Virus record (IMG/VR): IMGVR_UViG_3300005295_000047
Span: 1-32,313 of that record
Length of the DNA: 32,313 nt
Origin: a virus
Direction: 5' to 3' (one strand)
Shown: piece by piece, positions 1 through 32,313 of the stretch
How positions within the stretch are numbered: the stretch's first letter is position 1
How the letters are laid out: every line of letters begins with the position of its first letter
Position numbers and translations under genes: made by a program
Notes under the pieces: model-generated
Database searches by the model: none
What the model saw: the letters and a program-made list of their open reading frames with translations, nothing else
Told to the model about the DNA's origin: nothing

Positions 1-45
1 CCTGGGTGGAGCGTTCAAGCTCGACCAGACATGGCAGTTCGGCGG
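1..45. repeat. Terminal direct repeat (circular closure)
   Basis: These 45 bases are identical to 32269-32313. Merging them continues one reading frame without interruption across the ends. The simplest reading is an assembly overlap of a circular or circularly permuted genome of 32,268 bp. A true short terminal repeat of the virion DNA is less likely because the repeat falls inside a coding sequence. Confidence 0.93.
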
Positions 46-112
46 ATCGGTCGCGATCGGCACCGAAGGCGGCGATGTCGCCGGCAAAGCGGTGCTGACC
101 GGTCAGTGGTGA
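1..112 (+). CDS. C-terminal end of collagen-stalk YadA-like surface protein
   Basis: This is the 3' end of the gene that starts at 31601 and runs off the right edge. Position 1 is the third base of a glycine codon, and the frame then runs to TGA at 110-112. The fragment encodes the last strands of a YadA-type outer-membrane anchor (a TWQFGGSVAIG strand, a short GGD turn, then a final strand AGKAVLTGQW). Ending on an aromatic residue is typical of outer-membrane beta-barrel proteins. The joined protein is 259 residues. See the entry at 31601 for the domain layout. Confidence 0.88.
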   Translation, partial: LGGAFKLDQTWQFGGSVAIGTEGGDVAGKAVLTGQW

Positions 113-113
113 T

Positions 114-135
114 CTATTCTCAAATTTGAGAATAG
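114..135. repeat. 22-bp perfect palindrome
   Basis: Each half is CTATTCTCAAA and its complement, with no spacer. It lies two bases after the stop of the surface-protein gene and just before the terminator hairpin. It could be a protein-binding site, for example for the adjacent ribbon-helix-helix protein, or an extra stem at the 3' end of the transcript. Confidence 0.8.
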
Positions 136-139
136 GCGG

Positions 140-164
140 GGGCGGCTTTATAGTCGCCCTTTTT
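140..164 (+). terminator. Intrinsic terminator after the surface-protein gene
   Basis: An 8-bp stem (GGGCGGCT paired with AGTCGCCC, one G-U pair) has a TTAT loop and is followed directly by five T residues. It lies 28 bases past the TGA of the surface-protein gene, and the oppositely directed regulator gene stops within its loop. Confidence 0.8.
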
Positions 165-336
165 CTTTGGCTTCACGCTCCGCGCGCCGCAGCGCCAGAC
201 CATCCCGGATCATGGTGTGGATGAGATTGCTGATCGACCGGTTCTCTAGCTCAGCAAATTCCTTCAGCTCGGCCATCATCTCGTGATCGAGCCGAACATT
301 TTGCGTGATCATCCGCTTGGGTGTTTTTGCCGCCAT
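148..336 (-). CDS. Ribbon-helix-helix DNA-binding protein
   Basis: A 62-residue protein. After a short basic arm (MAAKTPKR), a strand-like ITQNVRLDHEMMAEL is followed by two helices (LKEFAELENRS, then ISNLIHTMIRDGL). That is the layout of Arc/CopG ribbon-helix-helix repressors, which bind DNA as dimers through the N-terminal strand. The ATG at 336 was chosen because the fold starts just after it. The frame stays open to a TTG at 402, which would add 22 residues with no family resemblance. The gene is divergent from the plus-strand gene at 466, and the gap between them holds an inverted repeat, so autoregulation is likely. Its stop lies inside the loop of the terminator serving the opposite strand. 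Confidence 0.7.
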   Translation of the reverse strand: MAAKTPKRMITQNVRLDHEMMAELKEFAELENRSISNLIHTMIRDGLALRRAEREAKEKGRL

Positions 337-465
337 ATCAACCGCAAACCTACCCCGAGCGGTTGAACGCGGCGACAATTTGCACGCGGTGAATTGAAGC
401 AATTATTGACACTATCCTACCGAATGCGGTGAAATGCGGTGGCATCCAATTGTGTGGGGGTGAGG
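337..465. promoter_or_regulatory. Divergent control region
   Basis: This gap between the ribbon-helix-helix gene (leftward) and the gene at 466 (rightward) holds an inverted repeat AATTG-AAG-CAATT at 392-404 and a consensus -35 hexamer TTGACA at 406-411 on the plus strand. No matching -10 box stands out. A short direct repeat (ATGCGGTGAA, then ATGCGGTGG) lies at 424-442. It probably contains the operator of the neighbouring regulator. Confidence 0.4.
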
Positions 466-699
466 ATGGTCAACGTTGCCGCCGAGCTGATCGAAGAGCG
501 CATCAGCCGGCTCCTGGCGCTCTGTCACGCCGCGCAGATCGTTGCGGCCGGGCAGGAGGCCAAAACACCCGGTGTCACCCTGCTGGTCACAGAGATCGAG
601 CGGGGAATCAAAGACCTTGCCGACGAAATCAGATTTCAGGCGAGAGAGGGGAAGCCATCGAATGTCGTCCGCCCGCGCGGACGCTGGGGATCGGCATGA
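466..699 (+). CDS. Hypothetical small protein
   Basis: A 77-residue protein of unknown function. It is largely helical by composition (AAELIEERISRLLALCHAAQIVAA) with a charged second half and a basic tail (VRPRGRWGSA). The ATG at 466 follows a G-rich stretch (GTGGGGGTGAGG) that can serve as ribosome binding site. GTG codons at 439 and 460 are in frame and possible. Its TGA overlaps the ATG of the next gene in an ATGA, so the two are translationally coupled and probably act together. No domain was recognised. Confidence 0.6.
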   Translation: MVNVAAELIEERISRLLALCHAAQIVAAGQEAKTPGVTLLVTEIERGIKDLADEIRFQAREGKPSNVVRPRGRWGSA

Positions 700-989
700 C
701 TGCGGATGAGTTTGCCGATATCGGCTTGAAGCCGGTCATCTTCATCGTTGGCGTGATCGCCGCCGTGATGATGGTGGCAGTGTTCATGGTGGTGGGGATA
801 GTTTCGATCGCCTGGATCGTGGTCGCTGAGGGCGGATGGCGGGTATTTCAAGCTGGCAGGGCGATGATGCCGTTGTCGCCGGGGGGCAAGCTGTCGGCCG
901 CAATAGCCGCACTGCTGCTGGTCATGTTGATCGTCGCCGGGCAGACCGAGATCGGCAGGAAGATTATCGTTCTGCTTCTGCATGCATGA
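696..989 (+). CDS. Small membrane protein, holin candidate
   Basis: A 97-residue protein dominated by two hydrophobic segments, about residues 13-44 and 66-82, with a third short hydrophobic stretch at the C-terminus. A charged and aromatic linker (EGGWRVFQAGR) separates the first two. The start overlaps the stop of the preceding gene (ATGA). Size and topology fit a phage holin, but no holin family motif was recognised and no endolysin gene sits beside it, so the role is inference. The upstream reading frame is open to about 429, but that part is the shadow of the preceding gene. Confidence 0.6.
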   Translation: MTADEFADIGLKPVIFIVGVIAAVMMVAVFMVVGIVSIAWIVVAEGGWRVFQAGRAMMPLSPGGKLSAAIAALLLVMLIVAGQTEIGRKIIVLLLHA

Positions 990-1053
990 AGAAACTGCTG
1001 CAAAAACTCATCCGAAAACTCGTACATAATTCATAACAAAATTCACCGCCAGA

Positions 1054-1065
1054 ATTGTATACAAT
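1054..1065. repeat. 12-bp palindrome ATTGTATACAAT
   Basis: A perfect 12-bp palindrome in the 83-bp AT-rich gap between two convergent genes (stops at 989 and 1073). It could be a weak terminator stem or a binding site. No T-tract follows on either strand. Confidence 0.5.
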
Positions 1066-1072
1066 ACTCCCA

Positions 1073-1270
1073 TTACTCACGGCGGCGCTTCGGTTTCCAT
1101 GAAGTGTCCGTCGTTTTGCTTTTGAAGAGGGGGTATTTTGCTCGCCAGCGCCAGTATGTGCCGTGGCCGATGCCGAGGATATAGCGGATCTGATGGGCCT
1201 TGAGGCCGATGTCGCGCATCCGGCCGGCCATCCAGGCGAAGAGGGGGGAGTATTTTGGAGGACGCGCCAT
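1073..1270 (-). CDS. Hypothetical small basic protein, possible helix-turn-helix
   Basis: A 65-residue protein rich in arginine, lysine and tryptophan. The segment GLKAHQIRYILGIGHGTYWRW has the spacing of a helix-turn-helix (helix, GIG turn, helix), and the tail (WKPKRRRE) is strongly basic. This suggests DNA binding, but no family was recognised. It follows the one-TM coiled-coil gene at 1292 on the same strand after 21 bases. No clear Shine-Dalgarno precedes the ATG at 1270, so it may depend on translation of the upstream gene. Confidence 0.5.
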   Translation of the reverse strand: MARPPKYSPLFAWMAGRMRDIGLKAHQIRYILGIGHGTYWRWRAKYPLFKSKTTDTSWKPKRRRE

Positions 1271-1291
1271 GGTGGCGCAGGGTGGTCGATT

Positions 1292-1672
1292 CTAGCGGCG
1301 AGGAACCACTTTCGCCTGCCAGGACGCCGGTGCGGGGGGCGAAGCGTCCTTGGTCAGCTGGGAGATCTTATAGTCCATGAGCGCCATGTCAGCGGACGTT
1401 CTGTTCGCGCTAACATAGACAATCCCAGCGACGATCATGCCGAGCAGTATACCGGCATCTTTCACCACTCCAAGGATCTGGGTCAGGCTCACATGCGGCC
1501 GACTCTCGGCCTTTGTCACCGCGGACATGATCGCGTCAAGCTTGATATCCACGCCGTCCAGCCGCTTCTCGGTCGAGATCGCATGCCGCTCCAACGCGAC
1601 CAATCGGCCGTCGAATTCGTGCATTCCAGCGCTCCGCGGCATTCGGTTTTGGTGTAGGTTGGGGGTAGCCAT
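1292..1672 (-). CDS. One-TM coiled-coil membrane protein (XhlA-like topology)
   Basis: A 126-residue protein. Residues about 17-55 form a heptad-rich helix (FDGRLVALERHAISTEKRL and onward) likely to be a coiled coil. Residues 72-89 (DAGILLGMIVAGIVYVSA) are a single membrane helix, and the tail is short and proline-rich. Soluble coiled coil plus one TM is the layout of XhlA/hemolysin-type phage accessory lysis proteins, so a lysis role is plausible but unproven. The ATG at 1672 has a good AGAAGGA ribosome binding site about 9 bases upstream. A frame overlapping its 5' half (1516-1722) is judged non-coding. Confidence 0.65.
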   Translation of the reverse strand: MATPNLHQNRMPRSAGMHEFDGRLVALERHAISTEKRLDGVDIKLDAIMSAVTKAESRPHVSLTQILGVVKDAGILLGMIVAGIVYVSANRTSADMALMDYKISQLTKDASPPAPASWQAKVVPRR

Positions 1673-1992
1673 TTGCGCAGGTCCTTCTGCGTGGTGGTTA
1701 GGGGGGCGGGCTCGGCGTTCACAGCGCCGGCTCGTTCCTCGATTTCAACAGGTCAATGGTTTCGTCCGGGCGCGAGGCAATTATGCAACAGGAGCGGACC
1801 ATGGGAAGGCCGATAGCCCTGTAAACACGTGGAAAACACGTAAGGCGGTGCCCGGGGCCTGCAATTTTGTTCTAAATAGAAAGCTTGCCGTACAAATCGG
1901 CGGTGCGATTCAGTTCGTCTCCAGGGGCAAAACCAGATCAGCTGCGGCGAAAGCCCAGTTGTGGCGTGTGCGTAGAAATTATGGAGACAAAC

Positions 1993-2136
1993 ATGGATAG
2001 CATTTCGGACGAACCGCATAACCCTGAAGTTCTAGGGTCATTCACCGCGAGGTGGCGGGGATGGCTCATCAGCCTGAAGCTGATGAAGAAGCGAAGGGTA
2101 AGGCCGCCTAAGCGCAACGGAGATAATCGCGCCTAG
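1993..2136 (+). CDS. Possible 47-residue basic peptide
   Basis: The ATG at 1993 has a well-placed GGAG six bases upstream, and the frame runs to TAG at 2134-2136. An in-frame ATG at 1981 is an alternative start. The peptide has an acidic N-terminus (MDSISDEPHNPEVLG) and a very basic C-terminus (KLMKKRRVRPPKRNG), the composition of a small nucleic-acid-binding or regulatory peptide. No homologue was recognised. It stands alone in about 600 bp without other convincing genes, and a strong hairpin follows it 30 bases downstream. The gap 1673-1980 holds no other feature I can support. Confidence 0.35.
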   Translation: MDSISDEPHNPEVLGSFTARWRGWLISLKLMKKRRVRPPKRNGDNRA

Positions 2137-2166
2137 GCGGAAATCGCTATGTGAGCAGTGTGCGTA

Positions 2167-2197
2167 CCCAGGGTCGGAGGTCTATTCCGATCCTGGG
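2167..2197 (+). terminator. Strong hairpin without T-tract
   Basis: CCCAGG-G-TCGGA pairs with TCCGA-T-CCTGGG, giving a 12-bp stem with one G-U pair and a 7-base loop. The G-U pair forms only in plus-strand RNA; on the minus strand it becomes an A-C mismatch. It lies 30 bp after the possible peptide gene at 1993 and may end its transcript. The absence of a T-run makes factor-independent termination doubtful. Confidence 0.4.
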
Positions 2198-2282
2198 ATC
2201 AATCCGCTCGATTTTAACCATATCGACGCGAGTGAATCGCCGCAAGGTAGACCCGAGCGGGGGTGTGGATAAGGCCTGATAA

Positions 2283-2369
2283 CTAGGCCGGCCCGGCTTT
2301 CGGCTCAAGCTTCGCCAGCCGGGCTTCGAGATCGGCGAGCTTCTGCTTTAATGCTGAGTTCTCGATCAG
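2283..2369 (-). other. Out-of-frame coiled-coil tail after gene at 2366
   Basis: Directly after the stop of the minus-strand gene at 2366, another frame encodes a perfect heptad pattern (LIENSALKQKLADLEARLAKL) ending at TAG 2283-2285. No ATG, GTG or TTG begins it; only a CTG overlapping the preceding TGA (CTGA) is available. It may be a mini-gene with a CTG start, the end of the upstream protein reached by frameshifting, or a decayed gene. A short hairpin (GGCCT, 7-base loop, AGGCC) follows and may end the late operon. Confidence 0.3.
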
Positions 2370-2668
2370 GAAATCAGAGCGGTGACGTCGCCTTGGCTGA
2401 TGCCGAGCTGCTGGAGCTTCGCCAAGGCGACGTCACGGGCGACAGATTTCTGTCGAGCGGCCTCAGCGCTGGCTGCCGCGGCTTCTTGCGCGGCCAGCTC
2501 CTCGGCTTCGCGCGCAGCTTCTTCCTCAGCCGTCCAGAGCACGTCGATTTCCGTCATTACCCGGCTTACGGATCGCCCTGATCGCATTTTCTCGGCATCC
2601 GACTGGGGAACCTCGTAAAGACAACCATCCGCGTTCTTCTCAAAAAGTCTCACCTGTCCTACCATCAT
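2366..2668 (-). CDS. Hypothetical tail-region protein, coiled coil
   Basis: A 100-residue protein, last full-size gene of the late operon. The N-terminal 45 residues are mixed (VGQVRLFEKNADGCLYEVP), followed by a long Ala/Glu helix (residues about 46-85: WTAEEEAAREAEELAAQEAA and onward) and a conserved-looking end (LAKLQQLGISQGDVTALIS). This resembles small proteins placed after tail fibres in many phages, where they act as fibre chaperones or accessory proteins. That role is inferred from position only. Its ATG overlaps the stop of the tail-fibre gene (ATGA), so it is translationally coupled. Confidence 0.7.
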   Translation of the reverse strand: MMVGQVRLFEKNADGCLYEVPQSDAEKMRSGRSVSRVMTEIDVLWTAEEEAAREAEELAAQEAAAASAEAARQKSVARDVALAKLQQLGISQGDVTALIS

Positions 2669-3957
2669 AGAATCCCATATACTGCATAATTACCCGCAGA
2701 TATGTTTCCAGAGCTAAAGAAAAATCGTATAGCATCTGTATCTTGAGCCGCCTCACGAGCACCTGCTCCATTAGATGCAGTCGTTAGCGGTGTTGCATCT
2801 GCTGATCTGGTGCTTAGCTGATACGCTATTCTAGAATTTCGAGCCGTTGATGTCTGATTCAAAAGCAACCCTTCGAAATAGACTCCTTCTTGAGTCCCGT
2901 TGCCAATATTCCCTGCAAAGGTAATTGATGCATCCGCTCCGCTGGTCGTGACACCATTTCCCGCGGCGTCGGTGCTGAATTGCTCGACCCAGCTATAATC
3001 GCTCGCTCCGGAATCGTAGCTGCTGCCTCCGTTCGTCGAGAAACGGCATCTGAGCTGCACAGCATCTGTAACGGGAAGAAAATCTGCGAAAATTTTAAAT
3101 CCTCGATATGCAGTGAAGCTTGTCAGAACGAGATCAAGCGTAGCCACATTGGTCATCGTTCCCGATGATAATAGAACCAATCCGCCGGCATAGCTGGGAC
3201 TTGCGCCGGAACCGCCGGTCTTAAGGAAATAGTTCGCCGTTCCTGCCGCCAGCCGCGCCCATGCGCTCGCATCACGATAGAGGATATCGCCTTGGGCCGC
3301 AGAGCCTACGAAGTCGAGAACTTCGGACAGCGTGCATTCTTCGGTGTCGCCGGCCCCGGCAGTTTTCCGTCCGAGAATGCGCGAAGTCGCAGAAATATTC
3401 TGCATCTTGGCGTAGGTGACAGCATCATCGGCAATCTCAGCTGTCGACACCGTGGTTCCGGCGCTCCATGTATCAGTTCCAGTGCGCCGGGCAATTCCGG
3501 TACTAGAAAGACCCTCCAGCGCCGCCAGATCGTTCGCCAAGGCCAGAGTAGGGTTGCCGCTGACACCGGAGCCATTCGAAACTGTGATGCCTGCCGCGGG
3601 GCCTGTGAGCGTCCTAGCGGTATAGGTGGCTGCCGCCGTGCGGACCGTGATGCCGGTCGACGCGATGCCGGGGACTTCGAGGACATTGAACTTAGCCTGC
3701 GCCGCAGTGCCGAGGTCGACATCGATGGTCGCCGTATCGGTGGCAACGCGCTCGGCGGTCAAGGTGCCATTGCTGGAGCCGACGATGTATTCGGCGCCGG
3801 CCGGCGCAGGGTCGACACTCAGCTCACCGACTGCGGCATTGTGCTGATCGATAAGCTGGGTGAGCGCCAACGACCATTCTTCTCTCATGCGGCCGGTGGA
3901 AGGGTCGACGATCTGCGGGTTGACCGGCTTGCGGATGGTGGAGAGGGTGAGGGCCAT
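2665..3957 (-). CDS. Tail fibre protein, distal
   Basis: A 430-residue structural protein. The N-terminus (residues 1-45, with LTQLIDQHNAAVGEL) looks like a fibre base. The middle is low-complexity Gly/Ala/Ser/Thr beta-repeat sequence, including the common fibre modules NISATSRILGRKTAGAGD and AAQGDILYRDASAWARLAAGT (about residues 190-245). The last 170 residues are a beta-rich, Cys-poor domain likely to bind the receptor. The start shares bases with the stop of the preceding gene (TAATG). The 3' third is visibly more AT-rich than the 5' part, which suggests that the receptor-binding end was exchanged. It probably works together with the fibre genes at 3957 and 4592. Confidence 0.8.
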   Translation of the reverse strand: MALTLSTIRKPVNPQIVDPSTGRMREEWSLALTQLIDQHNAAVGELSVDPAPAGAEYIVGSSNGTLTAERVATDTATIDVDLGTAAQAKFNVLEVPGIASTGITVRTAAATYTARTLTGPAAGITVSNGSGVSGNPTLALANDLAALEGLSSTGIARRTGTDTWSAGTTVSTAEIADDAVTYAKMQNISATSRILGRKTAGAGDTEECTLSEVLDFVGSAAQGDILYRDASAWARLAAGTANYFLKTGGSGASPSYAGGLVLLSSGTMTNVATLDLVLTSFTAYRGFKIFADFLPVTDAVQLRCRFSTNGGSSYDSGASDYSWVEQFSTDAAGNGVTTSGADASITFAGNIGNGTQEGVYFEGLLLNQTSTARNSRIAYQLSTRSADATPLTTASNGAGAREAAQDTDAIRFFFSSGNISAGNYAVYGIL

Positions 3958-4595
3958 TATATCAAGCTCAAATATCCACTTTGAAGAGTGTTATCAACGC
4001 CTTCGTCATCCATATCAACTGTTACATCGACAGGAGACGCAAATAAAAGTTTCCAAGCAAGCCAAAGATCTTTGCTTCCAGCATAATTTTGTTCTCCATC
4101 CTTTGCCGGGGTCATTGTTCTAGGTGAAACTGTTGCACCGCCGCCAATTCCATAGGCGGCAACGACGAGAAGAGGCGACACTGCCGATCCGGAAGGCACC
4201 ACTTGTGCAGACGGATCGCTGCCGGCCTGCTCGCCCGCCGTCCCTCCGGCAGTAACACCAAGAACTCTTTCGTTAAATCTCAAGATAATTGCTAGCTTGC
4301 TGTTGGTTCCCGATCCGTTCATGCCAGTTTTTGAAGAAGAACTGTCTGTGGAGACTGCTATTTTATAGCTAACTATCGCCCTTGACAGAACAGTCGTATT
4401 CACAAGACTGGTAAACCCGGCAGGAACTACAGTAGAAGGTGCGCCAACGATATTTTCAGCGAGGTCGTATAATATTACAAGATCGCCATCTAATATGTTC
4501 GCAGGCAACGTTATTGATTCAGAAGACGAGGTTGAGAATGCAAAAAGCGATACAGACGATATTGCGGCGGATGGAAGTATTGGAAACAGGCTCAT
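3957..4595 (-). CDS. Tail-associated hypothetical protein
   Basis: A 212-residue protein between two tail fibre genes, overlapping both (ATGA at 4592-4595, TAATG at 3955-3959). It is rich in Ser, Thr, Val and Gly with few charged residues, consistent with an all-beta virion protein. Segments such as LVILYDLAENIVGAPSTVVP and GFTSLVNTTVLSRAIVSYKI alternate like sandwich strands. No family was recognised with confidence. It may be a distal fibre or receptor-binding protein. The base composition is clearly lower in GC than the capsid genes, a sign of recent acquisition. Confidence 0.65.
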   Translation of the reverse strand: MSLFPILPSAAISSVSLFAFSTSSSESITLPANILDGDLVILYDLAENIVGAPSTVVPAGFTSLVNTTVLSRAIVSYKIAVSTDSSSSKTGMNGSGTNSKLAIILRFNERVLGVTAGGTAGEQAGSDPSAQVVPSGSAVSPLLVVAAYGIGGGATVSPRTMTPAKDGEQNYAGSKDLWLAWKLLFASPVDVTVDMDDEGVDNTLQSGYLSLI

Positions 4596-5917
4596 TGCAG
4601 TGCAACAATGTTAAGGTGTGAAAAACCATTGTTCCTTATAATGTAGCACATAAAATCATCGCCGCTAGTCGTCGTGAATGCTCCCGTAACTCTTGTAAAT
4701 CCGCTGGTTGTGACAGCTCCAGCGCTGCCATTGTTGGTGTACTGGACGACAATTGAACATGTCGTCGCCGGGGGTGCCAATGTATGCGCCCCGCCATTCA
4801 CGGCTTTCTGGAAATTTCCGCTAGCCGGATCGGGCGTGAATGTCCCGCTTGATTTCGTTCCAGCATCAGACTCCGCCGCATTGTATCCTGTCGTCAGAGT
4901 ATCCGTTACACCCTTAAGAAGCGCATCCTTGCCCTCCACAGCAAGCCGCCCGGCCCCGGAGCGCGATATCGTCGTGTCCGAAGCGTTCCCCAGTTCGATG
5001 GCCGTGAACTGCGGAGAGTCGCCGGTGCCGACGCCGAGCGTGGTCCGGACGGCGCCAACCGACGTGTCATCCAAAATGCTGCGCGCCGTGGATGTGAAAT
5101 CCGTTGTCCCCATTGTGCCGGAACCGGTGAAGTACCCGATCTTGTCAGCGGCGCTGGTCAGGCCGGCGAAAGCGGCCAGTTCGGCGTCGTAGGCCTGTGT
5201 AACCGATCCGAGGCCGCTGGCGAGGAGCACATTCGAGCCCTCTACCGCAATCACGCCCGCCGAGACCCGGGTGATCGTCGTATCCGACGCATGACCGAGA
5301 TTGATCGCCGTGAACTGAGGCGAGTCCGACGTGGCAAGCCCCAGCGAGGCCCGGGTGATCAGGGCGCTCCAGTATGGGTTCACGAGCTGCCACTGTGTCC
5401 CATCATGCATGATGATATGGGCTTGCCCATCGTTGACCTCGCCACCGGCACAGGCGCTGCCGCCGACCTGGAGCGCGAGCGCAGATCCGCCATTCAAGGC
5501 CACTGTCGTCGTTGAGCTGTTGTCCGCCTCGGCGAAGAACAGGATCATCGTGCCTTCGGATGGTGAGAAGGTCGGCGATGTCGTTAATGTGATGGCGTTG
5601 GCGGTGCCGCCGGCTTCGGCGTAGATCAGGTTTCCGTCCTGGATCTGACCGAGCCGGACGCTATCTGTGCGGGCCGAGCCGGCCCCCATGCCGGTGAATT
5701 TGAAGGTGTTCAGCGGCAAGTCGGCAGAGGGCTGATTCCCACCGTCACGCAACCAAAGCGAGCTGATGGCGGTCGCCATGTCGTTTTCGCGTGCGTCAGC
5801 GAGGGCGGCGGTGTTGTTGACCCCCAGGCCATCGGCGGTGACGTTGACTGCCGCTCCGGTCCGCACGCCATCGGTGCGGGTGTAGACTTTTGAAGGCGCT
5901 GATCCAGTGAATGGCAT
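4592..5917 (-). CDS. Tail fibre protein with internal repeat
   Basis: A 441-residue protein. The N-terminal 100 residues (with TDGVRTGAAVNVTADG and DGGNQPSADLPLNTFKFTGM) form a base common to phage fibres. Two copies of an about 42-residue module follow, at residues 191-232 and 293-334, sharing SPQFTAI-LG-ASDTTI-R and AVEG; such modules build repetitive beta-structured shafts. The C-terminal 85 residues (GTFTPDP onward to HLNIVAL) form a beta-rich tip. The ATG at 5917 overlaps the stop of the lytic transglycosylase gene by one base, and the stop overlaps the next start (ATGA). It is the first of three consecutive fibre-region genes. Confidence 0.82.
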   Translation of the reverse strand: MPFTGSAPSKVYTRTDGVRTGAAVNVTADGLGVNNTAALADARENDMATAISSLWLRDGGNQPSADLPLNTFKFTGMGAGSARTDSVRLGQIQDGNLIYAEAGGTANAITLTTSPTFSPSEGTMILFFAEADNSSTTTVALNGGSALALQVGGSACAGGEVNDGQAHIIMHDGTQWQLVNPYWSALITRASLGLATSDSPQFTAINLGHASDTTITRVSAGVIAVEGSNVLLASGLGSVTQAYDAELAAFAGLTSAADKIGYFTGSGTMGTTDFTSTARSILDDTSVGAVRTTLGVGTGDSPQFTAIELGNASDTTISRSGAGRLAVEGKDALLKGVTDTLTTGYNAAESDAGTKSSGTFTPDPASGNFQKAVNGGAHTLAPPATTCSIVVQYTNNGSAGAVTTSGFTRVTGAFTTTSGDDFMCYIIRNNGFSHLNIVALQ

Positions 5918-7917
5918 TATTGGCTCCCAATGAAGATGTTCGACTTGGTCGGAGCCCGCAGGGCATCGAATGCCAGCTTCTGGACATCGTAATTGCGGAG
6001 GCCATACTTCTTGGCCAGAGACTCGATCTCTTTCGCGCGGAATGTCCAGTTGTCCGTGTTGACCGCTTTCTGGAATTCTTCGATCGTCGGACTTTCTGGC
6101 AGATAGTCCTCTTTGGATGATCCAGGCGTCGACTGCAGGATCATGTTGTGGACGCGATTGAAGCGGAGCTGCAGGTCTGCGACGCTCGTGGCGTTCTCAA
6201 GGTCGCCGATGGCATTCTCCACCCGGGCGGCATCCTTGTCCGACTGGCTGCCCTTCTGCGGCAACAGCTGCATGGCCTGCAAGGCTAGCTGGTTCTGCGC
6301 AGATTTCAGGGCGGCGACTGCACGCCACGCTGGATCTTCAGGAGACTTGATCCGTTCGAGCTGCTGCTGAACAGTCGTCGGATCTGCTTTGCCGAGCCAC
6401 CCAGGGGTCGAGTATTCAAGACGACGTCGGTTGAGCGCCAGCGCGTCCTCCATCGATGGCATGTTGGCAAGGCTCTGCTTCATATTCTGGATTGTATCTC
6501 TCGTCCGGCCGACAGCCTCTTTGGTGATGTCGAGGTTTGCAGCTCTTTTTTCCGCAAGACGCGCGCGGCTGTCGGCCTCGACTTTGCTCTCAGCGATCGG
6601 GGTACCATCAGCAGCATAAAGGAAGCCCGATCCATCCGGCGCGAGCTTCTGCACATATCCTTCCGGTGGTTTCGGCGCTGGTGGCCCGACGATGTAGCCG
6701 GGATCGGCTGCTGGGGCTTGCGGCGCTGGTGCCTGCTGGGCCTGCACCGGTGCGGGAGCGGACATTTCGGCGGGCACCGGCGCACCCATATCCTGCTTGC
6801 CAGCGCGATTGACGACCTGTCCGGCATATCCTGGATCAGGCTGTAGAGCCGCAGGGATGGGCTGTGGCGGCTGTTGTACCTCTGGGGAGATCACCGGGTT
6901 CTCCGGCGAAACGTGCATTCTCGGGCCGGCCCCTGGGGCTGGCGAAGATGGTGCGGGCGAACCGCCTTGAGCAGCCAAGGCAGAAATCGGCCGTCCCCAC
7001 CCGTCGGTTTTCGTGGTGGTCTGCAATTTCAGCAGCGCGTCCATCCCGGCGGCTTTGTAATCTGGGTTGTTGGACCTGATCAGCGCGGCGATCACCGGAG
7101 GCACGGCGACACCATCGGTCAGGGCCTTGATAGTGCTGGCTTCGTCGGCTTTTTTGGCCGCGGTCTGCTGGTCCTTGTAATAGCCGCCGATGCCGGCGAG
7201 CACCGGTCCGCCGATGGCGGATGCGATGTTCCCCGCCCCCGAGAGCTTCTGGGCATTGGTGATGAGGTCTTCAGACTGCTTGAGCGCGTCGGCGTCATAG
7301 CCGGACAGGGCGGATTTGAGACGATCGAGGCCCGCGCTGCCTGTCAGGGTATCGCTGCCCCGGCCGCCCGTCATCGGCGGTGCTGCGGGCGCGGCCGGGG
7401 CGTTCTCTTCACCCGTCTTGCCGCCGCTATAGCGCTGGGCAATGGTGCGTTTCATGCTCTTGTCGGGCGACATCACGCCCTCAGCCCATGCGATCGTGTC
7501 GGCGCCGGTTTTACCACGAAGGAAGGGGTTGGCGGCGACGGCCTTCGACCCGAGCAGGGCTTCAACGGTCTTGCCGGGATCAGCGTAGATTGCAGCAGCA
7601 CCTGCCGGGCCAGCGAAATGGCTGAGCTTGATTGCGCCGGGCGTCGGCTCGATGCCGCGGGCCTTCAGGAACTGGGCGTTCTCGTTCGCATAGGCCGCGG
7701 TCATCTCGCGGGAAAGCTCGGGGTTGAACTTCAGCTGGAGAAGCTGGGCGTCGGTCTTGCCCTGGGCGACATCGGGCCGGTACTTCTTGATGGTGCTCAG
7801 CCACGTGCTGTCAATGAATTGACCGAGTCCACCGGCTGATGAGCGCGAATTCGTCGCATTGGGATTGCCACCGCTCTCGGAATTTATCAGCGCACCGATC
7901 AAATTGTCATAAGCCAT
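5917..7917 (-). CDS. Virion-associated lytic transglycosylase (ejection protein)
   Basis: A 666-residue protein. The N-terminus is an SLT-type lytic transglycosylase: NSESGGNP carries the probable catalytic Glu14, and AGGLGQF (residues 28-34) is the second family motif. These enzymes cleave peptidoglycan glycan strands without water addition. Residues about 170-240 are helical, 315-430 are a Pro/Ala/Gln-rich linker, and 450-600 a long helical region. This is the design of T7 gp16/gp15-type internal virion proteins, which open the murein during DNA ejection. It is the only murein hydrolase recognised in the genome. The ATG abuts the TAG of the preceding gene, with an AAGGAGG site just upstream. 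Confidence 0.82.
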   Translation of the reverse strand: MAYDNLIGALINSESGGNPNATNSRSSAGGLGQFIDSTWLSTIKKYRPDVAQGKTDAQLLQLKFNPELSREMTAAYANENAQFLKARGIEPTPGAIKLSHFAGPAGAAAIYADPGKTVEALLGSKAVAANPFLRGKTGADTIAWAEGVMSPDKSMKRTIAQRYSGGKTGEENAPAAPAAPPMTGGRGSDTLTGSAGLDRLKSALSGYDADALKQSEDLITNAQKLSGAGNIASAIGGPVLAGIGGYYKDQQTAAKKADEASTIKALTDGVAVPPVIAALIRSNNPDYKAAGMDALLKLQTTTKTDGWGRPISALAAQGGSPAPSSPAPGAGPRMHVSPENPVISPEVQQPPQPIPAALQPDPGYAGQVVNRAGKQDMGAPVPAEMSAPAPVQAQQAPAPQAPAADPGYIVGPPAPKPPEGYVQKLAPDGSGFLYAADGTPIAESKVEADSRARLAEKRAANLDITKEAVGRTRDTIQNMKQSLANMPSMEDALALNRRRLEYSTPGWLGKADPTTVQQQLERIKSPEDPAWRAVAALKSAQNQLALQAMQLLPQKGSQSDKDAARVENAIGDLENATSVADLQLRFNRVHNMILQSTPGSSKEDYLPESPTIEEFQKAVNTDNWTFRAKEIESLAKKYGLRNYDVQKLAFDALRAPTKSNIFIGSQ

Positions 7918-9279
7918 CTAAGCGACCTCCTTCGTGCGCTCGTCCAAGGCTCGAATTGCCGCCATCAGCTTGCCGACCGCATCACCGAGGTCGATGGTCT
8001 TACCGTCGCCGCCGAACTTCTCGGCATAATCCTGCGCCATAGTCCCGGTGCGCCGCTCGGGCAGATCGAACTCGGCGCGGGCGTCGGCCTTGTATGCAAA
8101 GTCGTCGACGGGCATGTCGCGGAAGGCGGCCAGGACCTTCTCGCCATCGGCGGGAGAGCGGTCTTCCTTCATGTCCTCATCGCTGAAGATGAAAGGCGCG
8201 GCGGCGGCGCCGATCGAACCGATTGAGCTGAGCAAGCTGTTGCTCCCACTCTGCGCGCGGTTCGCCGCGGCGTTGTATGCGCCCATCTGCTGGGCATAGG
8301 TGTTATTGACCACCGAGGTGTAATCCGGCGGTGCGACATTGGTCGGCGTGGTGCCCTGGAAGGATGGCGTCTGGAAATTCGGCGTCGATCCCATAAGCGC
8401 CGCCGCTTCGGCGAACGGCTGGTTGCGCTCCAGCAGCTGGTTGCTGAGATCGGTCTGATATTGACCCGAGCCATAGCCGAGCGCCTGGGCGAGTCGATTG
8501 TACTGTTGATTTTGCTGGGTACCGAGGAAGCTGCGGTTCTGCAGATCGGCGCCCTGGAGCCGCTGCTGCTCCTGTCCGCCATACTGCGCGGTCGAGAGGT
8601 TCTGGCCGAACTGACGCGACTGCTCCTGACCGGCAGCAAGCTCAGCCTGCCGATTGATATCGGAGAAGGCATTGGCCTGATTGCGATCGAGGCGATCCAT
8701 TTCCTGGTTATAGATCTCACTGCCTACCGGGATGCCGCGGCGCGCAAGCTCGATGTCCTTCTGCTTGCGGGCGGCGTCCAGATCGGGCTGCAAACGCGAC
8801 TTGCCCTGCTCATAAAAGATATTTGCGATATCTTGCGTGCCCGGCGTGGCACCGAGGCCGACGGCGCTGGACTGATACATCTGGCCGGCGAGCGGATCGG
8901 CAAAGCTGCCGTAATCGAGAGCGCCGGAGCCGAAGTCGCGGGCGGCGACGGAGCGGGCATTGGGGGCCGTGGGGAGCTGGAAGCGGTCCTGGGGAAGGTA
9001 TCCGAGCTGTTTCTGCGCGGCGTTCTGGAGGGCTGTGCCGGCGCCGAACTGGCTATCGAGGTACTGCTGGACCTCCGGGCTCAGCGTGACCGCCTGGGCG
9101 TATGGTGTACCATCCGGCCGACGTGCGAAGGTGGTCGAACCGTATGGGCCGTACTGGTCGACGCTGTTCAGGTATGCGGCATCGCGCGCGGCCTGAGAAT
9201 TGTACTGGTATTGAGCCTGAGCTGTCGCATAGGGATCTGGTGCTGCCGGCTGGGCAGGCGCGTCACTTCCGCCGCAAAT
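7918..9279 (-). CDS. Internal virion / tail protein with S74-like C-terminal domain, ATT start
   Basis: A 453-residue protein if read from an ATT codon at 9277-9279. The first ATG (8880) would remove 133 residues that are clearly coding (Tyr/Gln-rich, e.g. VDQYGPYGSTTFARRPDG). The ATT start gives (M)CGGSDAPAQP, matching the MCGG start of the related gene at 9768, and an AAAGGA site lies 9 bases upstream. No ATG, GTG or TTG exists in frame before the upstream stop at 9301. The middle is Gln-rich and helical. The last 89 residues resemble a peptidase S74 intramolecular chaperone (SDEDMK with Ser and Lys as the likely dyad, then TGTMAQDYAEKF). Its place matches T7 gp14, so it is probably an ejection protein. 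Confidence 0.78.
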   Translation of the reverse strand: MCGGSDAPAQPAAPDPYATAQAQYQYNSQAARDAAYLNSVDQYGPYGSTTFARRPDGTPYAQAVTLSPEVQQYLDSQFGAGTALQNAAQKQLGYLPQDRFQLPTAPNARSVAARDFGSGALDYGSFADPLAGQMYQSSAVGLGATPGTQDIANIFYEQGKSRLQPDLDAARKQKDIELARRGIPVGSEIYNQEMDRLDRNQANAFSDINRQAELAAGQEQSRQFGQNLSTAQYGGQEQQRLQGADLQNRSFLGTQQNQQYNRLAQALGYGSGQYQTDLSNQLLERNQPFAEAAALMGSTPNFQTPSFQGTTPTNVAPPDYTSVVNNTYAQQMGAYNAAANRAQSGSNSLLSSIGSIGAAAAPFIFSDEDMKEDRSPADGEKVLAAFRDMPVDDFAYKADARAEFDLPERRTGTMAQDYAEKFGGDGKTIDLGDAVGKLMAAIRALDERTKEVA

Positions 9280-9288
9280 TTTACGTTG

Positions 9289-9294
9289 TCCTTT
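9289..9294 (-). promoter_or_regulatory. Ribosome binding site deciding an ATT start
   Basis: AAAGGA on the minus strand lies 9 bases before ATT (9277-9279). It is the only good Shine-Dalgarno between the in-frame stop at 9301 and the coding region, and it supports use of the rare ATT initiator codon. Confidence 0.6.
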
Positions 9295-9354
9295 GACCGG
9301 TTAGGCAGCGCGCGCGAATTCGCCGTGCGCTTCGGTTAGAGTTCGCTGGCTGTC

Positions 9355-9771
9355 TCATCTCGCTAATCTGTCGATGGTTTCGCGCAAAAAGGCGTATTGC
9401 CGCCCGGCATGAACATCATCATCGGAGGGGCCATAGAGCCGGCGGCAGGTGCCCTCGTAGATCGCGCCGAGCTTCTGCACGCCGCGCGCCATGTGGTCCT
9501 TGCGGGTGCGGATCGTGACGCGGTTGACATTGAAATGCTTGGCGGCGAGCATGAAAATCAGGCGGACGATCCGGCGCGTGAGCGTCCCGGGACCGTAGAA
9601 ATGCACCTCGACATCGCTGCCGTTGTAGCCGGAGAACATGATGCCGCCGACCAGCGTGCCGGCATCATCGGCGAGCCCGAGGGCCATATTGTATTGCAGA
9701 GGTCGGCAGTTTGAGATCGAGAACAGCCAGTCAGCGACGGCTGTGTCCTGGCCAAGGACCAGATGCGTCAA
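9355..9771 (-). CDS. GNAT-fold protein (T7 gp13-like position)
   Basis: A 138-residue protein with the layout of GNAT acyltransferases: strand pair LGLADDAGTLVGGIMFSGY, then VEVHFYGPGTLTRR at the acyl-CoA-binding position, a helix (IVRLIFMLAAKHF), the strand VNRVTIRTRKD and a C-terminal KLGAIYEGTCRRLYG motif typical of the family. GNAT-like proteins occur among the internal virion genes of T7-type podoviruses (gp13). Whether it still acetylates a substrate or is purely structural is unknown. Its ATG overlaps the stop of the preceding gene (ATGA). A 75-bp gap after its stop carries a small hairpin (GCGCACGGCGAATTCGCGCGC region) before the ATT-start gene. Confidence 0.68.
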   Translation of the reverse strand: MTHLVLGQDTAVADWLFSISNCRPLQYNMALGLADDAGTLVGGIMFSGYNGSDVEVHFYGPGTLTRRIVRLIFMLAAKHFNVNRVTIRTRKDHMARGVQKLGAIYEGTCRRLYGPSDDDVHAGRQYAFLRETIDRLAR

Positions 9772-10193
9772 GATGTAAAATTCGATCCGCTATTTTGATC
9801 ATACATCGCCGTTAATAGCCGCTTGAATGGGTGATCTGGCGACGCTTCGAGCATTGCTCGATCCCTTGCGATCTTGTCTGGTCCAATACCCAAGAGTTGA
9901 AAAAGAGACGGTATCTTTCTTGTATTGCTATCTGGCGTCTGAGCCGGCGCGGCCTGCGCGGGGGTCGACGAAAAGCTGCCTGGATAGGCGGCGCGCACGC
10001 GGGCGAGTTCATCAGCGTTGGTTGGGGCACCCTGGCCGTAGTAGGAATAGGGTACGGTGCCATTCTGGCGAAACTGATCGTAGACACCGCGCAGATCCGG
10101 TGCAGAATATGTAAAATTTTGCGCAGGCGCAGGCGCAGGCGTAGGTGCCGGTGCCGGCGTTTGTCCTGGGCGCCGCTCAGCTCCACCACACAT
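9768..10193 (-). CDS. Small virion protein, MCGG/Pro-Ala-rich N-terminus
   Basis: A 141-residue protein starting MCGGAERRPGQ, followed by a Pro-Ala repeat (residues 12-24) encoded by a short GCAGGC-type tandem repeat near 10120-10155. The rest is soluble, with YSAPDLRGVYDQFRQNG and a helical C-terminus (LLGIGPDKIARDRAMLEASPD). The MCGG start is shared with the larger gene at 7918, and proteins starting this way are typical in the ejection-protein block of alphaproteobacterial podoviruses. An AAGGAG site lies 7 bases before the ATG. The stop overlaps the start of the GNAT gene. It is probably a minor internal virion protein. Confidence 0.68.
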   Translation of the reverse strand: MCGGAERRPGQTPAPAPTPAPAPAQNFTYSAPDLRGVYDQFRQNGTVPYSYYGQGAPTNADELARVRAAYPGSFSSTPAQAAPAQTPDSNTRKIPSLFQLLGIGPDKIARDRAMLEASPDHPFKRLLTAMYDQNSGSNFTS

Positions 10194-10204
10194 CGATCGT
10201 CTCC

Positions 10205-11716
10205 TTATCCGACAACACCGGCCGGCGTCCCGATGACGTCGACGGCGAAAAATTGAAAGTCATCTGCCTGTGAATTGAACTGGGTGACCGGCGCCACAGC
10301 CCGGCCGAAACCCTTCACGCCGGACCATTTCAGCAAAGGGGTGCCGTTGACGCCCCATGGAGAGCCCCAGGGTTGGCCCCAGGGGCCCGAACCGGCTGTG
10401 CTCAGAGGGAACTCGGCGGCGGTGATGCCCTGCTCTGAATAGTCCGTGTCGACCTGAATCTGCCCGGTGACGAGGCCGGTGGCCTGCCCGTTGATGCGGG
10501 CGGCGGTGAACTGACCGTTGACTTGATTGGCGAATGGGTATGTGAAACCATGGCGCACGGTGCCGACGATGGATGATCCGTTGTCGGTGCCGCCCATATA
10601 TTTCCAGATTGTGTTACTATCCTTGGCGCCAAAATAGAGCGCTCCGCCAAGCTCGGCGAACTGGTAGCCATTCAGGCCGTCGAAGAAGCTCCAGGCTTTG
10701 GTGCGGATGTTGTAGATCCACTGCTTCGAGGCATCGGTGTCGGTTTGGATATTGAAGATCACCAAGCCGGTGAAGAAGGTGGCGCTCCAGCCGGCATTGG
10801 CGCCGTAGGTGACGAAATCATCGGCCCAGCTCGGCGCGATCTTGCCCCAATAGTTGAGGGCCGTGGTGTCGAAGGACACGCCGGTCGCAATCGCCTCGAA
10901 TGGCAGGGCGCCGGCTGTGGTCATGAGGACGAGTTCGCCCTGGACATCGACGCCGCAATCATATCCTACAGGCCGAGGCGCATCGTAGCTCTTGTTCAGC
11001 GCGAAATCGGTGCCGGGATCGCCGGTATAGGTGACGATCTCGCCGGTCGACATGATAAACACCGTGTACGGACCGAATGGATAGACGCCGACGCAGTAGC
11101 CGCCCTTGGTTTCCTGGCTGAGCTGGAACTTAGTCAGCACGCCGGTGACCGCGGCCGGGTCGCCGTACCAGACGTCGGCGCTGCCCTCCTCTGTGAACCA
11201 CAGGCGGACGCCTACGACACGCACAGTGCGCAGATTGGCGATGGTGAGGCCGGAGCCGGAAAGGCCGCTGGCGCCGATCGTCGAGCCATCAAAGGCCCAT
11301 GGCACATCGGTGCCGTTGACGCCGAGCGCGGTGTCGTTGAACTGGGCGATCGACCATGTGTTGAGCGAATAGCCGGTGGCGAGCTGGCTCGGCGTGCCGG
11401 TCGCATCGTAGATCTTGCCGGCGGCGAAGGCGAGCAGCACGTCCTGGCTGGTGCCTTCGTGGGTAAACAGGCTGCCGATCGAGGTGGCGCCGGAGATGGT
11501 CTGATGGCTGGTTTTGCCGCGGCGGATGATCAGGCGACCGTTCTCAGCGATCATATTTCGGATGCTGCGCGCTTCGCGCGGATCGAGCGATGACACGCCG
11601 TCGCGCGTGTTCATGCCCAAGCTCGGCGCCGGGATCGGGATGCTCTGCCCTTCCGGTGCTTGCCCATACGCGCGGGGGTTCGCCCGCTGCGCCAGTCGCG
11701 CCATGCGCATCGACAT
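10205..11716 (-). CDS. Tail nozzle / P22 gp10-like DNA stabilisation protein
   Basis: A 503-residue, beta-rich protein without membrane segments. Near the N-terminus, LDPREARSIRNMIAENGRLIIRRG is the signature opening of tail tube B / packaged-DNA stabilisation proteins. Repeating blades follow (e.g. LLAFAAGKIYDATG, DVWYGDPAAVTGVL, YTVFIMSTGEIVTYTGDPGTDF, FAELGGALYFGAKD), consistent with a beta-propeller. Such proteins form the nozzle attached below the adaptor ring (P22 gp10, T7 gp12). At 503 residues it is closer in size to P22 gp10 than to T7 gp12. The start overlaps the stop of the adaptor gene (TGATG). The sub-type is inference. Confidence 0.75.
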   Translation of the reverse strand: MSMRMARLAQRANPRAYGQAPEGQSIPIPAPSLGMNTRDGVSSLDPREARSIRNMIAENGRLIIRRGKTSHQTISGATSIGSLFTHEGTSQDVLLAFAAGKIYDATGTPSQLATGYSLNTWSIAQFNDTALGVNGTDVPWAFDGSTIGASGLSGSGLTIANLRTVRVVGVRLWFTEEGSADVWYGDPAAVTGVLTKFQLSQETKGGYCVGVYPFGPYTVFIMSTGEIVTYTGDPGTDFALNKSYDAPRPVGYDCGVDVQGELVLMTTAGALPFEAIATGVSFDTTALNYWGKIAPSWADDFVTYGANAGWSATFFTGLVIFNIQTDTDASKQWIYNIRTKAWSFFDGLNGYQFAELGGALYFGAKDSNTIWKYMGGTDNGSSIVGTVRHGFTYPFANQVNGQFTAARINGQATGLVTGQIQVDTDYSEQGITAAEFPLSTAGSGPWGQPWGSPWGVNGTPLLKWSGVKGFGRAVAPVTQFNSQADDFQFFAVDVIGTPAGVVG

Positions 11717-12444
11717 CAGTTTGGAATCACATCAGCGATGTTGGGGCGGTAGAGCCGCATGCCGCGGCCAGGACGCTGCACATTAGCTGCCATGTTGACC
11801 ATGCGCGATGGCACGTTCTTGCCGGTGCGGGACTGGATCACGGCGTCATATTCTGCGCTGAAGCGGGCGGTGCCGGGCAGGTTCTTCGAGTCGGCGAAGT
11901 AATACCGCACGCCATGGATCAGCAGATCCGCTGGCAGGATAGAGAGATCGGTGTCTGCGACCCAGCCATCGACGCGCTCGGTGGCGCCGGTGCTGTCGGT
12001 CGCGTAGACCTTGGACAAATACTCATAGTTGAATGTGAACACGCTGGACGGTGTCGGCGTGACCTGGATCTGGCCGCCGAACAGCCGCCAGCGGTAGGTC
12101 ACGCTCGATGTGATGCCCGAATTGGTGATCGCCGCCCATTCCCGGCCTGTGGTCTGACCGGCCATGTAGCGGGATGTGCTGAAATCCCACATTGTATCGC
12201 TGGCAAGACGGTCGTAATCGTCTTCCAGATCGTACAGCGATGTACTGGCCACCGTGGTCACCGTCGCGGTGCGGCCCATCTCCTGCCACGCATAGTCGCG
12301 CACCAGCTCCTCGCCGACCTTGTAGGCAGCCGCGAGCAGGGTTTTCGCCACGTCGTCGGTGTTGCCGATGATCGTGGACGGCACGTTGAATGAGCTGACC
12401 TCATCCAGCGCCCGCGTGCAGATCGACAGGAGGCTGAGAGCCAT
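11716..12444 (-). CDS. Head-to-tail adaptor (T7 gp11 / P22 gp4-like)
   Basis: A 242-residue protein. The N-terminal helical part (LLSICTRALDEVSSF and DDVAKTLLAAAYKVGEELVRDYAW) and the following beta region (YDLEDDYDRLASDTMWD, then WRLFGGQIQVTPTPS) fit tail tube A / adaptor proteins, which form a ring under the portal. The order portal-scaffold-capsid-adaptor-nozzle is the same in T7. Its TGA overlaps the ATG of the nozzle gene. GTG or upstream starts are unnecessary: the ATG at 12444 gives the canonical N-terminus. Confidence 0.78.
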   Translation of the reverse strand: MALSLLSICTRALDEVSSFNVPSTIIGNTDDVAKTLLAAAYKVGEELVRDYAWQEMGRTATVTTVASTSLYDLEDDYDRLASDTMWDFSTSRYMAGQTTGREWAAITNSGITSSVTYRWRLFGGQIQVTPTPSSVFTFNYEYLSKVYATDSTGATERVDGWVADTDLSILPADLLIHGVRYYFADSKNLPGTARFSAEYDAVIQSRTGKNVPSRMVNMAANVQRPGRGMRLYRPNIADVIPN

Positions 12445-12449
12445 GGTGA

Positions 12450-13127
12450 TTAGGCCTTTTTACGGGTTTTGCGGATCTTCACCGGCGGCGGCAGAGGTGC
12501 GACATCCTCATCGTCGGCGTCATCGTCGGTGTCCGGCTGAAACGCCACGAGCTGACCATCGCCGCGGTCGACCATGACTGTGCCGAGCGCCGAAATCGGC
12601 TTCTTCGCAATCAGTTCCATCGCCCGGGTTTCGAGCGGGTGCACCGGCGCGAGGCGGAACTTCTGATAATGTTCCCAAGCGTCCCAGCAACGCATGATGT
12701 CGCGGACAGCAGCGTCGAAGGCCTCTTTGCCCATGCCGGTCTGGCCATCATAGTGGATGACTTCCTTGCCATCCGGTCCCGGCCGATAGCTGGCGACCCG
12801 GGTATCCTGGCCCTTGTCGAATCGCAGCACATGAGTGGTGCTGTTCTTGAATGCGGGCGTCCCGTCAGCCAAGCGCAGAACCTTGGTGTGCAGGGCGATG
12901 CCGATGTCGAAAACATTGTGGCGAGCGGCCTTGGACTTCTCGACATTCAGGATCGGGATGTCAGAGAACTTGGCCTGGACGTTATGGTAAGGTTCGTGCT
13001 CGCCATCGTTGATGAGGCTGTCCGCGACATCGAACCACTGCTTCTTGTCGATGTCTTCGCCGCGGGCATATCGCGCTTGGATGGCCGCCTGCTCGTCTTT
13101 TGCACTCTGCGTCATGAAGGTCGTCAT
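12450..13127 (-). CDS. Hypothetical late-operon protein
   Basis: A 225-residue protein of unknown function between the DUF115-methyltransferase gene and the adaptor gene. It has an acidic/charged N-terminus (QSAKDEQAAIQARYARGEDIDKKQWFDV), a central soluble domain (HNVFDIGIALHTKVLRLADG; HVLRFDKGQDTRVASY), a helical stretch (AFDAAVRDIMRCWDAWEHYQKF) and a disordered tail with an Asp-rich run (DTDDDADDEDVAP) followed by KIRKTRKKA. The mix of acidic and basic tails is common in head or packaging proteins. The gap to the adaptor gene is only 5 bases. No family was recognised. Confidence 0.7.
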   Translation of the reverse strand: MTTFMTQSAKDEQAAIQARYARGEDIDKKQWFDVADSLINDGEHEPYHNVQAKFSDIPILNVEKSKAARHNVFDIGIALHTKVLRLADGTPAFKNSTTHVLRFDKGQDTRVASYRPGPDGKEVIHYDGQTGMGKEAFDAAVRDIMRCWDAWEHYQKFRLAPVHPLETRAMELIAKKPISALGTVMVDRGDGQLVAFQPDTDDDADDEDVAPLPPPVKIRKTRKKA

Positions 13128-13148
13128 CGTCTCTGCCTTTCTGTGCAG

Positions 13149-14525
13149 CTAGCGCCGATGGATTATGAAGATGGATTCCGTGGCGCCCCGGCGATCGTCG
13201 ATCACCTGGAGGCCCATGGTGGTGAACAGATCCAGCCACCATTCGTGGTCGTGGACGCTGAGATGGAGTGGCTGGCCGATGAAGGCGCCGAATGAGTCCT
13301 CGACCGTAGCGATCTGGAAGAATACCGTCTCGGCCGACGCCATGATGTTGACGACGACCGCCTCGACCTGCCCCGGCGGGATGTGCTCTAGAACGTCCGT
13401 GCAGTAGCCGTAGGGCGAGCGGAGCGGACACGGCAGGGTCAGGTCCCATTCCAGGAACGGCAGCCCCATGGCGTCCTGGTCGCGTGCGGAGGACACAAAA
13501 TCGGTCAGGGTTACGTCGAGGCCGGCGCGCGCCAGTGCCAATCCGCCACGGCCGGTGCCGCAGCCGAAATCAATCACCGGGCCGGTGCCTTCGATTTTCA
13601 TCAGTGCGAGGAAGGTGCTCGCGGTGACTTCGCCGGGCGAATAGGTACGATAGGCATCGAGCTGCCACATCCGGACATACTTATCGCGCTCAGCAAGGTT
13701 CTCTGGTGGCGTGAGCCAGATATGCTGGAGGAGGCCATCACCCCAGACATTGACCGTGCAGCCGGCTTGCTGGAGGGCCTGGGCAGCGATCGGAAACCGC
13801 TCAGCCTGGGTGCGCATGGTGATCGAGGTTTGGAACGTTCTGCCGGCCCAGGAGAATTCCATCACCGGGATGGCGCCATTCATGCGCTGTTCGTAAGCAT
13901 GGCTCTGGTCGCCGCGGTGACAGCTGTCGTAGCCGAAGATCTCCAGCCGGCGAAAGCCGAGGCAGTAGGCGACACAGAGGGCACCGAGCCCGGTCGAAGC
14001 CTCGCCGCCGAGGAGGGCATAGCCGCCGCGCTTCTTCTTCGCCGGTGGGAACCAATCCTCGTTGGCGTGGAGGGCGCTGTGCCAGACGGTTGGGCTCGGC
14101 GCCGCTGCCATTGTGACCGGATTGACATGGCTGGCAAAGAGGTGACCGCGCGCGGCGGGATCGACCAAACCGGCCGTTTCTTCCTTGGCGTCGCATGTCA
14201 CCTGCCAATCCACGGCGATGTCATGCTTGCGCAGATACTGCGATGCCGCGTTCATGGCGAAAACTGTTGCGCCTTCGGCCACGAAGCGGCGAATATCCTC
14301 GATATGGTCTTCGACCGATGCGCCGCCGCCGACCATGACGGCGATACCGGCATGTTCATCGATCCCGGTGAGCCAGGGCAGATCCAGCGCGGTGTTCGCG
14401 CGGATATTAGCCTCGATCTCTTCGTCAGGCGTGTTGCATAGGACTATCAGGGGGATATGCAGAGGGCCGGAGGCATGTGGGTTCTGCACATTCCACTGAC
14501 AGACGTCGAATTTAGGGGCTGGCAT
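13149..14525 (-). CDS. DUF115 (Maf-like) - SAM methyltransferase fusion
   Basis: A 458-residue two-domain protein. Residues about 55-245 match the DUF115/MptE-Maf family: VMVGGGASVED (63-73), a middle segment FAMNAASQYLRKHDIAVDW (89-107) and GGEASTGLGALCVAYCLGFRRLEIFGYD (split over 173-200). Members include pterin diphosphokinases and glycosyltransferases that add nonulosonic acids to flagellin. Residues about 310-440 are a class I SAM-dependent methyltransferase: VIDFGCGTGRGG (317-328) is motif I, TDFV the acidic end of strand 2, and CTDVLEHIPPG (375-385) the motif IV region. It lies inside the virion operon just after a terminator. A role in modifying a virion or host-surface glycan is inference. 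The ribosome binding site is weak. Confidence 0.75.
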   Translation of the reverse strand: MPAPKFDVCQWNVQNPHASGPLHIPLIVLCNTPDEEIEANIRANTALDLPWLTGIDEHAGIAVMVGGGASVEDHIEDIRRFVAEGATVFAMNAASQYLRKHDIAVDWQVTCDAKEETAGLVDPAARGHLFASHVNPVTMAAAPSPTVWHSALHANEDWFPPAKKKRGGYALLGGEASTGLGALCVAYCLGFRRLEIFGYDSCHRGDQSHAYEQRMNGAIPVMEFSWAGRTFQTSITMRTQAERFPIAAQALQQAGCTVNVWGDGLLQHIWLTPPENLAERDKYVRMWQLDAYRTYSPGEVTASTFLALMKIEGTGPVIDFGCGTGRGGLALARAGLDVTLTDFVSSARDQDAMGLPFLEWDLTLPCPLRSPYGYCTDVLEHIPPGQVEAVVVNIMASAETVFFQIATVEDSFGAFIGQPLHLSVHDHEWWLDLFTTMGLQVIDDRRGATESIFIIHRR

Positions 14526-14530
14526 GGTCT

Positions 14531-14563
14531 TTAAAATGAAAGAGGCGACCCGAAGGCCGCCTC
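14531..14563 (-). terminator. UUCG-loop intrinsic terminator after the capsid genes
   Basis: Minus-strand GAGGCGGCC-TTCG-GGTCGCCTC forms a 9-bp stem (one G-U) capped by a UUCG tetraloop and is followed by TTTCATTTT. It lies between the small head protein (stop at 14576) and the DUF115-methyltransferase gene (start at 14525). The position matches that of Tphi in T7, directly after the capsid gene, and it would lower expression of downstream tail genes. Confidence 0.82.
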
Positions 14564-14575
14564 ATTCTGTGATAT

Positions 14576-15067
14576 TTATGACACATCCGAGGTGTCATGA
14601 GGCCTCTGGATCATCACGCGAACGGTGGTGACGCCGGTTGCCGCCGAAGCGATGGCCACGACGCACATGCCGTTGAGGATCGAGCCAGTGGCGACCACGA
14701 CAGCCGCGCCGGCAGTTGCACCGATCGCGTCGCCCGCTGCCAGCGAGAGACCCGCAGACTTAGTGACGACAGCCTGACCGGAGATCTGATACCAGCCGTA
14801 GGCCGAAGCCACGTTCGCACTCATCGCCACGGCGAGAGGCCGCGGGTGATCGAGCGCAGATGTGTGCAGGGCGGTGACCCAGTCGGCGTCGTAGTTGACA
14901 ATGCTACCTACGATTGTAGAACCAATACCCTGCAAGTAAATGAATTCACCCACTCCGTAGGTCGGATCAACAGCGCGGACGATGCTGCCGAAAGGCATTT
15001 TCTTTGTGGTCGAGGTATCCGCAATCGCCTGGGGGACGATCACGTTACCGAGGATCTGGTAAGCCAT
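14576..15067 (-). CDS. Small head protein, decoration-like
   Basis: A 163-residue, mostly beta protein with no charged helices: MAYQILGNVIVPQAIADTS, then GSIVRAVDPTYGVGEFIYL and a C-terminal Ala/Val/Thr-rich part (SLAAGDAIGATAGAAVVVATG). It directly follows the major capsid gene, with a GGGAG ribosome binding site, and precedes the terminator. Position and composition suggest a capsid decoration or stabilising protein, produced in large amounts like the capsid protein. No catalytic motif is visible and the exact family was not recognised. Confidence 0.65.
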   Translation of the reverse strand: MAYQILGNVIVPQAIADTSTTKKMPFGSIVRAVDPTYGVGEFIYLQGIGSTIVGSIVNYDADWVTALHTSALDHPRPLAVAMSANVASAYGWYQISGQAVVTKSAGLSLAAGDAIGATAGAAVVVATGSILNGMCVVAIASAATGVTTVRVMIQRPHDTSDVS

Positions 15068-15091
15068 GTGAATTGCTCCCTTTTGGCTGAT

Positions 15092-16066
15092 TTAGGCGTG
15101 GAAAACCACTTGGACAGAGGAATTCGCGCAGACCAGATTCCCCATGAAATCCATCGTGATGATGGACGCGGTCTGGTTCGCCGGACGAACAGCCGGGTAC
15201 GAGTCCAGGTTGCGGTCTTTATGGACCTTCAACTTGAGCCAGTTGGTGTTCAGACCATAGCTGGAGGCTGCGCGAGCGTTCGGATCGTTGAAGACTTTTG
15301 CCGTTTTGAATGAGTAGTACGGGAAGCTCGTCTTCGCTGTTTCGGCATCGCTCTCGCGGATATAGCGGGAGTTTGCGTTCACCGAGCCGGCGAAGAAGCG
15401 CCAATGCGTGTTGCCCATGACGAACAGGGTCGGAACGTCCATGCCGCGAGCGGCGCGGACCCAGCCGAGTTCCATGGCGTCCTGCATTGTGGTTGCGGAG
15501 AAGGTGATGCTGTCATCGCCCTCGTCGACCACGGCATTCCGCCACCATTCGTTGCCGGCAGTTGCGCGGTTGATGCCGCCAACGATGCCCGATGTCGGGG
15601 TGTCGGCAACGATGTACTGCAGTCCGCCGATGCTCAGACCGCCGTTCTCGGTGCCTGCATAGTGCAATGCTGCGCCGAGGTTATTGACGATGGTCCGCTC
15701 AAGGTTCTTGACCTTGCCCTTGATCAGGTCGATCTGCTTAGACTCACCGGAGTTCTGCGCAACTTCACGGCGAGAAAACACGGCATTGCCCGCGCATTCT
15801 TTCCAGTCAAACTGGGCAGTGGTGAAGACTTCAGACGGCGTGATCGGGATTTCCTGGTATCCGTTATACCAAGTGAATGTGCCGTTGTCGCCGAAGTCGA
15901 GGTTTTCTATCAGATACACGCCGCCATCAACTTCTTCGATGGCGCCTTCATCTTTCATGAAAGCATAGAGCGGGATCTGGTTTGTGACGTTATCGCGCAG
16001 CGTCTTCGAGTAACGAGAGATCGTCAAGCTCGCCAGTTCGTCGAAGCTGCTATTTGGGGTGACCAT
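15092..16066 (-). CDS. Major capsid protein
   Basis: A 324-residue protein with the typical size and pattern of HK97-fold capsid proteins from podoviruses: an N-terminal helical part (TISRYSKTLRDNVTNQIPLYAFM), a beta-rich E-loop-like region (VDGGVYLIENLDFGDNGTFTW) and a long central helix (QIDLIKGKVKNLERTIVNNLGAALHY). The C-terminal part has TLFVMGNTHWRFF and SASIITMDFMGNLVC-like segments near the end. It follows the scaffold gene after 14 bases and has a strong AGGAGG site 6 bases before the ATG. The order portal-scaffold-capsid supports the assignment, which is otherwise by overall pattern rather than a single motif. Confidence 0.85.
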   Translation of the reverse strand: MVTPNSSFDELASLTISRYSKTLRDNVTNQIPLYAFMKDEGAIEEVDGGVYLIENLDFGDNGTFTWYNGYQEIPITPSEVFTTAQFDWKECAGNAVFSRREVAQNSGESKQIDLIKGKVKNLERTIVNNLGAALHYAGTENGGLSIGGLQYIVADTPTSGIVGGINRATAGNEWWRNAVVDEGDDSITFSATTMQDAMELGWVRAARGMDVPTLFVMGNTHWRFFAGSVNANSRYIRESDAETAKTSFPYYSFKTAKVFNDPNARAASSYGLNTNWLKLKVHKDRNLDSYPAVRPANQTASIITMDFMGNLVCANSSVQVVFHA

Positions 16067-16080
16067 CTTGGCCTCCTAAA

Positions 16081-17439
16081 TTAGCGTTTTGATGATTGTT
16101 GCTTCTTCATGGCCCACCCGATTGCTTCATCCAGGGGATCGGCGGCCTTTGCTTTGGCCGGGACTGTTTGTGGAGTTCTGCTTTTTGGGGTGAGCGCCTT
16201 CTCAAGCTTCGCGGCGCGCTTATCCTCGGGCTCGGCAGGGGCCGGTTCGTCGTCCTGCTCGTCAACAGGGCGCGGTTTGGCCGTCCGTTTCGGGGATGGA
16301 AGCTCGGGAAACTCTTCGAGGGCTAGTGCGTAGGCGGCTGAAAATCGCTCGCGCACACCCAGGGAGCTGAAGTGCTCGGGGTCTGCCTCGATGATCTTTG
16401 CCATGGGATCGGCGAGGATTCGCACATAGGGGTAGAGGCTGTTGCCGTCCCCGTCCGTTTCCTGGATGATCCCGGAGAATTCTGACGCAAAACGCTTCTG
16501 CTCTTCCTGGACACGCTGGGCGCGGTCTTGCGCAATCGACTGCTGGAGCGTGTCGAACTCAGCCTTCAGGGCTTGGTAGGCAGGAGAGGACGTGACGTCC
16601 ACCTGCGCTGGGCTTGTCGGGCTATTCGGGTATTGCCCGCTGTCCATCGGGATGATGTCGAGCGGGTTGATTTTGTTCTGCGCAATGAAGGTCCGGAGAT
16701 ATCCGACCGGATCGGTCATCGCCTGCTGCTGGTAGCCGAGCAGCTTATGGAAAACCTGGGGCTCGCTCAGTCCGCGCTGCTGCATATAGGTGCGCATCTG
16801 CGCCGGGACGGCGGCCCGAACCTCCTCGGCCAGCTTGCGCTCGGCGGCAAGGGCCTGGGTCTTCTGGCTGAAGCCCTTTTCGAATTCATTCTCGCGAGTT
16901 AGGATAATCTCCTTGGCCTCGCGCGGCAGTTTTGCGAATTCCTCGCGGACGTCGGTTGCCCAGCGCGCATTCGGCTCGGGCTCGGCGGTCAGCCATTCGT
17001 CCTGCGTCTCACGGAGCTGGAACCGGAAGGCTTCTTTGCGCTTCTCTGACCAGTATTTCGGCGGCTCGCGGGTCTTTTTCGGCTCGGGCTTGGCCTTCGG
17101 TTTTTCGACGACATCGCCAGCATCAGCGTCGTCGTCCTCAGATTTGGCGTAGGAGGCCTCTTTCGGCTTGGCCTTCACATCGCCGCCGTCGTCGGCTTCC
17201 GCCTCTGTAGCCTTCGCTGCGGGCTTCTCGGACGCCTTCTTGGCCCCCGGTTTCGGTCCGGGCTTGGACTTGGCCTCCCGGGCCTCGATCTCGTCCTTCG
17301 CGCCGTTGAAGGCGACGGCGAACGGGTCTACGCTGCCGTTGTACGTTGTTTCCTTGGCCCGGCCCGGCTTTGGCTCATCGGAAACCGGGCGTGCGTCTTC
17401 GGTCTCAGCGGGGGCTGAGCCGGCGTCGAAATCTGTCAT
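16081..17439 (-). CDS. Scaffold protein
   Basis: A 452-residue, highly charged protein. Residues 1-130 are Lys/Ala/Glu/Pro-rich and disordered (AKSKPGPKPGAKKASEKPAA). From about residue 135 to 330 it is helical (PPKYWSEKRKEAFRFQLRE; a long helix around AEFDTLQQSIAQDRAQRVQEE), and the C-terminus ends in a basic, amphipathic segment (LDEAIGWAMKKQQSSKR), as expected for a scaffold that binds the inner capsid surface. Its place directly before the capsid gene fits. The ATG at 17439 (MTDFDAGSAP) was chosen over an in-frame GTG at 17478, which would add 13 residues encoded by the leader. No protease motif was seen. Confidence 0.8.
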   Translation of the reverse strand: MTDFDAGSAPAETEDARPVSDEPKPGRAKETTYNGSVDPFAVAFNGAKDEIEAREAKSKPGPKPGAKKASEKPAAKATEAEADDGGDVKAKPKEASYAKSEDDDADAGDVVEKPKAKPEPKKTREPPKYWSEKRKEAFRFQLRETQDEWLTAEPEPNARWATDVREEFAKLPREAKEIILTRENEFEKGFSQKTQALAAERKLAEEVRAAVPAQMRTYMQQRGLSEPQVFHKLLGYQQQAMTDPVGYLRTFIAQNKINPLDIIPMDSGQYPNSPTSPAQVDVTSSPAYQALKAEFDTLQQSIAQDRAQRVQEEQKRFASEFSGIIQETDGDGNSLYPYVRILADPMAKIIEADPEHFSSLGVRERFSAAYALALEEFPELPSPKRTAKPRPVDEQDDEPAPAEPEDKRAAKLEKALTPKSRTPQTVPAKAKAADPLDEAIGWAMKKQQSSKR

Positions 17440-17488
17440 GGATGGCTTTCTGGTGGTCCCTCTTAGGAGGGCAGGCACCGGTGGTTGG

Positions 17489-17914
17489 TTAGGCTTTGCG
17501 CGGCTTCCACTCGAAGGAAATGCCGTCGCCGTCGTCCTTCTTGTTGATCAGGCTCGGGTCCCAGCCCATAAGCTCGCGGGTGCGCTTGGCGTCGTCGCCG
17601 TCCGGGCTCCAGAACTTGTCGCCGACGTCGACCACGCCATTGCGCTTATTGTGCTCCCGCCAGTTCGAGCGGCTGGAGATGGTCGATCCGTCGATGATGC
17701 TCTTCCACTCGCCGCCGTAGACCGCGTCGACATCAGGAACGAACATCGGGCATGCCACGGTGCCGCGTTTCGGCCGGCGATAGTGTTTGCGGGCGTATTT
17801 GGCGGCTGGAATCACGCCCTCTTCAGGGTCGAACTTGAAACGCCCGGTCTGAACGCTGTTCACATCGTTCTTGCGGAGGAAAGACAGATCGAGCCCGGAG
17901 AGGGAGACGGTCAT
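17489..17914 (-). CDS. Hypothetical protein between portal and scaffold
   Basis: A 141-residue soluble protein, overlapping the portal stop by 4 bases (ATGA). It is rich in Lys, Arg, Asp and Trp (YARKHYRRPKRGT; DGSTISSRSNWREHNKRNGVVDVGD; SPDGDDAKRTRELMGWDPSLI). Small genes in this position are frequent in podoviruses with large portals, but no function is established from sequence. Translational coupling to the portal suggests a minor head role. Confidence 0.72.
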   Translation of the reverse strand: MTVSLSGLDLSFLRKNDVNSVQTGRFKFDPEEGVIPAAKYARKHYRRPKRGTVACPMFVPDVDAVYGGEWKSIIDGSTISSRSNWREHNKRNGVVDVGDKFWSPDGDDAKRTRELMGWDPSLINKKDDGDGISFEWKPRKA

Positions 17915-20073
17915 GGTGCTGTTGCCTGCGGTTTCTCGGTCGGGCCGACGAGCAGCGCCTCGGTGGCGGTGGCCCGGGTTTCGCGCTCGAACTGGAGCTT
18001 CTCGGCACGCCCGACATTGTCGATCATCTGGCCGGCGCGTTTCGCCTCGTTGGCGTCGCGCTGTGACTGGACTTTCTGGGCGTCGGCGGCGGCCTTGGTT
18101 TGGGCGCTGAAGGCCTCTTGCTGCGCCTTGACTGGCGCCTGCTGGGCTTCGATTTGCGCCTTCTGCAGCTGGATCTGGGCCGTCTGGAGCCCGATCTGGG
18201 CGACCTGCACCTTGGACTGGGCCACGGCCATGTCAGCCTGGGCTTTCGGATCAGCCTGCTGTTGCTGGTCCTGCTGCTGCTGTGCCATTTGGATGGCTTC
18301 GTCGAACACCCGCTCGACGCTCTCTTCCATGCCGCGGCCGGCTTTGAAGGCGCTGATCACGAACATGACGAGCTGCTTCATGATTTCGCCGGTCTTCGGG
18401 TTGCCAGCGATCATCGGGCCGACCTGCTGGATGGCCGTCATCACCTGCTGGAAGAACTGGGTGCGGGCGATCTTGTCGGCCTCGACATCCATGAAATCTG
18501 TTTGATCAGTCTCGATTTCGACGCTGTAGCAGCGTCGGTAGTCGGATTGCAGGACCTCAGAGACCTTCTCCCAGCTGAAGCGGGTCTGGGCGAGCTTCAT
18601 GAGGTACTGGACCTGCTCCTGGTTTGGCGGCGGAATCTGCATGCCCGCCGCTTTCGCCTGCTGCTGGATCTGCATGATCTGCTGGAGCTGGGCCTTGGCG
18701 TCGTCGATTTCTTTCTGCAACGGCAGCTTGATGCCGGACATTTCCTGCAGCTGCTCGCGCGGAAACAGCTCGGCAATGATTTCGCCCTTGATCTGATAGG
18801 CTTCTGCAGCAAAACGCCGCGCCTCCTTCTCGCGTCGGCGGAAGCGCGATGATCCGAAGCTCTGCTTCAAATTCTGGGCTGTGGCGGTTTCATCAGGATC
18901 GGTATGGCCGCGGGCAAGATCGGAGATGCCGGACAACTGATATATCAGATTGATCAGACTATCGCGTTGCTTGTGCAGCTCGACCAAAACGACGCTGGTC
19001 GGCGTCAGGTCCTGCCATTCCAGGGCCTTGTTGGTGCCGCCGGTGGCCTGCAAGGCGGCCCAGTTCTCGACCCCGATGAGGGTGTTCTCGGGGGCCTCGG
19101 CGAGATCCGCCAACTCCTTGAGGTTCTTGTCGTACCAGCCCTTGCGCTGGAGCGCTGCGGTCAGAACGAAGATGCGCCCGGAGATTGCATCCAGTTCGGC
19201 ATGCTGATTCTCGATGCGCGAGTAGTCCGTGAGCGGAACCGTGCATTCAGTGCCGTTGGCAACAAAGGGCCGCGGGCACGGGAAGAAATGCTTGAGCTTG
19301 AACGGATCTTTGTCGTGGCGGAGCACCTTGTCGCGGTAATCCATGGCGACGAAAATGCGGGCTTTCGTGGGGTATTTCGACCAGACTTCCCAAATTTCGG
19401 CGCGCTTGAACTGCTCTTTGCCCTTGGTGTCTTCGCCGTAGGATTTCTTGTCCTTGAAGGGCAGAGTTATGTTAAGCGGGACCTTGTCGGCCTCCTCGCG
19501 GGATAGCTTGCACTCGCTAACCAACTCGTCGCGGGTGAACATGTGGCGCCGGGCGACCCAGGGGACCGAGCCCCAGCGATCAGCATGGCCCTGCAGGTAG
19601 TCCTTGTATGCAAGATGGACGATCGGTGCCGTCACCCAGCCATTCTTGCCCTCGGTCTTCTCGATTTCCTGCCAGAGCTGGCCCCGGCCGGGGAGAAAAA
19701 TGTCGTTGGCAGATAGGGCGATGTCGTGATTATCGTTGGTGTCACGGACAGCAGCGTCGATCGCGCGCTCCCAGATTAGGGCGACATGGCGGGAGAGACC
19801 GCCGTCATCCTCAGGCTGATTGACCCGGCGCACGGATGGTTTGCCGAAATCCTCGCCGATTGCGGCTTTTTGAGTCTCAACATTGGCCCAGTGCAGGTTC
19901 AGGGCGCCGAACGGGAGGTCGCCATCATCTTCACATGCGTCATACCGTTCCTGAGCCTCTTCGGCGGCTTCATACCAGCTCGCCATCCGCTCTTTGGCGG
20001 CCTCGATCTCGGCGATCCAGAACGACGCATCTTCTGGCGTCAGTTCGCTGGGAGTCTCGGGATTGTCGGTCAT
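17911..20073 (-). CDS. Portal protein (P22-type, large)
   Basis: A 720-residue protein, close to the size of the P22 portal (725 residues). The N-terminal half is charged and mixed (WYEAAEEAQERYDACEDDG; LPGRGQLWQEIEKTEGKNG; KRAEIWEVWSKYPTKARIFVAMDYRDK), the region around residues 390-470 contains QLSGISDLARGHTDPDETATAQNLKQ, characteristic of this portal family, and the C-terminus is a long Gln-rich coiled coil (residues about 600-690) like the P22 barrel. The portal forms the 12-fold ring for DNA entry and exit and binds terminase and adaptor. The start overlaps the large terminase stop, and the stop overlaps the next start. Confidence 0.86.
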   Translation of the reverse strand: MTDNPETPSELTPEDASFWIAEIEAAKERMASWYEAAEEAQERYDACEDDGDLPFGALNLHWANVETQKAAIGEDFGKPSVRRVNQPEDDGGLSRHVALIWERAIDAAVRDTNDNHDIALSANDIFLPGRGQLWQEIEKTEGKNGWVTAPIVHLAYKDYLQGHADRWGSVPWVARRHMFTRDELVSECKLSREEADKVPLNITLPFKDKKSYGEDTKGKEQFKRAEIWEVWSKYPTKARIFVAMDYRDKVLRHDKDPFKLKHFFPCPRPFVANGTECTVPLTDYSRIENQHAELDAISGRIFVLTAALQRKGWYDKNLKELADLAEAPENTLIGVENWAALQATGGTNKALEWQDLTPTSVVLVELHKQRDSLINLIYQLSGISDLARGHTDPDETATAQNLKQSFGSSRFRRREKEARRFAAEAYQIKGEIIAELFPREQLQEMSGIKLPLQKEIDDAKAQLQQIMQIQQQAKAAGMQIPPPNQEQVQYLMKLAQTRFSWEKVSEVLQSDYRRCYSVEIETDQTDFMDVEADKIARTQFFQQVMTAIQQVGPMIAGNPKTGEIMKQLVMFVISAFKAGRGMEESVERVFDEAIQMAQQQQDQQQQADPKAQADMAVAQSKVQVAQIGLQTAQIQLQKAQIEAQQAPVKAQQEAFSAQTKAAADAQKVQSQRDANEAKRAGQMIDNVGRAEKLQFERETRATATEALLVGPTEKPQATAP

Positions 20074-21389
20074 GCGGAGCGTCGGTTTCTCGCTTGTTTG
20101 ATGCGGTCCTGCTGCGCGCGGATCATCTCCTCGCGGGCGGCGGCATCAGGATCGGTGTGTGGGGTCGTTACTTCGCGGTAGGCCATGGCGAGGTAGCGCA
20201 TTGCGTCGGCGCTGTGGCTCGTCCAGTCATGTCGTGGCCGGTCCTTGAAATCCCTGGCCTTGTCGTCGTATTCCTGGCGATACTGCCGAAGTGCTTCGAG
20301 GCCCTCGGCGCAGCGGAAGTTGTCGAACCACATCAGCGGCAGCGTCGCCCGAGCGGCATTTATGCCGTCTTCTAGCTTATGTGCCGGAACGATCCGTGGT
20401 CTGACGTTTAAGCTGATCAAGGTCTCGACCCGGGTCCGCCCGGTGCCGAGTTCCTTGACCTTCGCGTCGTGGGGCAGCCAATGGTCCCCGTACCGATAGG
20501 GCTTCTCGGCAAGGACCGCTGCATAGTGCGGCAAGCCGTGGCCGTGGTTCTCGTAGAAGTCGACAACCCGGATTTCCTTGCCGTGGACCTGGAAGAACCA
20601 GATCGCCGTGCTGTCGCCGACACCGAGGTCCCAGGCGGTGTGGACGGGCAACAGCGGCTCATGAGGCACTTCCGTGATCCGGCCCTGGCGCTCGGCTGCC
20701 GCCAGCTCACGGCCCCAGTAGGCGCCTTGAATGGCGGCTTCGAAGCTGCATTCCAGCTCCTGCGCAAATTGCTCTGGCGAGAGTTCGCGGCGGGTTGCTT
20801 CAATCTCTTCAGGGGAGATGAGCCCGCTTTCAGAGGCCTTGAGCAGGAGGCTGAACCAGTCCGGATCTGTACGCGCACGATCGTAGATTTGGAACAGGGC
20901 GTTACGCCCGCGAGGCGTCCCGATAAATGCTGCCCATCCCTTGCGATCCATGAGCATTGGGCGGATGATTTCGCCCCAGACGCTCGGCCGCATGTCGGCG
21001 AATTCATCCAAAAGACAACCATCGAAATATAGACCTCGAAGGCGATCTGGATTATCTGCGCCATATAATCGAAGTCGGGCACCATTCGGGAAGTCAGCCC
21101 GAAGTTCGCTTTCGTTGAACCCTATGCCAGGAATATCTGCGGCAAGCCGCTTCACGTAAGCCCAGGCAACGTCCTTGGCCTGATTGTACTGCGGCGCGAT
21201 GTAGGCGAACCGTCCTTCCTGCTTCTTACAGAACAGCGCCGACAGAACGAGATCGGCGACACAGGCGACGGTTTTGCCCGCTCTGCGATGAGCAACCATC
21301 ACCGCCCAGCGCTGCTTCCGGGCGTGAAAGACACGAAAGGGACCGCGCGGATGATATCCGCCAATCCCTTGCCATAGATCCTGGCTCAC
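20070..21389 (-). CDS. terL: Terminase large subunit
   Basis: A 439-residue packaging motor. The Walker A motif HRRAGKT is at residues 34-40, Walker B with the catalytic Glu in YFDGCLLDEFAD (D128, E129), and the coupling motif GTPRGRN at 157-163. The nuclease domain has DLGVGDST (D254) and the late acidic residue in HSADAMRY (D395). It translocates DNA into the procapsid using ATP and cuts concatemers. Both ends overlap neighbouring genes by 4 bases: the HNH gene before it and the portal after it. The packaging type (headful or cos) cannot be told from these motifs alone. Confidence 0.93.
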   Translation of the reverse strand: MSQDLWQGIGGYHPRGPFRVFHARKQRWAVMVAHRRAGKTVACVADLVLSALFCKKQEGRFAYIAPQYNQAKDVAWAYVKRLAADIPGIGFNESELRADFPNGARLRLYGADNPDRLRGLYFDGCLLDEFADMRPSVWGEIIRPMLMDRKGWAAFIGTPRGRNALFQIYDRARTDPDWFSLLLKASESGLISPEEIEATRRELSPEQFAQELECSFEAAIQGAYWGRELAAAERQGRITEVPHEPLLPVHTAWDLGVGDSTAIWFFQVHGKEIRVVDFYENHGHGLPHYAAVLAEKPYRYGDHWLPHDAKVKELGTGRTRVETLISLNVRPRIVPAHKLEDGINAARATLPLMWFDNFRCAEGLEALRQYRQEYDDKARDFKDRPRHDWTSHSADAMRYLAMAYREVTTPHTDPDAAAREEMIRAQQDRIKQARNRRSA

Positions 21390-21868
21390 GCAGCGACCGA
21401 TTTCGGCCTTTTGGAGCGCCGGATATATGCTGCAATCGCTTCAAAATCCCCTGGATCATCCGAAGCGCCCTTAAGACGATTGGCCTTCCACGAGATAACG
21501 CATACGTTGCCCCTAACATATCCAAGCGCCGGATATATTCGGTCCACAGTCGGACTATTTTCTGTACACTTTCCGGGGGTCCTGAACATCGGTATGCCGA
21601 GAACCGGACAGATCATCTGGTTCTTCAGATCGGCTTCGTCGATGTTAAACGGAATGCCCAACTTACGCGCTCGGGAACGACATTCGATCACCAGAGCATG
21701 GACCCAATCTCGATCGCGGCGTTTCTTTCGGTTTTCGAGGTTTTTCTGGCTTCTGCTGTATTCATTTGTGCACTTCTTGCACTGGTTCGCATAACCAGTC
21801 TTCATGCACTTATTTTTAGCGAAGCCCTCGACAGGCTTCGTTTCCTTGCATTTCGAGCACCTGAGCAT
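21386..21868 (-). CDS. HNH/endonuclease VII-like nuclease between terminase genes
   Basis: A 160-residue protein. The N-terminus is a zinc-ribbon (CSKCKETKP, then CKKC at about residues 29-32). The second half has the endonuclease VII/HNH-type core: CPVLG, TVDRIYPALGYVRGN (catalytic Asp-Arg replacing Asp-His) and VISWKANRLKG. Start choice is firm: the ATG at 21868 overlaps the TAA of the preceding gene (TAATG), while the longer frame upstream is the shadow of that gene. HNH proteins encoded beside terminase are needed for DNA cutting in HK97-type cos phages; whether that applies here is inference. It could instead be a homing-type nuclease inserted at a gene border. Confidence 0.78.
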   Translation of the reverse strand: MLRCSKCKETKPVEGFAKNKCMKTGYANQCKKCTNEYSRSQKNLENRKKRRDRDWVHALVIECRSRARKLGIPFNIDEADLKNQMICPVLGIPMFRTPGKCTENSPTVDRIYPALGYVRGNVCVISWKANRLKGASDDPGDFEAIAAYIRRSKRPKSVAA

Positions 21869-22296
21869 TACGCCCAGCCGCGATCCCGTGCTTCGGCCTC
21901 TGTCATCCAACCGATTCTGATCGCATGCTGGACTGGCGCGCCTTCCCCATCGCCAGACACGGCGAGAGCCTGCGAGGGCTTGCCCCAAGCTCGGTCGAGG
22001 ATGGCGTTGGCCGCCGATACTGATGCCCGCTCGTCGCTCCCGCGCATGACCCACAGCAGGCGTTCGATGGCTTCGGCAGTGTGCTGGCGGGCGAGATCTC
22101 GGACGTCGTTGGCGGCTTTTGGGCGGCCACCCGGATTTGCCCGGTTTCCTGCGCCGAAGCGACCGTCCTTCTGCCGGTTGGGGTCCGCTTCTACGGATTT
22201 CGGCTTTGCGGCGGTCTTCGGCTTGGACTTCGGTTTCGTCTTGCGCGAGACCGCGGCAGGCACCGGCTTTCCGGTGGTCCGCGATGTGCGTGTCAT
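21868..22296 (-). CDS. Terminase small subunit candidate (DUF5681-like)
   Basis: A 142-residue basic protein. After a Lys/Pro-rich tail of about 35 residues, DGRFGAGNRANPGGRPKAAND is the DUF5681 signature, followed by two helices (ARQHTAEAIERLLWVMRG and SVSAANAILDRAWGKPSQAL). DUF5681 proteins are often encoded upstream of large terminases in alphaproteobacterial phages, where they probably bind the packaging site. The gene follows the protein at 22313 after 16 bases and shares bases with the next start. The small-terminase role is inferred from position and family. Confidence 0.72.
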   Translation of the reverse strand: MTRTSRTTGKPVPAAVSRKTKPKSKPKTAAKPKSVEADPNRQKDGRFGAGNRANPGGRPKAANDVRDLARQHTAEAIERLLWVMRGSDERASVSAANAILDRAWGKPSQALAVSGDGEGAPVQHAIRIGWMTEAEARDRGWA

Positions 22297-22312
22297 GGTT
22301 TTCCTATATGGT

Positions 22313-22918
22313 TTACAGGCCTGCGGTGATATCGCCGACGCGCTCGAACCAGCCCTTTACGAGGCAGTCGCCGCGGATGACCTGGGAGCCGGTATTGGTG
22401 GCCAGGGGCATCTGCAGGATGATGTGGACGTAGCGGCTGGGCTCGACCGGGAGCGGATTTTCGAAGCAAGTGCGAATCGGTTCGGCGACGGCACCGATGG
22501 CTGCGCCGGACAGGAATGCCTGGATGCCCAGAGTGACGCGGCGGGGCCCGAAGGTTGCACCGCTGTCTGTGGTCGCCAAGCTAGCGGCAGTGCTGTTGAT
22601 GCCGAGGGACCAATCCATGATCGTCGCGGTGGTTGCGACAGCAGCGCCGGTGTTCACAGTCCAGATGTCGACGCCGGTGCACCAGAAGCGATGCGTCGAC
22701 GGAATCACATATCCGAAAATCGCATAATCGGTCGCGGCGCTTGCTACGGCGGCGAACTGCCACCTGCCGCCCAAAGTCAAATAGGCGGGAACGGTGTTTG
22801 AGAGCGAGCCGGAAGACGGCGAGGTGCTGTTGTCGTGGTTCGCGGTCTGCGCGCCGAACTGCGCACCGGGAGCCTGCGCGCCGATCTTCGGCTGCATGGC
22901 GACTTTGACGAAGTCCAT
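22313..22918 (-). CDS. Hypothetical protein, first gene of the late operon
   Basis: A 201-residue protein rich in Ala, Thr, Gly and Ser, with alternating hydrophobic strands (AYLTLGGRWQFAAVAS; RFWCTGVDIWTVNTGAAVATTATIMD; SRYVHIILQMPLATNTGSQVIRGD), suggesting an all-beta virion protein such as a head fibre or decoration protein. Its location upstream of terminase is unusual for a structural gene. An AAGGA site lies 9 bases before the ATG. A rho-independent hairpin is in its leader, so its expression and that of all late genes depends on read-through. No family was recognised. Confidence 0.65.
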   Translation of the reverse strand: MDFVKVAMQPKIGAQAPGAQFGAQTANHDNSTSPSSGSLSNTVPAYLTLGGRWQFAAVASAATDYAIFGYVIPSTHRFWCTGVDIWTVNTGAAVATTATIMDWSLGINSTAASLATTDSGATFGPRRVTLGIQAFLSGAAIGAVAEPIRTCFENPLPVEPSRYVHIILQMPLATNTGSQVIRGDCLVKGWFERVGDITAGL

Positions 22919-22945
22919 TGCGGTGAATTCCTTGGGTTGCGCATG

Positions 22946-22982
22946 AAAAACCCAGGGGAGCGTTATGGGCTCGACCCTGGGT
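22946..22982 (-). terminator. Leader terminator before the late operon
   Basis: Minus-strand ACCCAGGG pairs with CCCTGGGT across a 17-base loop and is followed immediately by TTTTT. It lies 28 bp upstream of the first late gene (ATG at 22918) and downstream of a 130-bp non-coding leader. It should stop transcripts coming from the replication block unless antiterminated. Confidence 0.7.
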
Positions 22983-23086
22983 GATCCATCTTGACATAGA
23001 AACCAGCGTTAGAGGTCCGCAGGTTAAGTCTGCCGTGGATTCGGGCCGTTGGCAGACACACTTCTGAGTGTGCATTAATCGAATCA

Positions 23087-23104
23087 GACTCGCGGCTTCG
23101 AGTC
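23087..23104. promoter_or_regulatory. Inverted repeat in the late leader
   Basis: GACTCG and CGAGTC are separated by six bases and overlap a TTGACT hexamer on the minus strand. The repeat lies 13 bases past the stop of the DUF6456-like gene and about 100 bp before the leader terminator. It may be an operator or activator site of a late promoter. A well-spaced -10 box was not found. The rest of 22983-23116 has no gene I can support. Confidence 0.4.
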
Positions 23105-23116
23105 AAGTATAAATAT

Positions 23117-23968
23117 TCACGATACTACAAATTTATTCTCACCGGCAAGCTTTATATTTGCATACAGCTCCTCGGCAACCCGTGAAATCTGCAGTTTTGC
23201 CCATTTGTGACCTTCTGCGAGGCCGAAATGTCGGGCAAGGAGGGCGCAGGTCAGCTCGATCAGGCCGAAGAAGCGCTGTATTCTGGCGTCAGGCGCCAAG
23301 GCTGGCCAGTAAATGCTGGCGACGACCCTGTGGTCCTGATCGGCGATGGCGTTTTCGGCCATCCAGTCGAGCACGATATGCAGTTCTACCGGAACCGCCC
23401 GGTACGCCATGGCGATTGCGCGCTGATGCTGCATGGCTTTCTCGATCGGGCTGAGATCCGGGTGACCAGGGCAGTCGACCATGCGCGGGGCGTAGCTACA
23501 GATCCGGGCGCCGGCCTTGGCGTAGCTGCTGGCGACATGGGATTGAAAGCGCAGAGCGGCGGCGAAGCCATCGGTGGAAATGGTGCCGCGGCTCTTGAGC
23601 TGTTCCAGACGCCCTACAAGACGCTTTCTCTGGAGGGGTATCTCCTCCCCTCGATCATTCGTTTCGGCCTCCCTGGACAAACGTAGTCCGTTCTGGCGGG
23701 CATTGGCCATGCGCTCTGGGGTGACATCGCCGACGCCATATTTTGGGCGGGCGGCATAGGCGCCGCTCTTCAGGCCGAGGAGATCGCCGTGCAGGGCGAG
23801 GCTGACCTTGGCAATGCGAGCCCGCTCGGGCTTGCTCATGAACGCGCCGGACAGTCCTTTGCGGACATCGGCGAGTTCGGCGAGGGTGATCGGCGCCTTG
23901 CGGGGGCGGCCGGGGCGGCGGTGGACAACGTTGTCCACCCGGCTAAGCTGCGAGGTGGCGGTATGCAT
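23117..23968 (-). CDS. DUF6456-like protein, possible late regulator
   Basis: A 283-residue basic protein. The N-terminus has an AT-hook-like RRPGRPRKAP (residues about 17-26). Residues 115-280 resemble the DUF6456 region of alphaproteobacterial helix-turn-helix proteins: RLEQLKSRGTISTDGFAAAL followed by FQSHVASSYAKAG, and a C-terminal LTCALLARHFGLAEG. It is the last gene of the replication block and lies immediately before the late leader with its terminator, the position of lambda Q. A role as late activator or antiterminator is inference from position and DNA-binding look. Its ATG lies inside the end of the HNH-AP2 gene (26-base overlap). Confidence 0.6.
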   Translation of the reverse strand: MHTATSQLSRVDNVVHRRPGRPRKAPITLAELADVRKGLSGAFMSKPERARIAKVSLALHGDLLGLKSGAYAARPKYGVGDVTPERMANARQNGLRLSREAETNDRGEEIPLQRKRLVGRLEQLKSRGTISTDGFAAALRFQSHVASSYAKAGARICSYAPRMVDCPGHPDLSPIEKAMQHQRAIAMAYRAVPVELHIVLDWMAENAIADQDHRVVASIYWPALAPDARIQRFFGLIELTCALLARHFGLAEGHKWAKLQISRVAEELYANIKLAGENKFVVS

Positions 23969-24452
23969 CGGCTGGGTATCCTATGCTAAGCTCTGCGGTG
24001 ATGCGGGCGTTGATGGCGTCGGTGAGATTTTTGAACCAGCCCAAGTGCACGCTTACCGACCGGTTGTCGCGGATGCGGGCACGCCACTGCTGGCGTTTGG
24101 CGTGCCATGTCACGCCGAGGACGCCGGAGACGTGGCCCTCGGGAGCGGTGCGGTTCCGGCTGTTCTGGCGCTGGGTCACGCAACGGAGGTTCTCCAGCCG
24201 GTTGTCGGTGATGTCGCCGTTGCGGTGGTCGATGACATGTCCCTCGGGGACTGGACCGACGCACAATTCCCAGAGGATGTCATGCGCATAGCGCCATTTG
24301 CGGTTGAGCATGACGCGCTGGTAGGGCTTTTTCTTCGATTTGCTCGACCCGAGCTTCTGGCCGACGCGGATGCCGCGGCGGGAGATGCGGGCAAAGAGCT
24401 GGCCAGCAATGGGATCGGCGATGAAAGCTTGATCGAAGGTGATGGGTTTCAT
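23943..24452 (-). CDS. HNH endonuclease with AP2 DNA-binding domain
   Basis: A 169-residue protein. The HNH core is VIDHRNGD (H76) with NRLENLR (84-90), and the HNH-associated RNR follows at about 99-101. Residues about 108-152 (SGVLGVTWHAKRQQWRAR and LGWFKNLTDAINAR) are an AP2 domain, a common DNA-recognition partner of phage homing endonucleases. The ATG at 24452 overlaps the TGA of the initiator gene (ATGA), which decides the start over a longer frame beginning at 24512. Such genes usually act as mobile elements; here the tight coupling shows that it has become part of the operon. Confidence 0.85.
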   Translation of the reverse strand: MKPITFDQAFIADPIAGQLFARISRRGIRVGQKLGSSKSKKKPYQRVMLNRKWRYAHDILWELCVGPVPEGHVIDHRNGDITDNRLENLRCVTQRQNSRNRTAPEGHVSGVLGVTWHAKRQQWRARIRDNRSVSVHLGWFKNLTDAINARITAELSIGYPADAYRHLAA

Positions 24453-25684
24453 GACAGCGTCTCCGCCAGAGCCGACTTCGCCTCGGCAATTAGTTCGGAC
24501 GGAATCCGGCAATCAGGATGGCCGGGCGGCGGGCCATACATGCGCTGGAGCTGGCCTCCTCGGCGCCAATCCCCGTTCCCACGATCGAATTCCATCAGGA
24601 CGTCCAACACATTCTGACGAAGCATGCGTTGTCCGCAAACCGCTACCCAAATGGATTTTTCCGGCTTTTCTGGTTCACTGTCCGGCCCATAGCCGTTGAG
24701 TTTGTCCATCTTCGCCAGGGTCTCCATCCAACTGTCGTTCTTACGCTCTCCCCGTGTTCGCAAATCGAGCTTCGGTTGCTGATAACGGCCCCAGATTTCC
24801 TCGCGCTTCCGGGAGTCTTCGAGAATCTGGTTGAGGCTGATGATCCAGCCGCTCTCGTTCTCGCCGAGGGCGAACTTGGCGGTGGCCAGCTTGCTGGAAA
24901 GCTCCCGAACATACTCGATGCCGTCATCCTGGGACTGGATGAGCTGGCGCATCAGGGAGCGCTGGCGGTCACTGATGCGGGTTTTGCCCCAGTGCTCGCC
25001 CATCACGGCGAGGATCAGATCGAAGGCTTCCTGCACCACGGCGGCCGGGACTGCGGCGGGCGCTGCTTGGCTCGGCAGGTCGAGCAGATCGGGCTGGCGC
25101 TTTCGGCTGGGCTTTGGCTTGGCAGGGTGCTGATCTTGAGCACCCCTTTTTTCCTGAAAACCAATATCTGGCTTCTTCGCTTCTGCCGCCTCTTCATGCG
25201 CTCGCGCAGATTCTGCGGAAGCAGAATCTCTGGTGGTTCTCTTCTTATGGTTCTCTTCTGATGGTTTAGCGGCGGGTTTCCGCCGGTGGGTACTACGCGT
25301 TTCCGCCACTGGGTCATACGCGTTTCCGCCGGTGGGTTCTTGAGCCTCCGGCGGATTTCCGCCGCTGGGTTTACGAGCATCTTCCTGCGCCCGCGCCAGC
25401 CATTCGAGAAACCCGACAAGCTCGTATTCGTGGCTATTCCATTGCTGGGAGCCATCCTTTTTTCTGCGCTCATACCGACGAATTATTCCGATGTCCTCAA
25501 GCGCCTTTGCATGTTCCCTGACTTGCCGCTCGGACATTGTGCACTCATCTGCGAGCAGAGCTTGCCCTGGATAACAGCGGCCGGTTTTATTACTGGTGTG
25601 CTCGGCGATCATCACTGCCAGCAGCTTCTGCGGGCTGGAGGGGATGCGCTTCGCTTTGATGAAGGTGATGGCCTCGCAGCTCAT
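24449..25684 (-). CDS. Replication initiator-like protein with winged helix and internal iterons
   Basis: A 411-residue protein. Residues 1-90 form a helix-turn-helix/winged-helix domain (IPSSPQKLLAVMIAEHTSN; DECTMSERQVREHAKALEDIGIIRRYERR), as in phage O-like initiators and replisome organisers. Residues 95-210 are a low-complexity linker with repeated GGN motifs (PSGGNPPE, PTGGNAYD) whose DNA carries four iterons. The C-terminal half is helical (FDLILAVMGEHWGKTRISDRQ and onward), probably for helicase or loader contact. Origin inside the initiator gene is the lambda O arrangement. Start ATG 25684 overlaps the stop of the winged-helix gene before it. No helicase or primase gene was recognised, so host proteins are likely recruited. 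Confidence 0.7.
   Translation of the reverse strand: MSCEAITFIKAKRIPSSPQKLLAVMIAEHTSNKTGRCYPGQALLADECTMSERQVREHAKALEDIGIIRRYERRKKDGSQQWNSHEYELVGFLEWLARAQEDARKPSGGNPPEAQEPTGGNAYDPVAETRSTHRRKPAAKPSEENHKKRTTRDSASAESARAHEEAAEAKKPDIGFQEKRGAQDQHPAKPKPSRKRQPDLLDLPSQAAPAAVPAAVVQEAFDLILAVMGEHWGKTRISDRQRSLMRQLIQSQDDGIEYVRELSSKLATAKFALGENESGWIISLNQILEDSRKREEIWGRYQQPKLDLRTRGERKNDSWMETLAKMDKLNGYGPDSEPEKPEKSIWVAVCGQRMLRQNVLDVLMEFDRGNGDWRRGGQLQRMYGPPPGHPDCRIPSELIAEAKSALAETLS
25234..25261. repeat. Pyrimidine-rich 14-bp tandem repeat
   Basis: TGGTTCTCTTCTTA and TGGTTCTCTTCTGA lie back to back, followed by a partial third copy TGGTTT. The strand asymmetry (C/T on plus, A/G on minus) next to the iterons resembles the easily melted segment beside the lambda origin iterons. 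Confidence 0.65.
25277..25370. repeat. Four origin-type iterons
   Basis: TTTCCGCC(G/A)(G/C)TGGGT occurs at 25277-25291, 25300-25314, 25323-25337 and 25356-25370. The first three are spaced exactly 23 bp apart and copies 2 and 3 also share the flank TACGCG; the fourth is 33 bp further on. They lie in the linker-coding part of the initiator-like gene and are followed by a pyrimidine-rich tandem repeat, together a likely replication origin. Confidence 0.72.
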
Positions 25685-26040
25685 GACAGCCCCCCATCGC
25701 GCTCGACGATAAGCCGGTATCCCTCACCACCGGCTTTGCCGGTTTTGCCTGCCTGAAGAAGTCCAGCCTCTTTCAGCTCGCGGGCGATGCGCCAGAAGAC
25801 ATGTTCGCCGATGCGCAAGTGGCGCTTGGCCTGTTCGCGCGAGAAGTGCTCGCCGAGGCCGAACAGGGCGATGGCGGCGCCGCGTGCCTGGATCGAGAGT
25901 TTCGGATGGTCAGCCGCCAGCCCGGCGATGCGGGCGAAAGCCGGCGATGCGGTCGCTTTTAATTTTTCGGGGTTGACTTCGCGGATTCCGGAATGATATT
26001 TGGTAGACACGGTGCAGGTTTCCTTTGATTTGGTCTGCAT
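25681..26040 (-). CDS. Winged-helix protein, first gene of replication block
   Basis: A 119-residue protein. Residues about 45-115 (IQARGAAIALFGLGEHFSREQAKRHLRIGEHVFWRIARELKEAGLLQAGK) are a winged helix: HFSREQAKRHL is the first helix pair, GEHVFWRIARELKEAG the recognition helix, and GGEGYRLIVER the wing. It is coupled to the initiator gene (ATGA overlap) and may help in origin recognition or regulate the operon. The ribosome binding site AGGAG of its ATG (26040) lies in the loop of a perfect 7-bp hairpin, so access may be controlled. No specific family was recognised. Confidence 0.65.
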   Translation of the reverse strand: MQTKSKETCTVSTKYHSGIREVNPEKLKATASPAFARIAGLAADHPKLSIQARGAAIALFGLGEHFSREQAKRHLRIGEHVFWRIARELKEAGLLQAGKTGKAGGEGYRLIVERDGGLS

Positions 26041-26043
26041 TTG

Positions 26044-26063
26044 TTTCGCGCTCCTACGCGAAA
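26044..26063 (-). promoter_or_regulatory. Hairpin presenting the ribosome binding site
   Basis: Minus-strand TTTCGCG-TAGGAG-CGCGAAA: a perfect 7-bp stem with the Shine-Dalgarno AGGAG in the six-base loop, ending 3 bases before the ATG of the winged-helix gene. As DNA it is also a 20-bp operator-like palindrome. Confidence 0.65.
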
Positions 26064-26450
26064 GTTAGGGTTTCACGGACCTCCGATCCGATGAAACGCA
26101 TGTAAAAGGGCAGCTCCAGAGCCCAAAGGCTGAAGCAGTTACACGTTACAAGACGCTGGAAACGCGGAAGCTGGAAACACAATTGATCAGGCGTGTGATC
26201 CGCCAAGATGAAGCGCTGATCGACACAAGGAATCCATTAAAACAGAGCAGAGTCAAGCGGAACCCATCGCTTCTATGCTCTTTTTCATGCATTTTTTCTT
26301 ATCGATGCTGTCCGATTCCAAAGTTTATCAAATATAATACTTGCTGTGGCTGTGTGAAACGGCAGTATTCGAAGTAAAGCTTTCTATTTTTCGTTCATTA
26401 GAGTTTGTGATGGAAACGGCCGTGATGATAAGAAAAGCTTATCCTGTTGC
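26064..26450. other. Non-coding, AT-richer control region
   Basis: No gene is supported here. Visible elements are an imperfect hairpin at 26070-26097 (GTTTCA/TGAAAC with inner CGGA/TCCG), a direct repeat GCTGGAAAC at 26155 and 26170 (15-bp period), and a consensus TATAAT on the plus strand at 26333-26338 without a clear -35. The region separates the leftward replication block from the rightward part and probably carries the leftward early promoter. A 64-codon frame at 26183-26377 starts with TTG and looks non-coding. Confidence 0.5.
26429..26442. repeat. 14-bp direct repeat, copy 1
   Basis: TAAGAAAAGCTTAT is repeated at 27134-27147. In this copy the flanks extend it to a hairpin (GATAAG, 5 bases, CTTATC). 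Each copy lies near the point where a neighbouring gene remnant loses resemblance to its family. Confidence 0.65.
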
Positions 26451-26714
26451 CCTGAGCGCCGGGCGAGCCGGCGACATCTCGATGAGAGAGAGCGGGCCAT
26501 GGCCGTGGCGATGATTTATCCAGAGCCGGAGAAAAGAGGGCGAGGGAATAAAAGCGCAGCTATAAAAGCCGCAGAAATTTCGGGTTTTAGCGAGCGTTAC
26601 ATTCAGCAGGCCCGCGTCATCGTTCAGTACGCTCGCGATCACGTTCAAGACGTTATGTCCGGCGCCATGCCCTCCGATATCGGAATTCCGATATCGGCCC
26701 CTCCTCAGTTTTGA
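26451..26714 (+). pseudogene. Truncated ParB-like gene remnant
   Basis: The frame RRHLDERERAMAVAMIYPEPEKRGRGN, read in pieces from about 26466, continues KSAAIKAAEISGF-SERYIQQARVIVQYARD-HVQDVMSGAMP and ends at TGA 26712-26714. This closely resembles the segment that follows the ParB N-terminal domain in phage and plasmid ParB-like proteins (RRHLT-x-QRAM..A..YPEPEKGGRG). The ParB domain itself is missing: no start codon or family resemblance precedes 26451, although an ATG at 26499 could express the last 71 residues. The C-terminal SDIGIPISAP is encoded by an intruding 24-bp palindrome. I read it as a 5'- and 3'-damaged remnant. Confidence 0.5.
26674..26697. repeat. 24-bp perfect palindrome
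   Basis: Two copies of the 10-bp palindrome CCGATATCGG flank AATT, so the whole 24 bp is also a perfect palindrome. It lies at the 3' end of the ParB-like remnant. Confidence 0.85.
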
Positions 26715-26722
26715 GGAAGGGG
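26698..26722. repeat. Hairpin next to the palindrome
   Basis: CCCCTCCTCA pairs with TGAGGA-A-GGGG across GTTT with one bulged base. It directly abuts the 24-bp palindrome and contains the stop codon of the ParB-like remnant. Confidence 0.65.
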
Positions 26723-26738
26723 TCACGACGGATGTGAT

Positions 26739-26861
26739 CCCCTGCTGAAAATTCAGGAAGGGTACGAAACGGATTCCTACCCTTTGCTGGCCATGGAGCA
26801 AGATCGGGACTTCCCGATCTTGCTGGGTGTTGCTCCTGCTCTCCTGAATTTTCAGCAGGGG
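26739..26861. repeat. Nested inverted repeats (20-bp and 13-bp arms)
   Basis: The outer arms, 26739-26758 (CCCCTGCTGAAAATTCAGGA) and 26842-26861, are perfectly complementary over 20 bp. Inside, AGCAAGATCGGGA at 26797-26809 and its complement at 26812-26824 form a second stem separated by only 2 bases. The 123-bp unit looks like a tiny mobile-element relic, a REP-like element or a structured RNA. No gene inside is credible. Confidence 0.82.
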
Positions 26862-26875
26862 TTGCTGGGGCGAGC

Positions 26876-26906
26876 GGCCACCCAGGGGCCAGCAAAGGGC
26901 CAGCGG
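26876..26906. repeat. 31-bp direct repeat, copy 1 (copy 2 at 27176-27206)
   Basis: The two copies are identical over 31 bp and start exactly 300 bp apart. After copy 1 the sequence continues GTGACCACCT; the same ten bases follow copy 2 after 13 extra bases. Both copies include GGCCAGCAAAGGG, which also occurs inverted at 26781-26793. Confidence 0.85.
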
Positions 26907-27024
26907 GTGACCACCTCTTCCCCGGCATCACGGATATCGCGCCATTCTGAGGCGCGCTGGCGGCTGATGCCGAGATCTTCATAGGTGGCTGGCGCGTCCG
27001 GCTCGATATCGTCGGGGCTCCAGG

Positions 27025-27047
27025 AAATGTCCGAACCCCGGACATTT
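27025..27047. repeat. Palindrome inside the remnant gene
   Basis: AAATGTCCG and CGGACATTT form perfect 9-bp arms around a 5-base spacer. It lies within the leftward remnant and reads through in frame as NPNVRGSDIS. Confidence 0.75.
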
Positions 27048-27133
27048 GGATTACCACGCCCGGCCACTTTGCCTTCCCCGCGCCCCTTATCCAGCTCATT
27101 GGCCATCCGGATTTCAGCACGGGCGACCCTACC

Positions 27134-27147
27134 TAAGAAAAGCTTAT
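27134..27147. repeat. 14-bp direct repeat, copy 2
   Basis: TAAGAAAAGCTTAT, identical to 26429-26442. Confidence 0.65.
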
Positions 27148-27175
27148 GGCGGGTGATCCGATCACTGACCCGCTG

Positions 27176-27206
27176 GGCCACCCAGGGGCCAGCAAAGGGC
27201 CAGCGG
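27176..27206. repeat. 31-bp direct repeat, copy 2
   Basis: Identical to 26876-26906, immediately downstream (leftward) of the stop of the membrane-anchored winged-helix gene at 27213. Confidence 0.85.
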
Positions 27207-27212
27207 CACTGA

Positions 27213-27908
27213 TCAGCGGGTGACCACCTTCAGCACGCCGTCGCGCAGCGCGTATCCGCGGTAATAGTTGCCATCGTTGTGGCGCTTGCTGGCGCCGAGC
27301 CGTGCCTTGGCCGAGCGGTAGAATGCCTGCGAGCTGACCGGCGCTCCAGCGCACCGCTCCTCGTACATGGCGAAGAGGGCGCTGGCCTTGATCCTCCCGC
27401 CTCGGCTCGGCACAACGAAGGCGTCGAAGAACGCGACGACATTGTCGGGCTCCGCCTTCACCACTGCATCCACCTTCGTCACTTTCGGTGTAGGCGCTGG
27501 TGGAGGTGGCGCGGCCGGTGTATCCGCGCCGGTGGAGGCCGGTGTATGCACCTGGGTGGAGGCAATTTCCTGGCGTTGCTCGCTGAGTCCACGCACAAGC
27601 ACGTCCTGGTAAAGATCGTGGCTTTCCATGAGCGCTTTTTGGCTCTCCGTAAGGGATTTCTGAGCATCCACCAAGGCCTGACGGAGCTGAAAGTTTTGCT
27701 CCACCCGGCGCCTAATTGCCTTCACCGCCGCCTTCACCCAGGTGTAGGTGAGGCGAGCAGCGATCCATAGGCCAAGGAGCAGCACCGCAGCCAGCACAGT
27801 CCACCACGGGTTCGGGGGCGTGTAGGCGCCCTCGCCGGCCAGCAGGTCGGTCGGCAAGATGCAGGCGATCCAGCCCCCACCGAGGCATTCCATAATCCGC
27901 CTCTTCAT
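27213..27908 (-). CDS. Membrane-anchored protein with C-terminal winged-helix domain
   Basis: A 231-residue protein. The first 28 residues look like a weak signal sequence, residues 36-54 (WTVLAAVLLLGLWIAARLT) are a membrane helix, 63-117 a charged coiled coil (VEQNFQLRQALVDAQKSLTE), 120-150 a Pro-rich linker, and 155-226 a compact domain (VAFFDAFVVPSRGGRIKASAL; VSSQAFYRSAKARLG; YYRGYALRDG). That last pattern resembles the winged helix at the end of phage and plasmid D5/P4-type primases, here without any primase. The ATG at 27908 has GGAG 8 bases upstream; ATG 27926 is possible. It is divergent from the ribbon-helix-helix gene across a palindromic operator. It could tether phage DNA or act as a membrane regulator; both are inference. 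Confidence 0.6.
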   Translation of the reverse strand: MKRRIMECLGGGWIACILPTDLLAGEGAYTPPNPWWTVLAAVLLLGLWIAARLTYTWVKAAVKAIRRRVEQNFQLRQALVDAQKSLTESQKALMESHDLYQDVLVRGLSEQRQEIASTQVHTPASTGADTPAAPPPPAPTPKVTKVDAVVKAEPDNVVAFFDAFVVPSRGGRIKASALFAMYEERCAGAPVSSQAFYRSAKARLGASKRHNDGNYYRGYALRDGVLKVVTR

Positions 27909-27949
27909 TGTCGTCACTCCGCCCATCCGATCCGATTCCAGCCACTACG

Positions 27950-28018
27950 TCGAGTCTTCGCTAAGGTTTCGTGCTTTTAGTACTCAGTACTAAAACAATA
28001 ATTTTGCTGAAGACTCGA
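27950..28018. promoter_or_regulatory. Nested operator between divergent genes
   Basis: At 27975-27995 TTTTAGTACT and AGTACTAAAA flank a single C, a near-perfect 21-bp operator. Outer arms TCGAGTCTTC (27950-27959) and GAAGACTCGA (28009-28018) enclose it symmetrically enough for cooperative binding. Probable ligand: the ribbon-helix-helix protein encoded at 28091. Confidence 0.72.
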
Positions 28019-28027
28019 ATATTTCTC

Positions 28028-28056
28028 TTGCATCCGATACATTTGTACATTATATG
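28028..28056 (+). promoter_or_regulatory. Rightward promoter of the small-gene cluster
   Basis: TTGCAT (28028-28033) and TATATG (28051-28056) are separated by exactly 17 bases. The promoter lies 35 bp before the ATG of the ribbon-helix-helix gene and 33 bp past the 21-bp operator. Confidence 0.55.
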
Positions 28057-28090
28057 GATTGTTAACTTCAGAATCAAGAGTATTAGCGCC

Positions 28091-28285
28091 ATGAATGAAG
28101 AATCGATCAGGATCGCTGCCAATATTAGAAAGTCGCTGCACGCAGAAATTCGGATCTGGTGCTTCCAGAGCGGAGTCAAAGTGCAGGACGCGCTCAATGA
28201 GGCGATGGAAGAGTGGATGGACCGCAGGCGCGGAAACCCGGTATCCGGACAGGCCAGCAAGGTTGGGGCCGGCAATGTTCAGTAA
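28091..28285 (+). CDS. Ribbon-helix-helix-like regulator
   Basis: A 64-residue protein. ESIRIAANIRKSLHAEIRIWC is the strand plus first helix and VKVQDALNEAMEEWMDRR the second helix of a ribbon-helix-helix fold, as in CopG, MobC or plasmid ParG-type proteins. The remaining tail is short and flexible. It is the first gene after the candidate promoter and palindromic operator, so it is a good candidate for an autorepressor that also controls the divergent membrane-protein gene. The ATG at 28091 was chosen because the upstream in-frame extension is the hydrophobic translation of the AT-rich promoter region. It overlaps the next gene by 11 bases. Confidence 0.65.
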   Translation: MNEESIRIAANIRKSLHAEIRIWCFQSGVKVQDALNEAMEEWMDRRRGNPVSGQASKVGAGNVQ

Positions 28286-28535
28286 ACTCAAGAATATTTC
28301 TGTGGATAACTTGAAGAAATTCGACCGGTGGCTTTGCGCGCCGCGCATTTACCGCCGCGTCAACACCGCCCTCAACATCGGCATCTGCGTTGTGGCTCTC
28401 TATGTGGCAAGCGCGCTGGGCTTCACCCTGGGGGCATCGATGGAGCGGGCGAAAGCTCAGGTCTCAGTGGCCGAGAAGAAGGTGGCCCTGCCCGGTGAGC
28501 GGATCGTGATCCGTGTCCGGCCGGAGGTGCGGTGA
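28275..28535 (+). CDS. Small one-TM membrane protein
   Basis: An 86-residue protein. A basic amphipathic N-terminus (SKLKNISVDNLKKFDRWLCAPRIYRR) precedes one membrane helix (residues about 31-52, TALNIGICVVALYVASALGF) and a short exposed tail (RAKAQVSVAEKKVALPGERIVIRVRPEV). Positive charges before the helix place the N-terminus inside the cell. The start at 28275 lies within the end of the regulator gene, and the stop overlaps the next start (TGATG), so it is part of a coupled cluster. Function is unknown; superinfection exclusion is one possibility for a small membrane protein in this location, without direct support. Confidence 0.55.
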   Translation: MFSKLKNISVDNLKKFDRWLCAPRIYRRVNTALNIGICVVALYVASALGFTLGASMERAKAQVSVAEKKVALPGERIVIRVRPEVR

Positions 28536-28726
28536 TGAGCAACATGCTGCTCTTCGATGGCATTGCCATTGAGCTTGGAGAAGACCTGTCTAAACAGCAG
28601 GTCCTGCGCCGGATAGAAATTTTTAAGCAATTCGTCATGCTTCGGCTCGAAGAGCGAACGGCAGTCAGCCCTGCTCTTGCGGAGCAGACGGAAGGCTCTC
28701 CTCGCCACACAGAGACACTCCAATGA
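28535..28726 (+). CDS. Hypothetical small protein
   Basis: A 63-residue protein of unknown function, coupled by overlaps on both sides (TGATG before, ATGA after). The first 45 residues (LLFDGIAIELGEDLSKQQVLRR and IEIFKQFVMLRLEERT) look like a short helical domain, and the last 20 are polar. No homologue was recognised. Confidence 0.55.
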   Translation: MSNMLLFDGIAIELGEDLSKQQVLRRIEIFKQFVMLRLEERTAVSPALAEQTEGSPRHTETLQ

Positions 28727-29001
28727 CCTGGAGACCAAACGCTGACCGCGGTGACTGGCTACATCTCGCCCAGACCGGCAACGAGATCCAGCTTGAGAAC
28801 CTCCGTGTGACCCAAGAGGGCGACTATCTCGGCAAGCGCTTCAAGATGGATATCACCCCGCACTATCGGCAGATCTTCGAGCAGGCCCGCCTGTGGCGGG
28901 CTGGCATCCTCGGTATCCGTTACCCAGGCGACGACGGCACCGAGCCGGAGGACGTCCGTGAGGAGAAGGCCCAGGCCTATGCTCGATCAGTTCAGGAGTA
29001 G
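28723..29001 (+). CDS. Hypothetical small protein
   Basis: A 92-residue protein starting in an ATGA overlap with the previous gene. It is Trp- and Arg-rich and acidic at the C-terminus (MTWRPNADRGDWLHLAQTGN; MDITPHYRQIFEQARLWRAG; PGDDGTEPEDVREEKAQAYA). The sequence is balanced like a soluble globular protein. It belongs to the early rightward cluster. No domain was recognised. Confidence 0.6.
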   Translation: MTWRPNADRGDWLHLAQTGNEIQLENLRVTQEGDYLGKRFKMDITPHYRQIFEQARLWRAGILGIRYPGDDGTEPEDVREEKAQAYARSVQE

Positions 29002-29082
29002 AACAGCGTAAAAATGAGTAAGGCCGCCGGTGTGCAACCACCGAACGGCCTGATGAAGCGCACAACCGATTGGAGAATCACC

Positions 29083-29298
29083 ATGCGCAACGCCGAAATT
29101 ATCGCCGAAGTCGCCGACATTTACAACATCGCCGCCGCAGCTCGGCAGCTCCGCATCGAATGCTTGCTGTCGAACCCATCGTTTGTCCTGGCCCACTGGC
29201 CCCGGCACGAACATGTCGCCCGAGCCAGCGCCTCGCCGATGGAGACGGCCATGTGGCGCGCTGCAGAACTGATCGAGACTGTCGGGGGCGTGCAATGA
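29083..29298 (+). CDS. Hypothetical small protein
   Basis: A 71-residue protein. The ATG at 29083 has GGAG 7 bases upstream and was chosen over an in-frame ATG at 29014, which lacks a good site and would add 23 residues. The product is helical (AEIIAEVADIYNIAAAARQLRIECLLS; SPMETAMWRAAELIETVGG) and possibly a small regulator. Its TGA overlaps the ATG of the next gene. No family was recognised. Confidence 0.55.
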   Translation: MRNAEIIAEVADIYNIAAAARQLRIECLLSNPSFVLAHWPRHEHVARASASPMETAMWRAAELIETVGGVQ

Positions 29299-29438
29299 AT
29301 CGGTCCCTGATCGCCGCCTACATCGATGCCCTCGGCGCCCAGCGGCGGCTTGGGCTCTATCACGGCATCATCCATGATGCCGTTGATACGGTGTCGGTAA
29401 TCCGGAAACTGAGACAGGGAGCCCGGCGGCTCCCGTGA
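29295..29438 (+). CDS. Very small protein in the coupled cluster
   Basis: A 47-residue basic protein (MNRSLIAAYIDALGAQRRLG, then SVIRKLRQGARRLP) with its ATG in an ATGA overlap. The next gene also starts within bases of its TGA. Two short amphipathic helices with a basic end suggest nucleic-acid or membrane contact; nothing more can be said. Confidence 0.5.
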   Translation: MNRSLIAAYIDALGAQRRLGLYHGIIHDAVDTVSVIRKLRQGARRLP

Positions 29439-29452
29439 CTATGGAGAAGACA

Positions 29453-29704
29453 ATGAGCTTGGACCACCACTGCATGCATACCGGCTGCCACTACGAAGCC
29501 GAGTTCGTCATCTTTGTCGGCGACGGCGAGCACCGGGTGAATTCCTGCAAACGCCATTTCGAAGTCATGCTTGACAAAGCGGCAGGAAATTCAGGCGAGC
29601 TGAGCACAACAACATTGACTGCAGATGAGGCCAGGGATGTTCCTCCTGGCGCAGTGGTCAGGAGGGTTTCGGCCTGGGACGGCAGTCCAGTAGAATTCGG
29701 CTGA
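29453..29704 (+). CDS. Small putative zinc-binding protein
   Basis: An 83-residue protein with a likely metal site: C7 and C12 (HHCMHTGCHY) and C32/H35 (NSCKRHF) separated by a beta-hairpin-like VIFVGDGEHRVN, the spacing of a small treble-clef or zinc-ribbon. The remaining 45 residues are polar, with PPGAVVRRVSAWDGSPVEFG at the end. The ATG at 29453 has GGAG six bases upstream; in-frame GTG 29435 and ATG 29441 are alternatives, the GTG overlapping the previous stop. Function is unknown. Confidence 0.6.
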   Translation: MSLDHHCMHTGCHYEAEFVIFVGDGEHRVNSCKRHFEVMLDKAAGNSGELSTTTLTADEARDVPPGAVVRRVSAWDGSPVEFG

Positions 29705-29753
29705 TCTGACCAGCCGGCATATCTCGCGGGGCGCCAAGGAGAAAGCAACCCCA

Positions 29754-29834
29754 ATGCGAGACGAGTATGATGTTCACCGAAAAGCCAATGGTGAGGCCGA
29801 TGATCTCAGAGAGCGTCAAGGCCGGCCTGAATGA
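29754..29834 (+). CDS. Possible 26-residue leader peptide
   Basis: An AAGGAG site lies 12 bases before this ATG, the only strong ribosome binding site ahead of the excisionase-like gene. The peptide (MRDEYDVHRKANGEADDLRE and onward) is highly charged and overlaps the start of that gene in another frame. It may serve to couple translation; it may equally be non-coding. Confidence 0.25.
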   Translation: MRDEYDVHRKANGEADDLRERQGRPE

Positions 29835-30174
29835 CCTATTCCGATCTGGCCCCTTCGCCACCCATAAGGAAGCCGCTGCCTTCCTCAAGATCTCGACGAC
29901 GTGGCTGAGAGAGCTTGGAAATGCCCAGCGAATCGAATTTCACCGGAAAGGCACCTGCCACCGGCTTTACACCCGCGAGAGTATCGAGCGTCATTTGCGG
30001 AGGGAAATCGAATGTCAGTCTACCGACCGAAAAACAAGGCCGGCGAGGATAAGTCGCCCTACTTCCATTTCGATTTCCGCCTCCGGATCCTCGGGCGCGG
30101 GGAAAGCCAGCGGTTTTTCGGCTCAACGGGCCAGACAACGCGCCGAGCAGCCGAGGCCTATGAGACCCGTCTGA
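29767..30174 (+). CDS. Excisionase-like helix-turn-helix protein
   Basis: A 135-residue product as read. Residues about 27-80 (FATHKEAAAFLKISTTWLREL and GTCHRLYTRESIERHLRR) form the MerR/excisionase winged helix-turn-helix: helix, turn, recognition helix and a short wing followed by the closing helix. It lies directly before the integrase, as Xis genes do, and would direct excisive recombination. The frame does not stop where the domain ends: about 54 further residues are encoded inside the integrase gene (163-base overlap) and are of low-complexity Arg/Ser/Pro type. Either the tail is real, or a stop or frameshift has been lost. ATG 29770 is an equivalent start. Confidence 0.65.
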   Translation: MMFTEKPMVRPMISESVKAGLNDLFRSGPFATHKEAAAFLKISTTWLRELGNAQRIEFHRKGTCHRLYTRESIERHLRREIECQSTDRKTRPARISRPTSISISASGSSGAGKASGFSAQRARQRAEQPRPMRPV

Positions 30175-31184
30175 AGGAGTTGGCGGCCAACGGCCGGCTG
30201 TCGAGCACCATGACCGTCGATCAGGCCTGCGAGAAATACTGGGAAGAGGCGGGCAAGCACGGCAAGTCGGCGGACGACGAGGCAAAGAACCTCGAACTGG
30301 TGTCCCGCTATCTCGGCCCCGAGACACTGCTCGTCGCACTGACGCCGGAGATGGTATCCGATGCCGCGCGCCGCAGATTAGAGACGCCGATCGAACGGGC
30401 GCAGAGGATTGGCAACGAGCTGGTGTTGGCGCCGACGAAGCACTTCCCGAAGCCGTCCACCGTCAATAGACAGATCATCGAACCATTGCGCCGGATCATG
30501 AAGCGCGCCAAGACCGTCTGGCGGGTGCCGCTGGATCTGGAGGGGTTCGACTGGGGGCAGCTCGGCTATTCCGAGGGGGCGCCCCGGACCCGGGAGCTAT
30601 CCCAGGAAGAAGAGCAGCGGTTCTGGCAGGCGCTGCGCCCGGATTATCACCAGCTTGCCGAAATGTACATCATCAGCGGCCGGCGTCGGTCGGATTGGAT
30701 CGGCTTGACCAAGTTCAAGATCGACATCACCCAGGGCATCGCCCGGTTCCCGACGCGGAAACGCAAGCAGGCAGGTGAGATCGTGGTCGAGCTGACACAG
30801 CGCGAGCTGGAAATCATCATCGAGGAGTGCGCGAAGGCGCCGACCGCTTCGCATGTCTTCACATATGAAGTACAGCGGGGAAAGCTGAAAGGGCAGCGGC
30901 GGCCGATCACGGCGAGCGGCCTGCGGAAGGAAACCGACCGTGCTTTCCATGAAGCCGGCATCACCGATTTCCGCCGGCACGATTTCCGGCACACTTTTGC
31001 CAGCCGGGCATTGAGAGGGAAGGGCGACCTGCGGTCGCTGATGGCGGCGATGGATCACCAGGACATCTCATCGACGGTCAGGTACACGCATATGGCGAGT
31101 GGTCAAGCGCGGGGTATGCGCGAGGGGGTCACCGTGAACCGTCAGTTACCGGCTAATGTTACGCCGCTGCGGGGGAAGAAGTGA
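30012..31184 (+). CDS. int: Tyrosine recombinase integrase
   Basis: A 390-residue integrase. The N-terminal 60 residues form an arm-binding-type domain and 65-170 a core-binding helical domain (SSTMTVDQACEKYWEEAGKH; TVNRQIIEPLRRIMKRAK). The catalytic domain carries SGRRRSDWIGL (Arg225), HDFRHTFAS (His323-x-x-Arg326), MDHQDISSTVRYTH (His349 and nucleophile Tyr358). All catalytic residues of the family are in place, so it should be active. The ATG at 30012 has a GGAGGG site nearby; the longer frame from 29901 is a shadow of the Xis-like gene. It recombines the adjacent attP (core 31283-31323) with a host tRNA-Pro gene. Confidence 0.93.
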   Translation: MSVYRPKNKAGEDKSPYFHFDFRLRILGRGESQRFFGSTGQTTRRAAEAYETRLKELAANGRLSSTMTVDQACEKYWEEAGKHGKSADDEAKNLELVSRYLGPETLLVALTPEMVSDAARRRLETPIERAQRIGNELVLAPTKHFPKPSTVNRQIIEPLRRIMKRAKTVWRVPLDLEGFDWGQLGYSEGAPRTRELSQEEEQRFWQALRPDYHQLAEMYIISGRRRSDWIGLTKFKIDITQGIARFPTRKRKQAGEIVVELTQRELEIIIEECAKAPTASHVFTYEVQRGKLKGQRRPITASGLRKETDRAFHEAGITDFRRHDFRHTFASRALRGKGDLRSLMAAMDHQDISSTVRYTHMASGQARGMREGVTVNRQLPANVTPLRGKK

Positions 31185-31202
31185 TGGTCGGATTTCAGGG
31201 GA

Positions 31203-31222
31203 GTCCCGGAATTGTACCGGAA
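31203..31222. repeat. Candidate integrase arm site, copy 1
   Basis: GTCCCGGAATTGTACCGGAA, repeated with one mismatch (C for T at the tenth base) at 31421-31440. The two direct copies flank the tRNA-derived core at about 60 and 98 bp, the geometry of arm-type integrase sites. Confidence 0.65.
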
Positions 31223-31240
31223 AGCTTTTGCCGTGACCTC

Positions 31241-31267
31241 AAAAAGCCTTACTGGCTAAGGGTTTTC
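31241..31267 (+). terminator. Weak terminator after integrase
   Basis: CCTTA-CTGGC-TAAGG, flanked by AAAAAG on the left and GTTTT on the right, forms a short hairpin with T- and A-tracts, so it could terminate in both directions. It lies 57 bp past the integrase stop. Confidence 0.45.
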
Positions 31268-31282
31268 TCATTAGCAGCACCG

Positions 31283-31323
31283 GCTCCCGAAGCAGGTGCG
31301 CTACCAGGCTGCGCTACACTCCG
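31283..31323 (-). other. attP: attP core: 5' 41 nt of tRNA-Pro(CGG)
   Basis: Read on the minus strand from 31323, the sequence gives the acceptor strand CGGAGTG, the D-arm GCGC-AGCCTGGTA-GCGC, the anticodon 5' stem CCTGC and the loop TTCGGGA with anticodon CGG, then GC. From there it departs from tRNA sequence: the next base breaks the T-A pair of the stem, and no T-arm (GGTTCGAATCC) follows. It is therefore not a whole tRNA gene but the shared identity block used for integration into a host proline tRNA gene. Confidence 0.82.
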
Positions 31324-31337
31324 ATGCCTTGGATGGG

Positions 31338-31365
31338 CTTATACCATAAGGATTCCGCGGGTCAA
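31338..31365 (-). promoter_or_regulatory. Promoter aimed at the tRNA-Pro half
   Basis: Minus-strand TTGACC (31360-31365) and TATAAG (31338-31343) are separated by 16 bases; each matches the consensus in five of six positions. The -10 ends 14 bases before tRNA position 1 (31323). After integration it would drive the rebuilt tRNA-Pro. Confidence 0.65.
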
Positions 31366-31420
31366 CGACCATCGCCGGATTCCGCAGAAAAGCGAACAAA
31401 ACGAACTTTCCGGAGAATCC

Positions 31421-31440
31421 GTCCCGGAACTGTACCGGAA
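31421..31440. repeat. Candidate integrase arm site, copy 2
   Basis: GTCCCGGAACTGTACCGGAA, 19 of 20 bases identical to 31203-31222 in the same orientation. Confidence 0.65.
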
Positions 31441-31450
31441 TGCCCGGATG

Positions 31451-31471
31451 GCGTTCGCCCTGCGTTCGCCC
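31451..31471. repeat. Tandem 11-bp repeat near attP
   Basis: GCGTTCGCCCT is followed at once by GCGTTCGCCC. Short tandem sites beside arm sites often bind excisionase; that role is inference. Confidence 0.5.
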
Positions 31472-31476
31472 CTGAG

Positions 31477-31506
31477 TTGTAGGCCGCAGAAACCCCTTTC
31501 CATAAT
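31477..31506 (+). promoter_or_regulatory. Candidate promoter of the surface-protein gene
   Basis: TTGTAG (31477-31482) and CATAAT (31501-31506) are separated by 18 bases, about 95 bp before the ATG at 31601. It would give the gene its own promoter, independent of the lytic operons. Confidence 0.45.
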
Positions 31507-31600
31507 CACAAACCATCACCTGAACGACCTCGCGCCCTTCCACAAGGCAGCGGGCTGCGTAGCCGTGCGTAAATTTTGGTTGCAACTGAAGAGAGAGAAA

Positions 31601-32313
31601 ATGGGACGTCACTCTATTTCCTATGCAGCAGTCCTTGCGGCGATGCTGGGCGCCAGCCCGGCCTACGCTGTGACCTGCTCAACATCGACACCGGTGAACT
31701 CCGGCATCATCTCGGACGCTGGAGGCGTGATCGGTTCCGGCGGCACCTATAATGCGGTCGGAACCGCAGAATGCCCAGATCAGCCAGGACCGACTGGACC
31801 GCAGGGCGTGCAAGGGGTACAGGGCGAGCAAGGCGTTGCCGGTCCTGCGGGTCCGCAGGGTGAAACCGGCGCGACCGGGGCGCAAGGTCCTCAGGGCATC
31901 CAAGGTGTGGCCGGTGCCACCGGTGCCCAGGGTCCTCAAGGCGAGCAGGGCGTAGCCGGCGTGGCCGGCTCGAAGGGCGACAAGGGCGACACCGGCGCCA
32001 CGGGAGCGACTGGCGCCCAGGGTATCCAGGGCGTTGCTGGAGCCACCGGCGCAACAGGTGCGACCGGCCCGAAGGGGGACAAAGGGGATAAGGGCGATAA
32101 AGGCCTTCAGGGCGTCGCCGGCAAGGACGGGCGTGATGGCAAGGATTTCGACCCGAGCGCCTACCAGGAAGGCTTGGCGACCATCGGCGCGCTGAATGTG
32201 CCCCATGTCGAAAAGAACTTCGCCGCTTCGGTCTCCGGCGGCTTCTATAATGACAAGACCGCGATCGGCCTGGGTGGAGCGTTCAAGCTCGACCAGACAT
32301 GGCAGTTCGGCGG
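31601..32313 (+). CDS. Secreted collagen-stalk protein with YadA-type anchor (runs off the end)
   Basis: The gene continues at 1-112 for 259 residues in all. Residues 1-23 are a Sec signal peptide (hydrophobic AAVLAAMLGA, cleavage after SPAYA). Residues 24-62 form a small head with two cysteines (C26, C58). Residues 63-182 are exactly 40 uninterrupted Gly-X-Y triplets (GPTGPQ... GKDGRDGKD), a collagen-like triple helix. Residues 183-259 resemble the YadA anchor: four beta strands after ALNVPHVEKNF, including VSGGFYNDKTAIGLGGAFKLD, split by the typical turn, and ending in Trp. Three chains would form one barrel with a trimeric stalk. Signal peptide and anchor place it on the host cell, not in the virion. 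A GAGAG site precedes the ATG. Confidence 0.82.
   Translation, partial: MGRHSISYAAVLAAMLGASPAYAVTCSTSTPVNSGIISDAGGVIGSGGTYNAVGTAECPDQPGPTGPQGVQGVQGEQGVAGPAGPQGETGATGAQGPQGIQGVAGATGAQGPQGEQGVAGVAGSKGDKGDTGATGATGAQGIQGVAGATGATGATGPKGDKGDKGDKGLQGVAGKDGRDGKDFDPSAYQEGLATIGALNVPHVEKNFAASVSGGFYNDKTAIGLGGAFKLDQTWQFG
32269..32313. repeat. Terminal direct repeat, right copy
   Basis: Identical to 1-45; see that entry. Confidence 0.93.

Follow-up and report, generated by a model that had tools for sequence, protein, structure and literature searches.

Why should a phage carry, next to its integrase gene, the first half of a proline tRNA gene with a promoter in front of it, and what would become of a host tRNA gene into which such a phage integrates? 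A sequence-only reading of the virus record analysed here (the whole 32,313-base stretch, hereafter the window) had proposed that the region is a phage attachment site (attP), that its identity with the host covers the first 41 nt of tRNA-Pro, and that a near-consensus promoter lies just upstream. Integration was expected to join the host's 3' half to a phage-promoted 5' half, thereby putting the tRNA under phage transcription, and to leave the gene's own promoter and 5' half without a 3' half. Our analysis indicates that the relatives of the window phage are alphaproteobacterial and that the window very probably carries the attP of a temperate phage, of a reversed (5'-half) type, for a host tRNA-Pro(CGG) gene.

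A circular record with an integrase beside half a tRNA gene

The window begins and ends with the same 45 bases, and the reading frame of a collagen-like protein that opens at 31601 runs in frame over the end junction to a stop at 110-112 (frame counted by hand). The exact terminal repeat together with a reading frame that crosses the junction identifies the record as a closed circle. Therefore, the half-tRNA region is an attP and neither a host flank nor a host junction. The features of the region are as follows.

1-45 and 32269-32313: terminal repeat, exact identity; the record is circular
29767-30174, plus strand: small HTH protein overlapping the start of int, candidate excisionase (Pfam HTH_17, PF12728, E 4.2e-6)
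30012-31184, plus strand: tyrosine integrase (int), 390 aa (PF00589, E 9.5e-20; phrog_1 integrase, E 3.9e-36)
31203-31225: left 23-nt direct repeat, candidate integrase arm site (P arm), 91% identical to 31421-31443
31283-31323, minus strand: 5' half (nt 1-41) of tRNA-Pro(CGG), attP core, 41/41 identical to a host tRNA-Pro(CGG) gene
31285-31291, minus strand: anticodon loop (nt 33-39), likely strand-exchange region, the crossover being placed from the block ends in relatives
31338-31365, minus strand: predicted tRNA promoter, -35 TTGACC (31365-31360), 16-nt spacer, -10 TATAAG (31343-31338), 10/12 consensus
31421-31443: right 23-nt direct repeat, candidate arm site (P' arm), 91% identical to 31203-31225

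Alignment of the integrase with five relatives demonstrated invariant catalytic residues R225, H323, R326, H349 and Y358, which supply the R, HxxR, H and Y of the Phage_integrase family. The HTH_17 score of the small HTH protein, 27.4 bits, is just above the cut-off of 27, and the position of this protein makes it a plausible excisionase. About 99 bp separate the int stop from the half-tRNA, and ARAGORN detected no complete tRNA gene in the window. The collagen-like Gly-X-Y protein (31601-32313, continuing through 1-112) has a signal-peptide-like start and is transcribed away from attP; after integration its gene would adjoin the rebuilt tRNA.

The half-tRNA and its promoter

On the minus strand, 31323-31283 reads CGGAGTGTAGCGCAGCCTGGTAGCGCACCTGCTTCGGGAGC, with the anticodon at 31289-31287. 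A search for a host tRNA-Pro(CGG) sharing these 41 nt returned the complete gene of another alphaproteobacterium (G213), which is 100% identical over 41 nt (E 1.3e-14). The match to the tRNA gene breaks off at nt 42, two bases beyond the anticodon loop, and past nt 41 the window has no match to the 3' half of tRNA-Pro. The 41 nt represent a minimum block length, as the block in relatives can begin as far as 68 nt before the tRNA. The predicted promoter stops 14 bp upstream of tRNA nt 1 and matches the sigma-70 consensus at 10 of 12 positions; only four sites this good or better occur in the 32-kb window, both strands counted. A preset promoter scan misses TATAAG because it requires a T at the last -10 position. 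The host-like tRNA-Pro(CGG) of another contig (L012) is preceded by TTGACC-16-GATAAG at the identical distance from its tRNA. The 23-nt direct repeats start with GTCCCGGAA[T/C]TGTACCGGAA, bracket both the core and the predicted promoter, and presumably serve as integrase arm sites. The anatomy of the attP can be read directly from the window, and it bears out the earlier proposals of a 41-nt identity block (41/41 on the minus strand), of a promoter just upstream (TTGACC-16-TATAAG) and of an attP, here a closed circle with int adjacent and 23-nt repeats on both sides.

Integration junctions in related elements

Eleven bacterial genomes were found in which a tRNA-Pro 5' half adjoins a related integrase and an intact tRNA-Pro, whose upstream region is element DNA, lies elsewhere. 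In six of them (G077, G143, G005, G087, G230 and G703) both tRNA copies are on one contig and strand, 18-62 kb apart. Two of these are given below.

G077: orphan 5' half at 32462; int 32529-33701; intact tRNA-Pro(TGG) at 50457; 18.0 kb apart
G143: orphan 5' half at 653744; int 653812-655005; intact tRNA-Pro at 707351; 53.6 kb apart

The same pairing of orphan half and intact tRNA-Pro occurs in G722, G219 and G259 with the two ends on different contigs, and in G203 with the two tRNA copies on opposite strands and 563 kb apart, a layout that suggests a later inversion. G264, in which an orphan 5' half adjoins int, was left out of the count, the intact tRNA-Pro(CGG) being absent from its assembly.

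Comparison of the orphan and intact copies in these 11 relatives revealed common blocks of 42-108 nt, which start between nt -68 and nt 1, end between nt 39 and nt 45, in every case take in the complete anticodon loop and stop short of the T arm. An identity block extending across the 3' half, which the sequence-only reading had named as evidence against itself, is absent in the relatives, no block passing nt 45. In the 100 bp that precede nt 1, orphan and intact copies are only 23-56% identical in 9 of the 11 pairs, indicating that the promoter-bearing region has been exchanged. The outcome of integration is visible in several relatives: the hybrid junction anticipated by that reading (element promoter, 5' half and host 3' half) is present in, for example, G077, G143, G005, G087 and G230, and the orphaned host promoter and 5' half that it had also foreseen lie beside int in the same genomes. 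Two congeners of G005, in which the tRNA-Pro(TGG) gene is uninterrupted and has the same gene as its downstream neighbour, provide an empty-site comparison; the upstream genes differ in these congeners, and continuity is therefore proved by the downstream side only.

G001 and G703 have element-type upstream DNA at both tRNA copies and are not clean examples. With their arm-like sites, G001 (L026, L029) and G703 (L104, L095) are best read as successive (tandem) integration or as the scar of an earlier prophage. At a separate locus (L069, in G137), the 1-200 bp past the stop of a broken int hold arm-like DNA, then a promoter and, on the same strand, a complete tRNA-Pro(TGG), as though the host tRNA had kept the promoter of an element since lost.

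The closest relative of the window integrase is a remnant in Rhodomicrobium sp. R_RK_3 (74% over the C-terminus). This remnant adjoins the same 5' half as in the window, and an intact tRNA-Pro(CGG) lies 7.9 kb off, with upstream DNA that matches the window attP at 74% over about 154 bp (E 5e-20). Other full-length close relatives are only 36-40% identical to the window integrase. The genomes searched yielded no lysogen of the window phage, no host of it and no lysogen of a close relative with an intact int, and the viral contig collection held no close relative by int or portal. Searching 385 class-level genomes for int gave no further case than G001, and a DNA search of phage records with the int-attP end matched mostly collagen-like repeats and the tRNA genes of other phages.

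Conservation of the promoter on both sides

The motif TTG[AC] was present 36-52 nt before the tRNA in all 19 element-side upstream sequences, a set that includes two near-copies from each of two genomes, as compared with a mean of 2.4 and a maximum of 8 in 2,000 shuffles and with 0-4 in other intervals of the same sequences. The corresponding host-side sequences have the motif at this distance in 11/11 cases (shuffle mean 1.0). Host and element copies in G077 differ in spacer sequence and agree in the -35 TTGC, the -10 CATAAC and the 17 nt between them; in several relatives the -10 box is a weak match to consensus. Judged by these sequence counts, the element-side promoter is no accident. That of G005 resembles the promoter of its congeners, a likeness from which the element promoter may be a captured host copy. 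The predicted phage promoter occupies the former place of the host promoter and looks like a replacement part for it.

Proposed integration mechanism

We propose that the integrase would recombine attP with the host tRNA-Pro(CGG) gene in its anticodon-loop region, with strand exchange probably occurring within the anticodon loop. Since the tRNA half of attP is antisense to int and lies beyond the crossover, the phage would bring the promoter, the leader and nt 1 to about 41. At the far prophage end, the phage promoter, the phage 5' half and the host 3' half would together constitute a rebuilt tRNA gene, transcribed from a phage promoter that is presumably active. The host gene's own promoter and 5' half would remain beside int as an orphan reading toward int. 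By analogy with its relatives, the window phage would be expected to do likewise in its own host.

An integrase family that uses both orientations

Inspection of the DNA downstream of about 45 related integrases identified 19 with 5' halves antisense to int and 13 with 3' halves in the int sense, the half-tRNAs being located by a motif search after Rfam scanning had missed them. The 19 5' halves belong to proline tRNAs with CGG, TGG and GGG anticodons and, in one case, to a valine tRNA; several of the 13 3' halves are also proline. Closely related integrases are found with opposite halves of tRNA-Pro(GGG), 5' halves in L071 and L078 and 3' halves in L073 and L081, and a 3'-type element of the window's integrase family is present at tRNA-Pro(CGG) (G779/L114). 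In a tree of 29 integrases the orientation label undergoes 5 changes, at least 3 of them forced by well-supported branches, as compared with 9.0 in shuffles; a single clade of 5'-type integrases was rejected by the tree (p-AU 3e-7). Four IMG/VR contigs with the core motif were considered as 5'-type attPs and were rejected, as they hold complete or nearly complete tRNA-Pro genes (one of them is G779).

Because the anticodon stem-loop comes close to being a palindrome, either orientation is in principle open to an integrase. From the anatomy of these sites we infer that a phage must carry whichever half lies beyond the crossover from int. A tentative extension, to which we give somewhat less than even credence, is that an alphaproteobacterial integrase family has repeatedly flipped its use of the symmetric proline anticodon stem-loop and that flipped phages must carry a working promoter. 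The promoters of proline tRNAs would thus have been repeatedly replaced, including at the stacked or scarred sites of G001, G703 and L069, and, with the promoter lying between the presumed arm sites, excision or integration could switch off transcription of the tRNA. We did not find a description of one integrase family using tRNA-Pro both ways in a literature search that ran without key older papers, and no priority is claimed.

The layout of the window recurs in the genomes of Sphingopyxis phage VSN-002, Rhizobium phage RHph_I3_18 and Microcystis phage Mvi-Yong1342-1. In the last of these (PP496355.1, 20114-20163; L016) an alphaproteobacterial-phage-like 5'-type tRNA-Pro half, antisense to the integrase, is annotated as part of a hypothetical protein. 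L061, L062 and L049-L053 form a well-supported integrase clade close to the window's. L061 and L062, its two members with flanking DNA, have no recognisable tRNA half after int, and the clade may use another target.

Alternative explanations

The region could be a product of imprecise prophage excision or of a mis-assembled circle, the promoter and 5' half then being carried-over host flank outside the working attP. A host junction would likewise show a host promoter beside a 5' half, and the host-like tRNA-Pro(CGG) of L012 does have a similar promoter at the same spacing. We nevertheless regard this origin as very improbable, given that the core is flanked on each side by an arm-like repeat, that an intact reading frame spans the closure of the circle, and that the same layout recurs in phage genomes and at integrated junctions. 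Those junctions also bear on the possibility of tRNA-dependent lysogeny, in which only a short core is shared, the host tRNA is destroyed and a phage-encoded tRNA replaces it, as happens with some temperate phages that integrate in tRNA genes (PMC10865867). The relatives rebuild an intact tRNA, the window is without a tRNA gene, and at least 41 nt are shared where such phages share 8-17 bp; this explanation has next to no probability.

The half-tRNA might instead be an RNA in its own right, for example a decoy for an anticodon nuclease or an antisense to int, with its position in attP secondary. Transcription from the promoter would indeed cross the 5' half in the direction of the int 3' end, and a weak terminator-like hairpin lies between the two. 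The hairpin folds no better than shuffled sequences, and the idea of a strong terminator at that place was dropped on these grounds. Integration alone explains why the block boundary falls at the anticodon loop and why relatives have rebuilt tRNAs, and in related 3'-type elements it is the 3' half that is carried. A role as an independent RNA, with the place in attP secondary, is highly unlikely, though the half-tRNA could act as a decoy or antisense in addition to its part in integration. The reading that we retain is that of a working attP of the reversed type.

Comparison with known systems

Most phages that integrate in tRNA genes leave the host promoter driving the target tRNA, whereas the reversed type substitutes it. 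The relatives described here offer natural pairs of promoters, before and after replacement, for a core tRNA, together with sister integrases that act on the same gene in opposite orientation. These pairs and sister integrases make it possible to test what a target flip needs and how a prophage promoter affects proline tRNA expression. Prophage finders that seek only 3' tRNA fragments would misplace the ends of 5'-type elements.

Proline tRNA genes are targets of other alphaproteobacterial temperate phages, namely 16-3 in tRNA-Pro(CGG) of rhizobia (Semsey 2002, by its title as cited in PMC8631192), phiLM21 in tRNA-Pro(GGG) (PMC5537653) and Paracoccus phage vB_PyeM_Pyei1 in tRNA-Pro(TGG), with integration at the 3' end (PMC6536676). 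The phiLM21 integrase is 31% identical to that of the window, and the phiLM21 record has a 3' half beside int. In such 3'-end cases (the Paracoccus phage and phiLM21) the host promoter is kept, while the window type replaces it. The phages with tRNA-dependent lysogeny resemble the window phage in having a tyrosine integrase and an attB in a host tRNA gene and in that the phage maintains tRNA function; they differ in supplying a whole tRNA gene and in the much shorter block that they share.

Elements that on integration exchange the 5' part of a tRNA gene for their own are rare but already known. Islander reported a 5' tDNA fragment in 159 of 3,919 islands (PMC4383910), and an element of Zhao and Williams (2002) is cited for such replacement in PMC6563490. 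In the Islander 5'-fragment islands, as in the relatives analysed here, the 5' part of the tRNA is displaced and the copy of the element takes over. The present case differs in being a free phage attP with its own predicted promoter, and in that one integrase family uses both orientations at the same proline tRNA genes. Archaeal pTN3-like integrases also have the 5' half of a tRNA gene as attB and provide the rebuilt tRNA with an element-borne promoter, a situation described as 'seldomly encountered in bacteria' (PMC8371274). The archaeal elements use the promoter of the integrase gene for this purpose, whereas the window has a separate, predicted sigma-70-type bacterial tRNA promoter that faces int.

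Follow-up and report, generated by a model that had tools for sequence, protein, structure and literature searches.

Trimeric autotransporter adhesins of type Vc, such as YadA and Hia, are exported by the Sec system, trimerise through their anchor, insert into the outer membrane as a 12-stranded barrel and pass the passenger outward. In the Eib proteins of this kind the stalks are coiled coils, and we know of no collagen stalk among them. The Eib proteins are regarded as a subgroup of the trimeric autotransporter adhesins (PMC12511318), and EibD is listed as a gene of a temperate phage in a table of PMC8065619, with Sandt et al. 2002 ('Activation of prophage eib genes') given as the source. 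In VtaA proteins, collagen-like repeats are placed centrally in the passenger of a type Vc adhesin, and removal of these repeats lowered collagen binding (PMC6755704). YadA-anchor genes have also been found in 19 N4-like virus genomes, two of them isolates (PMC10654107).

Here, we analysed the complete virus record IMGVR_UViG_3300005295_000047 (32,313 bases, referred to as the window), in which a gene close to a phage attachment site encodes a signal peptide, a collagen stalk and a YadA-type anchor in one frame. We put at roughly 0.78 the probability that this gene codes for a miniature type Vc trimeric autotransporter adhesin acquired by a temperate podovirus, most likely as a lysogenic-conversion gene that alters the surface of the lysogen. 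We know of no earlier lysogenic-conversion factor of such architecture.

Circularity of the record and the joined reading frame

Identical contig ends are the usual sign of a circular sequence that was opened by the assembler. The record has a 45-bp terminal repeat, with window positions 1-45 identical to 32269-32313, and is circular. When the ends were joined, an uninterrupted frame of 259 AA was obtained on the + strand, running from the ATG at 31601, which is preceded by the purine-rich stretch gaagagagagaaa, through the repeat to the TGA at 110-112. The score of the C-terminal domain against the Pfam YadA_anchor profile (PF03895) increased from 21.3 bits for the part before the join (residue 183 onward, 32147-32313, + strand) to 26.0 bits after addition of the remainder, which lies with the stop codon at 46-112 (+ strand), and this supports the join. 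An assembly artefact, in which the two contig ends were wrongly joined and the joined protein is unreal, is scarcely credible: although the join is backed by the 45-bp overlap only, the frame runs on through it, the anchor score rises, the last residues fit the end of the anchor profile, and an intact attP suggests that a circular form was sampled.

Domain organisation of the encoded protein

From the sequence, read by eye, and its hydropathy, residues 1-23 (31601-31669, + strand) were recognised as an N-terminal Sec signal peptide, MGRHSISYAAVLAAMLGASPAYA, with predicted cleavage after AYA (MGRHS-ISYAAVLAAMLGAS-PAYA|V, the bar marking the cleavage site); processing would leave a mature protein of approximately 236 AA. 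The N-terminal tip of the passenger, residues 24-62 (39 AA; 31670-31786, + strand), contains cysteines at positions 26 and 58. No relatives of the tip were found in our searches, including a scan of viral contigs, and it matched no known head fold.

The tip is followed by the stalk, residues 63-182 (31787-32146, + strand), which consists of 40 perfect Gly-X-Y triplets and matches Pfam Collagen with an E value of 1.6e-19; if triple-helical, it would be about 34 nm long. In a six-frame control of the whole window the second longest run of Gly-x-x was 4 triplets vs. 40 in the stalk, so the run is far above chance, and the uninterrupted Gly-X-Y series by which a bacterial collagen-like protein is defined is present. 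All four GGN codons are used for the stalk glycines (GGC 21, GGT 10, GGG 5, GGA 4), which argues against a simple DNA repeat. The GC3 of the gene resembles that of other phage genes.

The C-terminal domain comprises residues 183-259 (77 AA) and ends with a tryptophan. Searched alone, it reached 26.0 bits (E 1e-5) against YadA_anchor, above the curated cut-off of 22.7. With the full 259-AA query the anchor was not reported by the Pfam search, probably because the collagen composition sets off the bias correction of HMMER. As an independent profile we used eleven alphaproteobacterial anchors, with the phage protein left out; these came from a sample of 385 alphaproteobacterial genomes (the class of the genome carrying the closest relative described below), with 14 above the cut-off. 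The phage domain matched this profile with 32.5 bits in an alignment that reaches the C-terminal Trp, the final residue of domain and profile alike, vs. a best score of 13.9 bits when its residues were shuffled about 20,000 times. An alignment of the phage domain with nine other anchors, too diverse for use in scanning, showed invariant G9, A11, A15 and G32. A phmmer search of the domain against PDB sequences gave no YadA or Hia chain and yielded FadL and FapF as weak matches only.

The closest relative found belongs to an uncultured Caulobacterales MAG (L081), where it forms the C-terminus of a protein; identity is 37% over 67 residues, with an E value of 1e-10 in a pairwise test. In a single-sequence AlphaFold model of low confidence (pLDDT 60), this relative consists of one long helix and, after it, four strands, and in a Foldseek search against the PDB the best match of the model was the Hia translocator 3emo (E 0.006), with another Hia anchor, 2gr8, ranking third. 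As the model is poor and represents the relative rather than the phage protein, we take it as supportive only. Since the anchor lies above the Pfam cut-off and the match to the independent profile extends to the C-terminal Trp, the sequence makes it very probable that the protein is a type Vc trimeric autotransporter adhesin, a short one with a stalk of collagen, and not a tail fibre. The order of signal peptide, tip, collagen and anchor in one frame also counts for this adhesin. Another short protein (L165:1194-1794), in which a YadA-like C-terminus is combined with a rhizobial-porin-like 'MKICSLIGTGYAYIPGTDTC' segment, is possibly a further minimal trimeric autotransporter.

The preliminary description had proposed a protein joined across the record ends, with a signal peptide, 40 perfect Gly-X-Y triplets and a C-terminal YadA-type anchor, and these elements are confirmed by the unbroken frame through the repeat, the hydropathy, the uninterrupted run and the HMM search of residues 183-259, respectively. 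A missing anchor match, named there as a ground for refutation, was not what we observed. It had also spoken of a collagen-tipped autotransporter; the collagen is indeed present, but as a stalk that bears the 39-AA N-terminal tip, and not as the tip itself.

Phage affiliation, integration site and gene neighbourhood

The terminase (20070-21389 of the window) is closest to that of HTVC010P-type pelagiphages, being about 45-47% identical to these and to Rhodoferax phage P26218, and up to 74% identical to uncultured relatives. Among the long records of relatives, the closest (L084, 33.6 kb, terminase 73% identical) stops inside the tail genes, short of the attP region. Given an integrase and an attP in a phage related to HTVC010P, we regard it as a probable temperate relative of the podoviruses of HTVC010P type, and its host is likely an alphaproteobacterium. 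Within the virion gene cluster, the product of 13149-14525 (- strand) combines an MptE-like domain (PF01973) with a weak methyltransferase match after it; a relative (L196:1217-2590) has a similar make-up, with the parts apparently in the opposite order.

Upstream of the adhesin gene lies a tyrosine integrase gene (29901-31184, + strand; PF00589, E 1.1e-19). Between the two, a 41-bp core (31283-31323, - strand) matches base for base the 5′ half (first 41 bases) of a tRNA-Pro(CGG) gene, which we found as an exact match in a sampled alphaproteobacterial genome. The core is flanked by a 23-bp direct repeat, the left copy at 31203-31225 and the right copy, 91% identical to it, at 31421-31443 (both + strand), which are probable integrase arm sites. 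Judged from these elements, a well-formed attP separates the integrase from the adhesin gene. A promoter-like TTGACC-16-TATAAG, recognised by consensus match only, precedes the tRNA half (31338-31365, - strand) and, in the prophage, would serve the transcription of the restored tRNA-Pro. Upon integration, the phage would give the promoter and the 5′ half of tRNA-Pro and the host the 3′ half, with the restored tRNA-Pro directly beside the adhesin gene at one prophage end. In this way, promoter and 5′ half of the host gene would be exchanged for those of the phage. Phages more often carry the 3′ half of a tRNA gene.

Downstream, 26 nt past the stop codon, we located an intrinsic-terminator-like hairpin (138-161, + strand; 10 pairs, 6 of them GC) with a T-rich tail, and with it the adhesin gene looks like a transcription unit of its own. 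The adhesin gene would thus be the outermost prophage gene at the tRNA end, with its own terminator. Crossing over parts it from the integrase gene, so any promoter inside the prophage that serves the adhesin gene in the lysogen must lie within the approximately 280 bp upstream. A simple scan revealed no sigma70-type promoter for the adhesin gene; the E. coli-type consensus may not fit the host. A small ribbon-helix-helix protein (PF01402), which could be a regulator, is encoded convergently at 148-402 (- strand). As for the earlier proposal of a gene between attP and a terminator with its own possible promoter, the attP, with its tRNA-Pro core and flanking repeats, and the terminator hairpin were both found, and the promoter did not appear in the scan.

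The adhesin gene is located on the strand opposite to the virion genes, and several small genes separate it from the tail-fibre genes (2665-5917). This separation, the opposite strand and the position next to attP count in favour of an adhesin. They bear equally on whether the protein could be a virion component, i.e., a tail or capsid fibre with collagen repeats as in many phage fibres. Collagen-like repeats are common in such fibres, and in a survey of pelagimyophages, collagen and YadA domains are counted with the putative receptor-binding proteins (PMC7029224). Yet the protein has a signal peptide and carries its YadA anchor at the extreme C-terminus, and the gene has its own terminator besides the location just described, which makes a virion role highly improbable. 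We rejected a tail fibre as such because of the signal peptide, the anchor, the strand and the position. When we scanned viral contigs with the whole protein, about 79 loci were matched via collagen; their collagen frames were mostly long fibre-like proteins, and the anchor profile detected no YadA anchor among them. Ordinary phage collagens in this sample thus resemble tail fibres and lack the outer-membrane anchor, in agreement with what had been supposed at the outset.

Proposed mechanism and role in the lysogen

Based on analogy with the type Vc proteins, the adhesin would be exported by Sec via its signal peptide, three copies would meet via the C-terminal helix, and the four strands contributed by each would build an outer-membrane barrel of 12 strands. 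The Gly-X-Y segments could then zip into a collagen triple helix, with the small tip at the N-terminus held some 34 nm away from the cell. In a prophage integrated at tRNA-Pro, the gene would form a transcription unit by itself at one end, and its product would change the lysogen surface by adhesion or aggregation, possibly also by shielding of a phage receptor; the earlier proposal had named biofilm as a further possible role. We infer surface display, expression and function; infected cells probably gain a new surface fibre. Lysogenic conversion is the most likely role, as the position at the prophage end and the terminator fit it, with the promoter scan being negative.

The same display could serve superinfection exclusion, in which collagen fibres, densely coating the cell, keep the receptor out of reach of competing phages; here the identity of the protein is the same and the function alone differs, so that the evidence from the sequence is shared. 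Phages that are not known as temperate carry such proteins (Erwinia phage pEa_SNUABM_5 and the two N4-like isolates, PMC10654107), and since adhesion of a lysogen is a poor motive in these, we count them for exclusion, although neither tip nor stalk hints at any phage receptor. Receptor shielding is a serious alternative to adhesion or aggregation, even if we consider exclusion as the function rather unlikely. We also advance, as a tentative possibility, that both roles are combined: a minimal collagen-stalked autotransporter of a temperate HTVC010P-type relative would rebuild the lysogen surface with a coat that both sticks cells together and excludes rival phages.

No other phage or bacterium with the combination of tip, collagen and anchor was found among the viral and bacterial sequences searched, so conservation gives no argument for selection. 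The YadA anchor was absent from 48 related phage records, many of them fragments, and when the anchor, the tip, the integrase and one virion protein served as queries against viral contigs, no relatives emerged. Likewise, the full protein had no match in 298 genomes of one alphaproteobacterial order, a search run without a positive control, and the anchor proteins recovered from alphaproteobacteria had no collagen repeats within approximately 500 residues before the anchor. The lack of any relative in the 48 phage records, together with the negative promoter scan, would suit a host gene captured only recently, now silent or in decay and without a role under selection in the phage. Against this, the frame, signal peptide and anchor are intact, the 40-triplet run is perfect and the GC3 is like that of other phage genes, and we hold such a silent or decaying gene to be distinctly unlikely. 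A lysogenic-conversion adhesin continues to be the reading we prefer.

Comparison with known systems

A phage-borne trimeric adhesin is not without precedent, as both the Eib proteins and the N4-like phages illustrate. The E. coli Eib immunoglobulin-binding proteins are, as tabulated in PMC8065619, likewise trimeric autotransporter adhesins on temperate phage, but they belong to enterobacterial phages, and their size and tip are unlike those of the adhesin described here. The N4-like phages share with our phage a YadA_anchor on a phage gene, whereas collagen is not mentioned for them (PMC10654107). The jumbo Erwinia phage pEa_SNUABM_5 encodes a complete trimeric-autotransporter-like protein, annotated as putative autoagglutinating adhesin (QQO90415, L162:1727-4234), with a signal peptide, a long stalk and a YadA_anchor of 36.2 bits. 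It resembles the adhesin in signal peptide and anchor and differs in that its long stalk has no Gly-X-Y runs.

The VtaA proteins of Haemophilus (Glaesserella) parasuis combine type Vc secretion with collagen-like repeats as in the present adhesin (PMC6755704); they differ in being encoded by bacterial genes, in being far larger (VtaA2 has 1225 AA) and in having YadA-like head repeats too. Collagen-like tail fibres of phages share the Gly-X-Y triple-helix segments with the adhesin, yet in the inspected sample they are without an outer-membrane anchor, and no signal peptide was seen in them by eye. Our search of the open-licence literature gave no account of a protein that is carried by a phage and unites a YadA anchor with collagen.

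If the protein is displayed, a phage gives its host a collagen fibre, and the adhesin, as a very short natural type Vc protein, could be used for studying the folding of a collagen triple helix after export through the barrel. The gene is also further evidence that outer-membrane adhesins are carried among bacteria by phages. With each half known separately, the combination of collagen stalk and YadA anchor in a temperate HTVC010P-related podovirus appears to be new, and it joins the phage-carried and the collagen-bearing trimeric adhesins in a metagenomic temperate podovirus rather than in a phage of an enteric pathogen.
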